A stretch of DNA of 64,000 bases. It comes from Streptomyces sp. TLI_171 (GTDB lineage Bacteria > Actinomycetota > Actinomycetes > Streptomycetales > Streptomycetaceae). The notes beneath the pieces are model-generated. The model worked only from the letters and a program-made list of their open reading frames with translations, did not search any database and had not been told where the DNA came from. The stretch spans positions 5,545,001 to 5,609,000 of the forward strand of contig NZ_RAPS01000001.1 in the NCBI RefSeq assembly GCF_003610255.1, read 5' to 3'. The position numbers were made by a program, and so were the translations under genes. Positions 1 to 64,000 of this stretch are shown piece by piece; the stretch's first letter is position 1; each line of letters begins with the position of its first letter.

Positions 1-852
1 GAAGGCGTAGCTCACCAGGCGCATCTTGACCGGCAGGCCCAGCTCGCGGGCGACGTCCTCGGCGGCGAGCAGCGAGGCGGTGGCGCCGTCGTTCAGGCCG
101 GCCGAGTTGCCCGCGGTGATGTTGCCGTGCGGGCGGAACGGGGTCTTCAGCCCGGCCAGGCTGGCCATCGTGGTGCCCGGGCGCATCGGCTCGTCGGTGG
201 TGGCCAGGCCCCAACCGGTCTCGCCCACGTCGGGGTTGGTGTTGCGGATGGCGATCGGCACCAGGTCGGGCTGGATGTCGCCGTTCGCGTACGCCTTCGC
301 GGCCTTCTCCTGCGAGCGCACCGCGTACGCGTCGCAGCGCTCCTTGGTGAGGTGCGGGAAGCGGTCGTGCAGGTTCTCCGCGGTCATGCCCATGAACAGG
401 GCGGACTCGTCGACCAGCTTCTCGGAGACGAACCGCGGGTTCGGGTCGACGCCCTCGCCCATCGGGTGCCGGCCCATGTGCTCGACGCCGCCGGCGACGA
501 CGATGTCGTACGCGCCGAAGGCGATGCCGCCCGCGGTGGTGGTGACGGCGGTCATCGCGCCGGCGCACATCCGGTCGATCGCGTAGCCCGGGACGGACTT
601 CGGGAGGCCGGAGAGCAGTGCGGCGGTGCGGCCGATGGTCAGACCCTGGTCGCCGATCTGCGTGGTGGCCGCGACGGCTACCTCGTCGATCCGCTCGACG
701 GGCAGGTTCGGGTTGCGGCGCACGAGCTCACGGATGCACTTGACGACGAGGTCGTCGGCGCGCGTCTCGTGGTAGATGCCCTTCGGGCCGGCCTTGCCGA
801 ACGGGGTGCGGACGCCGTCGACAAAGACGACGTCCCTCGCGGTACGAGGCAC
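1..852 (-). CDS. fadA: acetyl-CoA C-acyltransferase (thiolase), 3' end missing
   Basis: Thiolase of fatty-acid beta-oxidation or acetoacetyl-CoA metabolism, cytoplasmic. The 284 codons present cover the N-terminal two thirds; the C-terminal His and Cys catalytic motifs lie beyond the left edge. The protein opens with RDVVFVDGVRTPFGKAG and carries the nucleophile region IDRMCAGAMTAV, followed by VAGGVEHMGRHPMGEG and GNSAGLNDGA, all typical of type I thiolases. The start is GTG at 852, with an AGGAGAG ribosome binding site just upstream. No ATG exists in the right place. FadA pairs with a FadB multifunctional enzyme in many actinomycetes, so fadB probably follows outside the window (inference). 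Confidence 0.9.
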   Translation of the reverse strand, partial: MPRTARDVVFVDGVRTPFGKAGPKGIYHETRADDLVVKCIRELVRRNPNLPVERIDEVAVAATTQIGDQGLTIGRTAALLSGLPKSVPGYAIDRMCAGAMTAVTTTAGGIAFGAYDIVVAGGVEHMGRHPMGEGVDPNPRFVSEKLVDESALFMGMTAENLHDRFPHLTKERCDAYAVRSQEKAAKAYANGDIQPDLVPIAIRNTNPDVGETGWGLATTDEPMRPGTTMASLAGLKTPFRPHGNITAGNSAGLNDGATASLLAAEDVARELGLPVKMRLVSYAF

Positions 853-985
853 GGGGGCTCTCCTCCCAGGGGGACATGACGATGAGCGCGCCCATGAGCG
901 GCGCAGCTGCGTCCACCAATCTACCCACGAGTAACAACGGGGGGCAAGGAGGTGGGGAGTGAGACGAAGGACGCACTCCCGACCG

Positions 986-2221
986 TTACTCGGCGGCCTC
1001 GCGGAAGGCCTTGGCCAGCGCCGGGGCGACCAGGTCGGTCTGCCACTGGCGGGCGCCCAGGGCGTGCAGGGCGTCGGCGACGGCGGTGGCGTCCGGCTGG
1101 GCGGGCGGCTCCCAGGAGACGCGGCGGACCAGGTCGGGGGTGATCAGGTTCTCGGCCGGGAGGTGGTGCTGCTCGGCGAGGGCGGTGACGGCAGCGCGGG
1201 CGCCGGTGAGGCGGGCGGCGGCCACCGGGTCCTTCTCGGCCCACGCCCGCGGCGGCGGCGGCCCGTCGTGCGGGGCGGTCGCGGGCGGCAGCGCGGACTC
1301 GGGGATCTCGCGGGCGCGCTCGATCGCGGCGAGCCACTGGTCGAGCTGGCGGCGGTTCACCCGCGGGCCGAAGCCCTGGACGGCGATCAGCGCGGGCGCG
1401 TTCGCGGGCATCGCGAGCGCCGCGTTGACGATGGCGGCGTCGGGCAGCACCCGGCCGGGGGAGACGTCGCGTTCGCGGGCGATCCGGTCGCGGGCGAGCC
1501 ACAGCTCGCGGACGGCGGCGAGCTGCCGGCGACGGCGGACCTTGTGCAGCTGGGAGGTGCGCCGCCAGGGGTCCACCCGGGGGGCGGGGCGGGGGGCGGC
1601 GGCGAGGGCGGCGAACTCCTGGTGGGCCCAGTCGAGTTTGCCCTGCCGGTCGAGTTCGTCCTCCAGGGCGTCGCGGAGGTCGACCAGCACCTCGACGTCG
1701 AGCGCGGCGTAGCGCAGCCAGGGTTCGGGGAGCGGTCGGGTGGACCAGTCGACCGCGGAGTGCTCCTTGGCGAGCGAGAGGCCGAGCACGTTCTCGGTCA
1801 TCGGGCCGAGGCCGACCCGGGGGAAGCCGGCCAGTCGCCCGGCCAGTTCGGTGTCGAACAGCACGCCGGGGTGCATGCCGACCTCGAACAGGCACGGCAG
1901 GTCCTGGGTGGCGGCGTGCACGACCCACTCGGTGTCGTGGATCGCCTCGTCCAGCGCGGACAGGTCGGGGCAGGCGATCGGGTCGATCAGCGCGGTGCCG
2001 GCGCCCTGGCGACGGAGCTGGATCAGGTAGGCACGCTGGCCGTAGCGGTAGCCGGAGGCGCGTTCGGCGTCGACGGCGACCGGTCCGGTACCGGTGCGGA
2101 AGGCCGCGATCGTGGCGGCCAGCGTCCCGGCGTCGGACACCACCGGTGGGAGCCCGTCCCGGGGTTCGAGCAGCGGAACCGGGGCGGTCTCTTCGGGGAT
2201 GGCGGCTACGGCGTCGGTCAC
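986..2221 (-). CDS. rnd: ribonuclease D (DEDD 3'-5' exonuclease with HRDC domain)
   Basis: 3'-5' exoribonuclease acting on structured RNA, 411 aa. The DEDD nuclease fold fills about residues 25-200: VAVDAERASG supplies the DxE metal ligands, the HAATQDLPCL region the second Asp, and RYAALDVEVLVDL the YxxxD motif. An HRDC nucleic-acid-binding domain follows at about 215-300 (LWLARDRIARERDVSPGRVL). I chose GTG at 2221 because TACCCT lies exactly six bases upstream, as expected for a leaderless transcript. The frame stays open to an ATG at 2278, but those extra residues (RQHSRRRHTTYPW) look non-coding. It stands alone between fadA and whiI on the same strand. Confidence 0.9.
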   Translation of the reverse strand: MTDAVAAIPEETAPVPLLEPRDGLPPVVSDAGTLAATIAAFRTGTGPVAVDAERASGYRYGQRAYLIQLRRQGAGTALIDPIACPDLSALDEAIHDTEWVVHAATQDLPCLFEVGMHPGVLFDTELAGRLAGFPRVGLGPMTENVLGLSLAKEHSAVDWSTRPLPEPWLRYAALDVEVLVDLRDALEDELDRQGKLDWAHQEFAALAAAPRPAPRVDPWRRTSQLHKVRRRRQLAAVRELWLARDRIARERDVSPGRVLPDAAIVNAALAMPANAPALIAVQGFGPRVNRRQLDQWLAAIERAREIPESALPPATAPHDGPPPPRAWAEKDPVAAARLTGARAAVTALAEQHHLPAENLITPDLVRRVSWEPPAQPDATAVADALHALGARQWQTDLVAPALAKAFREAAE

Positions 2222-2227
2222 CCCCCA

Positions 2228-2233
2228 AGGGTA
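2228..2233 (-). promoter_or_regulatory. -10 element of a probable leaderless rnd promoter
   Basis: TACCCT on the minus strand, six bases before the GTG of rnd. The transcription start would fall at or next to the start codon. No convincing -35 element was found. Confidence 0.5.
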
Positions 2234-2417
2234 CGTCGTGTGCCGCCGCCGGGAGTGTTGTCTGACTGGTCGGACCATGTTCGGACATATGCCAGCCGGG
2301 GTTCGCGGGGCGTTCCGGGCCGCCGCCCGGGCGTGGCGCGGAGGACCGCTGACGGCCCGTCACATGGGCGAACGCCCTGGATGCGGGCCGTCGGCCGCCC
2401 GAGAGCGGCAACGGCGA

Positions 2418-2446
2418 CGGCCCGGAGGAAACGTTCCTCCGGGCCG
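2418..2446 (-). terminator. hairpin terminator downstream of whiI
   Basis: Perfect 13-bp inverted repeat (2418-2430 and 2434-2446) with a 3-base loop, 20 bases after the whiI stop codon. There is no U tract, which is normal for high-GC actinomycete terminators. Confidence 0.75.
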
Positions 2447-2465
2447 CCACCAGGGACTGTGCCGA

Positions 2466-3203
2466 TCAGTGGATGATGCCGGTGCGCAGCGCCACGGCCA
2501 CCATGCCGGCCCGGTCGCCGGTGCCCAGCTTGCGGGCGATGCGCGCCAGGTGGCTCTTCACGGTGAGCGCGGACAGGCCCATCGCCACCCCGATCGCCTT
2601 GTTGGACTGGCCCTCGGCGACCAGTCGCAGCACCTCGACCTCGCGGCCGGACAGCTCGCGGTACGCGGACGGCTGGGCGCCGGGCGCACCGGGAGCGCCG
2701 GGAGCGGCGGCTCCGGGCTGGCCGGGGGCGCCGTGCGCACCCGGGTGGTGGTGGCCGGGGATGCCGGGACGGCGCATCCGGCCGGCCAGCCCGGCCGCTC
2801 CGAGCGGCAGCCCGGGGCGGCCGGGCATCGGCATGTTGGTGCGGGTGCCCGTCACCACGTAGCCCTTGACGCCGCCGGCCAGGGCCGAGCGGACCGCGCC
2901 GATGTCGTCGGCGGCGGACAGCGCCAGGCCGTTGGGCCAGCCTGCGGCCCGGGTCTCGGCCAGGACGGTCAGTCCGGAGCCGTCGGGCAGGTGGACATCC
3001 GCGATGCAGATGTCCCGGGGGGTGTTGATCCGGGGTCGGGCCTCGGCGATCGAGGAGACCTCGATGACGTCGCGGACACCGAGCGCCCATAGATGCCGGG
3101 TGACCGTGTTCCGGACCCGGGGATCAGCGATGACCACCATGGCGGTGGGCTTCGTCGGACGGTAGGCGACCACGTTTGCGGGGTGCTCAAGAAGGACCGA
3201 CAA
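2466..3203 (-). CDS. whiI: WhiI, atypical NarL/LuxR-type response regulator of sporulation
   Basis: DNA-binding regulator of late sporulation, 245 aa. In Streptomyces WhiI acts with BldM as a heterodimer. The receiver domain (about 20-120) keeps an Asp at 69 in CIADVHLPDGSG. The usual acidic pair is reduced to IAD (25-27), and the C-terminal conserved Lys is lost (GYVVTGT at 114-120), so phosphorylation is unlikely, as known for WhiI. A Gly/Pro-rich linker with GAPGAPGAP-like repeats (about 121-180) leads to a LuxR helix-turn-helix (181-245; LSGREVEVLRLVAEGQSNK). The start is TTG at 3203 with AGGAGG eight bases upstream. The hemE/DUF3000 neighbourhood and the sigma-WhiG-like promoter support WhiI rather than a generic NarL regulator. 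Confidence 0.87.
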   Translation of the reverse strand: MSVLLEHPANVVAYRPTKPTAMVVIADPRVRNTVTRHLWALGVRDVIEVSSIAEARPRINTPRDICIADVHLPDGSGLTVLAETRAAGWPNGLALSAADDIGAVRSALAGGVKGYVVTGTRTNMPMPGRPGLPLGAAGLAGRMRRPGIPGHHHPGAHGAPGQPGAAAPGAPGAPGAQPSAYRELSGREVEVLRLVAEGQSNKAIGVAMGLSALTVKSHLARIARKLGTGDRAGMVAVALRTGIIH

Positions 3204-3562
3204 CTGGGGCCTCCTGCGGGGAGTGGCGGACGGAACCCCGAGGGGGCGGTCGGAGTGTTCCGCGTCTGGAAAGGGTCACTGACACCTTCGGCATCAACCG
3301 TGCCCGGCTTTAGCGAGTGATCACGATCTGGTGAGTAACAATACGGACAAATCGCGCAGGTGACCGGTACGACATGCCCGGAAATCGCACAGATTCGATC
3401 GCTGTCGACGACACGTCGATCGGGAACGGGCAGGTAATTGACCGGGAGCGCATACGAAGTCACACTCCGTCAGTCCTGCGGGTGGCATCGCACCCGGAAC
3501 GCCGGGGTGTCCCCCTGAGGTGTGGACCGCCGCTGACGGGAGGTCAGGAGATCCGGCCGGCC
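3204..3562. other. non-coding interval between DUF3000 gene and whiI
   Basis: About 360 bases between two minus-strand genes. It holds the whiI ribosome binding site and sigma-WhiG-like promoter. It is clearly less GC-rich than its surroundings, especially 3300-3460. It also contains an AGTGATCAC palindrome at about 3316-3324 and scattered GACAC pentamers, which may be binding sites for developmental regulators but are too short to assign. No credible coding frame was seen. Confidence 0.6.
3285..3312 (-). promoter_or_regulatory. probable sigma-WhiG-dependent whiI promoter
   Basis: On the minus strand TAAA (3312-3309) is separated by 16 bases from GCCGAAGG (3292-3285). The motility/sporulation-type sigma-WhiG consensus is TAAA-N15-GCCGATAA, so this is a close match with one extra spacer base. 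The resulting leader to the whiI start would be about 75 bases. In S. coelicolor whiI is a direct sigma-WhiG target. Confidence 0.6.
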
Positions 3563-4213
3563 TCAGTGCGAGTTGCGCGGCCGGCGACGGGCCGGCATCG
3601 GCACCACACCGCCGAGCGCGCCGGGCTCGGCGACCGGCGGGGCGGGCGTGGTCGGCGGCAGGCCCGCGCACACGCACAACAGGTCCGCCCAGGCGGCCAG
3701 GTGCCGTTCGAAGCGCCGGTCGGCCGGCGTCCAGGACGCCCGCAGCTCGATCTCGGTGGACGCGCCGCGCTCGGCCAGCGCCCCGAAGTACTGGGAGTGG
3801 CACCTGGTCACCGTGCCGGACGGCTCGGCGTAGCCGGCGGCCTGCGCCTGCAGCGCGTCCAGCAGCCAGCTCCAGCCGACCTCGGACAGCAGCGGGTCGC
3901 CCGCCATCTCCGGCTCCAGCTCGGCCCGGGACATGGTGACCACCCGGAAGTCGCCGTTCCACGCCTCCGGCGCGGACGGGTCGTGCAGCAGCACCAGGGT
4001 GCCGTCCGCCAACTCCTCGCCGTCCACCTCGATCGAGGCGGCGATCGCGAAGGTGTACGGGGCCAGCCGGCGGGGGGCGGGCTGCGGGGACAGCCGTACC
4101 TCGGGGCGCAGTCTCGCCCCGGTCAGCGCCTCGACCGCGTCGCGGAACTCGATCGGCGCCGACTCCCTGCCCGTTCCTCCACCCTGTGCGGATTGCCCGC
4201 CGACCGCTGCCAT
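3563..4213 (-). CDS. DUF3000 family protein
   Basis: Conserved actinobacterial protein of unknown function, 216 aa, matching the DUF3000 family in length and in its core (about 20-185: FRDAVEALTGARLRPEV; YTFAIAASIEVDGEELA; GRLVLLHDP-like strand; PADRRFERHLAAWADLLC). No signal peptide or membrane segment. The first 20 residues and the Pro/Arg-rich last 30 are low complexity. ATG at 4213 is preceded seven bases upstream by TAGGCT, suggesting a leaderless transcript. It is divergent from hemE, an arrangement I recall as conserved next to whiI in streptomycetes. Its role is not known. Confidence 0.85.
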   Translation of the reverse strand: MAAVGGQSAQGGGTGRESAPIEFRDAVEALTGARLRPEVRLSPQPAPRRLAPYTFAIAASIEVDGEELADGTLVLLHDPSAPEAWNGDFRVVTMSRAELEPEMAGDPLLSEVGWSWLLDALQAQAAGYAEPSGTVTRCHSQYFGALAERGASTEIELRASWTPADRRFERHLAAWADLLCVCAGLPPTTPAPPVAEPGALGGVVPMPARRRPRNSH

Positions 4214-4220
4214 GTCCGGA

Positions 4221-4226
4221 AGCCTA
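4221..4226 (-). promoter_or_regulatory. -10 element of probable leaderless DUF3000 promoter
   Basis: TAGGCT on the minus strand with seven bases to the ATG at 4213; no clear ribosome binding site intervenes. Confidence 0.4.
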
Positions 4227-4398
4227 GGTGGCGCGGGCTCGCAATCCGAGCACTTTCGCCCCTCCGGCGTGCCGAAATTCCGGAATTCGAGCAGGTTGCG
4301 AGCCCGGAGTGGTCACGGGCCGCCCGAGCTGTCCGTTTTGCCTGCCGGGGGCGGCCGCCCGGCCGGGGCGCCGCCGGCACCGTGCGAGGATGTGACCC

Positions 4399-5478
4399 GT
4401 GAGTGAGACCCCCGCAGCCCAGTCCGGTCAGCGGCCCCGCGGCGCCGCGTACGACTCCGTCTTCCTGCGCGCCGCCCGCAACGAGCCGGTGCCCCACACC
4501 CCGGTGTGGTTCATGCGGCAGGCCGGCCGCTCGCTGCCCGAGTACCTGAAGGTGCGCGAGGGCATCCCGATGCTGGACGCCTGCATGCGGCCCGACCTGG
4601 TCAAGGAGATCACCCTGCAGCCGGTTCGCCGGCACAAGGTGGACGCGGCGATCTTCTTCTCCGACATCGTCGTCCCGCTGAAGGCGGTCGGCATCGACGT
4701 GGAGATCAAGGGCGGCGTCGGCCCGGTGATCGCCGACCCGATCCGCACCAAGGACGACCTGCAGCGGCTGCGCCCGCTGGAGCCCGACGACATGCCGTAC
4801 ATCACCGAGGCGGTCGGCCTGCTGGTCGCCGAGCTCGGCGCCACCCCGCTGATCGGCTTCGCCGGCGCGCCGTTCACGCTCGCCAGCTACCTGGTCGAGG
4901 GCGGCCCCTCGCGCAGCTACGAGAACACCAAGGCGATGATGTACGGCGAGCCCGAGCTGTGGGCCGAACTCGTCGACCGCCTCGCGGCGATCACCTCCGC
5001 CTTCCTGAAGATCCAGATCGAGGCGGGTGCCTCGGCGATCCAGCTGTTCGACTCCTGGGCCGGCGCGCTCGCCCCCGACGAGTACCGCCGCTCGGTGCTG
5101 CCCGCCAGCACCAAGGTCTTCGACGAGGTCGCCCCGTACGGGGTGCCGCGGATCCACTTCGGCGTCAACACCGGCGAACTGCTCGGCCTGATGGGGCAGG
5201 CCGGCGCGGACATCGTCGGCGTCGACTGGCGGGTCCCGCTGGACGAGGCCGCCAACCGGGTCGGCCCGGGCAAGGGCCTGCAGGGCAACCTCGACCCGGC
5301 GGTGCTGTTCGCCCCCACCCACGTGGTGGAGACCAAGGCCCGCGAGGTGCTGCACGCCGCGCAGGCGCTCGGCGGCAGCCACCACATCTTCAACCTGGGC
5401 CACGGCGTCATGCCGAGCATGGACCCGGACGCGCTGACCCGGCTGACCGCCTTCGTGCACGAGGCCAGCGCCCGCTGA
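4399..5478 (+). CDS. hemE: uroporphyrinogen III decarboxylase
   Basis: Converts uroporphyrinogen III to coproporphyrinogen III in haem synthesis, cytoplasmic homodimer, 359 aa (normal length). The N-terminal signature [14 protein letters not shown] (about 36-49) and the catalytic Asp region [10 protein letters not shown] are present, as are [14 protein letters not shown] and [13 protein letters not shown]. The start is GTG at 4399. It is monocistronic and ends in a hairpin. The next haem-pathway genes, cgoX and chdC, lie 5 kb downstream, consistent with the Gram-positive coproporphyrin-dependent route. Confidence 0.97.
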
Positions 5479-5490
5479 CCGGCCGTCACG

Positions 5491-5517
5491 GGGCCGGGGC
5501 TCTGTCAGCCCCGGCCC
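5491..5517. terminator. bidirectional hairpin between hemE and response-regulator gene
   Basis: Perfect 11-bp inverted repeat (5491-5501 and 5507-5517) with a 5-base loop. It follows hemE closely and overlaps the last codons of the convergent response-regulator gene, so it can serve both. Confidence 0.7.
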
Positions 5518-6182
5518 TCGTCGTTCAGGTACGCCAGCACGGCCAGCACCCGGCGGTGGGTGTCCTCGGCGGGCGGCAGGTCCAGCTTCAGCAGGATGTT
5601 GCCGATGTGCTTGGCCACCGCGGCCTCGGAGACCAGCAGCCGGCGACAGATCTCCGCGTTCGAGCAGCCCTGCGCCATCAGCTCCAGCACCTCGCGCTCC
5701 CGGGGCGTCAGCCGCTCCAGCGGGTCGCGGCGGCGGGCCAGCAGCCGGCGCACCACCTCCGGGTCGACCACCGTGCCGCCCGCGGCGACCGTCCGCACCG
5801 CGGCCAGGAACTCCTCGACATGGCCGACCCGGTCCTTCAGCAGGTACCCCACCCCCGAGCCGTCGCCGCTCTCCAACAGGTCGGCGGCGTACGAGCGCTG
5901 CACGTACTGGGAGAGCACCAGCACCGGCAGGCCGGGCTGCGCGGCGCGCAGCCGCAGCGCCGCCCGCAGGCCCTCGTCGGACAGGTCCGGCGGCATCCGG
6001 ACGTCCGTCAGCACCAGGTCGGGGCGGTGCTCGGCGACCGCCACCAGCAGCGCGGGGGCGTCGCCGACCGCCGCCGCCACCGTGTGCCCGAAGCGCTCCA
6101 GCAGGCCGACCAGGCCCGCCCGCAGCAGGACGGAGTCCTCGGCCAGGACTAGACGGAGCGGGGGCTGGGCGTCAGGGTGCAC
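5505..6182 (-). CDS. NarL/LuxR-family response regulator of the adjacent kinase
   Basis: Two-component transcription regulator, 225 aa. The receiver domain (about 8-125) has the acidic pair in VLAEDSVLL, phospho-acceptor Asp in VLTDVRMPP, and Lys in GYLLKDRVG. A LuxR/GerE DNA-binding domain follows (about 155-215: LTPREREVLELMAQGCSNAEI). I place the start at GTG 6182, where the family alignment begins (PPLRLVLAEDS); no ATG is available there, and the open frame upstream lies inside the kinase gene. It overlaps the kinase stop by 34 bases, so the two are translationally coupled. It probably controls the divergent FtsX-like permease gene (inference from context). Confidence 0.9.
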   Translation of the reverse strand: MHPDAQPPLRLVLAEDSVLLRAGLVGLLERFGHTVAAAVGDAPALLVAVAEHRPDLVLTDVRMPPDLSDEGLRAALRLRAAQPGLPVLVLSQYVQRSYAADLLESGDGSGVGYLLKDRVGHVEEFLAAVRTVAAGGTVVDPEVVRRLLARRRDPLERLTPREREVLELMAQGCSNAEICRRLLVSEAAVAKHIGNILLKLDLPPAEDTHRRVLAVLAYLNDEGRG

Positions 6183-7417
6183 GGGATCTCCACACGCAGC
6201 AGGGTCGGGCCACCGGGCGGGCTGCTGACGGACAGTCTGCCGCCCACCACCGCGACCCGGTCCGCCAGCCCCGTCAACCCGCTGCCCGCGGAGGCGTCCG
6301 CCCCGCCGCGGCCGTCGTCCGACACCTCCAGCGCCAGCGCGCCGCCCGACCAGCGGCCCGCCACCCGGACCCGCGACGCGCCGCTGTGCTTGGCCGCGTT
6401 CGCCAGCGCCTCCGCCACCGCGAAGTACCCCGCCGACTCCACCGGCGCGGGCAGCCGGCCCGGCACCGACACCGCCACCTCCACCGGCAGCACCGAACGG
6501 TCCGCCAGATCGGCGCAGGCGTCCGGCAGCCCGCGGTCCGCCAGCACCCGCGGGTGGATGCCGTGCACCAGCTCCCGCAGCTCCGCCAGCGCCCCGTCCG
6601 CCTCCGCGTGCGCCGCCGCCAGCCGCTCCGCCAGCGGGCCGCCGGCCGGCGCGTCCAGCCTGGCCAGGCCCAGCGCCATCGACAGGGCGACCAGCCGCTG
6701 CTGCGCGCCGTCGTGCAGGTCCCGCTCGATTCGGCGGCGCTCCGCCTCGAACGCGTCCACCAGCCGGGCCCGGGAGCGCACCAGCTCGCCGACCCCCTCC
6801 TGACCGCCCGTCAGCACCCGTACCAGCGCGGCCCGGGCGCCCGCCGCCAGCGTCAGCGGATACCCCGCCAGCGGCAGCAGCACCGCGCCCACCGCCGCCA
6901 CCGCCCAGGCCTGGCCGGGCTCGTGCAACTGCCAGACCTTCAGCACGTTCACCTGCTCGCCGTCCCACGCCAGTCGGAGCGGAGCGGCGAGCAGCTGGAG
7001 CGGGACCAGCGCCCCCGCGACCACCAGCAGATCCAGCGGCCAGAGCAGGAACGCGGAGAGCAGCGCGCTGCCCGCCTCCCGCCAGGTCGCCGCCTCGCCG
7101 TACCTGACCCGCAGCCAGGCCCGCAGGCCCGGCGCCTCCGGCACCCGGTGCGGATCCGCCGGCCGCGGGCCGCCCATCAGTCGCAACAGCCGCCGCTCCC
7201 ACGCCCCGAACGGCAACCCCGCCAACGGCAACGCCACCACCAGCGGCAGCCCCACCACGGCCACCGCCAACGCCCCGCCGACGGCGACCCACACCACCAG
7301 CACCCCGCACAGCACCAGCCCCGACACCCCGCACCCCAACAGGTACCCCGCCGACCGCCAGGGCCAGGAGGTGCGCAGGAAGCCGGGTCGGCGCAGCGCC
7401 TGCCAGCAGTCGGTCAT
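6149..7417 (-). CDS. membrane sensor histidine kinase (HisKA_3/HATPase)
   Basis: Sensor kinase, 422 aa. The N-terminal part has paired hydrophobic segments (about 23-70 and 118-152, plus about 170-200), an arrangement seen in kinases with a membrane-embedded 'sensor' domain. The dimerisation/phosphoacceptor helix is RRRIERDLHDGAQQRLV with His about 235. The ATP-binding domain has AEALANAAKHSGA (N box) and the DDGRGGA and SGLTGLADRV glycine boxes. ATG 7417 has AAGGGGG upstream. It is co-transcribed with the downstream regulator and divergent from a permease, a layout typical of cell-envelope or antibiotic-stress sensing systems; the ligand is unknown. Confidence 0.9.
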   Translation of the reverse strand: MTDCWQALRRPGFLRTSWPWRSAGYLLGCGVSGLVLCGVLVVWVAVGGALAVAVVGLPLVVALPLAGLPFGAWERRLLRLMGGPRPADPHRVPEAPGLRAWLRVRYGEAATWREAGSALLSAFLLWPLDLLVVAGALVPLQLLAAPLRLAWDGEQVNVLKVWQLHEPGQAWAVAAVGAVLLPLAGYPLTLAAGARAALVRVLTGGQEGVGELVRSRARLVDAFEAERRRIERDLHDGAQQRLVALSMALGLARLDAPAGGPLAERLAAAHAEADGALAELRELVHGIHPRVLADRGLPDACADLADRSVLPVEVAVSVPGRLPAPVESAGYFAVAEALANAAKHSGASRVRVAGRWSGGALALEVSDDGRGGADASAGSGLTGLADRVAVVGGRLSVSSPPGGPTLLRVEIPCTLTPSPRSV

Positions 7418-7546
7418 CGGAGAACCCCCTTCGCTGGGAGCGACCCTAGAGGGACTGCGGGGTGGTGTCGGTAGTGCGGGGTCTACCTTCCGTGGTGGGG
7501 CTCGCGTCAGTGTGCGGGGGGCTCGGCGGGGGTTGGGTTGTCGCTC

Positions 7547-9424
7547 ATGACGACCGCACTGACCAGGATCGCCGTCCGCTCGCTGTACGCCGGGAAGACC
7601 GCGCTGCTCGGGGCGTTCACCGCGCTCGCCCTCGGGGTCGCGCTGATGGCGGTGACGCTGCTCGGCCTCGCCGCGAGCGCCGCGCTGCCGCCCGGCGAGG
7701 ACCGGGTGTCGCTGATCGCCCAACTCGGCACCGCGGGAGGGGTCGGCGTCTTCACCGCCGGCTTCGTGGTGGCGTCCACCTTCTCCTACGCGGTGGCCCG
7801 GCGGCGGCGCGAGTTCGGGCTGCTCCGCCTCGCCGGGGCGACCCGCGGACAGCTGAGGCGCACCGTCCTGCTGGAGGCCGCGCTGTTCGGGCTGCTGGCC
7901 ACCGCGACGGGCGGTGCGCTGGGCCGGGCGGGGGCGCCGCTGCTCGCCCGCTGGCTGGTGGCCGCCGAGCTGGCGCCCGCGGGCTTCCGGATCGGCACGC
8001 CCGCCTGGCCGTTGGTCACCGCGTGCGCCACCGGCCCGCTGATCGCGCTCGCGGGAGTCGCCGTCGCCGCCCGGCGGGCCGGCCGGGTCCGCCCGCTGGA
8101 GGCGCTCCGGGAGGCGGACGTCGACCTGCGGGTGATGACGGCGGGCCGCTGGCTGGGCGCTCTGGCACTGCTCGGCGGGTCCGCGGCGCTCACCGCCGCC
8201 GCTCTGCTCCAGGACCCGGCGGACCTGCTGCACCGCAAGACCTACACGCTGCAGCCGATGGTGCTGGTCTCGGCCGCCGCGCTGCTCGCCCCGGTCCTGG
8301 CCCGCCCGCTGCTGCGGCTGCTGACCCTCCCGTTCACCCGCCGGCCCCGGCTGGTCCGGGCCGCCGCGCTCGGCGGTCTGCGCCGCACGGGCGCGCTCGC
8401 CGCGCCGGTGCTGCTGGCGGTCGCCCTCGCGGGCACCCTGGTGGGCGCCCCGGGCACGGTGGCCGCCGCGCGGTCCGCCGAGGCGCGGTCGCAGGTGCGG
8501 GCCGACCGGATCGTCGAACCCGGCGGCCGGGCGGACGCCTTGGCGGCCGCGCTGCGGTCGGCGCCGGGAACCGTGGTCTCGGCGACGGGCGGCGTGGCCC
8601 TGTCCGTGCTGGAATCCGACGGCACGTCAGTGCGGGCCGAGGGACGCATGGTTGACGATCCGTCGGCGCTGGCCGCGGTGCGGCGGCTGCCGGTGGTCGC
8701 GGGCGACCCGGCGGCGCTCGACGACGACAGCGTGGTGCTGTCCCGGGAGTGGGGGCACCGCACGGTGGGGGAGCCGGTGCCGGTGGTGCTCGCCGACGGC
8801 ACCCGGCGCACCCTGCGGGTGGCCGCCGTGCTGCGCGACGGGACGGGCGACCAGCCGGTGTACGTCACCGCGCGCAACGCGCCCGGCGCGCGGACCGACC
8901 GGATCGAGGTGAAGGCCGGCCCGGGCGCCGAACGGCAGGTGGACGAGGCCGCGCGGGCGTACGGGGCCGCCGTCGCGTCCCGCGCCGACTGGCTGGACGC
9001 GCACTACCCGGCGGACGACCCGCGCCGGGTGCGGCGGATCGCCGCCGTCCTCGGCCTGGCCCTGCTCTACACCGCCATCTCGCTGGCCCACACCGCCGTC
9101 ACCACCACCGCGGACCGGCGGCGCGAACTCGCCCAGCTCCGGCTGGCCGGCGCCACCAGGGGCCGGGTGCTGCGCCTGGTCGCCGCCGAGACCGCGCTGG
9201 TCGTCGCGGTCGGGGCGCTGCTCGGCGCCGCCGTCACGCTGGCCGCGCTCGGCGCGATGCAGGCGGCGCTGCGGCTGCTGGGCGCGCCCGCCGTGTTCGC
9301 GCTGCCGTGGGCGACGCCGGCCGCGACCGCCGCGCTCTGCGTCCTGATCGCCACCCCGTGCGCGACCCTCGCCGCGCTCCGGGCCACCGCGGACCGCCCG
9401 ATCACCGCGCTGCGTCGAGGCTGA
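7547..9424 (+). CDS. FtsX-like ABC transporter permease without adjacent ATPase
   Basis: Large MacB/FtsX-type permease, 625 aa, with two FtsX domains. The first has membrane segments at roughly 20-45, 65-90, 105-135 and 165-190. After a central pair (about 205-260) and another segment near 285-310, an extracellular domain (about 315-480) separates it from a second set at about 490-615. [20 protein letters not shown] and [20 protein letters not shown] are the paired cytoplasmic coupling motifs. ATG 7547 is chosen; an in-frame TTG at 7538 is possible. No ABC ATPase gene lies within several kb on either side, which is unusual because such permeases normally have one as direct neighbour. It is divergent from the kinase/regulator pair. 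Confidence 0.85.
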
Positions 9425-9470
9425 GCGGCGGAGTGCGGGCGGTCCCGGCAGGTGGGGCCGGTGGTCGGGT

Positions 9471-10493
9471 CTACTCGGTCTCGTCGGGGCTGTGCGCGGG
9501 CTGCGGCGGGACCGCCCAGCCCACCGGGCCCCGGTCGGGGCCGCTCGGGGCGGAGAACTGCTGCGGCTTGGGGCGGGCCCGCAGGTAGCGGCGCAGCAGC
9601 CAGCCGAGCGGGACCAGGATCAGCAGGAACGGCGCGAGCGCGGCCAGCACCATCAGCAGCACGCGCACCAGCCCGACCAGCGCCTCCCAGCCGCCGGACA
9701 GCGCGTCGCCGACCGAGTGCCAGAACCCGTCGTCGTGCCCGGCGGGGACGGGCGGGGCCGGCGTCGAGGCCGGCACCAGGTCCAGCGTCACGGTGGACAG
9801 CGAGGTGCGGGCGGTGAGCTCCTGCTGCTGGCGCTGCAGCGACTCCAGGTCGGACTCGCGGCGGGTCAGCTCGCTCTCCAGCGACACCACCTCGGCCAGC
9901 GACTTGGCGTCGGCCATCAGCGCCCGCACCCGGTCCACGCTGGCCTTCATCGACTTGACCCGGCTGTCCACGTCGGCGATCTGCTGGGTGAGGTCGTCGG
10001 CCTGGCTGGAGAGCGAGAGCCGGGTGCCGAGCCGGCCCAGCCCGTCGAGGGTCTGCTGGTACGCCGCGGACGGCACCTTGAGGACCAGGGTGGCCTGCAT
10101 GCTGTCGCCCGAACCGCCGCGCAGGTTCTCGCCGGACACGTACCCGTCGGCCGCGAGCACCAGGGCGACGGCCTTGCCGCGGGCCTGGTCGACGGCGTCG
10201 ACCCGTACGGTGAGCTTCGCCTGGTAGGCGATCTGACGGTTCGTCACCGCCGGGCTGCCCGCCCCGGCGGCGGTGTCCGTCCCGGCGCTCGCCGCGGCGC
10301 CCGCCCCGCTCCCGCCGGTGGCGGCCCCCTTGCCGGGGGTGGCCGCGCCGCCGGCCTGCGGGGCCACCGCGTCCTGGGCGACCCCGGCGCGCGAGGACGA
10401 CTGCTCTCCGCCGTCGTTCGCACTGCACCCCGCCAGCAGCAGGACCGCGGCCAGTGCCCCGGCCGCGCCGGCTCTGCGTACGCGCATCTCCAT
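9471..10493 (-). CDS. DUF4349 domain lipoprotein
   Basis: Membrane-anchored extracytoplasmic protein of unknown function, 340 aa. A type II signal peptide ends in LLLAGC (about residues 18-23), so it should be lipidated at that Cys. A low-complexity Ala/Gly/Ser stretch follows. The DUF4349 domain (about 90-300) includes a predicted coiled coil rich in Arg, Glu and Gln ([18 protein letters not shown]). One membrane helix lies near the C terminus (about 280-310: [26 protein letters not shown]) before a basic, Pro-rich tail. ATG 10493 has GGGGAGGG upstream. The frame extends further 5' but without a signal-peptide-like sequence. It is divergent from cgoX. Confidence 0.85.
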
Positions 10494-10674
10494 CCGTACC
10501 CTCCCCGTGTCCCGGGGCGGACCGTTCGCCGACCCCTTCGGAACTCTGACGCCGCGGCCGCGGATCCGGACCCGCACCGGCGGTACCGGATCGATCACGC
10601 TGCGGACTCACGGCGGTCTCAGGGCACCGGAGGCGGTTCCGGCATTTCGGATAAAGGCTGGAAGACTGATCGAC

Positions 10675-12078
10675 ATGGCGAAACCTCACGTCGTGGTGAT
10701 CGGTGGCGGAGTCGCGGGACTGGCCGCGGCCGCCTTCCTCAGTGCCGAACCGGTACGGGTGACCGTGCTGGAGGCGTCCGAACGCTTCGGCGGCAAGCTG
10801 CGCGGCGGCGAGGTCGGCGGCGTCCGGGTCGACCTCGGCGCGGAGTCGATGCTCGCCCGGCGGCCCGAGGCCGTCGAGCTGGCCCGCCTGGTCGGTCTCG
10901 GCGAGCAACTGGAACCGCCCACCACCGCCAAGGCCGCGATCTGGACCCGGGACGGGCTGCGCCCGCTGCCCGGCGGCCAACTCATGGGCGTACCGGGCGA
11001 CCTGGACGCCCTGAAGGCCTCCGGCGTGCTCACCCCCGAGGGTCTGCAGCGGGTCGTCGACGAGCAGCCCGCCGAGCTCGGCGAGGACGCCCCGATCGGG
11101 CAGTACATCGCCGCCCGGCTCGGCCGCGAGGTCGTCGACCGGCTGGTCGAACCGCTGCTCGGCGGCGTCTACGCCGGGCACGCCGACCGGATCTCGATCC
11201 GCGCCGCCGTCCCGCAACTGCTCCGACTCGCCGAGCAGCCCGGCTCGTTGACCGCCGCCGTCGCCGAACTCAGCCGCCGCGCCACCGCCACCGGACCGGT
11301 CTTCCAGGGTCTGCGCGGCGGACTCGGCACCCTCCCGGAGGCGATCGCCGCCCACGACCGCGCCCGCGGCGCCGACCTGCGCACCGGTCACCAGGTCGAG
11401 GCCCTGCGCCGCACCCCCGACGGCTGGCAGGTCACCACCGGTGGTCGCCGGATCGACGCCGACGCCGTCGTCCTGGCCGTCCCCGCGCCGCAGGCCGCCG
11501 CCCTGCTGGCCGCCGACGCCCCCGCCGCGGCGGCCGAACTGCGCCGGATCGAGTACGCGTCGATGGCCCTGGTCACCCTGGCGTTCCGGCGCGCCGACCT
11601 CGCCGACAGCCCGCTCACCGGCAGCGGCTTCCTCGTCCCGCCGGTCGACCGGCGCAGCATCAAGGCCTCCACCTTCTCCTCCAACAAGTGGGGCTGGCTG
11701 ACGCGCTCCGCCCCCGACGCCTTCCTGCTGCGCACCTCGCTCGGCCGCCACCAGGAGGACGCCGCACTGCAGTCGGACGACGCCGAACTCGTCGCCCGCT
11801 CGCTCGCCGACCTGCACGACGCCGTCGGCCTGCGCGCCACCCCGTACGACCACGCCGTCACCCGGTGGACCGACGGCCTCCCGCAGTACCCCGTCGGCCA
11901 CCTGGACCGGGTCGCCCGGATCCGCACGGAGCTCGACGCCCTCGGGGCGGTCGCGGTCTGCGGCGCCGCGTACGACGGCGTCGGCATCCCGGCCGTCGTC
12001 GCCGGCGCCCGGCGGGCCGCCGACCTCCTCACCCCCGGCACCGGCAGCAACCGTCCAGAAGGGACAATGGGCTCATGA
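10675..12078 (+). CDS. cgoX: coproporphyrinogen III oxidase (formerly HemY/HemG-type protoporphyrinogen oxidase)
   Basis: FAD enzyme of haem synthesis, 467 aa. In Actinobacteria it oxidises coproporphyrinogen III to coproporphyrin III. The N-terminal dinucleotide-binding fold [17 protein letters not shown] (about 5-21), [12 protein letters not shown], and the C-terminal FAD motif [21 protein letters not shown] are intact. Motif [10 protein letters not shown] is typical of bacterial family members. ATG 10675 is the first codon consistent with the FAD fold. The last codons overlap chdC by four bases (ATGA), so the pair is coupled, which supports the coproporphyrin-dependent rather than the protoporphyrin route. 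Confidence 0.95.
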
Positions 12079-12785
12079 CCGAAAGCACTGAGCAGCCCGT
12101 GAAGAAGAAGGCCCGCGACCTCAACCAGGTCATCCGCTACACCCTGTGGTCGGTGTTCAAGCTCAAGGACGGCCTCCCCGAGGACCGCACCGCACTCGTC
12201 GCCGAGGTCGACGCCCTCTTCGAGCAGCTCGACGCCAAGGACGTCACCGTCCGCGGCACCTACGACGTCTCCGGCCTGCGCGCCGACGCCGACCTGATGA
12301 TCTGGTGGCACGCCGAGTCCTCCGACGACCTGCAGGAGGCGTACAACCGCTTCCGCCGCACCGGTCTCGGCCGCCACCTGGAGCCGGTCTGGTCGAACAT
12401 GGCGCTGCACCGCCCCGCCGAGTTCAACAAGTCGCACATCCCGGCGTTCCTCGCCGACGAGCGGCCCCGCGAGTACGTCTGCGTCTACCCGTTCGTCCGC
12501 TCCTACGAGTGGTACCTGCTCCCCGACGAGGAGCGCCGCGCGATGCTGGCCGAGCACGGCAAGATGGCCCGCGGCTACCCCGACGTGCGCGCCAACACGG
12601 TCGCCTCCTTCGCGCTCGGCGACTACGAGTGGCTGCTCGCCTTCGAGGCCGACGAACTGCACCGCATCGTCGACCTGATGCGCGACCTGCGCCCCTCCCG
12701 CGCCCGGCTGCACGTCCGCGAAGAGGTCCCGTTCTTCACCGGCCGCCGCAAGCCGGTCGCCGAGCTGGTCGCCGGCCTGTACTAG
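12075..12785 (+). CDS. chdC: coproheme decarboxylase (HemQ, chlorite-dismutase family)
   Basis: Final step of the coproporphyrin-dependent pathway: oxidative decarboxylation of coproheme to haem b, 236 aa. Family features are [16 protein letters not shown] near the N terminus, WWHAES, the [13 protein letters not shown] strand with the reactive Tyr region, and [17 protein letters not shown], which contains the proximal haem-ligand His. It starts inside the cgoX stop codon (ATGA overlap). A strong bidirectional terminator follows. Ferrochelatase (CpfC) is not in the window. Confidence 0.96.
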
Positions 12786-12804
12786 GGGCCGGCCGAACGC
12801 CCGT

Positions 12805-12837
12805 CAGGGGCCCCGGGGACGACCCCCGGGGCCCCTG
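12805..12837. terminator. bidirectional hairpin between chdC and convergent TIGR04222-like gene
   Basis: Perfect 14-bp inverted repeat (12805-12818 and 12824-12837) with a 5-base loop, centred between two convergent stop codons. Confidence 0.8.
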
Positions 12838-12854
12838 GCGGTTCCGGCCGGCGG

Positions 12855-13625
12855 CTAACGGTGGATCAGGGCGGCGCGCAGCCGCGGGTCCGCCACGGCG
12901 TCCGGGCCGCACATGGCGACGGCGGTGAGCAGGTCGTCCGGGGTCACGGTGTGGTGCGGGTGCGGCCAGCGCAGGGTGCGCAGCAGCGTCTGCCCGGCCG
13001 GGGCGGCCCAGGCGGTGTAGGCGTGGACGTCGACCCGGGCCATCAGCAGGGTGCCGCCGGTGAGCACCAGCGGGAGCGCGTACCAGGCGACGGCGGTCCG
13101 GGTGGCGGCGCTGTCCGGGGCGTTCAGCAGCACGGTCAGCACCAGCATCGCCGCCGCGCCGAGCAGCGCGTAGCGGACGTGCCGGATCGCCTGCAGCGCC
13201 CGGTCGCGGACCGCGGCAGGCGTGGCCAGCCCCGCCACGGCCAGCCGGTCGCCGATGTCGCGGACGGTCGGGTGGGCGGCCAGCGCCGCCTTCAACTGGG
13301 CGGTGCGGCACTGGCCTTCGGGACCGATGGCGCTGATCAGGGCCCGCTCCAGGCGGCTGCGCCCCTGCGGGTCGACCACGGTGGTCCAGCCGGTGTGGGC
13401 CAGGTGCAGCCGCCCGAGGCCGGCCATCCGGACCAGTGCGAGGTCCACCACCCGGCCCGGCCCGCCCGCCAGGTACGCGGTCTCGTACAGGCCGACCCCG
13501 GCGGGCCGCCCGGGCGGCGCCGGAAAGCGTCCGGTGAGGGTGTCCGCGACCGCCGCGACCCGTACCAGGCGGAGGCAGGAGAACACCGCGGCGGCACAGG
13601 ACGGGATCAGCAGCAGCACCCACAT
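12855..13625 (-). CDS. TIGR04222-like membrane protein without Cys tail
   Basis: Membrane protein of unknown function, 256 aa, paralogous to the next upstream gene. It has an N-terminal hydrophobic segment (about 1-20), a soluble region with the shared YLAGGPGRVVDLALVRM motif (about 50-70), and two more membrane segments at about 148-168 and 183-203. Unlike its paralogue it ends without a Cys-rich repeat (last residues RLRAALIHR). It is the last gene of the minus-strand cluster with the MNIO-type enzyme and ends at a bidirectional terminator. It could be a partner or scaffold of the tailed protein; function is unknown. Confidence 0.75.
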   Translation of the reverse strand: MWVLLLIPSCAAAVFSCLRLVRVAAVADTLTGRFPAPPGRPAGVGLYETAYLAGGPGRVVDLALVRMAGLGRLHLAHTGWTTVVDPQGRSRLERALISAIGPEGQCRTAQLKAALAAHPTVRDIGDRLAVAGLATPAAVRDRALQAIRHVRYALLGAAAMLVLTVLLNAPDSAATRTAVAWYALPLVLTGGTLLMARVDVHAYTAWAAPAGQTLLRTLRWPHPHHTVTPDDLLTAVAMCGPDAVADPRLRAALIHR

Positions 13626-13707
13626 GGTTTTTGTTCTAGTCCTGTGCCGGGCGGAAGCGGAACGCCTACCCCGGTCGCGATACCGAACTGTGACACTCGG
13701 CGGATGC

Positions 13708-14766
13708 TCAGGAACCGCAGCCGCCGCCCCCGCAGCTGGACCCGCAGGAGCTGGACGAACCGCACGAACTCGACGACCCGCAGGAGCTGGACGAGCCGCC
13801 GCACGAGTGCGAGGAGGAGTGCGAGGACGACCCGCAGGAGTGCCCGCCGTGCCCCGTGTGCCCGGTCGAGGAGCCGCAGGAGGCGGTGGTCGTCCCGCAC
13901 CACACCGCGCCCGCGGCGACCACCCCGCTGTCGCCGGAGGAGTCCGAACTCCGGGACCGCCCGGCCTTCTTGAGCGAGGTGGGCGCGCTCCGCCCGCCGC
14001 CCAGCGCGTCCCGCAGCGGCGACAGCTCGGCGGCGCTCAGCGCCGCCGTCCCGTCCAGCGCGAACGCGCCGACCAGCGCGGCGTGTTCGGCGCGGACCTC
14101 GCGCGGGCGCCACGGCGTGCTGCCGCGGACCAGCTGCAACTGGCGCACCCCGGCCGGCGTGATCCGGGACTTCGCGGGCCGGCCGACGACCAGGTGCACG
14201 CCGGCCAGCACGGCCAGCGCGCCGAACGCGAAGAACGGGGGAGCGGTGGAGTCCCGGTCGGGACCCGACAGCCACTGGGCGGTGGAGACCGCGCCGAGCA
14301 CCAGCGTGACCAGCAGCGCCAGCACCACCAGGCGGCGGGCCCGCCGGGCGGCCCGCAGCGCACCCGGGTGCCGCAGCAGCCCGCGGGCGGCCAGCGCCTC
14401 GCCGATCCGCTGCACCTCCGGGCTGCCCATCACGGAGGCGCGCAGCACCTCGGTGTCCCGCCCGGCCCGGCCGCCGACCGCGGTGATCAGCACCGCCTCG
14501 ACCGGCTCGCGCGGCGCGGCGTCCGTGACGGTGACCCGCCGGGCCCGGGAGATCACCACCCGACCCTCGCGCTCCATCCGGACCAGCACGGTGTCCACCA
14601 CCCGCCCCGGCCCGCCGGCCAGGAAAGCGGCGTGCAGCAGCGGAATGCCGCGCCCGGGCGGCCCCTGCGGGTCGGTGACGCGACGGCTGCGGCGGTCGAA
14701 GACGGTGGTGACGGTCATCGTCAGCACGACGAGCGCCAGTGCCACCACGAACTGGGTGTTCCACAT
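13708..14766 (-). CDS. TIGR04222-like membrane protein with Cys/Ser/Gly/His-rich tail, putative MNIO substrate
   Basis: Unusual 352-aa protein. It has a membrane segment at about 6-24, a soluble region with FLAGGPGRVVDTVLVRM (about 45-65), and further membrane segments at about 137-160 and 172-192. The last 64 residues form a tail with nine Cys (290, 297, 311, 322, 329, 335, 341, 345, 350) and five His. Its main unit is CGSSSS and it ends CGGGGCGS. Charge distribution suggests the tail is cytoplasmic. The DUF692-type gene is two genes upstream in the same operon; enzymes of that family modify Cys in ribosomal peptides, so the tail is a likely modification site (inference). ATG 14766 is used. 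Metal binding is possible but not shown. Confidence 0.78.
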   Translation of the reverse strand: MWNTQFVVALALVVLTMTVTTVFDRRSRRVTDPQGPPGRGIPLLHAAFLAGGPGRVVDTVLVRMEREGRVVISRARRVTVTDAAPREPVEAVLITAVGGRAGRDTEVLRASVMGSPEVQRIGEALAARGLLRHPGALRAARRARRLVVLALLVTLVLGAVSTAQWLSGPDRDSTAPPFFAFGALAVLAGVHLVVGRPAKSRITPAGVRQLQLVRGSTPWRPREVRAEHAALVGAFALDGTAALSAAELSPLRDALGGGRSAPTSLKKAGRSRSSDSSGDSGVVAAGAVWCGTTTASCGSSTGHTGHGGHSCGSSSHSSSHSCGGSSSSCGSSSSCGSSSSCGSSCGGGGCGS

Positions 14767-14808
14767 CCCCCGTGAGTCCTTTCGTGCGAAGCGTGCGGGT
14801 GCCGGGCG

Positions 14809-15246
14809 TTACGGGTGCGACTTGGCCGCGCGGCGCGGCAGCAGCCGGCTCCACCGACTCTCCGCGGGGTGCAGCAGCCGGTGCAGCGCGGCGTGCCAGG
14901 ACGCGCCCGGAGCGGCGTCCAGCGCCCAGTCGGCGAACGCCCGGGCGTCGGCCCGGTAGCCGCCGGTGAGCGGCCGACCGGCGGCGTACCGGGCGAACAG
15001 CGGGGCGAAGTCGGCGCCGAGCAGCTCCGGGAGTTCCGGCATCAGGTGGCCCACGGTCTCCCGGCGCTTGGCCAGCAGGCCCGCGGCCTGGGTGCGCAGC
15101 TGCGCCGGGTCGAAGCCCGCGGGCGCGGGCCCGCCCGCCACCAGGGCGGTCAACAACTGCTCCTGACGTTGCGCCAGGTTGCGCCGGGCGAGGGCGAGTT
15201 CGGCGTCCGCGCGGTCGCGGATCAGGTACTCGGTCTGTTCAGACAC
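14809..15246 (-). CDS. small partner-like protein of the DUF692 (MNIO) gene
   Basis: Hypothetical 145-aa soluble protein. Residues about 25-110 ([19 protein letters not shown], then [25 protein letters not shown] and FADWAL) resemble in pattern the N-terminal part of DUF2063-like proteins, which bind the precursor beside MNIO enzymes. The similarity is weak and judged by eye. GTG 15246 overlaps the stop of the DUF692 gene by eight bases, so the two are translationally coupled, and the Cys-tailed membrane protein follows 42 bases later. A substrate-recognition partner role is the simplest reading. Confidence 0.72.
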
Positions 15247-16087
15247 GGACGGGTTCCCCCTGGTGGTCGCGGGCCGCGCGGTGGACCCGACGGATGGCGT
15301 CGAGCTCGGCGGACAGTTCGGCGGGCGGCGGGTACGCGCCGTCCCGCTCCAGCAGCACCCCGGGTGGGTCGGTGCGCCCGCAGAGCGCGGCGAGCACCTC
15401 CAGCACGGGCGCGGTGACGGGATGGGTGTGGGTGTCGTGCCAGACGCCGTCGCGCTCGACCCCGCCGGCCACGTGCACGTAGGCGATCGCCTCCAGCGGC
15501 AGCCGGTCCAGTTCGGCGGCCGGGTCGACGCCCAGGTTGACCCGGTTGGTGTGCAGGTTGGCGACGTCCACCAGCAGGTGCACGCCGGTGCGCTCGACCA
15601 GCTCGGCGAGGAACTGGGCCTCCGTCAGCTCGTCGCCCGGCCAGGCCAGGTGCGCCGCGATGTTCTCCAGCGCCAGCGGGACCGGCAGTTCGGCCTGCGC
15701 GATCCGCACGTTCGCCGCCACCACCCGCAGCGCCTCCCGGGTCCGCGGCACCGGCAGCAGGTGCCCGGCCTCCAGGCCGCCCGCCCGGACGAACGCCAGG
15801 TGCTCGCTGACCAGCGGCGACCCGAGCGCCCCCGCCAGCTCCGCGAGCCGCGCCAGCCGGCCCCGGTCGGGCTCGGCGGCGTCGCCCAGGCCGAGCGACA
15901 CCCCGTGCGGGACGACCGTGACGCCGCGCGCCAGCAACGCCTCCAGCGACGGCGGCAGATGGCCGGCGCAGACGTTCTCGGCCACCACCTCGACCCAGTC
16001 CAGCCCGGTCAGCCGTTCCACCGCGGTGTCGATCTCGGGCCGCCAGCCCAGACCGGTGCCCAGCCGCGGAATACCGATCGGAGACAT
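15239..16087 (-). CDS. DUF692 family protein, multinuclear non-haem iron oxidative (MNIO) type
   Basis: TIM-barrel metalloenzyme, 282 aa, of the family that includes MbnB, TglH and bufferin-modifying enzymes, which act on Cys of ribosomal peptides. Candidate metal ligands are all present in order: [48 protein letters not shown] and LLERDGAYP. The N terminus has the family's [12 protein letters not shown] chose ATG 16087, which has AAGGGG six bases upstream; the frame extends to a GTG at 16156 without a good ribosome binding site. First gene of a four-gene minus-strand operon that includes a Cys-rich-tailed membrane protein, its likely substrate. Confidence 0.88.
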
Positions 16088-16288
16088 ATTCCACCCCTTT
16101 TCGACGGGCCATTGGAACGGCGCCGACTCCCCCGTTGCCGAGGGTGTATCCGCCACGGCCCGATGCCAAGCGGCACAACGGAAACTCAGAGCTGAACTTG
16201 AGGTTTCGGTTCCACTGAACGGCCGCCCGCGCGGGTGGGGGGAAATTCAGCGGCGCCCGGGAGAACGAATGGCTAACGTGACATGCCT

Positions 16289-17200
16289 ATGACTTCGCAG
16301 CCGTACGACATCCGCCCGTTCGCACCTTCCGACGCCGCCGACGCCGCCGAGGCCTACCGGGCCGGCCGCCCGCACCAGGTCACCACCCCCGAGGTCGTCT
16401 CCTGGCAGGCCGCCCTGCCCGACTACCACCTGCTGGTCGCCGAGCGCGCCGGCCGGGTCGTCGGCACCGTACGGTTCGGCCCGGTCACCGAGAGCACCAC
16501 CCCGCACCAGGGCTTCCTCAACCTCAGCGTGCTCCCCGAGCACCGCGGCGCGGGCATCGGCACCGCCCTGCTCGCGGCCGGCGAGCGCCGCCTCGCCGCC
16601 CTCGGCGTCCGGGACGTGCACGGCTGGGCCGACGGCACCCCGGAGGCGCTCGGCTTCGCCGCCGCCCGTGGCTACCGGCAGGGCCGGGCGGGCCGGTACT
16701 CCGGCCTCGACCTCACCGCCCCGCTCCCGCCGCTGCCGCCCACCCCGCCCGGCGTCGAACTGCGCACCGCCGCCGACTTCCTGGAAGACCCGTACCCCAT
16801 CTACCTGGTCGACATCGACGGCACCCGCGCCGAACCCGGCGACCTCGAACTCGACGACCAGCCGTACGAGGGCTGGCTCGCCGAGATCTGGCGCCGCCCG
16901 GACCAGGACCACACCCTCACCGCGGTCGTCCTCGCGGACGGCGAACCCGTCGCCTTCTCCGCCGCCCAGACCGACGGCCGCCACACCTACTGGTCCGCCT
17001 TCACCGCCACCCGCTCCACCCACCGCGGCCGCGGGCTCGCCAAACTCGCCAAGGCCCACGCCCTCCACCGCGCCAAGGCCCGCGGCCTGACCGCCGCCTA
17101 CACCCACAACGACGCGGGCAACACCCCGATGCTCGCCATCAACGACTGGTTCGGCTACCGGGTCTGCGCCGAGGAGTGGAAGCACCACAAGGCGCTCTGA
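16289..17200 (+). CDS. GNAT N-acetyltransferase with two GNAT domains
   Basis: Acyl-CoA-dependent acetyltransferase of unknown substrate, about 303 aa, built of two GNAT folds. The N-terminal one (about 5-145) has the acetyl-CoA loop LSVLPEHRGAGIGTALL. The C-terminal one (about 165-300) has ATRSTHRGRGLAKLAKAHAL, and NDAGNTPMLAINDWFGYR is the usual end of the second fold. Tandem GNATs of this kind are common in streptomycetes. The start is ATG 16289 or ATG 16283: TAACGT at 16274-16279 looks like a -10 box so close that the transcript is probably leaderless. It is divergent from the DUF692 operon. Confidence 0.85.
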   Translation: MTSQPYDIRPFAPSDAADAAEAYRAGRPHQVTTPEVVSWQAALPDYHLLVAERAGRVVGTVRFGPVTESTTPHQGFLNLSVLPEHRGAGIGTALLAAGERRLAALGVRDVHGWADGTPEALGFAAARGYRQGRAGRYSGLDLTAPLPPLPPTPPGVELRTAADFLEDPYPIYLVDIDGTRAEPGDLELDDQPYEGWLAEIWRRPDQDHTLTAVVLADGEPVAFSAAQTDGRHTYWSAFTATRSTHRGRGLAKLAKAHALHRAKARGLTAAYTHNDAGNTPMLAINDWFGYRVCAEEWKHHKAL

Positions 17201-17212
17201 CGCCCGTTCGGT

Positions 17213-19309
17213 TCAGGCCACGTCCACTCCGTGGTCGCGGGCCAGCCCGGCCAGGCCGTCGGACCAGCCCTGGCCGACGGCGCGGAGCTTCCAACCGTCG
17301 GCGGGGTGGCGGTAGAGCTCGGCGACCAGCATGGCGGAGACCGCCGGGTCGGTGGGCGGCCGGAAGACCCAGCGGCCGGTGCCCGAGGCGAGTTCGACGG
17401 CGGGGTCGACCAGGTCGGCGCAGGTCGCGTCGCCGTCCGTGTCGAGGTTGACGGAGACCGCCACCCGCGTGACGGCCGCCGGCAGCCGGCCGGTGAGCAC
17501 GGTCGCGCTGCGGTCCGCCGGCTGCAGCACCACCGCGCCGCCCTCCGCGCCGGGCTGGTGGTAGAAGACGAAGTCCTCGTCGCGGCGGACCTTGCCGTCC
17601 GGGCCGAGCAGCAGCAGCGTCAGGTCGGCGTCCGCGCCGCCGGCCCGGAACCGGACCCGGACCTCCCCGTCCGGCAGCACGGTGTTCTGACCCGGGCTCA
17701 GTTCGACGGCGGAAGGCCCCCGCTGGGCCGGGACCGCGGGCCCGAGCCGCCCGGGGAGGCCGTGTTCGCGCAGCAGGGCGAGCAGCATCGGCCCGTCGAC
17801 CAGGGTGAGCGGCTTGTCCTTGACGTGCCGGTGCGAGCCCGGCCCGAAGCCCGACGTGGTCACCAGGATGCCGCGGTTGGCGCCCTGGTGGCGCATGGTG
17901 GATTCGAGGTCGCGGACGGCGCTGGGGGAGACGGTGTGCCGGTAGCGCTTGGCCTGGATGACGATCTTGCCGCCGGTGATCGGGTCGGGGTCCTCGGCGA
18001 GCACGTCGACGCCCTCGTCGCCGCTGCGGTCGGTGGTGCTGGTGCGGAAGCCGCGCCGGCGGAACAGCTCGGCGATCAGCTTCTCGAATTCGAGCGGGTC
18101 CATGGCGAACAGGTCGGGCTCGTCCTCGTCGGCGGCGAAGGTCGCGGCGGCGGGCACGGCGGTGACGGTGTCGGCCTTCTCGGGGCGGGCGGAGAGCCGT
18201 CCGCCGAGGGCGTCCACCAGACAGTCCAGCGGGGCGACCCGGTCCAGGGCGAGGCCGGCGAAGGTCTCCCGGTCGACCTCGACGGCCAGCAGGCAGCGGT
18301 CGCCGTGCTGTCCGGTGGCCGGGTCGGGGGCGACCACCACGCCGTTCAGGCCGACCGAGGCGATCAGCCCGCCGGTGTCGGCGCGGAACACCTCGGCCAG
18401 CACCCGCAGCGCGCACTGGGCGAGGACCTCGCGGTAGAGCTCCTTGCGCTGGGCGGCGGGCCGGGCGACCTCGTCCTCGCGGTCGTCGGAGCGGACGTAC
18501 CGGTACCGGCCGACGGCCGGCACCACCTCGTACGGGGGCAGCTCCCAGCGCACCACCAGCCGGCGGGTGTCGGCGTCCCAGGAGGTCTCGCCGTCGGCGG
18601 GGAAGCCGTCCGGCCAGTCCTCGCGCCAGTCGATGACGGCCTCGAAGTACTCGGCGACGGCCGCGGCCTCGCCCGCGCGGAGCCGTTCGGCGAGCCTCCC
18701 GGCCTGGTCGGCCTGTCCGGCCAGCAGCCGGCGCCGCTCGGCGGCCCAGGCGTCGTACTGGGCGCGGTAGTCGGCGAGTTGGCGCTGCCGCTGCTGTTCG
18801 GCGGCCCAGGCGGCCTGCCAGTCGTACTCGAACCTGGCGCGGGCGTGCGCGGACTGCTCGTCCCACTGGCGGCGCGCCGCGGGCTGGTACGCCTGCGGGC
18901 CGGTCAACGGCGGGACCAGGTACCAGTTCTGATCGGGCATCGGCACCGGGACGCCCAGCGGCCCGGGATCGAACGGCGGCAGCGCGTCCCCGGGCCGGTC
19001 CGTCAGCGCGAACCCGCGGCCGGCCAGGCCGGTGGCCAGCACGCCGCGCAACTCGGCGACCCGCTCGTCCAGTTCGGCGGTGCGGCGGGCCGCGTCCGAC
19101 TCCCGGCCCTGCTGGTACGCCTTGAGCGCCTCGCGCTCGCCCCGGGCAGCCGTCCGCTGCGCCTCCCGCTGGGCGCGCTCGTACTCGCGCTGCTGGGTGG
19201 CGGCGGCCTTGCGCTGGGCCTCCGCGCGACGGTGCTGCTCGCGCTGAGCCTCCGCCAGTACCGACCACACCCCGGAAGACCGCCGCCGCGCCACGCCCGC
19301 CCCACCCAC
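17213..19309 (-). CDS. Mrr-like restriction endonuclease fused to TerD domain
   Basis: Multidomain protein, 698 aa. The N-terminal third is charged and coiled-coil-like (about 15-60 and 165-230). Residues about 404-515 form a PD-(D/E)xK nuclease of the Mrr type (GFRTSTTDRSGDEGVDVLAE with Asp 435, and IVIQAKRY with Gln 452/Lys 454). Residues about 533-698 are a TerD domain (ELSPGQNTVL; FVFYHQP; VAELYRHPADGWKLRAVGQG). TerD domains bind Ca2+ and mark stress or phage-defence assemblies, so a nucleic-acid-cleaving stress-response role is plausible. GTG 19309 is used; GTG 19294, behind a GGGG run, is an alternative. Convergent with the GNAT gene at a 12-base gap. Confidence 0.85.
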   Translation of the reverse strand: MGGAGVARRRSSGVWSVLAEAQREQHRRAEAQRKAAATQQREYERAQREAQRTAARGEREALKAYQQGRESDAARRTAELDERVAELRGVLATGLAGRGFALTDRPGDALPPFDPGPLGVPVPMPDQNWYLVPPLTGPQAYQPAARRQWDEQSAHARARFEYDWQAAWAAEQQRQRQLADYRAQYDAWAAERRRLLAGQADQAGRLAERLRAGEAAAVAEYFEAVIDWREDWPDGFPADGETSWDADTRRLVVRWELPPYEVVPAVGRYRYVRSDDREDEVARPAAQRKELYREVLAQCALRVLAEVFRADTGGLIASVGLNGVVVAPDPATGQHGDRCLLAVEVDRETFAGLALDRVAPLDCLVDALGGRLSARPEKADTVTAVPAAATFAADEDEPDLFAMDPLEFEKLIAELFRRRGFRTSTTDRSGDEGVDVLAEDPDPITGGKIVIQAKRYRHTVSPSAVRDLESTMRHQGANRGILVTTSGFGPGSHRHVKDKPLTLVDGPMLLALLREHGLPGRLGPAVPAQRGPSAVELSPGQNTVLPDGEVRVRFRAGGADADLTLLLLGPDGKVRRDEDFVFYHQPGAEGGAVVLQPADRSATVLTGRLPAAVTRVAVSVNLDTDGDATCADLVDPAVELASGTGRWVFRPPTDPAVSAMLVAELYRHPADGWKLRAVGQGWSDGLAGLARDHGVDVA

Positions 19310-19363
19310 GTCCAGACCGATCGAAAGATGATCAGTCTGGCACGCGGACGGGCCTCGGCGCCG

Positions 19364-19768
19364 CTACTCGGCGGGCTTCAGCGTCAGCGAGATCGAGTTG
19401 ATGCAGTACCGCTGGTCGGTCGGCGTGTCGTAGCCCTCGCCCTCGAAGACGTGCCCGAGGTGGCTGCCGCACTTCTTGCAACGGACCTCGACCCGGCGCA
19501 TGCCGAGGCTGACGTCCTCCAGGTACTCCACCGAGTCGCCGGCCAGCGGGGCGTAGTAGCTCGGCCAGCCGCAGTGCGAATCGAACTTGGTCTCACTGCT
19601 GAACAGTTCCGCACCGCAGGCGCGACAGCTGTACACGCCGACGGTCTTGGTGTCGGTGTACTCGCCGACGAACGGCCGCTCGGTGCCCGCCTCGCGGAGC
19701 ACGTGGTACTCCTCCGGCGACAGTTCGGCCCGCCACTCGGCGTCGGACTTCTGGACCTCGTAGCTCAC
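19364..19768 (-). CDS. msrB: peptide-methionine (R)-S-oxide reductase
   Basis: Repairs methionine-R-sulfoxide in oxidised proteins, cytoplasmic, 134 aa (usual length). Two zinc-binding CxxC pairs are present (CRAC about 48-51 and CKKC about 97-100). The catalytic Cys lies in QRYCINSISL near the C terminus, and the substrate pocket has HCGWPSYYAP and GHVFEGEGYDTPTDQRYC. GTG 19768 has GGAG upstream. It follows murC on the same strand with a 24-base gap, so the two may be co-transcribed. Confidence 0.97.
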   Translation of the reverse strand: MSYEVQKSDAEWRAELSPEEYHVLREAGTERPFVGEYTDTKTVGVYSCRACGAELFSSETKFDSHCGWPSYYAPLAGDSVEYLEDVSLGMRRVEVRCKKCGSHLGHVFEGEGYDTPTDQRYCINSISLTLKPAE

Positions 19769-19792
19769 GGTGTTCTCCAGGGCAGCCGGGAC

Positions 19793-21199
19793 TCAGACAG
19801 CAGGTGCAACGTCGGCCAGGGCGGCCAGAATTTCCGGGCCCAGGTTGGTCACGTCGCCCGCACCCATGGTCAGCACCAGGTCGCCGGGCCGGGCCAGCGA
19901 GGCAAGCACCGCCGGGGCGGCCGCGAAGTCGTGCTCGGCCCGGACCTCGGCGCCCGCGCGGCGGGCCGCGTCGATGATCAGCTCGGCGGTGACGCCCGGG
20001 ATCGGGTCCTCGCGCGCCGGGTAGATGTCCAGCACCACCGAGGCGTCCGCCAGCGCCAGTGCCCGGCCCATCTCGTCCGCGAGCTGCTGGGTCCGGGAGA
20101 ACAGGTGCGGCTGGAACACCACCAGCACCCGGCCCGGGCCCGCCGCCTCCCGGATCGCCTCCAGGTCGGCGGCCATCTCGGTCGGGTGGTGCGCGTAGGA
20201 GTCGATCACCTGCACGCCGCGGGCCTCGCCCTTCAGCTGCAGCCGCCGCCGCACCCCGGTGTACGCGCTCAGCGCCTTCGCCAGCCCGTCCGCCGGAACG
20301 CCCAGCGCGACGCCCGCCGCCAGCGCCGCCACCGCGTTGTGCGCGTAGTGCCGCCCCGGCACCGAGACGGTGAACGTCAGCCGCTCGCCGCCCAGTTCGA
20401 CCGTCACCTCGCTGGTCATGCCGCGCGCCGCGACCTCCAGCACCCGCACGTCCGCGTCCTCGGCCGCGCCGACCGTCACCACGGTCAGGCCGGCCCGGCC
20501 GGCCACCCGGCGGGTCAGCTCGCGGGCGCCCGCGTGGTCCGCCGACACCACCAGGGTGCCGCCCGGCTGGATCCGCCCGACGAAGGTCTCGAAGGACTCG
20601 TAGATCTCCTCCATCGACGCGTAGTTCGCGTGGTGGTCCAGCTCCACGTTCAGCACGATCGCCACCTCGGGCGCGTACTTGTGGAAGCTGCGGTCGCTCT
20701 CGTCCGCCTCCGCCACGAAGATCTCGCCCGCCCCGTGGTGCGCGTTCGAGCCCGGCGCGTCCAGGTCGCCGCCGATCGCGTACGAGGGCTCCAGGCCCAG
20801 CTCGCCCAGGCTGACCGCCAGCATCGAGGTGGTGGTGGTCTTGCCGTGGGTGCCGGCCACCGCCAGCGCCCGGCGGCCGCCCATCAGCGCCGCCAGCGCG
20901 TCCGAGCGGTGCACCACCGGGACGCCGCGCTCCTGCGCCGCCAGCAGCTCGGGGTTGTCCGCCCGGATCGCGCTGGAGACCACCACGCTGCTGGTCCCGG
21001 CGGGCAGGTGCTCCGCCGCGTGCCCGACGAACACCGTCGCGCCCAGCTCGCGCAGCGCCCGTACGGTCTCGGACTCCTTGGCGTCGCTGCCCGACACCGT
21101 GGCGCCGCGCACCGCGAGGATCTTCGCCAGGCCGGACATGCCGGCCCCGCCGATGCCGATGAAGTGCGGGGCGTGCAGGTCGTGGGCGGCGTCGTTCAA
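19793..21199 (-). CDS. murC: UDP-N-acetylmuramate--L-alanine ligase
   Basis: Adds L-Ala to UDP-MurNAc in peptidoglycan precursor synthesis, 468 aa, full length. The N-terminal Rossmann domain has HFIGIGGAGMSGLA, the ATP loop is AVAGTHGKTTTTSML (about 110-125), and AEADESDRSF, LNVELDHHANY and DSYAHHPTEM are the conserved Mur ligase motifs. The start is TTG at 21199 with a GGAG-like site; there is no ATG nearby. It lies outside the usual division/cell-wall cluster and precedes msrB. Confidence 0.97.
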   Translation of the reverse strand: MNDAAHDLHAPHFIGIGGAGMSGLAKILAVRGATVSGSDAKESETVRALRELGATVFVGHAAEHLPAGTSSVVVSSAIRADNPELLAAQERGVPVVHRSDALAALMGGRRALAVAGTHGKTTTTSMLAVSLGELGLEPSYAIGGDLDAPGSNAHHGAGEIFVAEADESDRSFHKYAPEVAIVLNVELDHHANYASMEEIYESFETFVGRIQPGGTLVVSADHAGARELTRRVAGRAGLTVVTVGAAEDADVRVLEVAARGMTSEVTVELGGERLTFTVSVPGRHYAHNAVAALAAGVALGVPADGLAKALSAYTGVRRRLQLKGEARGVQVIDSYAHHPTEMAADLEAIREAAGPGRVLVVFQPHLFSRTQQLADEMGRALALADASVVLDIYPAREDPIPGVTAELIIDAARRAGAEVRAEHDFAAAPAVLASLARPGDLVLTMGAGDVTNLGPEILAALADVAPAV

Positions 21200-21236
21200 G
21201 GCTTGCTCCGTACTGGCGTGAGGGAGGCGGAATCGG

Positions 21237-21276
21237 TCGTCCCGTGCGCCCTGCGGCTGCAGGACGCACGGGACGA
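21237..21276 (-). terminator. hairpin terminator between the 21.3-kb gene and murC
   Basis: 18-bp inverted repeat with one mismatch (21237-21254 and 21259-21276) and a 4-base loop. It lies just after the stop of the upstream minus-strand gene, so murC probably has its own promoter downstream of it. Confidence 0.7.
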
Positions 21277-21299
21277 TTCTGCCCTAAGCGGGAAGCGGG

Positions 21300-21761
21300 T
21301 CAGGAGTCGCTGGCGAACAGTTTCAGTACCGGGACGCCGACCTCGTGCCGGGCCCGGGAGGCCCAGTCGCGGTGGAAGAACTCCTCCACGAAGTGCGGCG
21401 AGGTCAGCACCAGCACCTCGTCGGCCCGGTTCTCCTCGACCACCTCGCGCAGCCGCACCAGCGGCTGGTGCTGGACCACCTCGCCGACCGCCTCCGCGCC
21501 GGCCTGCTGCAGGTGGCGCAGGCTGTGTTCGAGGGACTCCCCGGGCAGGGTGGGCGCGTCCGCGCCCTCTTCGTGCTCGTGCACCGCCTGGTCCAGATGG
21601 CCGAGGGCCACGTCGTCCAGGGCGCGCAGCAACTCGTCCTGCTTGCCGCGGGGCTGCATCAGGACGACGAAGGAGACCTTCTCCTCGCCGTGGAGTGTGG
21701 TGACCAGCTCCACGTCGGCGTCGGAGAGTGCCTTTTCGATCATCAGTACGGTCTTGAACAC
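21300..21761 (-). CDS. conserved hypothetical protein, 153 aa
   Basis: Small soluble protein that I do not recognise with confidence. It starts FKTVLMIEKALSDADVELV, is acidic and helical in its middle (LDDVALGHLDQAVHEHEEGAD), and has an alpha/beta segment at about 110-135 (ENRADEVLVLTSPHFVEEFFHRDW) reminiscent of a Rossmann-like or universal-stress-type fold. GTG 21761 is chosen because AAGGGA lies five bases upstream; the frame opens further, but that sequence is charged and unstructured. Such proteins are sometimes labelled indole-3-glycerol phosphate synthase in databases; no barrel or catalytic motif supports that. Own terminator at its 3' end. Confidence 0.7.
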   Translation of the reverse strand: MFKTVLMIEKALSDADVELVTTLHGEEKVSFVVLMQPRGKQDELLRALDDVALGHLDQAVHEHEEGADAPTLPGESLEHSLRHLQQAGAEAVGEVVQHQPLVRLREVVEENRADEVLVLTSPHFVEEFFHRDWASRARHEVGVPVLKLFASDS

Positions 21762-21894
21762 GTGAGTCCCTTCGCTGGTGCGGGCCCCCGGGTCCGGCTC
21801 TTGATCCCCTTCTTTCATAGTGCCCGGAGGAAGGATTCCTCACGCTGCACACGCGCCACACGGATCACATGATCCACATCGGTCAGGATGTCGA

Positions 21895-22674
21895 TCAGGT
21901 GAGGGCGGGGTCGCTCGGGGACCGGTCCGGTTCGGTCGGCCGCAGATAGCGGGTGAAGAGGAAACCTTTCTCCTCGATCAATGACACCAGCCGCATCGGC
22001 CGGGCGTGAGGAATTTGCGGACCGTTCACGATCCTCGGTGAATCACCCGCCGTCACCAACGGGGCCACCGACAGGCACAACTCGTCCAGCAGGCCGTCCG
22101 CCGCGAGCTGGCCGAGCAGGCGGGGACCGCCCTCCGAGAGCTGCCGGCGCCAACCACGCTCCGTGAGCGCCGCCACCGCCAGGGGGAGGTCCACCGACCC
22201 CGTTCCTGCGGTGATCACATCGGCTCGCTCGGCGGTCCTGGCCAGCTTCCCGGCCGGCGCGTCGACGGTGGTGATCACCACCGTCGGCACCAGCGGCTCG
22301 GTGAACAGCGGCGCCGACAGGTCCAGTTCCAGGCTCCGGGTCACCACCGCGATCACCGGCGCGGGCAACTGGCCCGCGGCGGCCCGCCGCTCGGCGAACT
22401 CCGCCCGCACCCGCCCCGGCCGGTACCCCTCCGCCCGCACCGTCTCCGCGCCCACCAGCACCACGTCGCAGAGCGCCCGCAGCACCCCGAAGATCCGCTT
22501 GTCCGCCTCGCTGGACAGCCCCTCCGAGAGGCCGTCCAGCCGGGCCGCGCCGTCCAGCGAAGCCACCATGTTCGCCCGCAGCCAGCGACCGGCGCCGGAC
22601 GGGTACGCGTACGCCTGCGCCAGCCACTCCAGGCTGCCGGGGCTGCCGGGGGTGTCGCCGATCAGTTGCTCCAT
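21895..22674 (-). CDS. RibD C-terminal-like pyrimidine reductase family protein
   Basis: Dihydrofolate-reductase-fold enzyme resembling the reductase half of riboflavin enzyme RibD, about 259 aa. The N-terminal region [21 protein letters not shown], the nucleotide loop [18 protein letters not shown] and the [25 protein letters not shown] motif (about 190-215) match RibD_C proteins. No deaminase domain is fused, so it is not a complete RibD, and the real substrate is open. The start is ATG 22674, with CAGACT six bases before it; GTG 22707 is an in-frame alternative. It is divergent from zapE. Confidence 0.85.
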
Positions 22675-22725
22675 GCTCCGAGTCTGGCAGCCGCCCTGTG
22701 CGCGCACCCGCCTGCACCGCTCGCG

Positions 22726-22731
22726 TACCCT
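22726..22731 (+). promoter_or_regulatory. -10 element of probable leaderless zapE promoter
   Basis: TACCCT with eight bases to the GTG at 22740; there is no ribosome binding site. Confidence 0.4.
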
Positions 22732-22739
22732 GTTGTTCC

Positions 22740-23789
22740 GTGTCTGCTGCTGCCTCGGAGTCCGATATCCACACCGCGATAGCCCTGGCCGATCGGCGTC
22801 CGGTGGTCCCGGCCGAGCGGCTGGTGGCGGAGATGGTGCCGCCGCCGCGTTTCGCCGGGGTGAGCTTCGGCAGCTACCTGCCGGACTCCTCGCAGCCGAG
22901 CCAGTACGAGGCCGTCCAGATCCTGGAGTCCTTCGCGGCGGGCCTGAACAGCGGGGCCGAGGCGCCCAGGCGCGGCTGGTTCCGGCGGTCCGCGCCGGCG
23001 CCGACCGGCCCGGCCGGGATCTACCTGGACGGCGGGTACGGCGTCGGCAAGACGCACCTGCTGGCCTCGCTCTGGCACGCCGTCCCGGGCCCGAAGGCGT
23101 TCGGCACCTTCGTCGAACTCACCAACCTGGTGGGCGCGCTGACCTTCCAGGGCGCGGTCAGGACGCTGAGCTCGCACCGGCTGCTGTGCATCGACGAGTT
23201 CGAGCTGGACGACCCGGGCGACACCGTCCTGGTGTCCACGCTGCTCGGCAAGCTGGTGGAGAACGGCGTCAAGCTGTGCGCGACCTCCAACACGCTGCCG
23301 GAGAAGCTCGGCGAGGGCCGGTTCGCCGCCGCCGACTTCATGCGCGAGATCCAGGGCCTGTCCGCGCACTTCCGCCCGGTCCGGATCGACGGCCAGGACT
23401 ACCGCCACCGCGGCCTGCCGGACGCCCCGCCGCCGTACAGCGACGAGCAGGTGACCGCCCGGGCGGCCACCACCCCCGGCGCCTCGCTGGACGACTTCGA
23501 CGTGCTGCTGGAACACCTCAAGGAGGTGCACCCCAGCCGGTACGGCGCGCTGCTCGACGAGGTCGGCTCGGTGTTCCTGCGCGGGGTCCGGCAGGTGGAC
23601 GACCAGGCCACGGCGCTGCGCCTGGTGGTGCTCGCGGACCGGATGTACGACCGGGAACTCCCGATCACCGCCTCCGGCGTGCCGTTCGACCAGGTCTTCA
23701 CCGAGGAGATGCTGCGCGGCGGCTACCGCAAGAAGTACCTCCGCGCCGTCTCCCGCCTGGTCGCCCTGGCGCGCGACTCCGCGAAGTAG
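22740..23789 (+). CDS. zapE: cell division protein ZapE (AFG1-like ATPase)
   Basis: AAA-type ATPase of the AFG1/ZapE family, 349 aa; E. coli ZapE acts at the FtsZ ring. Walker A is [13 protein letters not shown] (about 95-105), Walker B is [14 protein letters not shown], sensor [14 protein letters not shown] follows, and [10 protein letters not shown] is typical of the family's C-terminal part. GTG 22740 starts where homology begins and has a -10-like box just upstream. An in-frame start at 22698 would give an implausible N terminus. A 56-base gap separates it from uvrB, which has its own promoter. Confidence 0.93.
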
Positions 23790-23816
23790 CCCCGCTCCGC
23801 CCGGCCCCGGCACCGA

Positions 23817-23839
23817 GTGTCGGTGGCCGGTCGTACCGT
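23817..23839 (+). promoter_or_regulatory. RecA-NDp/PafBC-type DNA-damage promoter of uvrB
   Basis: GTGTCGGTG (23817-23825), eight bases, then TACCGT (23834-23839). The mycobacterial LexA-independent damage promoter is TTGTC(A/G)GTG-N8-TAnnnT, so spacing is exact and only the first base differs. TACCGT is six bases before the uvrB GTG, so the transcript is probably leaderless. Confidence 0.75.
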
Positions 23840-23845
23840 GGAGGC

Positions 23846-25936
23846 GTGCGTCCCATCACGAGTATCGAGCGGTCCGTGGCGCCCTTCGAGGTCGTCAGCC
23901 CCTACCAGCCCAACGGTGACCAGCCGGCGGCCATCGCCGAGCTGGAGCGCCGGATCCGCGCGGGCGAGCAGGACGTCGTCCTGCTCGGTGCGACGGGTAC
24001 CGGCAAGTCGGCGACCACCGCGTGGATGATCGAGAAGCTGCAGCGCCCCACCCTGGTGATGGCGCCGAACAAGACGCTGGCCGCGCAGCTGGCGAACGAG
24101 TTCCGCGAGCTGCTGCCGAACAACGCGGTCGAGTACTTCGTCTCGTACTACGACTACTACCAGCCCGAGGCGTACGTCCCGCAGACGGACACCTACATCG
24201 AGAAGGACTCCTCGATCAACGAGGAGGTGGAGCGGCTGCGCCACTCCGCCACCAACAGCCTGCTCACCCGGCGGGACGTCGTGGTGGTCGCCTCGGTGTC
24301 CTGCATCTACGGCCTCGGCACCCCGCAGGAGTACGTGGACCGGATGGTCCGGCTCAAGGTCGGCGAGGAGATCGACCGGGACGCGCTGCTCCGCCGGTTC
24401 GTGGACATCCAGTACACCCGCAACGACCTGGCGTTCAGCCGCGGCACCTTCCGGGTCCGCGGCGACACCATCGAGATCTTCCCGGTGTACGAGGAGCTCG
24501 CCGTCCGGATCGAGATGTTCGGCGACGAGATCGAGGCGCTGTACACCCTGCACCCGCTGACCGGCGAGGTGATCAGCGAGGACGAGTCGGTGTACGTCTT
24601 CCCGGCCTCGCACTACGTGGCGGGCCCGGAGCGGATGGAGCGCGCGGTCCGTGACATCGAGGCCGAGCTGGAGCAGACGCTGGCCCGGATGGAGAAGCAG
24701 GGCAAGCTGCTGGAGGCCCAGCGGCTGCGGATGCGCACCACGTACGACATCGAGATGCTCCGGCAGATCGGCACCTGCTCGGGCGTGGAGAACTACTCGA
24801 TGCACTTCGACGGCCGCGAGCCCGGCTCGCCGCCGAACACCCTGCTCGACTACTTCCCCGAGGACTTCCTGCTGGTCATCGACGAGTCGCACGTGACGGT
24901 CCCGCAGATCGGCGCGATGTACGAGGGCGACGCCTCGCGCAAGCGCACGCTGGTCGAGCACGGGTTCCGGCTGCCCTCGGCGATGGACAACCGCCCGCTG
25001 AAGTGGGAGGAGTTCCTGGAGCGCACCGGCCAGACGGTCTACCTGTCGGCGACCCCCGGCAAGTACGAGATGGCGCGCGGCGACGGCCAGGTCGAGCAGA
25101 TCATCCGCCCGACCGGTCTGATCGACCCGGAGATCGTGGTCAAGCCGACCGAGGGCCAGATCGACGACCTGGTGCACGAGATCCGGCAGCGGGTGGAGAA
25201 GGACGAGCGGGTCCTGGTCACCACGCTGACCAAGAAGATGGCCGAGGACCTCACCGACTACTTCCTCGGCCTGGACATCCGGGTCCGCTACCTGCACAGC
25301 GACGTGGACACGCTGCGCCGGATCGAGCTGCTGCGCGAGCTGCGGGCCGGCGAGTACGACGTGCTGGTGGGCATCAACCTGCTCCGCGAGGGCCTCGACC
25401 TGCCCGAGGTCTCGCTGGTGGCGATCCTGGACGCCGACAAGGAGGGCTTCCTGCGCTCCGGCACCTCGCTGATCCAGACCATCGGCCGTGCGGCCCGTAA
25501 CGTCTCCGGTCAGGTGCACATGTACGCCGACAAGATCACCCCGGCGATGGAGCTGGCGATCGACGAGACCAACCGCCGGCGCGCCGTCCAGCAGGCGTAC
25601 AACGAGAAGCACGGGATCGACCCGCAGCCGCTCCGGAAGAAGATCGGCGACCTGCTCTCCACCATGGCGGGCGAGGACGTCGACACCGACGAGCTGCTCG
25701 CCACCGGGTACCGGCAGCAGGGCAAGGGCAAGGCCCCGGTCCCCTCGCTGGGCATCGACCGCAAGCCGGCCAAGAGCCTGCCGGCGTCCGAACTGGCCGG
25801 TCTGATCCAGGACATGACGGACCGGATGCACACGGCCGCGGCCGAGCTGCAGTTCGAGGTGGCGGCCCGGCTGCGGGACGAGGTGAAGGAGCTCAAGCGC
25901 GAGCTGCGCCAGATGCGCGAGGCCGGAATGGCCTGA
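23846..25936 (+). CDS. uvrB: excinuclease ABC subunit B
   Basis: DNA-damage verification helicase of nucleotide excision repair, 696 aa. Domain order is intact: Walker [16 protein letters not shown] (about 48-62), the beta-hairpin region [25 protein letters not shown] (given as separate segments [11 protein letters not shown] and [10 protein letters not shown]), helicase motifs [25 protein letters not shown], and [14 protein letters not shown] and QTIGRAARN. The C-terminal UvrC-binding UVR motif is at about 650-690 ([20 protein letters not shown]). GTG 23846 follows the damage-type promoter directly. UvrA and UvrC are also in this window as separate transcription units. Confidence 0.98.
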
Positions 25937-26125
25937 TCCGTTGCCGGCGGGTGTCGGAAACGGCCGTTGTGTCGTGGTTCTGCCACAGTCTCGCCCGTCC
26001 CCGTCCGGGGCGGCGGGGCGGCGGCGTAGGGTTGTGCGCGGTCGGTTCGGGGCCTCGCCGCCCCGGGTCCGGCCGGAGGCGCGGCGTGTATCCGGGGGAG
26101 CCCGGGGGAAGCAGAGGTCGGCAGC

Positions 26126-26707
26126 GTGTCCGTGAACCTGGCCAAGGGCCAGAGCGTGAGCCTGTTGAAGTCCACCGGCGAGACGCTGACCGTGGTCCGG
26201 ATGGGCCTCGGGTGGAAGTCCGCTCCCGGCAAGCGCGGCTTCTTCAGCCGCCGTCCCAAGGAGATCGACCTCGACGCCTCCGCCCTGCTGTACGACGGCA
26301 AGGCGATGAGCGACGTGGTGTTCTTCTCGCACCTGGTCAGCAATGACGGCTCGGTGCAGCACACCGGCGACAACCTGACCGGCGGGGCCGGTGCGGGCGG
26401 CGACGACGAGAGCATCCTGGTCGACCTGACCAAGGTGCCGCGCCGGGTCACCCAGATCGTCTTCACCGTCAGCTCGTACAGCGGCCAGAACTTCCTGGAG
26501 GTGGAGAACGCGCACTGCCGGCTGATCGACGAGCCCACCGGCAAGGAGCTGGCCCGGTACGAACTCACCGGCGGCGGCACGCACACCGGCCAGATCATGG
26601 CCAAGGTCGAGCGGGACGGCGCCGGCTGGAAGATGACCGCGATCGGGGCCCCCGCCACCGGGCGCACCTTCCGGGACATGCTGCCCTTCATCGAGCCGTT
26701 CCTTTAG
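26126..26707 (+). CDS. TerD family protein
   Basis: Tellurium-resistance/stress protein of the Ca2+-binding TerD family, 193 aa. The start SVNLAKGQSVSL is typical. The ligand-bearing region has IDLDASALLYDG (about 50-62), HTGDNLTGGAG and DDESILVDL (about 90-105), and the end is MTAIGAPATGRTFRDMLP. GTG 26126 is used. It lies just upstream of a riboswitch-controlled TerC-family gene, and a TerD domain also occurs in the nuclease fusion 7 kb away. The frequent TerD-TerC linkage suggests a shared metal- or stress-related role; tellurite itself is unlikely to be the natural signal. Confidence 0.93.
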   Translation: MSVNLAKGQSVSLLKSTGETLTVVRMGLGWKSAPGKRGFFSRRPKEIDLDASALLYDGKAMSDVVFFSHLVSNDGSVQHTGDNLTGGAGAGGDDESILVDLTKVPRRVTQIVFTVSSYSGQNFLEVENAHCRLIDEPTGKELARYELTGGGTHTGQIMAKVERDGAGWKMTAIGAPATGRTFRDMLPFIEPFL

Positions 26708-26723
26708 GGGTTTCTTTACCTTC

Positions 26724-26753
26724 TTTACCTCCCCTTGGTTCTCCTGTTAACCT
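26724..26753 (+). promoter_or_regulatory. candidate promoter of the riboswitch-terC unit
   Basis: TTTACC (26724-26729) and TAACCT (26748-26753) with an 18-base spacer. The expected start, about 26760, falls at the 5' edge of the riboswitch. The AT-rich stretch stands out in this GC-rich window. Confidence 0.45.
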
Positions 26754-26759
26754 CTAGGA

Positions 26760-26886
26760 GAGCGGAGGGGAGTATTCCCCGTTCAGTGACCCCGTCATCA
26801 CGGGTGCCCGTCGCGGCATCCCGGGGCGCTGGTCGCACGGTGGCCCGTTGGCGCGCCGTGCGGCGGAAGAGACCTCCGGCAAGTGA
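26760..26886 (+). ncRNA. yybP-ykoY (manganese) riboswitch
   Basis: Leader RNA with the family's conserved loop GGGGAGTA (26767-26774) and GTCATCA (26794-26800). The closing helix is CGGAGG (26763-26768) with CCTCCG (26873-26878), next to AGACCTCCGGCAAG. GC-rich internal stems lie between. This family senses Mn2+ and commonly controls TerC-type and Mn2+ efflux genes, exactly the gene 35 bases downstream. A Mn2+-induced on-switch is expected from the family; the expression platform is not obvious here. Confidence 0.85.
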
Positions 26887-26920
26887 CGATGTTGTTCGCC
26901 TACCTGCCGGAGGAGCAGTA

Positions 26921-27901
26921 GTGGACGTTTCCGTGGGCCTTTGGGCCGGCACCATCGCGGTGCTGGTCATCCTGATCGTGGCCGATTTCTTCATCGGCGG
27001 CCGCAAGCCGCACGAGGTCTCCATCAAGGAGGCCGGGATCTGGACGGCGGTCTGGATCGCGCTCGCCGTGCTGTTCGGCGTCTTCCTCTGGTGGTACGGC
27101 GGCGGACAGCCGGCCGGTGAGTTCTTCGCGGGCTACATCACCGAGAAATCGCTCAGCGTCGACAACCTGTTCGTGTTCATTCTGATCATGGGCAAGTTCG
27201 CGGTGCCGAGGATCTACCAGCAGCGCGTGCTGATGTTCGGCGTGATCATCGCGCTGGTGCTGCGGGCGGTCTTCATCGCCGGCGGCGCGGCGCTGGTCTC
27301 CAGCTTCTCCTGGGTGTTCTACATCTTCGGCGCGTTCCTGATCTGGACGGCCTGGAAGCTGATCAAGGAGGCCCGCGCCGAGGAGGAGGACGAGGAGTTC
27401 GAGGAGAACCGCCTGCTCAAGTCGATCGAGAAGCGCTTCCCCTCCACCGACAAGTACCACGGCACCAAGCTGATCATCCGGGAGAACGGCCGCCGGCTGA
27501 TGACCCCGATGCTCATCGTGATGCTCGCCATCGGCACCACCGACGTGCTGTTCGCGCTGGACTCGATCCCGGCGATCTTCGGCCTCACCCAGGACCCGTA
27601 CATCGTCTTCACCGCCAACGCCTTCGCGCTGATGGGCCTGCGCCAGCTGTACTTCCTGCTCGGCGGCCTGCTGAAGAAGCTGGTCCACCTGTCGTACGGC
27701 CTGTCGGCGATCCTCGGCTTCATCGGCGTCAAGCTGGTGCTGCACGCCATGCACGAGAGCGGCCTGCACGTCCCGGAGATCAGCATCCCGGTCTCGCTGG
27801 GCTTCATCGGGCTGACCCTGGCGATCACCACCGTCACCAGCCTGATCGCCGCGCGGAAGCAGGGCGACGACGCGGACCGGCCGGAGAAGATCGACGCCTG
27901 A
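26921..27901 (+). CDS. TerC-family membrane protein
   Basis: Integral membrane protein, 326 aa, probable metal (Mn2+) exporter or loader of secreted metalloenzymes. About nine hydrophobic segments are visible, beginning at residues 5-25. Conserved family residues are FITEKSLSVDNLFVF-like (ITEKSLSVDNLFVFIL, about 68-83) and IGTTDVLFALDSIPAIFGLT (about 206-225), whose Asp residues are likely metal ligands. A charged loop EEEDEEFEENR (about 150-160) separates the two halves. GTG 26921 has GGAGGAG upstream. Expression is presumably controlled by the Mn2+ riboswitch in its leader, which favours a manganese role over tellurite resistance. Confidence 0.93.
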   Translation: MDVSVGLWAGTIAVLVILIVADFFIGGRKPHEVSIKEAGIWTAVWIALAVLFGVFLWWYGGGQPAGEFFAGYITEKSLSVDNLFVFILIMGKFAVPRIYQQRVLMFGVIIALVLRAVFIAGGAALVSSFSWVFYIFGAFLIWTAWKLIKEARAEEEDEEFEENRLLKSIEKRFPSTDKYHGTKLIIRENGRRLMTPMLIVMLAIGTTDVLFALDSIPAIFGLTQDPYIVFTANAFALMGLRQLYFLLGGLLKKLVHLSYGLSAILGFIGVKLVLHAMHESGLHVPEISIPVSLGFIGLTLAITTVTSLIAARKQGDDADRPEKIDA

Positions 27902-27920
27902 CGCCGCGGCGCCCGGCGCC

Positions 27921-27965
27921 GCGTGAGGGGCCCCCGCCGTCGCCGACGGCGGGGGCCCCTCACGC
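27921..27965. terminator. strong bidirectional hairpin after terC
   Basis: Perfect 21-bp inverted repeat (27921-27941 and 27945-27965) with a 3-base loop between convergent genes ending at 27901 and 27974. The longest terminator stem in the window. Confidence 0.85.
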
Positions 27966-27973
27966 GTGCGGGC

Positions 27974-28627
27974 TCACCAGCCGCGCTCGCGCCACTCCGG
28001 CAGGTGCGGGCGCTCGGCGCCCAGCGTGGTGTCGTTGCCGTGGCCCGGGTAGACCCAGGTCTCGTCCGGCAGGACGTCGAAGATCTTCTCGTTGACGTCC
28101 CGGAACAGCGAGTCGAAGGCGGCCGGGTCCCCCCAGGTGTTGCCCACCCCGCCCGGGAACAGGCAGTCGCCGGTGAACAGGTGCGGGTGGCCCTGCGGGT
28201 CGTCGTAGACCAGCACGATCGCGCCCGGGGTGTGGCCGACCAGGTGACGGACCGTCAGCTCGATCTGCCCGACCCGGAGCACCGAGCCGTCCTCCAGCGC
28301 CACGTCGGTGGGCACCTCGATGCCCTCCGCGTCGATCCGGCCGGCCGCGGTGCGCGCCCCGGTGGCGGCCACCACCTCGCCGAGCGCGCCCCAGTGGTCG
28401 CGGTGCCGGTGGGTGGTCACCACCATCGCCAGCCGGCTGCCCACCGTCTCCAGCAGCACCGGCGCGTCGGCGGCGGCGTCGATCAGCAACTGCTCGTCGG
28501 TGGCCCGGCAGCGCAGCAGGTAGGCGTTGTTGTCGTACGGGCCGACCGCCACCTTGCTGACGATCAGGTGCGCCAACTCGCGGACGTCCGGCGCACCGCC
28601 GACCTTGACCGCTCCGTGGTACGTCAT
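27974..28627 (-). CDS. MBL-fold metallo-hydrolase (glyoxalase II-like)
   Basis: Soluble metallo-beta-lactamase-fold hydrolase, 217 aa. Zinc ligands are in VTTHRHRDHWGAL (HxHxDH, about 70-82), HLVGHTPGAIVL (about 125), LFTGDCLFPGGVGN (Asp about 151) and VYPGHGNDTTLG (His about 195). The pattern is that of glyoxalase II/persulfide dioxygenase-like hydrolases, but the long C-terminal helical domain of true glyoxalase II is missing. ATG 28627 has GAGGAG upstream. It lies 46 bases downstream of a mycothiol-dependent-type gene on the same strand, which may point to thiol or thioester detoxification (inference). Confidence 0.88.
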   Translation of the reverse strand: MTYHGAVKVGGAPDVRELAHLIVSKVAVGPYDNNAYLLRCRATDEQLLIDAAADAPVLLETVGSRLAMVVTTHRHRDHWGALGEVVAATGARTAAGRIDAEGIEVPTDVALEDGSVLRVGQIELTVRHLVGHTPGAIVLVYDDPQGHPHLFTGDCLFPGGVGNTWGDPAAFDSLFRDVNEKIFDVLPDETWVYPGHGNDTTLGAERPHLPEWRERGW

Positions 28628-28673
28628 CGGGCCGCTCCTCGCTGCTGCTGGGCTGTCGGGTCAGTCGCTGCCA

Positions 28674-29426
28674 TCATCCCATCGGGGGGAGCCGCGGCAG
28701 CGAGCTGCGCGGGTCGACCAGGCCCTCCTGGCCGCGGTGCACCTGCAGGCCGTCGCCGTCGGAGCGGCCGGACAGCCAGCCGGTCAGCGCCCGCACCGGG
28801 CCCTCCACGGTCAGCTCCGGCTCGCCGTCGCCGCCCAGCCGGGCCCGCAGGCCGGCGTCCTCCGCGACCACCAGGGTGGCGGGCAGGCCGTCGACCGCGC
28901 CGAACTGGGCGCCCAGCCGCCGGAACTCGGCGCTCGCGAACGGCTCCGGCCAGTGCGCCGGGGTGTAGCCGGCGTTCAGGTCGACGTGGTGGTACTCCAG
29001 CTCGGCCAGCCGCTTCACCGGCAGCTGCCAGGCCGGGAACAGGTAGCCCGCCCGGTGCTTGACCGAGGCGCCCCAGTGCTCGGGCGCGAGCAGGGCGGCG
29101 GCGTCCAGGAAGCGCTGCTGGCTGTCCCGAAGGTCGGCGACCTGCTCGGCCAGCGGCCGCCCGGCGCCGGCCTCGATGTCGGCGTCCCGCGCCTCGGGGC
29201 TCGCGTACTGCGGGATGTCCTCGCCGGTGCGGGCCGCCGTCAACAGGTTGACCAGCGAATCAGCATTGCGGGCGAGGTGGGTCAGCACGTGGCCGCGGGT
29301 CCACCCGGGCAGCCCGGACGGTTCGAACACCTCGGCGGGCTTCAGCTCGCCGAGGGTGTGCAGCAGCAGGTCGGTGCTCTCCGCGGTGGCCCGCAGCTGC
29401 TCGGCTGCGGTGGTGGCGTCGCTCAT
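28674..29426 (-). CDS. maleylpyruvate isomerase/DinB-like mycothiol-dependent enzyme
   Basis: Four-helix DinB/MDMPI-type protein, 250 aa. Candidate metal ligands are His in [16 protein letters not shown] (about 42-57) and the HH of [15 protein letters not shown] (about 140-154), as in mycothiol maleylpyruvate isomerases. The C-terminal part (about 175-250) has the small sterol-carrier-like domain seen in this family ([18 protein letters not shown]). The natural substrate is unknown; true maleylpyruvate isomerase would need gentisate-pathway neighbours, which are absent. ATG 29426 with AAAGG upstream. Divergent from uvrA. Confidence 0.85.
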
Positions 29427-29455
29427 CGGCGGGTGCCTTTCGTTTCCCGGGCCGG

Positions 29456-29478
29456 TTGTCAGTCGTTGACGCTACCGT
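29456..29478 (+). promoter_or_regulatory. RecA-NDp/PafBC-type DNA-damage promoter of uvrA
   Basis: TTGTCAGTC (29456-29464), eight bases, then TACCGT (29473-29478), against TTGTC(A/G)GTG-N8-TAnnnT: one mismatch and exact spacing. Unlike uvrB and uvrC, about 130 bases of leader lie between this and the uvrA start, so a second, nearer promoter (TACGCT at about 29549-29554) is possible. Confidence 0.7.
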
Positions 29479-29617
29479 CGAGCGCGGGTGCCGTTCACTC
29501 GTCCGGGTGGACCCAGCTGGACAGCTCGTTATTCGAACGAATGAGCTAGTACGCTGGCGGGCGCATCCTGGAAGAAGCAGACCTCACATTTCGACCCGGA
29601 GAAAGGCGCCAGAAGCA

Positions 29618-32494
<2,877 letters not shown>

Positions 32495-32513
32495 TCCCGA
32501 CACCGCCGGGGGC

Positions 32514-32546
32514 CCGCCCGGGGAGCGCAAGTCGCTCCCCGGGCGG
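32514..32546 (+). terminator. hairpin terminator of uvrA
   Basis: Perfect 14-bp inverted repeat (32514-32527 and 32533-32546) with a 5-base loop, 20 bases after the uvrA stop. Confidence 0.8.
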
Positions 32547-32601
32547 ACTCATTGGCGCGTGCTAGGTTGCTGCCGCCGTTCCCCGTCGCTGAGGAGTCCA
32601 C

Positions 32602-33024
32602 GTGTCCGAGCCCGTCGCTTCCCGCCGTACCGTCCTGTGCTGCGCGGCCGTCGCGCTCGCGGGCACCGCGGCGGCCGGCTGCTCCTCGTCCAAGGACGAG
32701 AAGCCGACCGGCACCTCCGCCGCGGCCGGCCCGATCGACCTCGGCCCCGCGGCGGACGTCCCCGTGGGCGGCGGCAAGGTGTACCGGGAGCAGGCCGTCG
32801 TGGTGACCCAGCCGGCCGCCGGCGAGTACAAGGCGTTCAGCGCCAAGTGCACCCACGCGGGCTGCCTGGTGAACGGGGTCGAGAAGCAGCAGATCCAGTG
32901 CCTGTGCCACGGCAGCCGGTTCGGCATCGCCGACGGCGCGGTGCAGGACGGACCGGCCCCGAAGCCGCTGCCCGCGTACCAGGTCGCGGTGCAGAACGGG
33001 AACCTCCAGGTCACCAAGGGCTGA
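32602..33024 (+). CDS. Rieske [2Fe-2S] protein, predicted Tat-exported lipoprotein
   Basis: Small extracytoplasmic Rieske protein, 140 aa. The N terminus has a twin-arginine motif SRRTVLCC (about 7-14), a short hydrophobic stretch and lipobox TAAAGC (Cys about 27), so Tat export with lipid anchoring is likely. The Rieske domain (about 45-138) has cluster ligands CTHAGC (about 86-91) and CLCHGSRF (about 103-110). GTG 32602 has GAGGAG upstream. It is monocistronic between uvrA and uvrC. Redox partner unknown; it is too small to be the cytochrome bc1 Rieske subunit. Confidence 0.9.
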   Translation: MSEPVASRRTVLCCAAVALAGTAAAGCSSSKDEKPTGTSAAAGPIDLGPAADVPVGGGKVYREQAVVVTQPAAGEYKAFSAKCTHAGCLVNGVEKQQIQCLCHGSRFGIADGAVQDGPAPKPLPAYQVAVQNGNLQVTKG

Positions 33025-33113
33025 GCGGATCGCCGCCCCGGAGACGACGAACGCGGCGCAGCCGGCGGCGGCCCGGGAGCCGGCGCCGTCCGACTGTCGG
33101 TGATCGCCGCGGA

Positions 33114-33136
33114 GTGTCGGCGGCAGTCGGTACGGT
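33114..33136 (+). promoter_or_regulatory. RecA-NDp/PafBC-type DNA-damage promoter of uvrC
   Basis: GTGTCGGCG (33114-33122), eight bases, then TACGGT (33131-33136): two mismatches to TTGTC(A/G)GTG and exact spacing. TACGGT is six bases before the uvrC ATG, so the transcript is probably leaderless. The operon uvrC-rapZ-yvcK-whiA follows. Confidence 0.65.
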
Positions 33137-33142
33137 AGGGGC

Positions 33143-35143
33143 ATGGCTGACCCGTCCACCTACCGTCCGGCTCCGGGGGCGATCCCGCTCCTGCCCGGGG
33201 TGTACAAGTTCCGTGACACGCACGGCCGGGTCATCTACGTGGGGAAGGCGAAGAGCCTGCGCCAGCGGCTCTCCTCGTACTTCCAGGACGTGGCGAACCT
33301 GCACCCCCGCACGGCCACGATGGTGACCACCGCGGCGTCGGTGGAGTGGACGGTGGTGTCCACCGAGGTCGAGGCGCTGCAGCTGGAGTACTCCTGGATC
33401 AAGGAGTTCGACCCGCGGTTCAACGTGAAGTACCGGGACGACAAGAGCTACCCGGAGCTGGCGGTCACGCTGAACGAGGAGTTCCCGCGGGTCCAGGTGA
33501 TGCGCGGGGCGCACAAGAAGGGCGTGCGGTACTTCGGGCCGTACGGGCACGCCTGGGCGATCCGCGAGACGGTGGACCTGATGCTCCGGGTGTTCCCGGT
33601 CCGGACGTGCTCCAACGGCGTGTTCAAGCGGGCCCAACAGGTCGGGCGACCCTGCCTGTTGGGCTACATCGGCAAGTGCGCCGCGCCCTGCGTGGGCAAG
33701 GTGACCGCCGCCGAGCACCGCGAACTCGCCGAGGAGTTCTGCGACTTCATGGCCGGCCGGACGGGCAACTACCTGCGCCGCCTGGAACTGCAGATGCAGG
33801 ACGCGGCCGCCGAGATGGAGTACGAGAAGGCCGCCCGGCTGCGCGACGACCTGGGCGCGCTGCGGCGCGCGATGGAGAAGAACGCGGTGGTGCTCGGCGA
33901 CGGCACCGACGCGGACCTGCTGGCCCTCGCCGAGGACGAGCTGGAAGCCGCCGTGCAGATCTTCCACGTCCGCGGCGGCCGGGTCCGCGGCCAGCGCGGC
34001 TGGGTCACCGACAAGGTCGAGGACGTGGACACCGCGGGCCTGGTGGAGCACGCCCTGCAGCAGCTGTACGGCGCGGGCACCGAGCAGGTGCCGCGCGAGG
34101 TGCTGGTCCCGGCGGTGCCGGAGGAGGCCGTCCGGGAGTGGCTGACCGGGCTGCGCGGCGCGCAGGTGGACGTCCGGGTGCCGCAGCGCGGCGACAAGAA
34201 GGACCTGATGGAGACGGTGCAGCGGAACGCCCAGCAGGCGCTGGCGCTGCACAAGACCAAGCGGGCCTCGGACCTGACGACCCGTAGCCGGGCGCTGCAG
34301 GAGATCGCCGACGCCCTGGAGCTGGACTCGGTGCCGCTGCGGATCGAGTGCTTCGACATCTCGCACCTGCAGGGCGAGGACGTGGTCGCCTCCATGGTGG
34401 TGTTCGAGGACGGCCTGGCCCGCAAGAGCGAGTACCGCCGGTTCCAGATCAAGGGCTTCGAGGGTCAGGACGACGTCCGCTCGATGCACGAGGTGATCAC
34501 CCGCCGGTTCCGCCGCTACCTGCAGGAGCGCGAGCAGACCGGGGAGTGGGCCGTCCCGGAGGAGGCCGGCGAGGAGGAGGCGCTCACCGACGAGACCGGC
34601 CGCCCCAAGCGCTTCGCCTACCCGCCGCAGCTGCTGGTGGTCGACGGCGGGCAGCCGCAGGTCGCCGCCGCCCAGCGGGCGCTGGCCGAACTGGGCATCG
34701 ACGACGTCGCGGTGTGCGGGCTGGCCAAGCGCCTGGAGGAGGTGTGGCTGCCCGGGCAGGACGACCCGGTGGTGCTGCCGCGCTCCAGCGAGGGCCTGTA
34801 CCTGCTGCAGCGGGTGCGCGACGAGGCGCACCGCTTCGCCATCACCTACCAGCGCGCCAAGCGTGCCAAGCGGCTCACGGCGGGGGAACTGGACTCCGTC
34901 CCCGGGCTCGGCGAGACTCGCCGCCGGGCCCTGCTCAAGCACTTCGGTTCGCTGAAGAAGCTGAGGGCGGCGACGGTCGACGAACTGTGCGAGGTGCCGG
35001 GGATCGGGCGCCGGACGGCCGAGACTGTTGCGGCAGCCTTGGCCTCCCGTACACCTGCCGCATTCGCGGTGAACACCGCGACGGGCGAGATCATCGAAGA
35101 CAGCACGACCACAGCGGTTCCGAGAAGCGGGGAAGAGACGTGA
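33143..35143 (+). CDS. uvrC: excinuclease ABC subunit C
   Basis: Makes both incisions in nucleotide excision repair, 666 aa. The GIY-YIG nuclease domain (about 15-95) reads [29 protein letters not shown] motif for UvrB binding is at about 225-245 ([19 protein letters not shown]). The RNase H-like second nuclease domain (about 390-560) has [20 protein letters not shown] and [14 protein letters not shown]. Two helix-hairpin-helix motifs close the protein ([37 protein letters not shown]). ATG 33143 lies six bases from the -10 box. The stop overlaps rapZ by four bases, so uvrC heads a coupled operon. Confidence 0.98.
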
Positions 35144-36024
35144 CTGTGTCCAACGGGGGAGAGAGCACCCCCGAGCTGGTGATCATCTCCGGCATGTCCG
35201 GGGCGGGGCGCTCCACCGCCGCGAAGTGCCTGGAGGACCTCGGCTGGTTCGTGGTGGACAACCTGCCGCCCGCACTGATCCCGACCATGGTCGACCTGGG
35301 GGCACGCTCGCAGGGCGCGGTGCCGCGGATCGGCGTGGTGGTCGACGTCCGCGGCCGGACGTTCTTCGACGACCTGCTGACCTCCCTGGAGGAGCTGGAG
35401 AAGCGCGGCGTCCGGCTGCGGGTGGTCTTCCTCGACTCCTCCGACGACGCGCTGGTCCGCCGCTTCGAGTCGGTCCGCCGCCCGCACCCGCTGCAGGCAG
35501 AGGGCCGGATCGTCGACGGCATCGCCCAGGAGCGCGAGCTGCTGCGCGAGCTGCGCGGCGAGGCCGACCTGGTGGTCGACACCTCCAACCTCAACGTGCA
35601 CCAGCTGCGCGCCAAGCTGGACGCCCAGTTCTCCGGCAACGACGAGCCGGAGCTGCGCGCGACCGTGATGTCCTTCGGCTTCAAGTACGGCCTGCCGGTC
35701 GACGCCGACCTGGTGGTGGACTGCCGCTTCCTGCCGAATCCGCACTGGGTGCCGGAGCTGCGGGCCCGTACCGGAACCGACCCGGACGTGGCAGAGTACG
35801 TCTTCCAGCAGCCCGGGGCGCAGCCGTTCCTGGACGGCTACACCGAGCTGCTGCGGATCATCACCGAGGGCTACCGCCGCGAGGGGAAGCGTTACATGAC
35901 GCTTGCCGTAGGCTGCACCGGAGGCAAACACCGCAGCGTCGCGATGTCCGAGCAGCTGACGAAGCGTCTGATCGCGGACGGGGTCGAAACGGTGCTGGTC
36001 CACCGCGACATGGGCCGGGAGTGA
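35140..36024 (+). CDS. rapZ: RNase adapter RapZ (YvcJ/RapZ nucleotide-binding family)
   Basis: P-loop nucleotide-binding protein, 294 aa. RapZ is an RNA-binding adapter in E. coli; in Actinobacteria the role is less clear, perhaps linked to cell-envelope metabolism. Walker A is [14 protein letters not shown] (about 15-28), the second motif is VVDVRGRTF, and the C-terminal [20 protein letters not shown] (about 252-271) is diagnostic. GTG 35140 overlaps the uvrC stop (GTGA) and has GGGGAAGAG upstream. The order uvrC-rapZ-yvcK-whiA is conserved across Actinobacteria. Confidence 0.95.
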
Positions 36025-36091
36025 CGGCCGGGGAACCCCCAGTACCCGGACCGCCGCCCGGCCGAGCACGAGACAGGAACATGGGGTCGGC

Positions 36092-37135
36092 GTGGGATAC
36101 GTGCCAGCACGGCAGCAGCTCCAGAACAGACCTGCCGAGCGGGCACCGCGTCGAGCTCCCAAGATCACCGCGCTGGGCGGCGGGCAGGGCCTGTCCGCCT
36201 CGCTGTCCGCGCTGCGCAGGCTGACCAACGAGCTGACCGCGGTGGTCACGGTCGCCGACGACGGCGGGTCCAGCGGGCGGCTGCGCGCCGAACTCGGCGT
36301 GCTGCCGCCCGGTGACCTGCGCAAGGCGCTGGCGGCGCTGTGCGGCGACGACGACTGGGGCCGCACCTGGTCCGAGGTGCTCCAGCAGCGCTTCACCGGC
36401 ACCGGCGAGCTCGGCGGCCACGCGGTCGGCAACCTGCTGATCGTGGCGCTGTGGGAGAAGCTCGGCGACCCGGTGGAGGCGCTGAACTGGGTCGGCCGGC
36501 TGCTGAACGTGCAGGGCCGGGTGCTGCCGATGTCCGCGGTGCCGCTGGACATCGAGGCGCAGGTGCGCGGCCACGACCCGGCCCGCCCCGGCGAGGTGTC
36601 CGCGGTGCGCGGCCAGGCGTCGGTGGCGATCACCCCGGGCACCGTGCAGTCGATCCGGCTGCTGCCGGACGGGCCGCCGGCCGTCCCGGAGGCCGTGCAG
36701 GCCGTGCTGGAGGCGGACTGGGTGGTGCTCGGCCCCGGCTCCTGGTTCACCAGCGTGCTGCCGCACCTGCTGGTCCCGGAACTCGCCAAGGCGCTCACCG
36801 AGACCCGGGCCCGCCGGCTGCTCACCCTCAACCTGGCCCCGCAGCCGGGCGAGACCGAGGGTTTCACGCCGCAGCGCCACCTGGAGGTGATCGCCGACCA
36901 CGCCCCGGACCTGGTCGTGGATGCGATCCTGGTGGACGAGCGGGCGGTCACCGGCGGCGCCTTCGGGATCGCCGACCTGGCCGGCCTGGAACAGGCCGCC
37001 GAGCGGATGGGCGCCGCACTGGTGCTCGGTTCGGTGGCCCGCTCCGACGGCACTCCGCGACACGACCCGGAGCTCTTGGCCGCGGCGTACGACCGGATTT
37101 TCCGGACTCATGGAAGGATCGGCCCATGGCGATGA
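36092..37135 (+). CDS. yvcK: YvcK family gluconeogenesis/cell-wall factor (CofD-like)
   Basis: CofD-like protein of the YvcK family, 347 aa, needed in other bacteria for growth on gluconeogenic carbon sources and for cell-wall homeostasis, and known to bind UDP-sugars. Family motifs are [17 protein letters not shown] (about 25-41), [14 protein letters not shown] (about 53-66), [25 protein letters not shown] and [20 protein letters not shown] 36092 is the best start. It overlaps whiA by ten bases and follows rapZ by 67 bases. Confidence 0.95.
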
Positions 37136-38106
37136 CGGCAGCGGTGAAAGACGAGATCTCCCGGCTTCCCGTCACCCGTGCCTGCTGCCGCAAGGCGGAG
37201 GTCTCGGCGATCCTGCGTTTTGCGGGCGGACTGCACATTGTGAGCGGCCGCATCGTGATCGAGGCGGAGCTGGACACCGGCATTGCGGCACGGCGGCTGC
37301 GCAAGGACCTCCTGGAGATCTTCGGACACTCCTCGGATCTGGTGGTGATGGCCCCCGGCGGCCTGCGACGCGGCAGCCGGTACGTGGTGCGGGTGGTGAA
37401 GGACGGCGAGTTGCTGGCCCGGCAGACCGGGCTGGTGGACGGACGCGGACGGCCGATCCGGGGCCTGCCCCCGGCGGTGGTCTCCGGCGCGACCTGCGAC
37501 GCGGAGGCGGCCTGGCGCGGCGCGTTCCTGGCGCACGGTTCGCTGACCGAGCCCGGGCGCTCCTCCTCCCTGGAGATCACCTGCCCCGGTTCGGAGGCGG
37601 CGCTGGCCCTGGTCGGCGCGGCCCGCCGGCTGGGCATCCCGGCGAAGGCCCGCGAGGTGCGCGGCGTGGACCGGGTGGTGATCCGCGACGGCGACGCGAT
37701 CGGCGCGCTGCTCACCCGGCTCGGCGCGCACGAGTCGGTGCTGGCCTGGGAGGAGCGCCGGATGCGGCGCGAGGTGCGGGCCACCGCCAACCGGCTGGCC
37801 AACTTCGACGACGCCAACCTGCGCCGCTCGGCCCGCGCCGCGGTCGCCGCGGGGGCCCGGGTGCAGCGCGCGCTGGAGATCCTCGGCGAGGAGGTGCCCG
37901 AGCACCTGGCCGCGGCCGGCGCGCTGCGCATGCAGCACAAGCAGGCCTCGCTGGAGGAGCTCGGCGCGCTCGCCGACCCGCCGCTGACCAAGGACGCGGT
38001 GGCCGGCCGGATCCGCCGCCTGCTGGCGATGGCGGACAAGCGGGCCGCCGAACTCGGCCTGCCGAACACCGAGGCCAACCTCACCGAGGAGATGGCCCTC
38101 AACTGA
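37126..38106 (+). CDS. whiA: WhiA, sporulation transcription factor
   Basis: Sporulation regulator that binds GACAC-type sites with WhiB, 326 aa. The N-terminal half is a LAGLIDADG homing-endonuclease-like fold without catalysis (about 10-190: [30 protein letters not shown] given as [10 protein letters not shown] and [30 protein letters not shown]). The C-terminal helix-turn-helix lies at about 225-320 ([31 protein letters not shown]). ATG 37126 gives the known N terminus [15 protein letters not shown]. It overlaps yvcK and ends the uvrC operon. WhiI is encoded 34 kb away in the same window. Confidence 0.97.
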
Positions 38107-39345
<1,239 letters not shown>

Positions 39346-39373
39346 CCCCAGCGGTAGCTGACGTGACGTAAGG

Positions 39374-39414
39374 GGCAGGGCCCGGACGGCTGTCACCGCC
39401 GACCGGGCCCTGCC
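39374..39414 (+). terminator. hairpin terminator of gap
   Basis: 12-bp outer stem (39374-39385 and 39403-39414) with a further 4-bp inner pairing, 28 bases after the gap stop codon. Confidence 0.75.
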
Positions 39415-39499
39415 GCTGCGCCCACCCTCGTCCGTCCTACCTCTCACCGGTGACCCGCTGCCGTGTCGCCGTCTGCGCACCGTTCCACCCCTGAGGAGC

Positions 39500-40711
39500 A
39501 TGACCGTGAAGACGATCGAAGACCTGGAGGTCTCCGGCAAGCGGGTGTTCGTCCGCGCCGACCTCAACGTGCCGCTGTCCGGTGACACCATCACCGACGA
39601 CGGCCGGATCCGCGCCGTCGCGCCGACCATCGCCAAGCTCGTGGAGCGCGGCGCGCGCGTCGTGGTGGCCTCGCACCTGGGCCGCCCGAAGGGCGAGCCG
39701 GACCCCAAGTTCTCCCTCGCGCCGGTGGCGGTCCGCCTCGGCGAGATCCTGGGCCGCCCGGTGGCGTTCGCCACCGACACGGTCGGGGAGAGCGCGAAGG
39801 CCACCGTCGCCGCCCTCGGCGACGGCGAGGTCACGCTGCTGGAGAACCTGCGCTTCAACGCCGGCGAGACGTCCAAGGACGACGCCGAGCGCGGTGCGTT
39901 CGCCGACCGACTGGCCGCCCTCGCCGACCTGTACGTGGGCGACGGCTTCGGCGCGGTGCACCGCAAGCACGCCTCCGTCTACGACCTGCCGGCGCGGCTG
40001 CCGCACGCGGTCGGCGACCTGATCGCCACCGAGGTGGGCGTGCTCAAGCGCCTCACCGAGGACGTGGCCCGCCCGTACGTGGTGGTGCTCGGCGGCTCGA
40101 AGGTCTCCGACAAGGTCGGCGTGATCGAGAACCTGCTCGGCAAGGCCGACCGGATCCTGATCGGCGGCGGCATGATGTACACCTTCATCGCGGCCCAGGG
40201 CCACGGCGTGGGCGCCTCGCTGCTCCAGGAGGACCAGATCCCGGTCGTCCAGGACTACCTGAAGCGCGGCGCCGAGCAGGGCGTGGAGTTCGTGATCCCG
40301 CTGGACACCGCGGTATCCGGCAGCTTCCCGGACGTCAAGGGCGGCGCCCCGGTCGAGGACTACGCGGTCGTCGACGTGGACGCCATCCCGGACGGCGCGC
40401 TCGGCCTGGACATCGGCCCGAAGACCGCCCAGCTGTTCGCGGAGAAGATCGCCGACGCGAAGACCGTGTTCTGGAACGGCCCGATGGGCGTCTTCGAGCA
40501 CCCGGCGTTCGCCGACGGCACCCGGGCGGTCGCCCAGGCGCTGCTCGACTCGGACGCGTTCACGGTGGTCGGCGGCGGCGACTCGGCGGCGGCGGTGCGC
40601 ACCCTGGGGTTCGACGAGGCGAAGTTCGGACACATCTCGACCGGCGGTGGCGCGAGCCTCGAGTACCTGGAGGGCAAGACCCTTCCCGGTCTCGCCGCCC
40701 TGGAGGACTGA
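39500..40711 (+). CDS. pgk: phosphoglycerate kinase
   Basis: Glycolytic kinase, 403 aa, normal length. The N-terminal substrate domain has [13 protein letters not shown] (about 13-25), ASHLGRPKG and [11 protein letters not shown]. The C-terminal ATP domain has [30 protein letters not shown] and [13 protein letters not shown] 39500 has GAGGAGC immediately upstream. tpiA starts seven bases after its stop, so the two are co-transcribed, and secG probably follows on the same message. Confidence 0.98.
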
Positions 40712-40718
40712 GAGAGAC

Positions 40719-41504
40719 ATGACTGAGCGTCTCCCGCTGATGGCGGGCAACTGGAAGATGAACCTCGACCACCTCGAGGCCATCCAGCACACCCAGAAGC
40801 TGGCGTTCTCGCTGGCCGACAAGGACTTCGCGGCCGTCGAGGTCGCCGTCCTGGTGCCGTTCACCGACCTGCGGTCGGTGCAGACCCTGGTCGACGGCGA
40901 CAAGCTGAAGATCAAGTACGGCTCGCAGGACATCTCCCAGCACGACGGCGGGGCCTACACCGGCGAGGTGTCCGGCCCGATGCTGGCGAAGCTGAAGGTC
41001 GCCTACGCGGTGATCGGCCACTCCGAGCGCCGCCAGTACCACGGCGAGGACGAGCCGATCGTCAACGCCAAGGTGAAGGCCGCCTACCGCAACGGGATCA
41101 CGCCGATCCTGTGCATCGGCGAGCCGCTGGACATCCGCAAGGCCGGCACCCACGTCGCGTACACCCTGGCGCAGCTGGACGGCGCGCTGGACGGCGTCCC
41201 CGCCGCCGACGCCGAGAGCATCGTCGTCGCGTACGAGCCGGTCTGGGCGATCGGCACCGGCGAGGTCGCCACCCCCGAGGACGCGCAGGAGGTCTGCGGC
41301 GCGATCCGGGCCCGGCTCGCCGAGCTGTACGGCGCCGAGCTGGCCGACAAGGTCCGGGTGCTGTACGGCGGTTCGGTGAAGTCCTCGTCCGCGGCCGGCC
41401 TGATGGCCAAGCCCGACATCGACGGCGGTCTGATCGGCGGCGCCTCGCTGGACGCCGAGGAGTTCGTCAAGATCGTGCGTTACCGTGACCAGGCAGTAGG
41501 CTAA
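40719..41504 (+). CDS. tpiA: triosephosphate isomerase
   Basis: Interconverts dihydroxyacetone phosphate and glyceraldehyde-3-phosphate, 261 aa. It starts [12 protein letters not shown]. The electrophilic His is in [10 protein letters not shown] (about 98-107), the catalytic Glu in [15 protein letters not shown] (about 170-184), and the phosphate loop is [10 protein letters not shown] with [13 protein letters not shown] 40719 is seven bases after pgk. An in-frame start inside pgk at 40647 is not needed. Confidence 0.98.
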
Positions 41505-41592
41505 CGCCGCCGCAGCAACGTAGGCTTTGGGGCCGGACCGCGTGACGCGGGCCCGGCCCCTTCGCCGCAGATTCGAGAGAGTTGGTCCCGTC

Positions 41593-41826
41593 GTGGTTCT
41601 CGGGTTCGAGATTGCTCTGATCATCTTCAGTGTGCTGATGATCCTCATGGTGCTGCTCCACAAGGGCAAGGGCGGCGGCCTGTCCGACATGTTCGGCGGC
41701 GGCGCGGCCTCGACCGGTGGCGGCTCCGCGGTGGCCGAGCGCAACCTCGACCGCATCACGGTGATCCTCGGTCTCGCCTGGTTCGCGTGCATCGTGGTGC
41801 TCGGGCTGCTGCTCAAGAACAACTGA
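41593..41826 (+). CDS. secG: preprotein translocase subunit SecG
   Basis: Small accessory subunit of the SecYEG translocon, 77 aa. Two membrane helices (about 3-25 and 52-74) flank the family loop HKGKGGGLSDMFGGG (about 23-37), with AVAERNLDRIT before the second helix. The start is GTG 41593; the frame is open to 41527 without membrane-protein character. It lies 88 bases after tpiA, a placement conserved in Actinobacteria. Confidence 0.95.
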   Translation: MVLGFEIALIIFSVLMILMVLLHKGKGGGLSDMFGGGAASTGGGSAVAERNLDRITVILGLAWFACIVVLGLLLKNN

Positions 41827-41940
41827 CCCGAAGTCGGCGGGCGGTGGTGGCGCAGGCTTAACTCCCGCTTACACTAGGACGACTTCGCCACCGTCCGCCC
41901 AGCCGCGGCCGGACGGCACCAGCACGCAGGGAGTCAGACC

Positions 41941-42276
41941 GTGGCAAGTGGCAACGCGATCCGAGGCAGCAGAGTCGGCGCCGGCCCGATGGGCGAGGCG
42001 GAGCGCGGCGAGTCCGCCCCGCGCAACCGGATCTCCTTCTGGTGCGCCAACAAGCATGAGACGCGCCCCAGTTTCGCGGCGGAGGCCGCCATCCCGGACA
42101 CCTGGGACTGCCCCCGCTGCGGCTTCCCGGCCGGCCAGGACGAGCACAACCCGCCCGCCCCGGCCCGCAACGAGCCCTACAAGACGCACCTGGCGTACGT
42201 CCGCGAGCGGCGCACCGACGCCGACGGCGAGGCGATCCTCGCCGAGGCGCTGGCGAAGCTGCGCGGCGAGATCTGA
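41941..42276 (+). CDS. rbpA: RNA polymerase-binding protein RbpA
   Basis: Actinobacteria-specific transcription factor, 111 aa, that binds RNA polymerase and the group 1/2 sigma factors and stabilises the open complex. The zinc-binding core has FWCANKHETRPSF and WDCPRCGFPAG (about 34-62). The basic linker and the C-terminal sigma-interaction domain follow (KTHLAYVRERRTDADGEAIL). GTG 41941 has a GGGAG site about seven bases upstream. TACACT at 41870-41875 is a possible -10 box. It is ended by a bidirectional terminator. Confidence 0.96.
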   Translation: MASGNAIRGSRVGAGPMGEAERGESAPRNRISFWCANKHETRPSFAAEAAIPDTWDCPRCGFPAGQDEHNPPAPARNEPYKTHLAYVRERRTDADGEAILAEALAKLRGEI

Positions 42277-42291
42277 GACGGCGCACCACGC

Positions 42292-42333
42292 GAAAGCCGC
42301 CCACTCGGGGAGTTCCCCGGGTGGGCGGCTTTC
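42292..42333. terminator. bidirectional hairpin between rbpA and pgl
   Basis: 20-bp stem (42292-42311 and 42314-42333) with one G-U pair and a 2-base nominal loop, between convergent stops at 42276 and 42353. Confidence 0.8.
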
Positions 42334-42352
42334 TCGTCGTGGTGACGAGGTG

Positions 42353-43090
42353 TCAGGCGAGCTTGCCCGCCGCGGCCTCGTCGACCAGCCACAGCGTCCG
42401 CTCGGTGCCGCTGACGGCGCTCGCCGGGGCGGTGTCCGCACCCGGGTCGGTGAGCGCCAGGGCGACCGCCTCGGCCTTGTCCGCGCCGGCCGCCAGCAGC
42501 CACGCCTGCCGGGCGCCGTTCAGCGCGGGCAGGGTGAGCGAGAGGCGGGTCGGCGGGGGCTTCGGCGAGTCGTGCACCGCGATCACGGCGCCCTCGCGCT
42601 CGCGCACCCCGGGGTGTCCGGGGAACAGCGAGGCGACGTGGGCGTCCGGTCCGACGCCGAGCATCAGCACGTCGAACACCGGCACCTGCTCGCCGGGTGC
42701 GGCGGCCGCGGCCAGTTCGGCGGCGTACCGCTCGGCGGCGGCCTCCGGGGCCGTCCCGTCGGCGGCGGGCAGCTCGTGGACGCGGGCGCCGAGCGGCCGG
42801 ACGGCGTCCAGGAACGCGGCCGCCTGGACGGCGTTGCGCTCCGGGTCGCCGGCCGGCAGGTAGCGCTCGTCGCCCCACCACAGGTCGACCCGCGCCCAGT
42901 CGACCGCGTCGCGCGCCGGGTGGGCGGCGAGCGCGGCCAGCAGGGCGTTGCCGTTCCGACCGCCGGTGAGCACCGCGTGGGCGGTGCCACGGGCGGCCTG
43001 GGCGTCGACCAGGGCGGTGATCAGCCGGGCCGCCGCGGCCTGGGCGAGCACCGCGGCGTCCCGGTGGACCAGGACCTGGCGGGCCGTCAC
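42353..43090 (-). CDS. pgl: 6-phosphogluconolactonase
   Basis: Second step of the oxidative pentose phosphate pathway, DevB/SOL family, 245 aa. The glucosamine-6-phosphate isomerase-like fold shows VLTGGRNGNALLAAL (about 41-55), DLWWGDERYLPAGDPERN (about 68-86) and VLMLGVGPDAHVASLFPG (about 137-154). GTG 43090 overlaps the opcA stop by four bases. It is the last gene of the minus-strand operon tkt-tal-zwf-opcA-pgl. Confidence 0.96.
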   Translation of the reverse strand: MTARQVLVHRDAAVLAQAAAARLITALVDAQAARGTAHAVLTGGRNGNALLAALAAHPARDAVDWARVDLWWGDERYLPAGDPERNAVQAAAFLDAVRPLGARVHELPAADGTAPEAAAERYAAELAAAAAPGEQVPVFDVLMLGVGPDAHVASLFPGHPGVREREGAVIAVHDSPKPPPTRLSLTLPALNGARQAWLLAAGADKAEAVALALTDPGADTAPASAVSGTERTLWLVDEAAAGKLA

Positions 43091-44223
43091 TGGCCGCTCC
43101 GCTTGCGGGGAGCGGCCTTCTTGGCGGTCGCCTTGGCCGGCGCCGCCTTCTTCGGCAGCTTGGCGGTGACCCGGGTCGGGTTGGCGCTCACGGCGGCCTC
43201 CACCACCGTGCCGCCGGCCTCGGTGCGCTCCGCCGGTTCCGGCGCGGTGTGCGCCTCGACGGTGCCGCCGGGGCCCGCGTGCTCGACGCCGGCGATCCGC
43301 TCGCGCAGCCGGTCGACCGGGGTCCGGACGGCGGTGGCGTAGATGTCGTCCGGGTCCAGGCGGCGCAGTTCCTCGGCGATCAGCTCGGCGGTGTCACGGC
43401 GCTTGAGCGCGACCATGCGGTCGGGCGCACCGGGCATGCAGAGCGTGCCGAGCAGGCCGTCGGGACGGTCGAGGGTGATGTCGCCGTCCTTGGTGCGCAG
43501 CTTGACGGCGGTGATGCCGGGGCCGCCGGTCACCACCCGCTCGACCGGCACCCGCAGCCGGTTGTGCAGCCACAGGCCGAGCAGCTCGACGCTGGGGTTG
43601 TACGACTCGCCCTCGACCACGGCGCCGGTGATCTCGACGTCGCGCTGGTCGAGCGCGGCCGCCAGCATCGAGCGCCAGCCGGTGATCCGGGTCCACGCCA
43701 GGTCGGTGTCGCCGGGGGTGTAGCCGGCCGCCCGCTGGGCGAGCTGGCCGACCGGCGACTCCGCGGTGACCGCGTCGGTGATGCGCCGCTGGGCGAGCGC
43801 GCCGAGCGGGTCCTGGGCGGGGTTGAGCGGCGCGTTGTCCGGCCACCAGACCACCACGGGGGCGTCCGGCAGCAGCAGCGGCAGGACCACCGACTGGGCG
43901 TGCGCGGCGAGCTCGCCGTGCATCCGGAGGATGACCGTTTCGCCGCTGCCGGCGTCGGTGCCGACCAGGATCTCCGCGTCGAGCCGGGTCTCGGCCCGGG
44001 CGCGGGGCGAGCGGCCGGCCCGCTTGATGACCGCCAGGGTGCGCGAGGGGTGCTCGCGGGAGGCGTCGTTGGCGGCCTTCAGGGCGTCGTAGGCGCTGCC
44101 CTCGTCGGTCACGATGACCAGGGTCAGCACCATGCCGGCCGCGGTGGAGCCGCTGGCCCGACGGGCGTCCATCAGGGCAGCGTTGATCTTGCTGGACGTG
44201 GTGTTCGTCAGGTCGATCTTCAT
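43087..44223 (-). CDS. opcA: OpcA, glucose-6-phosphate dehydrogenase assembly protein
   Basis: Allosteric/assembly partner of glucose-6-phosphate dehydrogenase, 378 aa. It begins MKIDLTNTTSSKINAAL, and the central family region contains VVLPLLLPDAPVVVWWPDNAP (in parts VVVWWPDNAP, about 122-131) and TDLAWTRITGWRSMLAAALD. The last 30 residues are Lys/Ala/Pro-rich (PKKAAPAKATAKKAAPRK), a histone-like basic tail that is unusual for OpcA. Its ATG overlaps the zwf stop (ATGA) and its stop overlaps pgl, so translation is coupled throughout. Confidence 0.95.
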   Translation of the reverse strand: MKIDLTNTTSSKINAALMDARRASGSTAAGMVLTLVIVTDEGSAYDALKAANDASREHPSRTLAVIKRAGRSPRARAETRLDAEILVGTDAGSGETVILRMHGELAAHAQSVVLPLLLPDAPVVVWWPDNAPLNPAQDPLGALAQRRITDAVTAESPVGQLAQRAAGYTPGDTDLAWTRITGWRSMLAAALDQRDVEITGAVVEGESYNPSVELLGLWLHNRLRVPVERVVTGGPGITAVKLRTKDGDITLDRPDGLLGTLCMPGAPDRMVALKRRDTAELIAEELRRLDPDDIYATAVRTPVDRLRERIAGVEHAGPGGTVEAHTAPEPAERTEAGGTVVEAAVSANPTRVTAKLPKKAAPAKATAKKAAPRKRSGQ

Positions 44224-45806
44224 GGCCGGCGCCAGCTCCTGCCGTCTCGTGCGAGCATCTCGTCCGCCTCGACCGGGCCCCAGGTGCCGGCCGGGTACTG
44301 CGCGGGCTTGCCGTTGGCGTCCCAGTACTGCTCGATCGGGTCGAGGATCTGCCAGGACAGCTCGACCTCCTGGTGCCGCGGGAAGAGGTTCGCGTCGCCG
44401 AGCAGGACGTCCAGGATGAGGCGCTCGTACGCCTCCGGGCTGGACTCGGTGAACGACTCGCCGTAGGCGAAGTCCATGGTGACGTCGCGGACCTCCAGCG
44501 CGGTGCCGGGGACCTTCGAGCCGAACCGCACGGTGACGCCCTCGTCCGGCTGGACGCGGATCACCAGGGCGTTCTGGCCGAGCTCCTCGGTGGCGTAGGA
44601 GTCGAACGGCAGGTACGGGGCGCGCTGGAAGACCACCGCGATCTCGGTGACCCGCCGGCCCAGCCGCTTGCCGGTGCGCAGGTAGAACGGGACGCCCGCC
44701 CAGCGCCGGTTGTTGATCTCCAGCTTGATGGCGGCGTAGGTGTCGGTCCTGGACTCGGGGTTGATGCCGTCCTCGTCCAGGTAGCCGAGCACCTCCTCGC
44801 CGCCCTGCCAGCCCGCCGCGTACTGGCCGCGCACGGTGTGCGCGCCCAGGTCGGCGGGCAGCTTGACGGCGCTGAGCACCTTCAGCTTCTCGGCCACCAG
44901 CGCCTTCGGGTGGAAGGACGCCGGCTCCTCGATCGCGGTCAGCGCCATCAGCTGCAGCAGGTGGTTCTGGATGACGTCACGGGCGGAGCCGATGCCGTCG
45001 TAGTAGCCGGCCCGGCCGCCGATGCCGATGTCCTCGGCCATGGTGATCTGCACGTGGTCGACGTACGACCGGTTCCAGATCGGCTCGAACATCTGGTTGG
45101 CGAAGCGCAGCGCCAGGATGTTCTGGACCGTCTCCTTGCCCAGGTAGTGGTCGATCCGGAAGACCTCGTCACGGGGGAAGACCTCGTGCACGATCCGGTT
45201 CAGCTCCTGCGCGCTGGCCAGGTCGTGGCCGAACGGCTTCTCGATCACCGCCCGGCGCCAGGATCCCGGCGCCGGGTCGGTCAGACCGTGCTTCTTGAGC
45301 TGCTGGACCACGGTGGGGAAGAACTTCGGCGGCACCGACAGGTAGAACGCGAAGTTGCCGCTGGTGCCCTGCGCCTGGTCGAGTTCCTCGATGGTGCGGC
45401 GCAGGGTGTCGAACGCCTCGTCGTCGCCGAAGTCGCCCTGGACGAAGCGCATGCCCTTGGCGAGCTGCTGCCAGACCTCCTCGCGGAACGGCGTCCGCGC
45501 GTGCTCCTTGACGGCGTCGTGGACCTCGTTGGCGAAGTCCTCGTCCTCCCACTCGCGGCGGGCGAAGCCCACCAGCGAGAAGCCCGGCGGCAGCAGGCCG
45601 CGGTTGGCGAGGTCGTAGACGGCCGGCATCAGCTTCTTGCGCGACAGGTCGCCGGTGACGCCGAAGATCACCAGCCCGGACGGGCCGGCGATCCTCGGCA
45701 GCCGCCGGTCGGCGGGGTCGCGCAGCGGGTTGACGGGCTGCTCGGGGGTGTCGCCCTCGGACAGCTCCGAACCCACCACATCCGGGTACGGCTGGGTGTT
45801 GCTCAC
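44220..45806 (-). CDS. zwf: glucose-6-phosphate 1-dehydrogenase
   Basis: First enzyme of the oxidative pentose phosphate pathway, 528 aa. The NADP-binding motif is VIFGVTGDLSRKKLMPAV (about 46-63), and the substrate-binding site is RIDHYLGKETVQN (about 200-212), with Lys of VIEKPFGHDL. The start is GTG 45806 (SNTQPYPDVVG) with GGAG seven bases upstream. The frame is open further 5', but that is the 3' part of tal in another frame. It is part of the tkt-tal-zwf-opcA-pgl operon, 41 bases from tal. Confidence 0.97.
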   Translation of the reverse strand: MSNTQPYPDVVGSELSEGDTPEQPVNPLRDPADRRLPRIAGPSGLVIFGVTGDLSRKKLMPAVYDLANRGLLPPGFSLVGFARREWEDEDFANEVHDAVKEHARTPFREEVWQQLAKGMRFVQGDFGDDEAFDTLRRTIEELDQAQGTSGNFAFYLSVPPKFFPTVVQQLKKHGLTDPAPGSWRRAVIEKPFGHDLASAQELNRIVHEVFPRDEVFRIDHYLGKETVQNILALRFANQMFEPIWNRSYVDHVQITMAEDIGIGGRAGYYDGIGSARDVIQNHLLQLMALTAIEEPASFHPKALVAEKLKVLSAVKLPADLGAHTVRGQYAAGWQGGEEVLGYLDEDGINPESRTDTYAAIKLEINNRRWAGVPFYLRTGKRLGRRVTEIAVVFQRAPYLPFDSYATEELGQNALVIRVQPDEGVTVRFGSKVPGTALEVRDVTMDFAYGESFTESSPEAYERLILDVLLGDANLFPRHQEVELSWQILDPIEQYWDANGKPAQYPAGTWGPVEADEMLARDGRSWRRP

Positions 45807-45847
45807 TGGTGTGCTCCGCTTTCCGTGCGTCAGATCGTGAGCAGGAG

Positions 45848-46987
45848 TCAGTTCTTGCCGTGCGCTTCGAGCGCCGCGGTGACGGTGTCCAGCAGCTCGT
45901 TCCAGGAGGCCTCGAACTTGCTCACGCCCTCGTCCTCCAGCACCTGGACCACGTCGTCGTAGTCCACGCCCGCGGCGGCGACCGCGTCGAGCACGGCCTT
46001 GGCGTCCGCGTAGTTCGGGGTGATGGTGTCGCCGGTGACGGAGCCGTGGTCGTCGGTGGCGTCCAGGGTGGCCTCGGGCATGGTGTTGACGGTGCCCGGG
46101 GCGACCAGCTCGGTCACGTACAGGGTGTCCGGCAGGTTCGGGTCCTTGACGCCGGTGGACGCCCACAGCGGACGCTGCGGCTTGGCGCCGGCCGCCTCCA
46201 GGGCCGCCCAGCGCGCCGAGGCGGGCTTGGCGCCGTCCACCGAGCCGTAGACCTCCTCGTACGCCTGGTAGGCGAGGCGGGCGTTGGCGACGGCGGCCTT
46301 GGAGCGCAGCTCCTTGGCGTCGGCGGTGCCGACCGCGTCCAGGCGCTTGTCGATCTCGGTGTCCACCCGGGAGACGAAGAACGAGGCGACCGACTCGATC
46401 TGCGACAGGTCCAGGCCGGCGGCCTTGGCGGCCTCCAGACCGCTCAGGTGGGCGTCGATGACGGCCTTGTAGCGCTCCAGCGAGAAGATCAGCGTGACGT
46501 TGACGCTGATGCCCCTGCCGAGCACCGCGGCGATCGCGGGCAGGCCGGCCTTGGTGGCGGGGACCTTGATCAGCACGTTCGGGCGGTCGACCAGCCACCA
46601 CAGCTGCTTGGCCTCGGCGACGGTCGCCGCGGTCTCGTGCGCCAGGCGCGGGTCGACCTCGATGGAGACCCGGCCGTCGCGGCCGTTGGACGCGTCGTAC
46701 ACCGGGCGCAGCACGTCGGCGGCGTCGCGCACGTCCGAGGTGGTGATCATGCGGACAGCCTCGTCCGTGGTGACCTTGCGGACCGCGAGGTCGGTCAGCT
46801 GGCTGTCGTAGGCGGCGCTGCCGCTGCCGATGGCCTTCTGGAAGATGGTCGGGTTGGTGGTGACGCCGACGACGTGCTTCTCCTGCACCAGCTCGGCCAG
46901 GTTGCCGGAGTTCAGGCGCTCCCGGCTCAGGTCGTCGAGCCAGATCGCCACGCCTTCTTCGCTGAGGCGGTTCAATGCGTCGGTCAT
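45848..46987 (-). CDS. tal: transaldolase
   Basis: Non-oxidative pentose phosphate enzyme, 379 aa, TalA/B-type long actinobacterial form. [12 protein letters not shown] (about 42-53) and the Schiff-base Lys in [14 protein letters not shown] (about 134-147) are present, as are [12 protein letters not shown] and [15 protein letters not shown] 46987 has GAGGGA upstream. About 95 bases separate it from tkt; that gap contains an 8-bp hairpin (47036-47043 with 47063-47070) that might attenuate readthrough. Confidence 0.97.
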
Positions 46988-47082
46988 GGTGCTCAGTCCC
47001 TCTTCTTCTTTTCGTACGTCAGGTGGAGTGCGGGGCCCGGTCCGAGGCAGTGCGGATACCCCGGACCGGGCGGATCAGCGCG

Positions 47083-49179
47083 TCAGCGGGAGACGGCCTC
47101 GACCGTGCGCAGCGAGGCGCGGGCGGCGTTGGCCACCGCGTCGGCGGTGATGCCGAACTCCTGGTACAGCACCTGGTAGTCGGCGGAGGCCCCGAAGTGG
47201 TCCAGGCTGATGATCCGACCGGCGTCGCCGACCAGCTCGCGCCAGCCGAGGGCGATGCCCGCCTCGACCGACACCCGGGCCCGGACGTTCGGCGGCAGGA
47301 CGCTGTCCTGGTACGCCTGGTCCTGCTCGTGGAACCACTCCACGCACGGCAGCGAGACCACCCGGGTCGGGACGCCCTCGGCCTGCAGCGCCTCGCGGGC
47401 CTGGACGGCCAGCTGCACCTCGGAGCCGGTGCCCAGCAGGATCACCTTCGGCTCGCCGCCCTCGGCCTCGGCCAGCACGTAGCCGCCCTTGGCCGCGCCC
47501 TCGGCGGAGCCGAACACCTCGCGGTCGAAGGTCGGCACGCCCTGGCGGGTCAGCGCCAGGCCGACCGGGCCGGGGTGGCTGGTCTGCCGCTCCAGCACGG
47601 TCCGCCACACCACGGCGGTCTCGTTGGCGTCCGCCGGGCGGACCACCGAGAGGCCGGGGATGGCGCGCAGCGCGGCCAGGTGCTCGATCGGCTGGTGGGT
47701 CGGGCCGTCCTCGCCGAGGCCGATCGAGTCGTGCGTCCAGACGTAGACCACCGGCAGCTTCATCAGCGCGGCGAGCCGGACCGCGGGGCGCATGTAGTCG
47801 GAGAACACCAGGAAGGTGCCGCCGTAGATGCGGGTGCGGCCGTGCAGCGCGATGCCGTTCATCACGGAGCCCATGGCGTGCTCGCGGATGCCGTAGTGGA
47901 TGGTGCGGCCGAACGGCGAGGCGCTCTTGAGCGGGTTGCCCTCCGGGAGGAAGGAGGACTCCTCGTCGATCGTGGTCAGGTTGGACTCGGCGAGGTCGGC
48001 GGAGCCGCCCCAGAGTTCCGGGACCAGCTTGCCGACGGCCTTCAGGGTGTCGCCGGAGGCCTTGCGGGTGGCGACGTCCTTGCCGGCCGGGAAGGTCGGG
48101 ACGGCCTTCTCCCAGCCGTCGGGCAGCTCGCCGATCTGGATCCGGTCGAACTCGGCGGCGCGCTGCGGGTTGGCGGCCCGCCAGTCGCGCAGCTGCTCGT
48201 CCCACGCGGCGCGGGCGGCCTGGCCGCGCTGCACGACCTCGCGGGTGTGCGCGACGACCTGGTCGGTGACCTCGAAGGTCTTCTGCGGGTCGAAGCCCAG
48301 CACCTTCTTGGTGGCGGCGATCTCGGCGTCGCCGAGGGCCGAGCCGTGCGCCTTGGCGGTGTCCTGGGCGTTCGGCGCGGGCCAGGCGATGATGGTGCGC
48401 ATCGCGATGATCGACGGCTTGGAGGTCTCGGCCCTGGCCGCCTCCAGCGCGGCGGCGAGCGCCGCCACGTCGATGTCGCCGTCGGCCTTCGGGGCGACCC
48501 GCTGGACGTGCCAGCCGTAGGCCTCGTAGCGGGCCAGCACGTCCTCGGAGAACGCGGTGGCGGTGTCGCCCTCGATCGAGATGTGGTTGTCGTCGTACAG
48601 CGCGACCAGGTTGCCCAGCTTCTGGTGGCCGGCCAGCGAGGACGCCTCCGCGGAGATGCCCTCCTGCAGGTCGCCGTCGGAGACGATGGCCCAGACGGTG
48701 TGGTCGAACGGCGAGGTGCCGGCCGGCGCGTCCGGGTCGAACAGGCCGCGCTCGTAGCGGGCCGCCATCGCCATGCCGACCGCGTTGCCGACACCCTGGC
48801 CGAGCGGGCCGGTGGTGGTCTCGACGCCCGCGGTGTGGCCGTGCTCGGGGTGGCCCGGGGTGCGGCTGCCGGCCACCCGGAAGGCCTTCAGGTCGTCCAG
48901 CGACAGGCCGTAGCCGGACAGGAACAGCTGGGTGTACAGCGTGAGAGAGGTGTGCCCGGGGGAGAGCACGAAGCGGTCGCGGCCCACCCAGGTCGGGTCG
49001 GTCGGGTCGTGGCGCAGGAAGCGCTGGAAGATCAGATACGCCGCGGGGGCGAGCGACATGGCAGTGCCGGGGTGCCCGTTCCCCACCTTCTGCACGGCGT
49101 CCATCGCCAGTACCCGGGCCGTGTCGACGGCCCGCTGGTCCAACTCGCTCCACTCAAAAACGTTCGGCGTCGTGCTCAC
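47083..49179 (-). CDS. tkt: transketolase
   Basis: Thiamine-diphosphate enzyme of the pentose phosphate pathway, 698 aa. [18 protein letters not shown] (about 33-50), the ThDP motif SDGDLQEG through [10 protein letters not shown] (about 167-200), [18 protein letters not shown] and [16 protein letters not shown] are intact. GTG 49179 follows GGAAGGAG. It is the first gene of the minus-strand pentose phosphate operon and divergent from ctaB across a 400-base interval. Confidence 0.98.
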
Positions 49180-49580
49180 CCTGACTCAGGGCTCCTTCCG
49201 GATTTTGTGAAGTGTGACCCCGTGAAAGGGGACCGGTCGGCCACGCCGCTGTGGCTGGTGCCGATCACGGAGGGTTGATCCCGCTTCTCTGTGCGAGCCT
49301 ACCGTTTGCGGCGCACCTCACCCTCTGTGCCGGGGCAACGTGAGGGTGCGGCGTCGCATTCCTGGCCGGATCGTCAACTCCTCTGTCCTACCTTCACCCG
49401 TCCGGGGAGGGTTTGCCCGTCCGATGGGCAAGACGGGAAGGTGGGCGGCTCGCCGGGGGACCCCGGGGCGGATCGGGAGATATGGAACGTCTATGGTTGC
49501 GTGGTACGCGCAGCGCGGACGGTGGGCACCCTGCGGGTCTCCGGGACGCCTGTGGAAGTTCATCGACTGTTGAGGTGTCC
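49180..49580. other. divergent regulatory interval between tkt and ctaB
   Basis: About 400 bases with no credible gene. On the minus strand TAGGCT (49301-49296) is a candidate -10 box for tkt. The stretch 49270-49400 is somewhat less GC-rich. A partial inverted repeat around CACCCTC and GAGGGTG (about 49319-49347) could be an operator or a weak hairpin. Promoter elements for ctaB were not resolved. Confidence 0.5.
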
Positions 49581-50525
49581 GTGACCGCCGTCGAATCCCG
49601 CCCCGCAGGGGTGGTGGTAGGGACGAGGACCGCGCCCCGGCCGTTCGGGGCCCGCGTCGGGGCCTTCGTCGCCCTCACCAAACCCCGCATCATCGAGCTG
49701 CTGCTGATCTCCACGGTGCCGGTGATGTTCCTGGCGCAGGACGGCGTGCCGAACCTCTGGCGGGTGCTCGCGGTCGTGGTCGGCGGCTACCTCTCGGCGG
49801 GCGGCGCCAACGCGCTCAACATGTACATCGACCGCGACATCGACGCGGTGATGTCGCGCACCGAACGGCGCCCGATCGTCACGGGCATGGTCTCCCCGCA
49901 GGAAGCGCTGGTCTTCGGGATTACGCTGGCCGTGGTCTCCACGCTCTGGCTGGGCCTGCTGGTCAACTGGCTGTCCTCGGCGCTGGCGCTGGGCGCCCTG
50001 CTGTTCTACGTCTTCGTCTACACGCTGGGCCTGAAGCGCCGCACCTCGCAGAACGTCGTCTGGGGCGGGATCGCCGGCTGCATGCCGGTGCTGGTCGGCT
50101 GGTCCTCGGTCACCGACTCGGTGTCCTGGGCGGCCGTGGTGCTGTTCCTGGTGGTGTTCTTCTGGACGCCGCCGCACACCTGGGTGCTGATGATGAAGGT
50201 CCGCGAGGACTACGCCAAGGCGGGCGTGCCGATGCTGCCGGTGATCCGCGGCAACATCGGCGTGGCCAAGCAGGTCGTCGTCTACTCCTGGGTGATGGTC
50301 GCGACCTCGCTGCTGCTCTGGCCGGCCGCGCACACCAGTTGGCTGTACCCGAGCGTCGCCGCGGTGCTCGGCGCGCTGTGGATGAAGGAGGCGTACGCGC
50401 TGCAGGCGCGCGCCAAGGCCGGCATCGTGGGCGCCAAGCTCAAGGAGATGCGGCTGTTCCACTGGTCGATCACGTACCTGACGCTGCTGTTCCTGGTCGT
50501 CGCGATCGACCCGTTCGTGGGCTGA
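49581..50525 (+). CDS. ctaB: protohaem IX farnesyltransferase (haem O synthase)
   Basis: Membrane UbiA-family prenyltransferase that makes haem O for cytochrome oxidase, 314 aa with about nine membrane helices. The diphosphate-binding motif [19 protein letters not shown] (about 80-98) and second Asp-containing loop [15 protein letters not shown] are present, as is [17 protein letters not shown] 49581 is preferred over GTG 49575 because GAGG lies five bases upstream of it. ctaA lies 3 kb further on the opposite strand. Confidence 0.96.
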
Positions 50526-50552
50526 CGCCCCCTCCGTTCCCCTCTCTCGGCC

Positions 50553-51212
50553 TCAGCGTGGCGGAAGCTCGCTGGGGCCGACGTGGTTCTCCAGCCAGGC
50601 GTGCAGCGGGGCCGCCGCGTGCAGGAAGCCGGTGATCCGGCCGTACGCCTTCGCGGTGCCGAGCCAGGCCGCGGGCTCCCACTCCTGCCAGGCGATCAGG
50701 CCCTTGTGGCGCAGCAGTTCGATCCGCGGGTGGTCCTTCGGGTAGCCGCGCGGCGCGGTCTTCAGGCTGTCCCGCCCCACCACCTGCGGTCCGGCCTTCC
50801 GCACCGCCGCCACCACCCGCTCCAGCTCGGCGCCCGGCACGTCCTCGGCGACCGCGGTGCGGTAGCGGCCCAACTGGTCGGCGGCCAGGTGGTAGTAGCC
50901 CAGGCCGCAGGCCAGCCCGTCGGCGGACAGCTGCACGTAGCCGCCGGACTCCAGGTAGCCGCCGACGTGGGTCTTGTACGGGGACTTGTCGGCGGAGAAC
51001 CGCACGTCCCGGTTCGGGCGGAAGATCTTCCCCGGGCCGAACTCCGGCTCCAGCCGGGCCAGCAGCGCCTCCATCGGGGCCCGCACCAGTTCCTCGTACT
51101 CGGCGCGGTGCGCCGTCCAGAAGGTCCTGGAGTTGTCGGCCTCCAGCTGCTCGTAGAACTCCAGCGCCTCGGCCGGCCAGCCACGGAAATCGTTCACCAG
51201 GACAGTATTCAC
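50553..51212 (-). CDS. DUF2461 family protein
   Basis: Conserved protein of unknown function, about 219 aa. The family start FRGWPAEALEFYEQLEADNSRTFW is split here as FRGWPAEALEFYEQL and ADNSRTFWTAHR. FRPNRDVRFSADKSPYKTHVG (as FRPNRDVRFSADKSPYK) and YYHLAADQLGRYR are also typical. No signal peptide or membrane segment. GTG 51212 is used; GTG 51197, preceded by a -10-like AATACT, is equally possible. Convergent with ctaB, it is not part of the conserved ctaB-ctaA core and may be an insertion. Confidence 0.83.
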   Translation of the reverse strand: MNTVLVNDFRGWPAEALEFYEQLEADNSRTFWTAHRAEYEELVRAPMEALLARLEPEFGPGKIFRPNRDVRFSADKSPYKTHVGGYLESGGYVQLSADGLACGLGYYHLAADQLGRYRTAVAEDVPGAELERVVAAVRKAGPQVVGRDSLKTAPRGYPKDHPRIELLRHKGLIAWQEWEPAAWLGTAKAYGRITGFLHAAAPLHAWLENHVGPSELPPR

Positions 51213-51333
51213 GCCCCGCGCCGCGGGGCCGGACGGCTTTGCCCGCCCAAGGGGTGACGTTTCGTCAGCGGAAACAGTTCTCGAGTAGGGTCGCCCGGCG
51301 AACGAACGCCGACGACATCCTTCGGGGGGACCG

Positions 51334-51924
51334 ATGCCGCTGCAGTCCATCGACGTGTCCGCACACGCCTTCACCGCCCGGAAACCGGCCGAGACGGCCG
51401 TCCGGATCGGCCGCTTCGCCGCCGCTCCCACCCGGATGCTGCTCAGCGCCGACGGCCTCACCACCACCCTGCTGGAGGCCTGGACCGGGGCGCCCGCCCG
51501 GATCGGCCGGGCCGACCACCGCCGGCTGCCCGCGACCGACGCGCCCGCCGGGGCCGCCGCGCTGCTGCGCGCCGAGTCCGACGAGGACCTGATCGTCCGC
51601 CGCTCGGTGCTGGCCGGCGGCGACGGCTCCGAACTGTCCCGCAACGTGGTGGTGGCCCGGCCCGCGCTGTCCGCCGCCGCCGAGCACTGCCTCACCGACA
51701 CCGCCGCGCCCATCGGCGCCGCCCTGCACGCCTCCGGCACCGCCTACCGGCGCACCGTGCTGGACGCCGGCGTGCGGGACTGGGACGGCGCGCCCGCGGC
51801 CTACAAGACCTACCTGATGTGGCACGGGCAGCAGCCGCTGGCCGCCGTCACCGAGACCTTCAACCCCGCCGTGGTGCCCGCCGCGCTCGGCGCCGGACTG
51901 CTCGCCGCCGGAGGCTGCCGATGA
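51334..51924 (+). CDS. chorismate lyase-like protein (Rv2949c/UbiC-type 4-hydroxybenzoate synthase)
   Basis: Probable chorismate pyruvate-lyase, 196 aa, giving 4-hydroxybenzoate and pyruvate. The C-terminal half has the family pattern: SRNVVVARPALS, then TAAPIGAALHASGTAYRRTVLDAG (here PIGAALHASGTAYRR, about 128-142), Tyr in YKTYLMWHG and the acidic end AVTETFNP. This resembles mycobacterial Rv2949c more than E. coli UbiC. ATG 51334 has a GGGGGGA ribosome binding site. The stop overlaps the start of a PobA-like hydroxylase gene (ATGA), which strongly supports 4-hydroxybenzoate as product. Confidence 0.75.
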   Translation: MPLQSIDVSAHAFTARKPAETAVRIGRFAAAPTRMLLSADGLTTTLLEAWTGAPARIGRADHRRLPATDAPAGAAALLRAESDEDLIVRRSVLAGGDGSELSRNVVVARPALSAAAEHCLTDTAAPIGAALHASGTAYRRTVLDAGVRDWDGAPAAYKTYLMWHGQQPLAAVTETFNPAVVPAALGAGLLAAGGCR

Positions 51925-53162
51925 CCCCCCGCTCCACCACCGTCGCCGTCGTCGGCGCCGGACCGGCCGGACTCGTCCTCGCCCACGTGCTGCGCCGCGC
52001 CGGGGTCGCGGTGACCGTCCACGAGCGCCTCTCCCGGCCCGCGCTGGAGAACGCCGCCCGGGCCGGGGTGCTGGAGCACCGGGTGGTCGAGTACCTGCGC
52101 ACCCTGGGCCTCGCCGACCGGCTGACCGCCGAGGGCGAACGGCACGGCCGGTGCGAGATCGCCTGCCTGGGCGAGAAGGTCCTGGTCGACTACGGCGCGC
52201 TGTCCGGCGGCATCCGGCACTGGGTGTACCCGCAGCAGCTGCTGGTCCGCGACCTGATCGCCGCGTACGAGCGGGACGGCGGCGCGATCGCCTTCGAGTC
52301 GCCCGTCGAGGCCGTCACCCTCGACGACGCGAACCGACCCGTGCTGCACACCGCGGGCGGCGAGCTGCGCGCCGAGTACGCGGTCGGCTGCGACGGCGCG
52401 CACAGTGTGGTCGCCGCGGCCTTCGCCGACCGCGCCGACGGGCCGACCCGCCGCTACCCCTACGACTGGCTGACCGTGCTCGCCCGGATCTCCCGGCCGG
52501 TCGACAAGATCCGCTACGCGGTGCACGCCGACGGCTTCGCCGGAATGATGCCGCGCACCGCCGACGTCGGCCGCTTCTACCTGGAGGTGCCCGCCGGCGA
52601 GGAGCTCGCCGCGTGGGACGAGCGGCGGATCCGCGCCGAACTCGCCCACCGGCTGGAGCTCGAAGGCTCCGACCCGGCGCTCGGCGGCCTGCTGGAGACC
52701 GGCATGCTGCGGATGCGCGGCCGGGTCGCCCACCGGATGCGCGAGGGCAGGCTGCTGCTCGCCGGGGACGCCGCGCACACCGTCACCCCGTCCGGCGCCA
52801 AGGGCCTCAACTCGGCCGTCGCCGACGCCGCCGACCTGGCCGGCGGGCTGATCGCCGAGCTGCTGGGCGGCGGGAGCGCCCGCCTGGACGGCTACCAGCA
52901 GCGCCGCCTGGACGCCGCCTGGCAGACCCAGGAGTTCTCCGACCGGCTGCTCGACCTGCTCCACCTGCCCGCCGGACTCCCGGCCGAGCAGCGCGAGTTC
53001 GCCCTGCGGCTGCGGCTGCAGCGGATCCACCGGATCGCCCGCCCCGGCCCGGAGGCCACCGAGTTCGCCCGGGCCTACGCGGGCGCCGGTGAGCTGGCCG
53101 CGGCCCCCGTGTGGCCGTCGGCACAGGCCGCCGCCGTCGCCAGCGCGGCTACCGCTCGGTAG
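51921..53162 (+). CDS. pobA: 4-hydroxybenzoate 3-monooxygenase (PobA-like FAD hydroxylase)
   Basis: Class A flavoprotein monooxygenase converting 4-hydroxybenzoate to protocatechuate with NAD(P)H and O2, 413 aa. FAD-binding VAVVGAGPAGLVLAHVLRRA (about 8-27), RAGVLEHRVVEYLR (about 50-63; a PobA hallmark), CDGAHSVV (DG motif, about 156) and LLAGDAAHTVTPSGAKGLN (about 277-295) are present. Coupled to the upstream chorismate lyase-like gene by a four-base overlap, so the pair should channel chorismate to protocatechuate. No protocatechuate ring-cleavage genes are nearby. Confidence 0.9.
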   Translation: MTPRSTTVAVVGAGPAGLVLAHVLRRAGVAVTVHERLSRPALENAARAGVLEHRVVEYLRTLGLADRLTAEGERHGRCEIACLGEKVLVDYGALSGGIRHWVYPQQLLVRDLIAAYERDGGAIAFESPVEAVTLDDANRPVLHTAGGELRAEYAVGCDGAHSVVAAAFADRADGPTRRYPYDWLTVLARISRPVDKIRYAVHADGFAGMMPRTADVGRFYLEVPAGEELAAWDERRIRAELAHRLELEGSDPALGGLLETGMLRMRGRVAHRMREGRLLLAGDAAHTVTPSGAKGLNSAVADAADLAGGLIAELLGGGSARLDGYQQRRLDAAWQTQEFSDRLLDLLHLPAGLPAEQREFALRLRLQRIHRIARPGPEATEFARAYAGAGELAAAPVWPSAQAAAVASAATAR

Positions 53163-53165
53163 CAT
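53160..53165 (+). promoter_or_regulatory. -10 element of probable leaderless promoter (109-aa gene)
   Basis: TAGCAT, six bases before the ATG at 53172. It overlaps the pobA stop codon, so the small gene can be transcribed separately. Confidence 0.5.
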
Positions 53166-53171
53166 GCGGGC

Positions 53172-53501
53172 ATGAGCGCAGAGACCGCCACCCCCGCCGC
53201 GCCGGACGCCCGCGTCGAGCGCCGCGCCAAGCGCATTGCCAAGCACCTGAGCAGCTTCGCCGCGCAGCACGGCGGCAGCGCCGACGGCGTCGTGGAGTAC
53301 GTCGGCCGCACCGCCACCCGGATCGTCGTGGTCGGCGCCGACGGCACCTGGGGCGACCAGGTCGCCCCGACCTACGCGATCGGCCGCCGGGCCGCCGAGA
53401 TCGCCGGGCTCACCCTGCACGAGGACTTCGAGGGCGAGCTGGGCCTGAAGGTGAAGACCGGCCCGTACGAGTGGAAGCGGATGGCCGGCATCCAGATCTG
53501 A
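53172..53501 (+). CDS. conserved hypothetical actinobacterial protein, 109 aa
   Basis: Small soluble protein of unknown function. A short Ala/Thr-rich start precedes RRAKRIAKHLSSFAAQHGG (about 17-35, basic helix), then VEYVGRTATRIVVVGADGTWGDQVAP (in parts VEYVGRTATRIVVVGADG and TWGDQVAPTYAIG) and a C-terminal YEWKRMAGIQI. It resembles small conserved streptomycete proteins that I cannot name. ATG 53172 with a -10 box exactly six bases upstream and no ribosome binding site indicates leaderless expression. Convergent with ctaA behind a strong hairpin. Confidence 0.75.
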   Translation: MSAETATPAAPDARVERRAKRIAKHLSSFAAQHGGSADGVVEYVGRTATRIVVVGADGTWGDQVAPTYAIGRRAAEIAGLTLHEDFEGELGLKVKTGPYEWKRMAGIQI

Positions 53502-53521
53502 CCGCCCGTCAGCAGCCGCCC

Positions 53522-53562
53522 GCGCCGATGGCCCGCCGTTCCGAACGGCGGGCCATCGGCGC
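53522..53562. terminator. bidirectional hairpin before ctaA 3' end
   Basis: Perfect 19-bp inverted repeat (53522-53540 and 53544-53562) with a 3-base loop between convergent genes ending at 53501 and 53575. Confidence 0.8.
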
Positions 53563-53574
53563 GTGCCGGGTGCG

Positions 53575-54525
53575 TCAGGCCACCAGTTCGGCGGACGGCG
53601 CGGCCGCCTGCGCCGGGATGCCGGCGCGGGTCCGCAGCGCCAGCGGGATGCGCAGGGCGGCGGCCCAGATCACCGCGGCGCCCAGCATGTGCAGGCCCAC
53701 CATGATCTCCGGCGCGTCCGTGAAGTACTGCACGAAACCCAGCACTCCCTGCAGCAGCAGCAGCCCGAACAGCTCGCGGACCCGGGCCCGCGCGGCCGGC
53801 GGGGCCTTCACGGCGGCGAACACCAGCAGCGCGGCCAGCGTCAGGCCCACCGCGAGGAACACCAGGTCGGCGTGCGCCTGGGCGAGCCGGTCGTAGTCCA
53901 GCGAGACCCGGGGGGTGCCCGCCGAGCCCGGGTGGTGGCCCGCGCCGGTGACCAGCGTGCCGACCAGGGCGAGCGCGCCGATCGAGGCCACCAGCACCTG
54001 CGCGAAGCGATGGATGGCCGGGGCGACCAGCAGGCGGGGCTCGCCGTCGCCCTCCTTGGCGCGCTCCCAGCCCAGCAGCGCCGTCCACACCAGACCCAGC
54101 GCGGCCACCATGTGCAGGCTCACCACGTACGGGTTGAGGTGGGTCAGCACCGTGATGCCGCCGATCACCGCGTTCGACATCACCAGCCAGAACTGGGCCC
54201 AGCCGAGCCTGGTCAGCGACCGCCGCCACGGCTCGCAGCAGCGCGCGGCCAGGATGAACCAGCCGACCGCGGCGGACAGCACGTAGGTCAGCATCCGGTT
54301 GGTGAACTCGATGACGCCGTGGACGCCCATCGCGGGCGTCGGCGTCACGCTGCCGTCGGTGCAGGTCGGCCAGGTGGTGCAGCCGAGGCCCGAGTCGGTC
54401 AGCCGGACGGCGCCGCCGGTGACCACGATCACCACGCTCATCACCAGCGCGGCCATGGCCGCCCGGCGGACGTGCTGCGGGCTCGGGTGCCAGCGCTCGG
54501 CGAGGAGGGAGAACGGGTTGGTCAC
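53575..54525 (-). CDS. ctaA: haem A synthase
   Basis: Membrane haem O-to-A hydroxylase/oxidase of the COX15/CtaA family, 316 aa with about eight helices. The first extracytoplasmic loop has a Cys pair in GLGCTTWPTCTDG (about 50-62). Haem-ligand His candidates lie in GVHGVIEFTNRML (about 75), LNPYVVSLHMVAALG, AHADLVFLAV and VGLHMLGAAVIW. GTG 54525 is chosen over in-frame upstream starts because TACGAT lies exactly six bases before it; the upstream residues are low complexity. Together with ctaB it serves aa3 oxidase maturation. Confidence 0.93.
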   Translation of the reverse strand: MTNPFSLLAERWHPSPQHVRRAAMAALVMSVVIVVTGGAVRLTDSGLGCTTWPTCTDGSVTPTPAMGVHGVIEFTNRMLTYVLSAAVGWFILAARCCEPWRRSLTRLGWAQFWLVMSNAVIGGITVLTHLNPYVVSLHMVAALGLVWTALLGWERAKEGDGEPRLLVAPAIHRFAQVLVASIGALALVGTLVTGAGHHPGSAGTPRVSLDYDRLAQAHADLVFLAVGLTLAALLVFAAVKAPPAARARVRELFGLLLLQGVLGFVQYFTDAPEIMVGLHMLGAAVIWAAALRIPLALRTRAGIPAQAAAPSAELVA

Positions 54526-54531
54526 CGGACC

Positions 54532-54537
54532 ATCGTA
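54532..54537 (-). promoter_or_regulatory. -10 element of probable leaderless ctaA promoter
   Basis: TACGAT on the minus strand, six bases before the GTG of ctaA. Confidence 0.5.
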
Positions 54538-54713
54538 GGCGCGCTTACACCGTGCCCCGGCCCCGGGCGGCGCGACCCCGTCGCCCTCCGCGAGCCGTCC
54601 CGCCCCCGCGGGCTCCGGCGGCGGCATCGTCCACGCGGCGCGCCGGAAGAAGGCGGGCGGCGCCTCCTGAGGCGCCGTCAGCAGCTCCGGGGCGCGGCCC
54701 CGGGGCTGCTCAT

Positions 54714-55484
54714 TCACTCCCAGCGGAAGAAGCGGGCCGCCGCGGCCAGGCCCAGCACCGACCAGACGGCCAGCACGCCGAGGTCGGCCCAGGGCGTGCC
54801 GCCGCCGAGCTGGAGCACCGAGCGCAGGCCGTCGGAGAGCGCGGAGATCGGCAGCAGCTCCAGCACGGGGCGCACCGCGTCCGGGAACTTGGCCAGCGGG
54901 ACCACCACGCCGCCGGCCAGCAGCAGCAGGACGAACACCAGGTTGGCCGCGGCCAGCGTGGCCTCCGCGCGCAGGGTGCCGGCCATCAGCAGGCCGAGGC
55001 CGGAGAACGCGGCGGTGCCGAGCACCAGCAGGAGCAGCACCGCCAGCGGGTTGCCGTGCGGGGACCAGCCGAGGGCCAGCGCGATGCCGGAGAGCAGCAG
55101 CACCTGGAGCAGTTCGGTGACCAGCACGCAGCCGGTCTTCGCGGACAGCAGCGCCCAGCGCGGCAGCGGGGTCGCGCCGAGCCGCTTGAGCACGCCGTAG
55201 CGGCGCTCGAACCCGGTGGCGATGGCCTGGCCGGTGAAGGCGGTGGACATCACGGCCAGCGCCAGCAGGCCGGGCGCGAGGAAGTCGACCCGCTTGCCGG
55301 GGCCGTCCACGTCGACCACGTCGACGGCGGAGAACAGCACCAGCAGGACGGTCGGGATGACCACGGTGAGCAGCAGCTGCTCGCCGTTGCGCAGCAGCAT
55401 CCTGGTCTCCAGGGCGGTCTGCGCGAGCAGCATCCGGCCGACCGGGGCGGCGCCCGGGCGGGGGGTGAGGTCGGTGGCGGTCAT
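54714..55484 (-). CDS. ABC-2 type transporter permease (DrrB-like)
   Basis: Membrane subunit of an ABC exporter, 256 aa with six predicted helices (first about 38-58; others about 70-92, 115-140, 142-165, 172-192, 230-250). The charged segment FERRYGVLKRLGATPLPRWAL (as ERRYGVLKRLGATPLPRW) is the typical cytoplasmic coupling loop of DrrB/ABC-2 proteins. ATG 55484 overlaps the ATPase stop (ATGA). Substrate unknown. The pair occupies the position just before suf genes, as unnamed exporters do in mycobacteria. Confidence 0.9.
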   Translation of the reverse strand: MTATDLTPRPGAAPVGRMLLAQTALETRMLLRNGEQLLLTVVIPTVLLVLFSAVDVVDVDGPGKRVDFLAPGLLALAVMSTAFTGQAIATGFERRYGVLKRLGATPLPRWALLSAKTGCVLVTELLQVLLLSGIALALGWSPHGNPLAVLLLLVLGTAAFSGLGLLMAGTLRAEATLAAANLVFVLLLLAGGVVVPLAKFPDAVRPVLELLPISALSDGLRSVLQLGGGTPWADLGVLAVWSVLGLAAAARFFRWE

Positions 55485-56398
55485 CGCAGGTCCCGTCCGG
55501 TCAGGTCGAGGAAGACGTCTTCGAGGCTGCGGCGCTGGACCGCGAGCTTGTCGGGCATCACCCCGGCCTCGGCGCACCAGCCGGTGACGGCGGCCAGCAG
55601 GGCGGCGTCGAGTTCGGCCTCGACGCGGTATCTGCCGGGGGCGGGCTCGGTGACGGCGGCGTGGTCGGGCAGGACCTTGCGCAGGGCGGCGAGGTCGAGT
55701 CCGGCGGGGCCGTCGAAGCGCAGCCGGGCCTCGGCGCCGCGGAGCCCGTCGGGGGAGCCCTGGGCGACGACCCGGCCGCGGTCGACGATCGCGACCTCGT
55801 CCGCGAGCTGCTCGGCCTCGTCCATCTGGTGGGTGGTCAGCACCACGGTGACGCCGGCGGCGCGCAGTTCGGCGACCAGGTCCCAGGTGGCGCGGCGGGC
55901 CTGCGGGTCGAGGCCGGCGGTGGGCTCGTCCAGGAAGACCAGTTCGGGGCGGCCGACCACGGCCATCGCGAGGGCCAGCCGCTGCTGCTGGCCGCCGGAG
56001 AGCCGGCGGTACGGGGTGCGGCCGCAGGAGTCCAGGCCGAGCCGTTCGGCCAGCGGGCCGACGGGCAGCGGGTTCGCGTACAGCGCGGCGGTGTGTCGAA
56101 GCATTTCGAGGGCGCGCGCACTGGCGTACACGCCCCCCGATTGGAGCATCACCCCGATCCGCGGCCTGAGCTCGGCGGACTGCGCGACCGGGTCCAGTCC
56201 GAGCACCCGGACGGTGCCCGCGTCGGGGCGGCGGTAGCCCTCGCAGGTCTCGATCGTGGTGGTCTTGCCCGCGCCGTTGGGGCCGAGCACCGCGGTGACG
56301 GCGCCGCGCCCGATGACCAGGTCGAGGCCGTCCACGGCGGTCTTGTCGCCGTACCGCTTGACCAGTCCGGTCACCTCGACGGCGGGGTCTGCATGCAT
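55481..56398 (-). CDS. ABC transporter ATP-binding protein (DrrA-like)
   Basis: ATPase of the exporter, 305 aa. Walker A is VLGPNGAGKTTTIE (about 37-50), signature RLSGGQQQRLALAMA (about 133-147), Walker B LVFLDEPTAGLDP, and switch His TTHQMDEAEQLAD. A DrrA-like C-terminal domain (about 215-300) ends VQRRSLEDVFLDLTGRDL, the standard end of drug-exporter ATPases. ATG 56398 is chosen because TACACT lies seven bases upstream and no ribosome binding site exists; the frame is open to 56425. It is divergent from sufR. Confidence 0.92.
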   Translation of the reverse strand: MHADPAVEVTGLVKRYGDKTAVDGLDLVIGRGAVTAVLGPNGAGKTTTIETCEGYRRPDAGTVRVLGLDPVAQSAELRPRIGVMLQSGGVYASARALEMLRHTAALYANPLPVGPLAERLGLDSCGRTPYRRLSGGQQQRLALAMAVVGRPELVFLDEPTAGLDPQARRATWDLVAELRAAGVTVVLTTHQMDEAEQLADEVAIVDRGRVVAQGSPDGLRGAEARLRFDGPAGLDLAALRKVLPDHAAVTEPAPGRYRVEAELDAALLAAVTGWCAEAGVMPDKLAVQRRSLEDVFLDLTGRDLR

Positions 56399-56405
56399 AC
56401 CGGCG

Positions 56406-56411
56406 AGTGTA
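56406..56411 (-). promoter_or_regulatory. -10 element of probable leaderless ABC-exporter promoter
   Basis: TACACT on the minus strand, seven bases before the ATG of the ATPase gene. Confidence 0.45.
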
Positions 56412-56431
56412 GGAGCTGCGCGCACCGCCTT

Positions 56432-56450
56432 TCGGGTAAGGCTTGCCTTC
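56432..56450. promoter_or_regulatory. iron-box-like inverted repeat (possible DmdR/IdeR site)
   Basis: Contains the perfect repeat AAGGC-TT-GCCTT (56438-56449) and a core GGTAAGGCTTGCCT like the actinobacterial iron-box core (TTAGGTTAGGCTAACCTAA), with outer bases not matching. It lies between the divergent ABC exporter and sufR. Confidence 0.35.
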
Positions 56451-56486
56451 CGTGATGGACGACACCGGTGAGGCGTGGATCACCGC

Positions 56487-56516
56487 TTGTTTCCTTGCGC
56501 CGAATTACGCAACAAT
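56487..56516 (+). promoter_or_regulatory. candidate sufR-suf operon promoter
   Basis: TTGTTT (56487-56492), 18-base spacer, AACAAT (56511-56516), with six bases to the sufR GTG at 56523, so the transcript may be leaderless. The -10 hexamer lies within the SufR operator. Confidence 0.45.
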
Positions 56517-56523
56517 CGTGTTG
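56510..56523 (+). promoter_or_regulatory. SufR operator, CAAC-N6-GTTG
   Basis: Inverted repeat CAACA-ATCG-TGTTG, matching the 14-bp CAAC-N6-GTTG site described for cyanobacterial SufR and, as I recall, Streptomyces SufR. It covers the presumed -10 element, transcription start and first base of the sufR start codon, an ideal place for autorepression by cluster-loaded SufR. Confidence 0.75.
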
Positions 56524-57376
56524 TGAAAAACATCCGCGAGCACGCCGCCCAGTCCGGGGAGCCCGACGCTCCCGGCTGTGCCGTGCCCGCGACGGGGGCG
56601 GAGGCCCTGGCGGAGGGGCACCGGGCGACCCGGGACCGGGTCGCCCGCTCGATCCTCGACCACGGGCCGTCCTCGGCCGCCGACCTGGCCAGCCGCCTGG
56701 GCCTGACCGCCGCCGCGGTCCGCCGCCACCTGGACGGCCTGGCCGCCGCCGGGCTGGTCGACGCGCGCGAGCAGCGGGTCTACGGCAGCCGCGGCCGCGG
56801 CCGCCCCGCCAAGGTGTTCGCCCTGACCGACGGCGGCCGGGACGCCTTCTACCAGGCCTACGACCAGCTCGCGGCCGATGCGCTGGGCTGGATCTCGGAG
56901 GCCGCCGGCGGCGGCAAGGCGGGCGAGGAGGCGGTCGCCGCCTTCGCCCGGGCCCGGCTCGCCAAGCAGGGCCGCAAGTACCAGGACGCGGTCGAGCGGG
57001 TCGGCGCCGAGCAGCGCGCCGAGGCGCTCGCCCGGGCCTTGAGCGAGGACGGGTACGCTGCCACGGTGCGGCGCGTCCCGTCCGCCGCCGCTGCGCCCGC
57101 CGCACCGGCCGGCGCCCAGCTGTGCCAGCACCACTGCCCGGTCGCGCACATCGCCGAGCAGTTCCCGCAGCTCTGCGAGGCGGAGACCGAGGTCTTCTCG
57201 CAGCTCCTTGGCACCCATGTGCAACGGCTGGCCACCATCGCCCACGGCGACGGGGTCTGCACCACGTATGTGCCGGCATCCGGTGCCGCACCGTCGCCCT
57301 CCAGGGCGCCCGGTGCCGCGCCGACTGCCGGTACGTCCCTTACCGAGAACGGCTCGTCCGCGCGGAGGAACCTCGC

Positions 57377-57380
<4 letters not shown>
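56523..57380 (+). CDS. sufR: SufR, iron-sulfur-sensing repressor of the suf operon
   Basis: Winged-helix repressor, 285 aa. Helix-turn-helix at about 35-85 ([26 protein letters not shown], shown as [20 protein letters not shown]; wing [10 protein letters not shown]). The cluster-binding region near 195-245 has Cys in [20 protein letters not shown] and GVCTTYV, the four Cys expected for a [4Fe-4S] SufR. The start is GTG 56523, inside the operator. The stop overlaps sufB (ATGA). Loss of its cluster under iron or oxidative stress should derepress the whole operon, itself included. The extended Ala/Pro-rich C-terminal 30 residues are not conserved-looking. Confidence 0.93.
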
Positions 57381-58789
<1,409 letters not shown>

Positions 58790-58847
58790 CGCGCCGTCAG
58801 CACCCGTCCCCGTCGACCGTTTCCGAAAGAGAGCAACACGAACAGCC

Positions 58848-60080
58848 ATGGCTGAGCAGAACACCCCCGGCTCCACCACCGCCGGCTCGATCGAGGTCGG
58901 CACCGCCGGCGCCGGCGCGCAGCTCGCCGGCCCGGGCACCGGCCGCGAGTCCGTCCGGCAGCCCATCGACGCCCGGGTCGCCGTCAAGCCGTCCTTCGAC
59001 GTCAACGACTTCCCGGTGCCGACCGGCCGCGAGGAGGACTGGCGGTTCACCCCGCTGCACCGCCTCGGCGGGCTGCACGACGGCAAGGCCGCCGAGAGCG
59101 CCAAGGGCGAGGACAAGATCGAGCTGGGCCTGCCGGAGGGCGTCACCTCCGAGCTGGTCGGCCGCGAGGACGCCCGCCTCGGCAGGGCCGGCACCCCGGT
59201 GGACCGGGTGGCCGCGCAGGCGTTCAGCGCCTTCGAGCAGGCCCTGGTGGTGACCGTCCCCAAGGAGACGGTGCTGACCGAGCCGGTCCGGATCGACGTG
59301 CACGGCGAGGGCGGCGTCCGCTTCGCCCACCTGGTGGTCGAGGTCAAGCCGTTCGCGGAGGCCGTCGTGGTGCTGAACCACACCGGCACCGGCACCCGCG
59401 CCGCCAACGTCGAACTGCTGGTCGGCGACGGCGCCAAGCTCACCTTCGTCTCCGTCCAGGACTGGGACCGGGAGGCGGTGCACGTCGCCCAGCACAACGC
59501 GCTGGTCGGCCGGGACGCCACGTTCAAGTCCGTGGTGGTCACCTTCGGCGGCGACGTGGTGCGCCTGCACCCGCGGGTCAACTACGCGGGCCCCGGCGGC
59601 GAGGCGGAGCTGTTCGGCCTGTACTTCGCCGACGCCGGGCAGCACCTGGAGCACCGCCTGGTGATCGACCACGACACCCCGCACTGCCGGTCCAACGTCG
59701 CCTACAAGGGCGCGCTGCAGGGCCAGGACGCGCACGCGGTGTGGATCGGCGACGTGCTGATCCGCGCGGCCGCGCTGGGCACCGACACCTACGAGCTCAA
59801 CCGCAACCTGGTGCTCACCGACGGCGCCCGGGTCGACTCGGTGCCGAACCTGGAGATCGAGACCGGCGAGATCGTCGGCGCCGGCCACGCCTCCGCGACC
59901 GGCCGCTTCGACGACGAGCAGCTGTTCTACCTGCAGTCCCGCGGCGTCCCGGCCGACGAGGCCCGCCGCCTGGTGGTGCGCGGCTTCTTCGCCGAGCTGG
60001 TCCAGCAGATCGGCGTCGCCGAGATCCAGGACCGGCTGCTGGAGAAGATCGACGCCGAGCTGGAAGCGGCCGTCGCATGA
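58848..60080 (+). CDS. sufD: Fe-S cluster assembly protein SufD
   Basis: Second scaffold subunit of SufBCD, 410 aa, paralogous to SufB at its C-terminal half. PVPTGREEDWRFTPL (about 55-69) is the typical N-terminal domain. The beta-helix core has VVVLNHTGTGTRAANVELLVG (in parts) and YFADAGQHLEHRLVIDHDTPHC, and ARRLVVRGFFAELVQQI is near the end. The first 40 residues are Gly/Ala/Thr-rich and look disordered. ATG 58848 follows GAAAGAGAG. The stop overlaps the ferredoxin gene. Confidence 0.97.
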   Translation: MAEQNTPGSTTAGSIEVGTAGAGAQLAGPGTGRESVRQPIDARVAVKPSFDVNDFPVPTGREEDWRFTPLHRLGGLHDGKAAESAKGEDKIELGLPEGVTSELVGREDARLGRAGTPVDRVAAQAFSAFEQALVVTVPKETVLTEPVRIDVHGEGGVRFAHLVVEVKPFAEAVVVLNHTGTGTRAANVELLVGDGAKLTFVSVQDWDREAVHVAQHNALVGRDATFKSVVVTFGGDVVRLHPRVNYAGPGGEAELFGLYFADAGQHLEHRLVIDHDTPHCRSNVAYKGALQGQDAHAVWIGDVLIRAAALGTDTYELNRNLVLTDGARVDSVPNLEIETGEIVGAGHASATGRFDDEQLFYLQSRGVPADEARRLVVRGFFAELVQQIGVAEIQDRLLEKIDAELEAAVA

Positions 60081-60394
60081 CGTACCTGCGTGCGTGTGCG
60101 CTGAGCGTCCTGCAGGAGGACGTGCCCAAGAAGGTCGAGCTGAACGGCGTCCCGGTGGCGATCGTCCGGACCGACGAGGGCGTGTTCGCGATCAACGACA
60201 TCTGCTCGCACGCCAACGTCTCGCTGTCCGAGGGCGAGGTCGAGGACTGCATGATCGAGTGCTGGCTGCACGGCTCCAGCTTCGACCTGCGCACCGGGAA
60301 GCCGTCCGGGCTGCCCGCGACCAGGCCGGTCGCCGTTTACCCCGTGAAGATCGAAGGGGACGATGTGCTCGTCTCCGTCAACCAGGAGAACTGA
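60077..60394 (+). CDS. Rieske-type ferredoxin of the suf operon
   Basis: Small soluble Rieske [2Fe-2S] protein, 105 aa, similar to the ferredoxin subunits of non-haem dioxygenases. Cluster ligands are CSHANVSLSEG (Cys-x-His) and CWLHGSSFDLRTG (about 40-75). ATG 60077 overlaps the sufD stop and sufC follows after seven bases, so it is an embedded member of the operon. It may deliver electrons for cluster assembly or be a first client of the machinery (inference). This gene is common in actinobacterial suf operons. Confidence 0.93.
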   Translation: MTYLRACALSVLQEDVPKKVELNGVPVAIVRTDEGVFAINDICSHANVSLSEGEVEDCMIECWLHGSSFDLRTGKPSGLPATRPVAVYPVKIEGDDVLVSVNQEN

Positions 60395-60401
60395 GTACCC
60401 C

Positions 60402-61166
60402 ATGGCAACGCTTGAAATCCGCGACCTGCACGTCTCCGTCGACGCCGAGGGCGGCCCGCGCGAGATCCTCAAGGGCGTCGACCTGACCGTGAAGCAGGGC
60501 GAGACCCACGCGATCATGGGCCCCAACGGCTCCGGCAAGTCCACCCTCGCGTACTCGCTGGCCGGCCACCCCAAGTACACCGTCACCGGCGGCCAGGTGC
60601 TGCTGGACGGCGAGGACGTGCTGGAGATGTCCGTCGACGAGCGCGCCCGGGCCGGCCTGTTCCTGGCCATGCAGTACCCGGTCGAGGTCCCCGGCGTCTC
60701 GGTCTCCAACTTCCTGCGCACCGCCGCCACCGCCGTCCGCGGCGAGGCCCCCAAGCTGCGGCTGTGGGTCAAGGAGGTCAAGGAGGCGATGGCCGCCCTG
60801 CAGATGGACCCGGCGTTCGCCGAGCGCAACGTCAACGAGGGCTTCTCCGGCGGTGAGAAGAAGCGCCACGAGATCCTCCAGCTGGAGCTGCTCAAGCCGA
60901 AGGTCGCGATCCTCGACGAGACCGACTCCGGCCTGGACGTCGACGCGCTGCGGGTCGTCTCCGAGGGCATCAACCGGGTCCGCTCGACCGGCGAGGTCGG
61001 CACCCTGCTGGTCACCCACTACACCCGCATCCTGCGCTACATCAAGCCCGACTACGTGCACGTCTTCGCGGGAGGCAAGATCGTCGAGTCCGGCGGTGCC
61101 GAGCTCGCCGACAAGCTGGAGGAAGAGGGCTACGAGAGCTACGTGAAGGGCGGCGCTTCCGAGTGA
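60402..61166 (+). CDS. sufC: Fe-S cluster assembly ATPase SufC
   Basis: ABC-type ATPase of the SufBCD complex, 254 aa, soluble. Walker A is IMGPNGSGKSTLAYS (about 36-50), signature GFSGGEKKRHEILQL (about 147-161), Walker B AILDETDSGLDVDAL, and switch His in LLVTHYTRIL. PEVPGVS-like segment YPVEVPGVSVSNFLR matches the family. ATG 60402. The stop overlaps sufS (GTGA). Confidence 0.98.
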   Translation: MATLEIRDLHVSVDAEGGPREILKGVDLTVKQGETHAIMGPNGSGKSTLAYSLAGHPKYTVTGGQVLLDGEDVLEMSVDERARAGLFLAMQYPVEVPGVSVSNFLRTAATAVRGEAPKLRLWVKEVKEAMAALQMDPAFAERNVNEGFSGGEKKRHEILQLELLKPKVAILDETDSGLDVDALRVVSEGINRVRSTGEVGTLLVTHYTRILRYIKPDYVHVFAGGKIVESGGAELADKLEEEGYESYVKGGASE

Positions 61167-62425
61167 CCCATTCCCATCTGACCGGACTGCTCGACACTGA
61201 CGCCATCCGCAAGGACTTCCCGGTCCTGTCGCGGCAGCTGCACGACGGCAAGCCCCTGGTGTACCTGGACAACGCGGCGACCTCGCAGAAGCCGCGTCAG
61301 GTGCTGGACGCGCTGAACGCCTACTACGAGCAGCACAACGCCAACGTCCACCGCGGCGTGCACGTGCTGGCCGAGGAGGCCACCGCGCTGTACGAGGGCG
61401 CCCGGGACAAGGTCGCGGAGTTCATCAACGCGCCGAGCCGCAACGAGGTGATCTTCACCAAGAACGCCTCGGAGTCGCTCAACCTGGTCGCCAACATGCT
61501 GGGCTGGGCCGAGGAGCCCTACAAGGTCGACGCCGACTCGGAGATCGTGATCACCGAGATGGAGCACCACTCCAACATCGTGCCGTGGCAGCTGCTCGCG
61601 CAGCGCACCGGCGCGAAGCTGAAGTGGTTCGGCCTGACCGACGAGGGCCGGCTCGACCTGTCCAACATCGACGAGCTGATCACCGAGAAGACGAAGATCG
61701 TCTCCGTGACGCTGGTGTCCAACCTGCTGGGCACCGTCAACCCGGTGGACACCATCGTCCGCAAGGCGCAGTCGGTCGGCGCGCTGGTCGCCATCGACGC
61801 CTCGCAGGCCGCCCCGCACGCCGTCCTCGACGTGCAGGCGCTGGAGGCCGACTTCGTCGCCTTCACCGGCCACAAGATGCTCGGCCCGACCGGCATCGGC
61901 GTGCTCTGGGGCCGCCAGGAGCTGCTGGAGGACCTCCCGCCGTTCCTCGGCGGCGGCGAGATGATCGAGACCGTCACGATGGGCTCGTCCACCTACGCGC
62001 CCGCCCCGCACAAGTTCGAGGCCGGCACCCCGCCGATCGCCCAGGCCGTCGGCCTGGGCGCCGCCATCGACTACCTGTCGGCGATCGGCATGGACAAGGT
62101 CGCCGCGCACGAGCACGCGATCACCGCGTACGCCATCGAGCGCCTCGCCGAGGTGCCCGACCTGCGGATCATCGGCCCGCGCACGGCCGTCGACCGCGGC
62201 GCGGCGATCTCCTTCACGCTCGGCGACATCCACCCGCACGACGTGGGCCAGGTCCTCGACGAGCAGGGCATCGCGGTCCGGGTCGGCCACCACTGCGCAC
62301 GGCCGGTCTGCCTCCGGTACGGAATTCCGGCGACCACCAGGGCGTCGTTCTACCTGTACTCGACGCCCGGCGAGGTGGACGCCCTGATCGACGGCCTCCA
62401 CCACGTCCGCAACTTCTTCGGCTGA
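61163..62425 (+). CDS. sufS: cysteine desulfurase SufS
   Basis: Type II PLP-dependent cysteine desulfurase that supplies persulfide sulfur to SufU, 420 aa. VYLDNAATSQKP (about 33-44), ITEMEHHSNIVPW (His, about 131-143), PLP Lys in FTGHKMLGPTGIG (about 234-246) and the catalytic Cys in RVGHHCARPVCLRYG (about 372-386) are present. GTG 61163 overlaps the sufC stop. A nine-base gap precedes sufU. Confidence 0.98.
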   Translation: MTHSHLTGLLDTDAIRKDFPVLSRQLHDGKPLVYLDNAATSQKPRQVLDALNAYYEQHNANVHRGVHVLAEEATALYEGARDKVAEFINAPSRNEVIFTKNASESLNLVANMLGWAEEPYKVDADSEIVITEMEHHSNIVPWQLLAQRTGAKLKWFGLTDEGRLDLSNIDELITEKTKIVSVTLVSNLLGTVNPVDTIVRKAQSVGALVAIDASQAAPHAVLDVQALEADFVAFTGHKMLGPTGIGVLWGRQELLEDLPPFLGGGEMIETVTMGSSTYAPAPHKFEAGTPPIAQAVGLGAAIDYLSAIGMDKVAAHEHAITAYAIERLAEVPDLRIIGPRTAVDRGAAISFTLGDIHPHDVGQVLDEQGIAVRVGHHCARPVCLRYGIPATTRASFYLYSTPGEVDALIDGLHHVRNFFG

Positions 62426-62434
62426 GGTGGCTCC

Positions 62435-62887
62435 ATGAAGCTCGACTCCATGTACCAGGAGATCATCCTGGACCACTACCGCAACCCCCACGGCAAGGGG
62501 CTGCGGGACGGCGACGCCGAGGTCCACCACGTCAACCCGACCTGCGGCGACGAGATCACCCTGCGGGTGAAGCTCGACGGCGCGGTGGTGGCCGACGTCT
62601 CCTACGAGTCGCAGGGCTGCTCGATCAGCCAGGCCTCCGCCTCCGTGCTCAACGACCTGGTGGTCGGGAAGCCGGTCGGCGAGGCCCAGCAGATCCAGGA
62701 GGCCTTCCTGGAACTGATGCAGAGCAAGGGCCAGTCCGAGGGCGACGAGGAGGTCCTGGAGGACGCCGTCGCCTTCGCCGGGGTCTCCAAGTACCCCGCC
62801 CGGGTCAAGTGCGCCCTGCTCAGCTGGATGGCCTGGAAGGACGCCACCGCCAAGGCGCTCGGCGGCCAGCCCCCGATCACCGACTGA
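62435..62887 (+). CDS. sufU: SufU, NifU-like sulfur-transfer protein
   Basis: Zinc-dependent sulfurtransferase that accepts persulfide from SufS, 150 aa. The four-residue metal/active site is intact: VNPTCGDEI (Cys about 37), YESQGCSISQAS (Cys about 62) and ARVKCALLSW (Cys about 129), with the adjacent Asp. The insertion typical of SufU relative to IscU (about 70-110) is present. ATG 62435 follows GAGGTGGCTCC. Confidence 0.97.
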   Translation: MKLDSMYQEIILDHYRNPHGKGLRDGDAEVHHVNPTCGDEITLRVKLDGAVVADVSYESQGCSISQASASVLNDLVVGKPVGEAQQIQEAFLELMQSKGQSEGDEEVLEDAVAFAGVSKYPARVKCALLSWMAWKDATAKALGGQPPITD

Positions 62888-62911
62888 CGCCCCGTTAGGA
62901 CACTGAAACTC

Positions 62912-63301
62912 ATGAGCGAGAACGAGACCACCGAGGCCCCCGAGGCCGAGGCCGTCGCGGTCGAGAGCCCCGGCGCGTTCACCACCGCCGGGACGGTCTC
63001 CACCGAGGACCTCATGGAGGCCCTGATGGACGTCGTCGACCCCGAACTGGGCATCGACGTCGTCAACCTCGGCCTGATCTACGGTCTGCACATCGACGAG
63101 GACGACACCGCCACCGTCGACATGACCCTCACCTCCGCGGCCTGCCCCCTCACCGACGTCATCGAGGACCAGGCCCGCACCGCCACCGACGGCCTGGTCA
63201 AGGACCTCCGGATCAACTGGGTCTGGATGCCGCCGTGGGGCCCCGACAAGATCACCGACGAGGGCCGCGACCAGCTCCGCGCGCTCGGCTTCAACGTCTG
63301 A
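62912..63301 (+). CDS. sufT: SufT-like metal-sulfur cluster assembly factor (MIP18/PaaD family)
   Basis: Iron-sulfur maturation factor, 129 aa. The MIP18/DUF59 core (about 25-125) has LMEALMDVVDPELGIDVVNLG (as MDVVDPELGIDVVNLGLIYG), the reactive Cys in LTSAACPLTDVIEDQ and the end WMPPWGPDKITDEGRDQLRALGF. The first 25 residues are acidic and disordered. It is the last gene of the suf operon, 24 bases after sufU, and is ended by a bidirectional terminator. Confidence 0.95.
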   Translation: MSENETTEAPEAEAVAVESPGAFTTAGTVSTEDLMEALMDVVDPELGIDVVNLGLIYGLHIDEDDTATVDMTLTSAACPLTDVIEDQARTATDGLVKDLRINWVWMPPWGPDKITDEGRDQLRALGFNV

Positions 63302-63317
63302 TCGACCCTCAGCACCC

Positions 63318-63356
63318 CGCAGGGGCGGGACCCGGACTCCGGGTCCCGCCCCTGCG
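63318..63356. terminator. bidirectional hairpin ending the suf operon
   Basis: Perfect 18-bp inverted repeat (63318-63335 and 63339-63356) with a 3-base loop between convergent stops at 63301 and 63372. Confidence 0.85.
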
Positions 63357-63371
63357 CGTTCCCCGGGCGCG

Positions 63372-64000
63372 TCAGCGCCGGCGGCGCAGGACGGCGACGG
63401 CCAGGGCGAGGGCCGCGGTGGCGGCGGTGAGGGCGAAGACGGTCACGGCGGGAAGCAGGCCGTAGGCGCGGGTGAGGGCGCCGACGGCGATGATCGGGGC
63501 GGAGGAGCCGAGGTAGACGATCACCCAGAGGGTGGAGAGTTCGCTGCCGCGGCGGGCCGGGTCGAGAGCGGCGACGGCGGTGGTGAACAGGGAGCGGAAG
63601 GCGATGCCCTGGGAGACGCCCGCCAGCACGCTGCCGACGAACAGCAGCGCGGGGGTGCCGGTGGCGGCGGCCGCGGTGAGCAGGCCGAGGCCGGCGGCCA
63701 GGCCGGTCAGGCCCGCGGCGACCACCGTCCGGTCGGAGGTCGGCGGGACGAGCAGCTGAGCGGCGGCCGAGGAGCCCAGCAGCAGGGCCGCGACGGCCGC
63801 GCCCGCCATCGGCGAGCGGGTGTGCAGCAGGGTGGACGAGAAGGCCGGGGCGAGCGACAGGTAGACGCCGAAGACCGCGTACGAGACGAAGCCGGCGCCG
63901 GCCGCGAGCAGGAACTCGCGGCGCCCGGAGCGCGGCAGCCGCAGCCGCTGCGGCCGCAGGTGGGCGGGCGTGGTGACGCGCGGCGGGGAGGCCGGGGGCC
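63372..64000 (-). CDS. MFS transporter, N-terminal part beyond window
   Basis: C-terminal half of a major facilitator superfamily transporter; the frame runs on past the right edge. The visible part has a linker (RRREFLLAAGAG-like: LPRSGRREFLLAAGAGF), then about six membrane segments: FVSYAVFGVYLSLAP, MAGAAVAALLLGSSAAAQLL, VVAAGLTGLAAGLGLLTAAA, LLFVGSVLAGVSQGIAFRSL, LWVIVYLGSSAPIIAVGAL and VFALTAATAALALAVAV. LAGVSQGIAFRS resembles the conserved MFS motif in the second half. It ends in RRRR. Substrate not predictable. Convergent with the suf operon. Confidence 0.8.
   Translation of the reverse strand, partial: PPASPPRVTTPAHLRPQRLRLPRSGRREFLLAAGAGFVSYAVFGVYLSLAPAFSSTLLHTRSPMAGAAVAALLLGSSAAAQLLVPPTSDRTVVAAGLTGLAAGLGLLTAAAATGTPALLFVGSVLAGVSQGIAFRSLFTTAVAALDPARRGSELSTLWVIVYLGSSAPIIAVGALTRAYGLLPAVTVFALTAATAALALAVAVLRRRR

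What the first reader, a model, noticed from the sequence alone, without database searches (positions are those of the whole stretch)
12855..16087. MNIO (DUF692) operon with a membrane-anchored Cys/Ser/His-tailed protein: candidate RiPP-like system
Four minus-strand genes in tight order encode a DUF692 enzyme with all candidate metal ligands, a small partner-like protein with an 8-base overlap, a TIGR04222-like membrane protein whose last 64 residues hold nine Cys and five His in CGSSSS-type repeats, and a paralogue without tail. Characterised MNIO enzymes (MbnB, TglH, bufferin enzymes) modify Cys of small, usually released, peptides. Here the likely substrate is the tail of a three-helix membrane protein, predicted cytoplasmic. 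This suggests a surface-anchored modified metal-binding or redox array rather than a secreted natural product.
Basis: partly seen in the sequence, partly recalled or inferred. Interest (0 to 1): 0.92.

Follow-up and report, generated by a model that had tools for sequence, protein, structure and literature searches.

The report
Iron-enzyme operon with membrane-anchored cysteine tails
A soil bacterium carries an iron-dependent protein-modifying enzyme next to a membrane protein whose cysteine-rich tail probably hangs into the cell, and related bacteria carry the same kind of tail on a separate small membrane protein, which suggests an untested way of building metal-binding arrays on the inner face of the membrane.

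Summary
The operon is real: an MNIO (DUF692) enzyme, a DUF2063-like partner, a TIGR04222 membrane protein with a 64-residue tail (9 Cys, 5 His) and a tail-less paralogue. MNIO-TIGR04222 pairing is already in print (Antoine 2025; function unknown, tail called periplasmic). What the tools add: (1) the positive-inside rule puts the tail in the cytoplasm in 50 of 50 tailed and 47 of 47 tail-less orthologues tested and 21 of 21 from other families; (2) outside Streptomycetaceae, Cys-Gly tails occur in 15 of 15 MNIO-adjacent loci but in 1 of 10 genomes with TIGR04222 and no MNIO; (3) enzyme and partner are one ORF in 51 of 79 loci; (4) many Streptomyces lack the cis tail but carry an unlinked, ~100-residue single-pass protein with the same tail ("SWWAG family"; 92 of 197 genomes of the order, each with an MNIO). 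Best reading: the MNIO oxidises Cys-Gly sites on membrane-tethered, cytoplasm-facing tails, giving a resident metal-binding array, not a secreted product. The modification itself is untested, and 15 of 108 classified MNIO genomes show neither carrier.

The parts
15239..16156 (-). MNIO (DUF692, PF05114) enzyme; start either GTG 16156 or ATG 16087
   Evidence: PF05114 E 6.2e-81; NCBIfam BufB 193 bits, below its cut-off of 310; PDB relatives TglH, 3BWW, MbnB; 34 polar positions over 93% conserved in 81 orthologues, 8 of 9 such His positions in all 81
14809..15246 (-). 145-aa partner protein, DUF2063-like (PME-type), 8-base overlap with the MNIO
   Evidence: one ORF with the MNIO in 51 of 79 loci where both were found; PF09836 DUF2063 matched at E<=1 by 9 of 35 homologues, best 1.6e-4, not by the window protein itself; AF2 pLDDT 91.8; top VIA-align rows MbnC Z 6.1, TglI Z 6.0 and 5.5, next row 4.2
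13708..14766 (-). TIGR04222 membrane protein with C-terminal Cys/Gly/Ser/His tail (352 aa)
   Evidence: TIGR04222 E 1.4e-30; AF2 model: helix 2-28, mixed domain 43-127 (winged-helix-like by my reading), helices 134-167 and 178-194, residues 258-352 mostly under pLDDT 50
13708..13902 (-). the 64-residue tail, 9 Cys (each followed by Gly) and 5 His, from Trp-Cys to the stop
   Evidence: codon listing; orthologous tails; next residue after Cys in 52 tails: Gly 366, Ser 60, Ala 14
14683..14763 (-). transmembrane helix 1 (residues 2-28)
   Evidence: hydropathy, AF2
14266..14340 (-). transmembrane helix 2 (about residues 143-167)
   Evidence: hydropathy, AF2
14185..14235 (-). transmembrane helix 3 (residues 178-194); the basic stretch after it marks the cytoplasmic side
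12855..13625 (-). tail-less TIGR04222 paralogue (256 aa)
   Evidence: TIGR04222 E 4.2e-34; same orientation by positive-inside in 47 of 47 tail-less orthologues tested
12072..12785 (+). context, not part of the system: HemQ (chlorite-dismutase family), convergent with the operon
   Evidence: PF06778 E 3.3e-80
10273..12078 (+). context, not part of the system: protoporphyrinogen/coproporphyrinogen oxidase (HemY type)
   Evidence: PF01593 E 1.5e-47; NF008841 356.9 bits, below its cut-off of 517, TIGR00562 209 bits, above its cut-off

Best explanation
The MNIO and its DUF2063-like partner form a cytoplasmic enzyme complex that oxidatively modifies the cysteines of Cys-Gly dyads in a disordered tail held at the inner face of the membrane. 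In this window the tail is carried in cis by a three-helix TIGR04222 protein; in many Streptomyces it is carried in trans by a single-pass protein (SWWAG family). By analogy with the 5-thiooxazole-forming MNIOs (bufferins, captophorins), the product is most likely a row of thiooxazole or similar ligands. These, with the His clusters, would hold soft metal (Cu(I) as first guess) at the membrane as a resident buffer or sensor, not a released natural product. Shown by computation: gene order, families, conserved residues, tail side by charge, association of Cys tails with MNIO. Inferred: that the tail is modified, the chemistry, and the metal role.
For: Conserved His/Asp/Glu residues are kept alike in loci with Cys tail, with only the tail-less paralogue, and without TIGR04222 (that they are the iron ligands is recalled). 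Partner and MNIO are one ORF in 51 of 79 loci; partner resembles MbnC/TglI. Cys-Gly tails: 15 of 15 MNIO-adjacent loci, 3 of 5 loci in genomes with the MNIO elsewhere, 1 of 10 genomes with TIGR04222 and no MNIO (first against last: Fisher 4.9e-6, not corrected for kinship); five MNIO-less genomes of one family have Asp-rich ends without Cys; G167, the one genome of the order read that has TIGR04222 and no MNIO, has no Cys tail (a second such genome, G042, was not read). Cytoplasmic side: mean K+R 3.2, 3.6 and 4.2 in the three inner flanks against 0.5 in the outer loop; 50/50 tailed, 47/47 tail-less, 21/21 from other families agree, single-pass family 30/30. Single-pass tail family in 92 of 197 genomes, each with an MNIO, in 0 of 20 MNIO-less genomes. 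FonB, a thiooxazole-forming MNIO, favours Cys-Gly (PMC12668002).
Against: No modification has been measured. 15 of 108 classified MNIO genomes have neither a Cys-tailed TIGR04222 at the MNIO locus nor a recognised single-pass tail. The one MNIO-less genome with a Cys-Gly tail (G464) has its tail gene at a contig end, but no MNIO was found on its other contigs either, so it may be a true exception. 7 of 23 genomes behind tail-less loci keep MNIO and partner with no TIGR04222 above the cut-off. The counter-distribution of the two carriers cannot be separated from shared ancestry (4 independent pairs). Six of the ten MNIO-less genomes are one family. Antoine et al. place the tail outside. No copper gene was recognised beside the operon.
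Confidence: 0.6

Rival explanations
1. The tail is modified by the MNIO but lies outside the membrane, like bufferins: modified in the cytoplasm, then moved across as the C-terminus of the membrane protein, acting as an extracytoplasmic metal trap.
For: Antoine et al. [quoted passage not shown] Bufferins carry Sec signals.
Against: Charge distribution is opposite in all 118 TIGR04222 proteins tested (50+47+21); the single-pass carriers show the same orientation (30 of 30, mean net charge +6.4 after the helix, about 0 before). MNIO and partner show no export signal by eye; no predictor was run.
Confidence: 0.12
2. The tail is an unmodified low-complexity metal-binding or scaffold segment; the MNIO acts on another, unlinked substrate and the gene neighbourhood is inherited.
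For: MNIO and partner persist without TIGR04222 (7 of 23 genomes with tail-less loci); ends without Cys exist on related proteins.
Against: Cys-Gly tails appear almost only where an MNIO is present; an unlinked second carrier with the same Cys-Gly tail was also seen only in MNIO genomes.
Confidence: 0.17
3. Classical RiPP: the tail is a core peptide cut off after modification and released as a metallophore or antibiotic; the neighbouring TAP-like hydrolase of Streptomyces makes the cut.
For: A TAP-like alpha/beta hydrolase gene lies downstream in 38 of 80 named loci.
Against: That hydrolase gene is absent at the window; no protease gene in the operon; the nearest exporter-like gene (an FtsX-type permease by eye, 7538-9424) is on the other strand beyond hemY. 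Two unrelated anchors carry the tail, which suggests that anchoring matters.
Confidence: 0.08

Closest known systems
MNIO-TIGR04222 gene clusters, mostly Actinomycetota (Antoine et al. 2025, PMC12452194)
   Same: Same enzyme family, same membrane protein family with C-terminal Cys/Ser/Gly segment, PME-type 2 partners in part of them, function unknown; they too find TIGR04222 without Cys or without MNIO
   Different: They place the tail in the periplasm; here the charge rule puts it in the cytoplasm. Their precursor search used genes beside MNIOs, which would not show an unlinked single-pass tail family. MNIO-partner fusions and Asp-for-Cys ends did not appear in the passages I read
Bufferins / captophorins (5-thiooxazole peptides; PMC12668002, and bufferin work described in PMC12452194)
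   Same: Related MNIO, DUF2063-type partner, Cys-Gly sites in repeats, likely soft-metal ligand
   Different: Those precursors are small peptides, mostly with a Sec signal, with a partner of DUF2063 plus RRE; here the putative substrate is an integral membrane protein, the partner has one DUF2063-like domain only, and the enzyme scores below the BufB cut-off
TglHI and MbnBC enzyme-partner pairs
   Same: MNIO plus partner; the partner model aligns best to MbnC and TglI
   Different: Substrates there are small peptides (recalled, and abstracts listed)
DUF2617 and spermidine synthase operons (PSP survey, PMC11237479)
   Same: The single-pass tail gene lies upstream of a DUF2617 gene and a membrane spermidine synthase gene
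   Different: The passage I read names DUF4247, DUF350 and others there, no Cys-tail protein

Membership tests
MNIO (MbnB_TglH_ChrH, PF05114) | sequence match above the curated cut-off | tested here: met
   272 bits against cut-off 25
MNIO (MbnB_TglH_ChrH, PF05114) | conserved His/Asp/Glu/Asn iron ligands | tested here: met
   conserved in 81 orthologues and aligned to TglH, 3BWW and MbnB; which of them bind iron is recalled, not shown by a call
MNIO (MbnB_TglH_ChrH, PF05114) | multi-iron cofactor and oxidative activity | not testable with these tools
   needs purified protein
Bufferin/captophorin maturase (BufB, NF050167) | equivalog cut-off | tested here: not met
   193.1 bits against 310
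Bufferin/captophorin precursor | small peptide with Sec signal and DUF2282 or EGKCG-type core | tested here: not met
   352-aa protein with three membrane helices; no such Pfam or NCBIfam hit; no signal-peptide predictor was run
Bufferin/captophorin precursor | 5-thiooxazole on Cys | not testable with these tools
   needs mass spectrometry or NMR
TIGR04222 domain membrane proteins | match above the family cut-off of 43 bits | tested here: met
   106.7 and 118.2 bits
PME-type partner (DUF2063-like) | DUF2063-like domain encoded with the MNIO | tested here: met
   found beside or fused to the MNIO in 79 of 81 loci (the 2 misses are cut by contig ends); PF09836 matched by 9 of 35 homologues at E<=1, best 1.6e-4
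PME-type partner (DUF2063-like) | fold of MbnC/TglI | tested here: inconclusive
   the three best of 124 chains are MbnC and TglI, Z 5.5-6.1, but Z of this size can be a common helical arrangement; plain Foldseek gave no match at E<=0.001
PME-type partner (DUF2063-like) | full RRE domain as in PME-type 1 | tested here: not met
   144 residues, all helical in the model, no strand
RiPP | cleaved leader and released core peptide | not testable with these tools
   no protease or exporter gene recognised in the operon

The most novel reading that the evidence does not exclude
MNIO enzymes of Actinomycetes are resident membrane-protein modification enzymes, not makers of released RiPPs: they decorate a portable Cys-Gly-Ser-His tail module that faces the cytoplasm and is carried either in cis by TIGR04222 proteins or in trans by an unlinked single-pass SWWAG protein beside a DUF2617-spermidine synthase pair, building a tethered metal or redox array on the inner membrane face.
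Probability: 0.42. Interest if true: 0.82.

Novelty: new variant of a known kind. Interest (0 to 1): 0.64.

Why it matters
If true, an enzyme family known for small peptide products also modifies integral membrane proteins in place, in most of the Streptomyces genomes classified here. It gives a defined, testable substrate (a tail of about 60 residues), natural enzyme-partner fusions that should ease in vitro work, and a second, unlinked substrate family that surveys of MNIO gene neighbourhoods cannot see. It also questions a topology claim in print, which decides whether to look for a secreted metallophore or a membrane-tethered metal buffer inside the cell.

Tried and rejected
Pattern scan for TGCGG repeats: about as many matches as the reversed control in most of the 8 genomes, and a capped list, so useless as a count; one listed hit, picked by eye, led to the single-pass family. 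Foldseek of the TIGR04222 model against PDB: no match at E<=0.001. Foldseek of the partner: none at E<=0.001. Profile searches of the PDB with A2 and A3: nothing meaningful (several A3 hits are linkers and antibody fragments matching the tail). Pairing of 'cis tail' and 'single-pass tail' with correction for kinship: too few independent pairs, so no significance is claimed. Heme link considered and put aside: hemQ/hemY converge on the operon and are not in it; the hemY-like neighbour is also found in loci without TIGR04222 (6 of 11, against 42 of 51 tailed and 14 of 18 tail-less). DUF4142, PTH2 and the TAP-like hydrolase as alternative partners or substrates are not excluded: all three are more frequent in tail-less loci (DUF4142 10 of 18 tail-less, 5 of 11 without TIGR04222, 9 of 51 tailed; PTH2 11, 9, 15; hydrolase 15, 5, 18), but 21 of the tailed rows are one Kitasatospora-rich clade, which may be the whole reason. 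Phylum-wide TIGR04222 scan: 37 of 197 genomes, only 8 above the cut-off; not used further.

Corrections of my own counts: labels 18 loci 'untailed' and 11 'noTIGR'. On reading, L083, L103, L114, L134 and L140 are cut by contig ends, L123 ends in adaptor-like sequence, and L099 has its tail in a shifted frame. Corrected: 52 tailed, 1 frame-shifted, 15 with the tail-less protein only, 7 without TIGR04222, 6 undetermined, of 81. In the order sample G067 is labelled noTIGR only because its TIGR04222 lies beyond the stretch fetched, and G030 'noMNIO' because the contig ends (one search lists an MNIO there). In some searches the seventh protein was given in a wrong frame (0 families); the right frame was scanned. 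Of 32 TIGR04222 proteins of the class sample, 21 were used for the charge test; those with a partial domain match, second paralogues or doubtful frame were left out.
Full report
OBSERVATION. The window lies in an 8.46 Mb genome (G000); the best named MNIO match is 90% to Kitasatospora sp. CB01950. MNIO and partner overlap by 8 bases, partner and tailed protein are 42 bases apart, the paralogue follows after 82. The MNIO matches PF05114 (E 6.2e-81); its closest NCBIfam models are BufB (193 bits, cut-off 310) and HvfB (153, cut-off 360), so it is an MNIO but not a curated bufferin maturase. Both membrane proteins pass the TIGR04222 cut-off. The genome search found one MNIO and two TIGR04222 proteins, all here. 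The tail has 9 Cys and 5 His in 64 residues; repeat units differ by synonymous codons.

WHAT IS IN PRINT. A full-text search for TIGR04222 found two papers. The one that joins it to MNIOs is Antoine et al. 2025, PMC12452194, of which I saw passages, the abstract with outline, and the partner section; the other (PMC5183585) I saw as a listing only. Antoine et al. report over 3,500 TIGR04222 proteins, MNIO neighbours for many, PME-type 2 partners in at least 10% of the clusters, C-terminal Cys/Ser/Gly regions, more than a quarter without C-proximal Cys, and they call the tail periplasmic and the role open. So the pairing is known. A search for the string SSCGGGSSCGGG found no paper; MNIO with transmembrane and Streptomyces found three, of which only Antoine is on the subject.

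PARTNER. The 145-aa protein has no Pfam hit itself, but 9 of 35 homologues match DUF2063 at E<=1, best 1.6e-4. In 81 MNIO loci (80 named plus the window) a partner was found in 79: in one ORF with the MNIO in 51, separate in 28; the two misses are cut by contig ends. The model (pLDDT 91.8) has MbnC and TglI as the three best of 124 re-aligned chains, Z 6.1, 6.0 and 5.5, the next row 4.2. Z of this size alone could be chance for a helical domain; with the fusions and the DUF2063 matches I take the assignment as firm.

ENZYME. Of 34 polar positions conserved in over 93% of the 81 orthologues, nine are His; eight of these are kept in all 81 and one in 80. They are kept alike in loci with a Cys tail, with only the tail-less paralogue, and with no TIGR04222. 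That they include the iron ligands is recalled; the alignments to TglH, 3BWW and MbnB are. FonB, a 5-thiooxazole-forming MNIO, has a proposed base Asp249 followed by Phe250, and Arg15-Arg16 near the substrate (PMC12668002, section 13). By my reading of the 3BWW alignment these are E-R-D-F and R-R; the window has the Asp and the first Arg, and Gly and Pro at the other two places. That mapping is inference.

TOPOLOGY. In 50 tailed orthologues that passed a coverage filter, K+R averages 3.2 after helix 1, 3.6 before helix 2 and 4.2 after helix 3, but 0.5 in the helix 2-3 loop, which is acidic; all 50 have more inside than outside, as do 47 of 47 tail-less ones and 21 of 21 from other families of the class (21 of the 32 proteins there). 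Helices 2 and 3 form a hairpin, so the domain after helix 1 and the tail lie on one side; the tail is disordered in the model. I conclude that the tail faces the cytoplasm, against Antoine et al. MNIO and partner can then meet the tail where it stands.

CYS TAILS TRACK THE ENZYME. In a sample of 148 genomes of the class, both families sought at E<=1e-10, 21 genomes outside Streptomycetaceae have an MNIO and 15 of them have TIGR04222 beside it. I read all 30 loci of the 28 genomes there with TIGR04222. At least two Cys-Gly dyads in the last 60 residues: 15 of 15 loci beside an MNIO, 3 of 5 loci in genomes with the MNIO elsewhere, 1 of 10 in genomes without MNIO (Fisher, first against last, 4.9e-6). 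The exception, G464, has its tail gene about 140 bases from a contig end, on the side where a relative (G474) has the MNIO; but no MNIO turned up on its other contigs, so it may be real. Five MNIO-less genomes of one family have ends without Cys, four of them Gly-Gly-Asp repeats. Six of the ten MNIO-less genomes share a family, so the p value overstates independence. In the order, G167 (TIGR04222, no MNIO) has no Cys tail; G042, the other such genome, was not read.

THE TAIL IS NOT ALWAYS IN CIS. Of the 81 loci, after correction for contig ends and a frame shift, 52 are tailed, 1 frame-shifted, 15 have only the tail-less paralogue, 7 have no TIGR04222, 6 cannot be told. Of the 23 genomes behind tail-less loci searched, 7 have no TIGR04222 above the cut-off anywhere; three others have an unlinked TIGR04222-like protein with a Cys-Gly tail (L160, L165, L166). 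On the MNIO tree the tail-less state is one large Streptomyces clade plus scattered cases. Among 39 loci taken from the upper part of the printed MNIO list of the order sample (tail state unknown to me, though the number of TIGR04222 hits per genome was visible), 22 are tailed, 10 tail-less, 7 without TIGR04222.

THE SECOND CARRIER. Following one hit of a pattern scan I found, in a genome without TIGR04222 hits, a 111-aa protein with one N-terminal helix, a basic stretch, S-W-W-A-G, Gly-His repeats and an S-C-G-G-G tail. A single-sequence search finds it in 52 of 197 genomes of the order, a profile of 15 members (A1) in 92 of 197, all in one genus code and not in the window genome. Thirty members were read: 92-122 residues by my choice of start, WW in 30 of 30, Cys followed by Gly in 155 of 159, mean net charge +6.4 after the helix and about 0 before it, in the same sense in all 30, so again a cytoplasmic tail. 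Among 49 named genomes (22 tail-less, 27 tailed; some are the same species as in the order sample) it is in 16 of 22 and 10 of 27; 25 of these 26 hits were read and have the same plan. In the genomes read it is unlinked to the MNIO. In 56 loci with 1.5 kb flanks (some genomes twice) the neighbours are an aminotransferase-like gene in 50, a DUF2617 gene in 52 and a spermidine synthase gene in 52 (names from Pfam on one locus, the aminotransferase by eye). A PSP-stress survey describes DUF2617 in polyamine and envelope operons (passage of PMC11237479).

Each of the 92 genomes has an MNIO; none of the 20 MNIO-less genomes has the protein (9 of these are Streptomycetaceae; Fisher within the family about 0.003, not corrected for kinship). 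In the 39 unselected loci it is in 2 of 22 tailed, 10 of 10 tail-less and 0 of 7 TIGR04222-free genomes. In all 108 MNIO genomes with known state, a set I had enriched for carriers, it is in 9 of 37 tailed, 49 of 53 tail-less and 7 of 18 TIGR04222-free. Counting on the tree leaves 4 independent pairs, too few for a test. The pattern fits a substrate that moved between cis and trans, but descent alone could give it. 15 of the 108 have neither carrier recognised; other tails, such as the unlinked TIGR04222-like ones, were not sought there.

MECHANISM. FonB favours Cys-Gly, though not absolutely (PMC12668002, section 12), and its family makes 5-thiooxazole copper ligands (abstract; section 6 also seen). 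The tails here are Cys-Gly in 366 of 440 Cys (TIGR04222) and 155 of 159 (single-pass). I therefore think that MNIO plus partner convert tail Cys, most likely to thiooxazole or a related ligand, on the membrane-tethered protein, and that the product stays as a metal-binding array with help from the His clusters. Probabilities, by judgement: tail modified by this MNIO 0.75; tail cytoplasmic 0.85; thiooxazole-type chemistry 0.5; copper buffering 0.35. A Streptomyces coelicolor gene, SCO6045, which I recall (unchecked) as the MNIO, is listed with values 1.59 and 3.01 in an RNA-seq table on the HbpS-SenS-SenR redox system (PMC4991794, one passage); a lead only.

VERDICT. A new variant of a known, uncharacterised kind.

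Noticed in passing
L334-L363, L424-L449: SWWAG family: unlinked single-pass proteins with the same Cys-Gly tail, with a DUF2617 gene and a membrane spermidine synthase gene beside them in 52 of 56 loci.
   Followed up: partly
L160, L162-L168: Further unlinked TIGR04222-like proteins in Streptomyces, several matching mainly the first half of the model, with ends from Cys-Gly-rich (L160, L165, L166) to His/Tyr/Gly-rich (L163, L168).
   Followed up: no
L283, L284, L285, L287: TIGR04222 proteins of MNIO-less genomes of one family end in Gly-Gly-Asp repeats, as if Asp stood in for Cys; a fifth (L282) is Asp/Ser-rich.
   Followed up: partly
window 17213-19309 (-): One 698-aa ORF joins an Mrr-type restriction endonuclease domain (PF04471, E 3e-31) with a TerD domain (PF02342, E 3e-19), a pairing I have not met before.
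   Followed up: no
L084 7659-9878: MNIO-partner fusion with a very long Ala/Thr/Gly-rich linker; linkers range from 23 to 203 residues among 51 fusions.
   Followed up: no
L123 4629-6503; L099 9510-10581; L141 8877-10426: Likely assembly faults or broken copies in public contigs: L123 ends in adaptor-like translated sequence; in L099 the Cys tail lies in a shifted frame; in L141 the tailed TIGR04222 is split over two frames.
   Followed up: partly
L124 6334-7101, L117 6925-7734, L117 12548-14254: Frequent neighbours of the MNIO in Streptomyces: PTH2-like protein, DUF4142 protein, TAP-like hydrolase; all more frequent in tail-less loci, perhaps by descent.
   Followed up: partly
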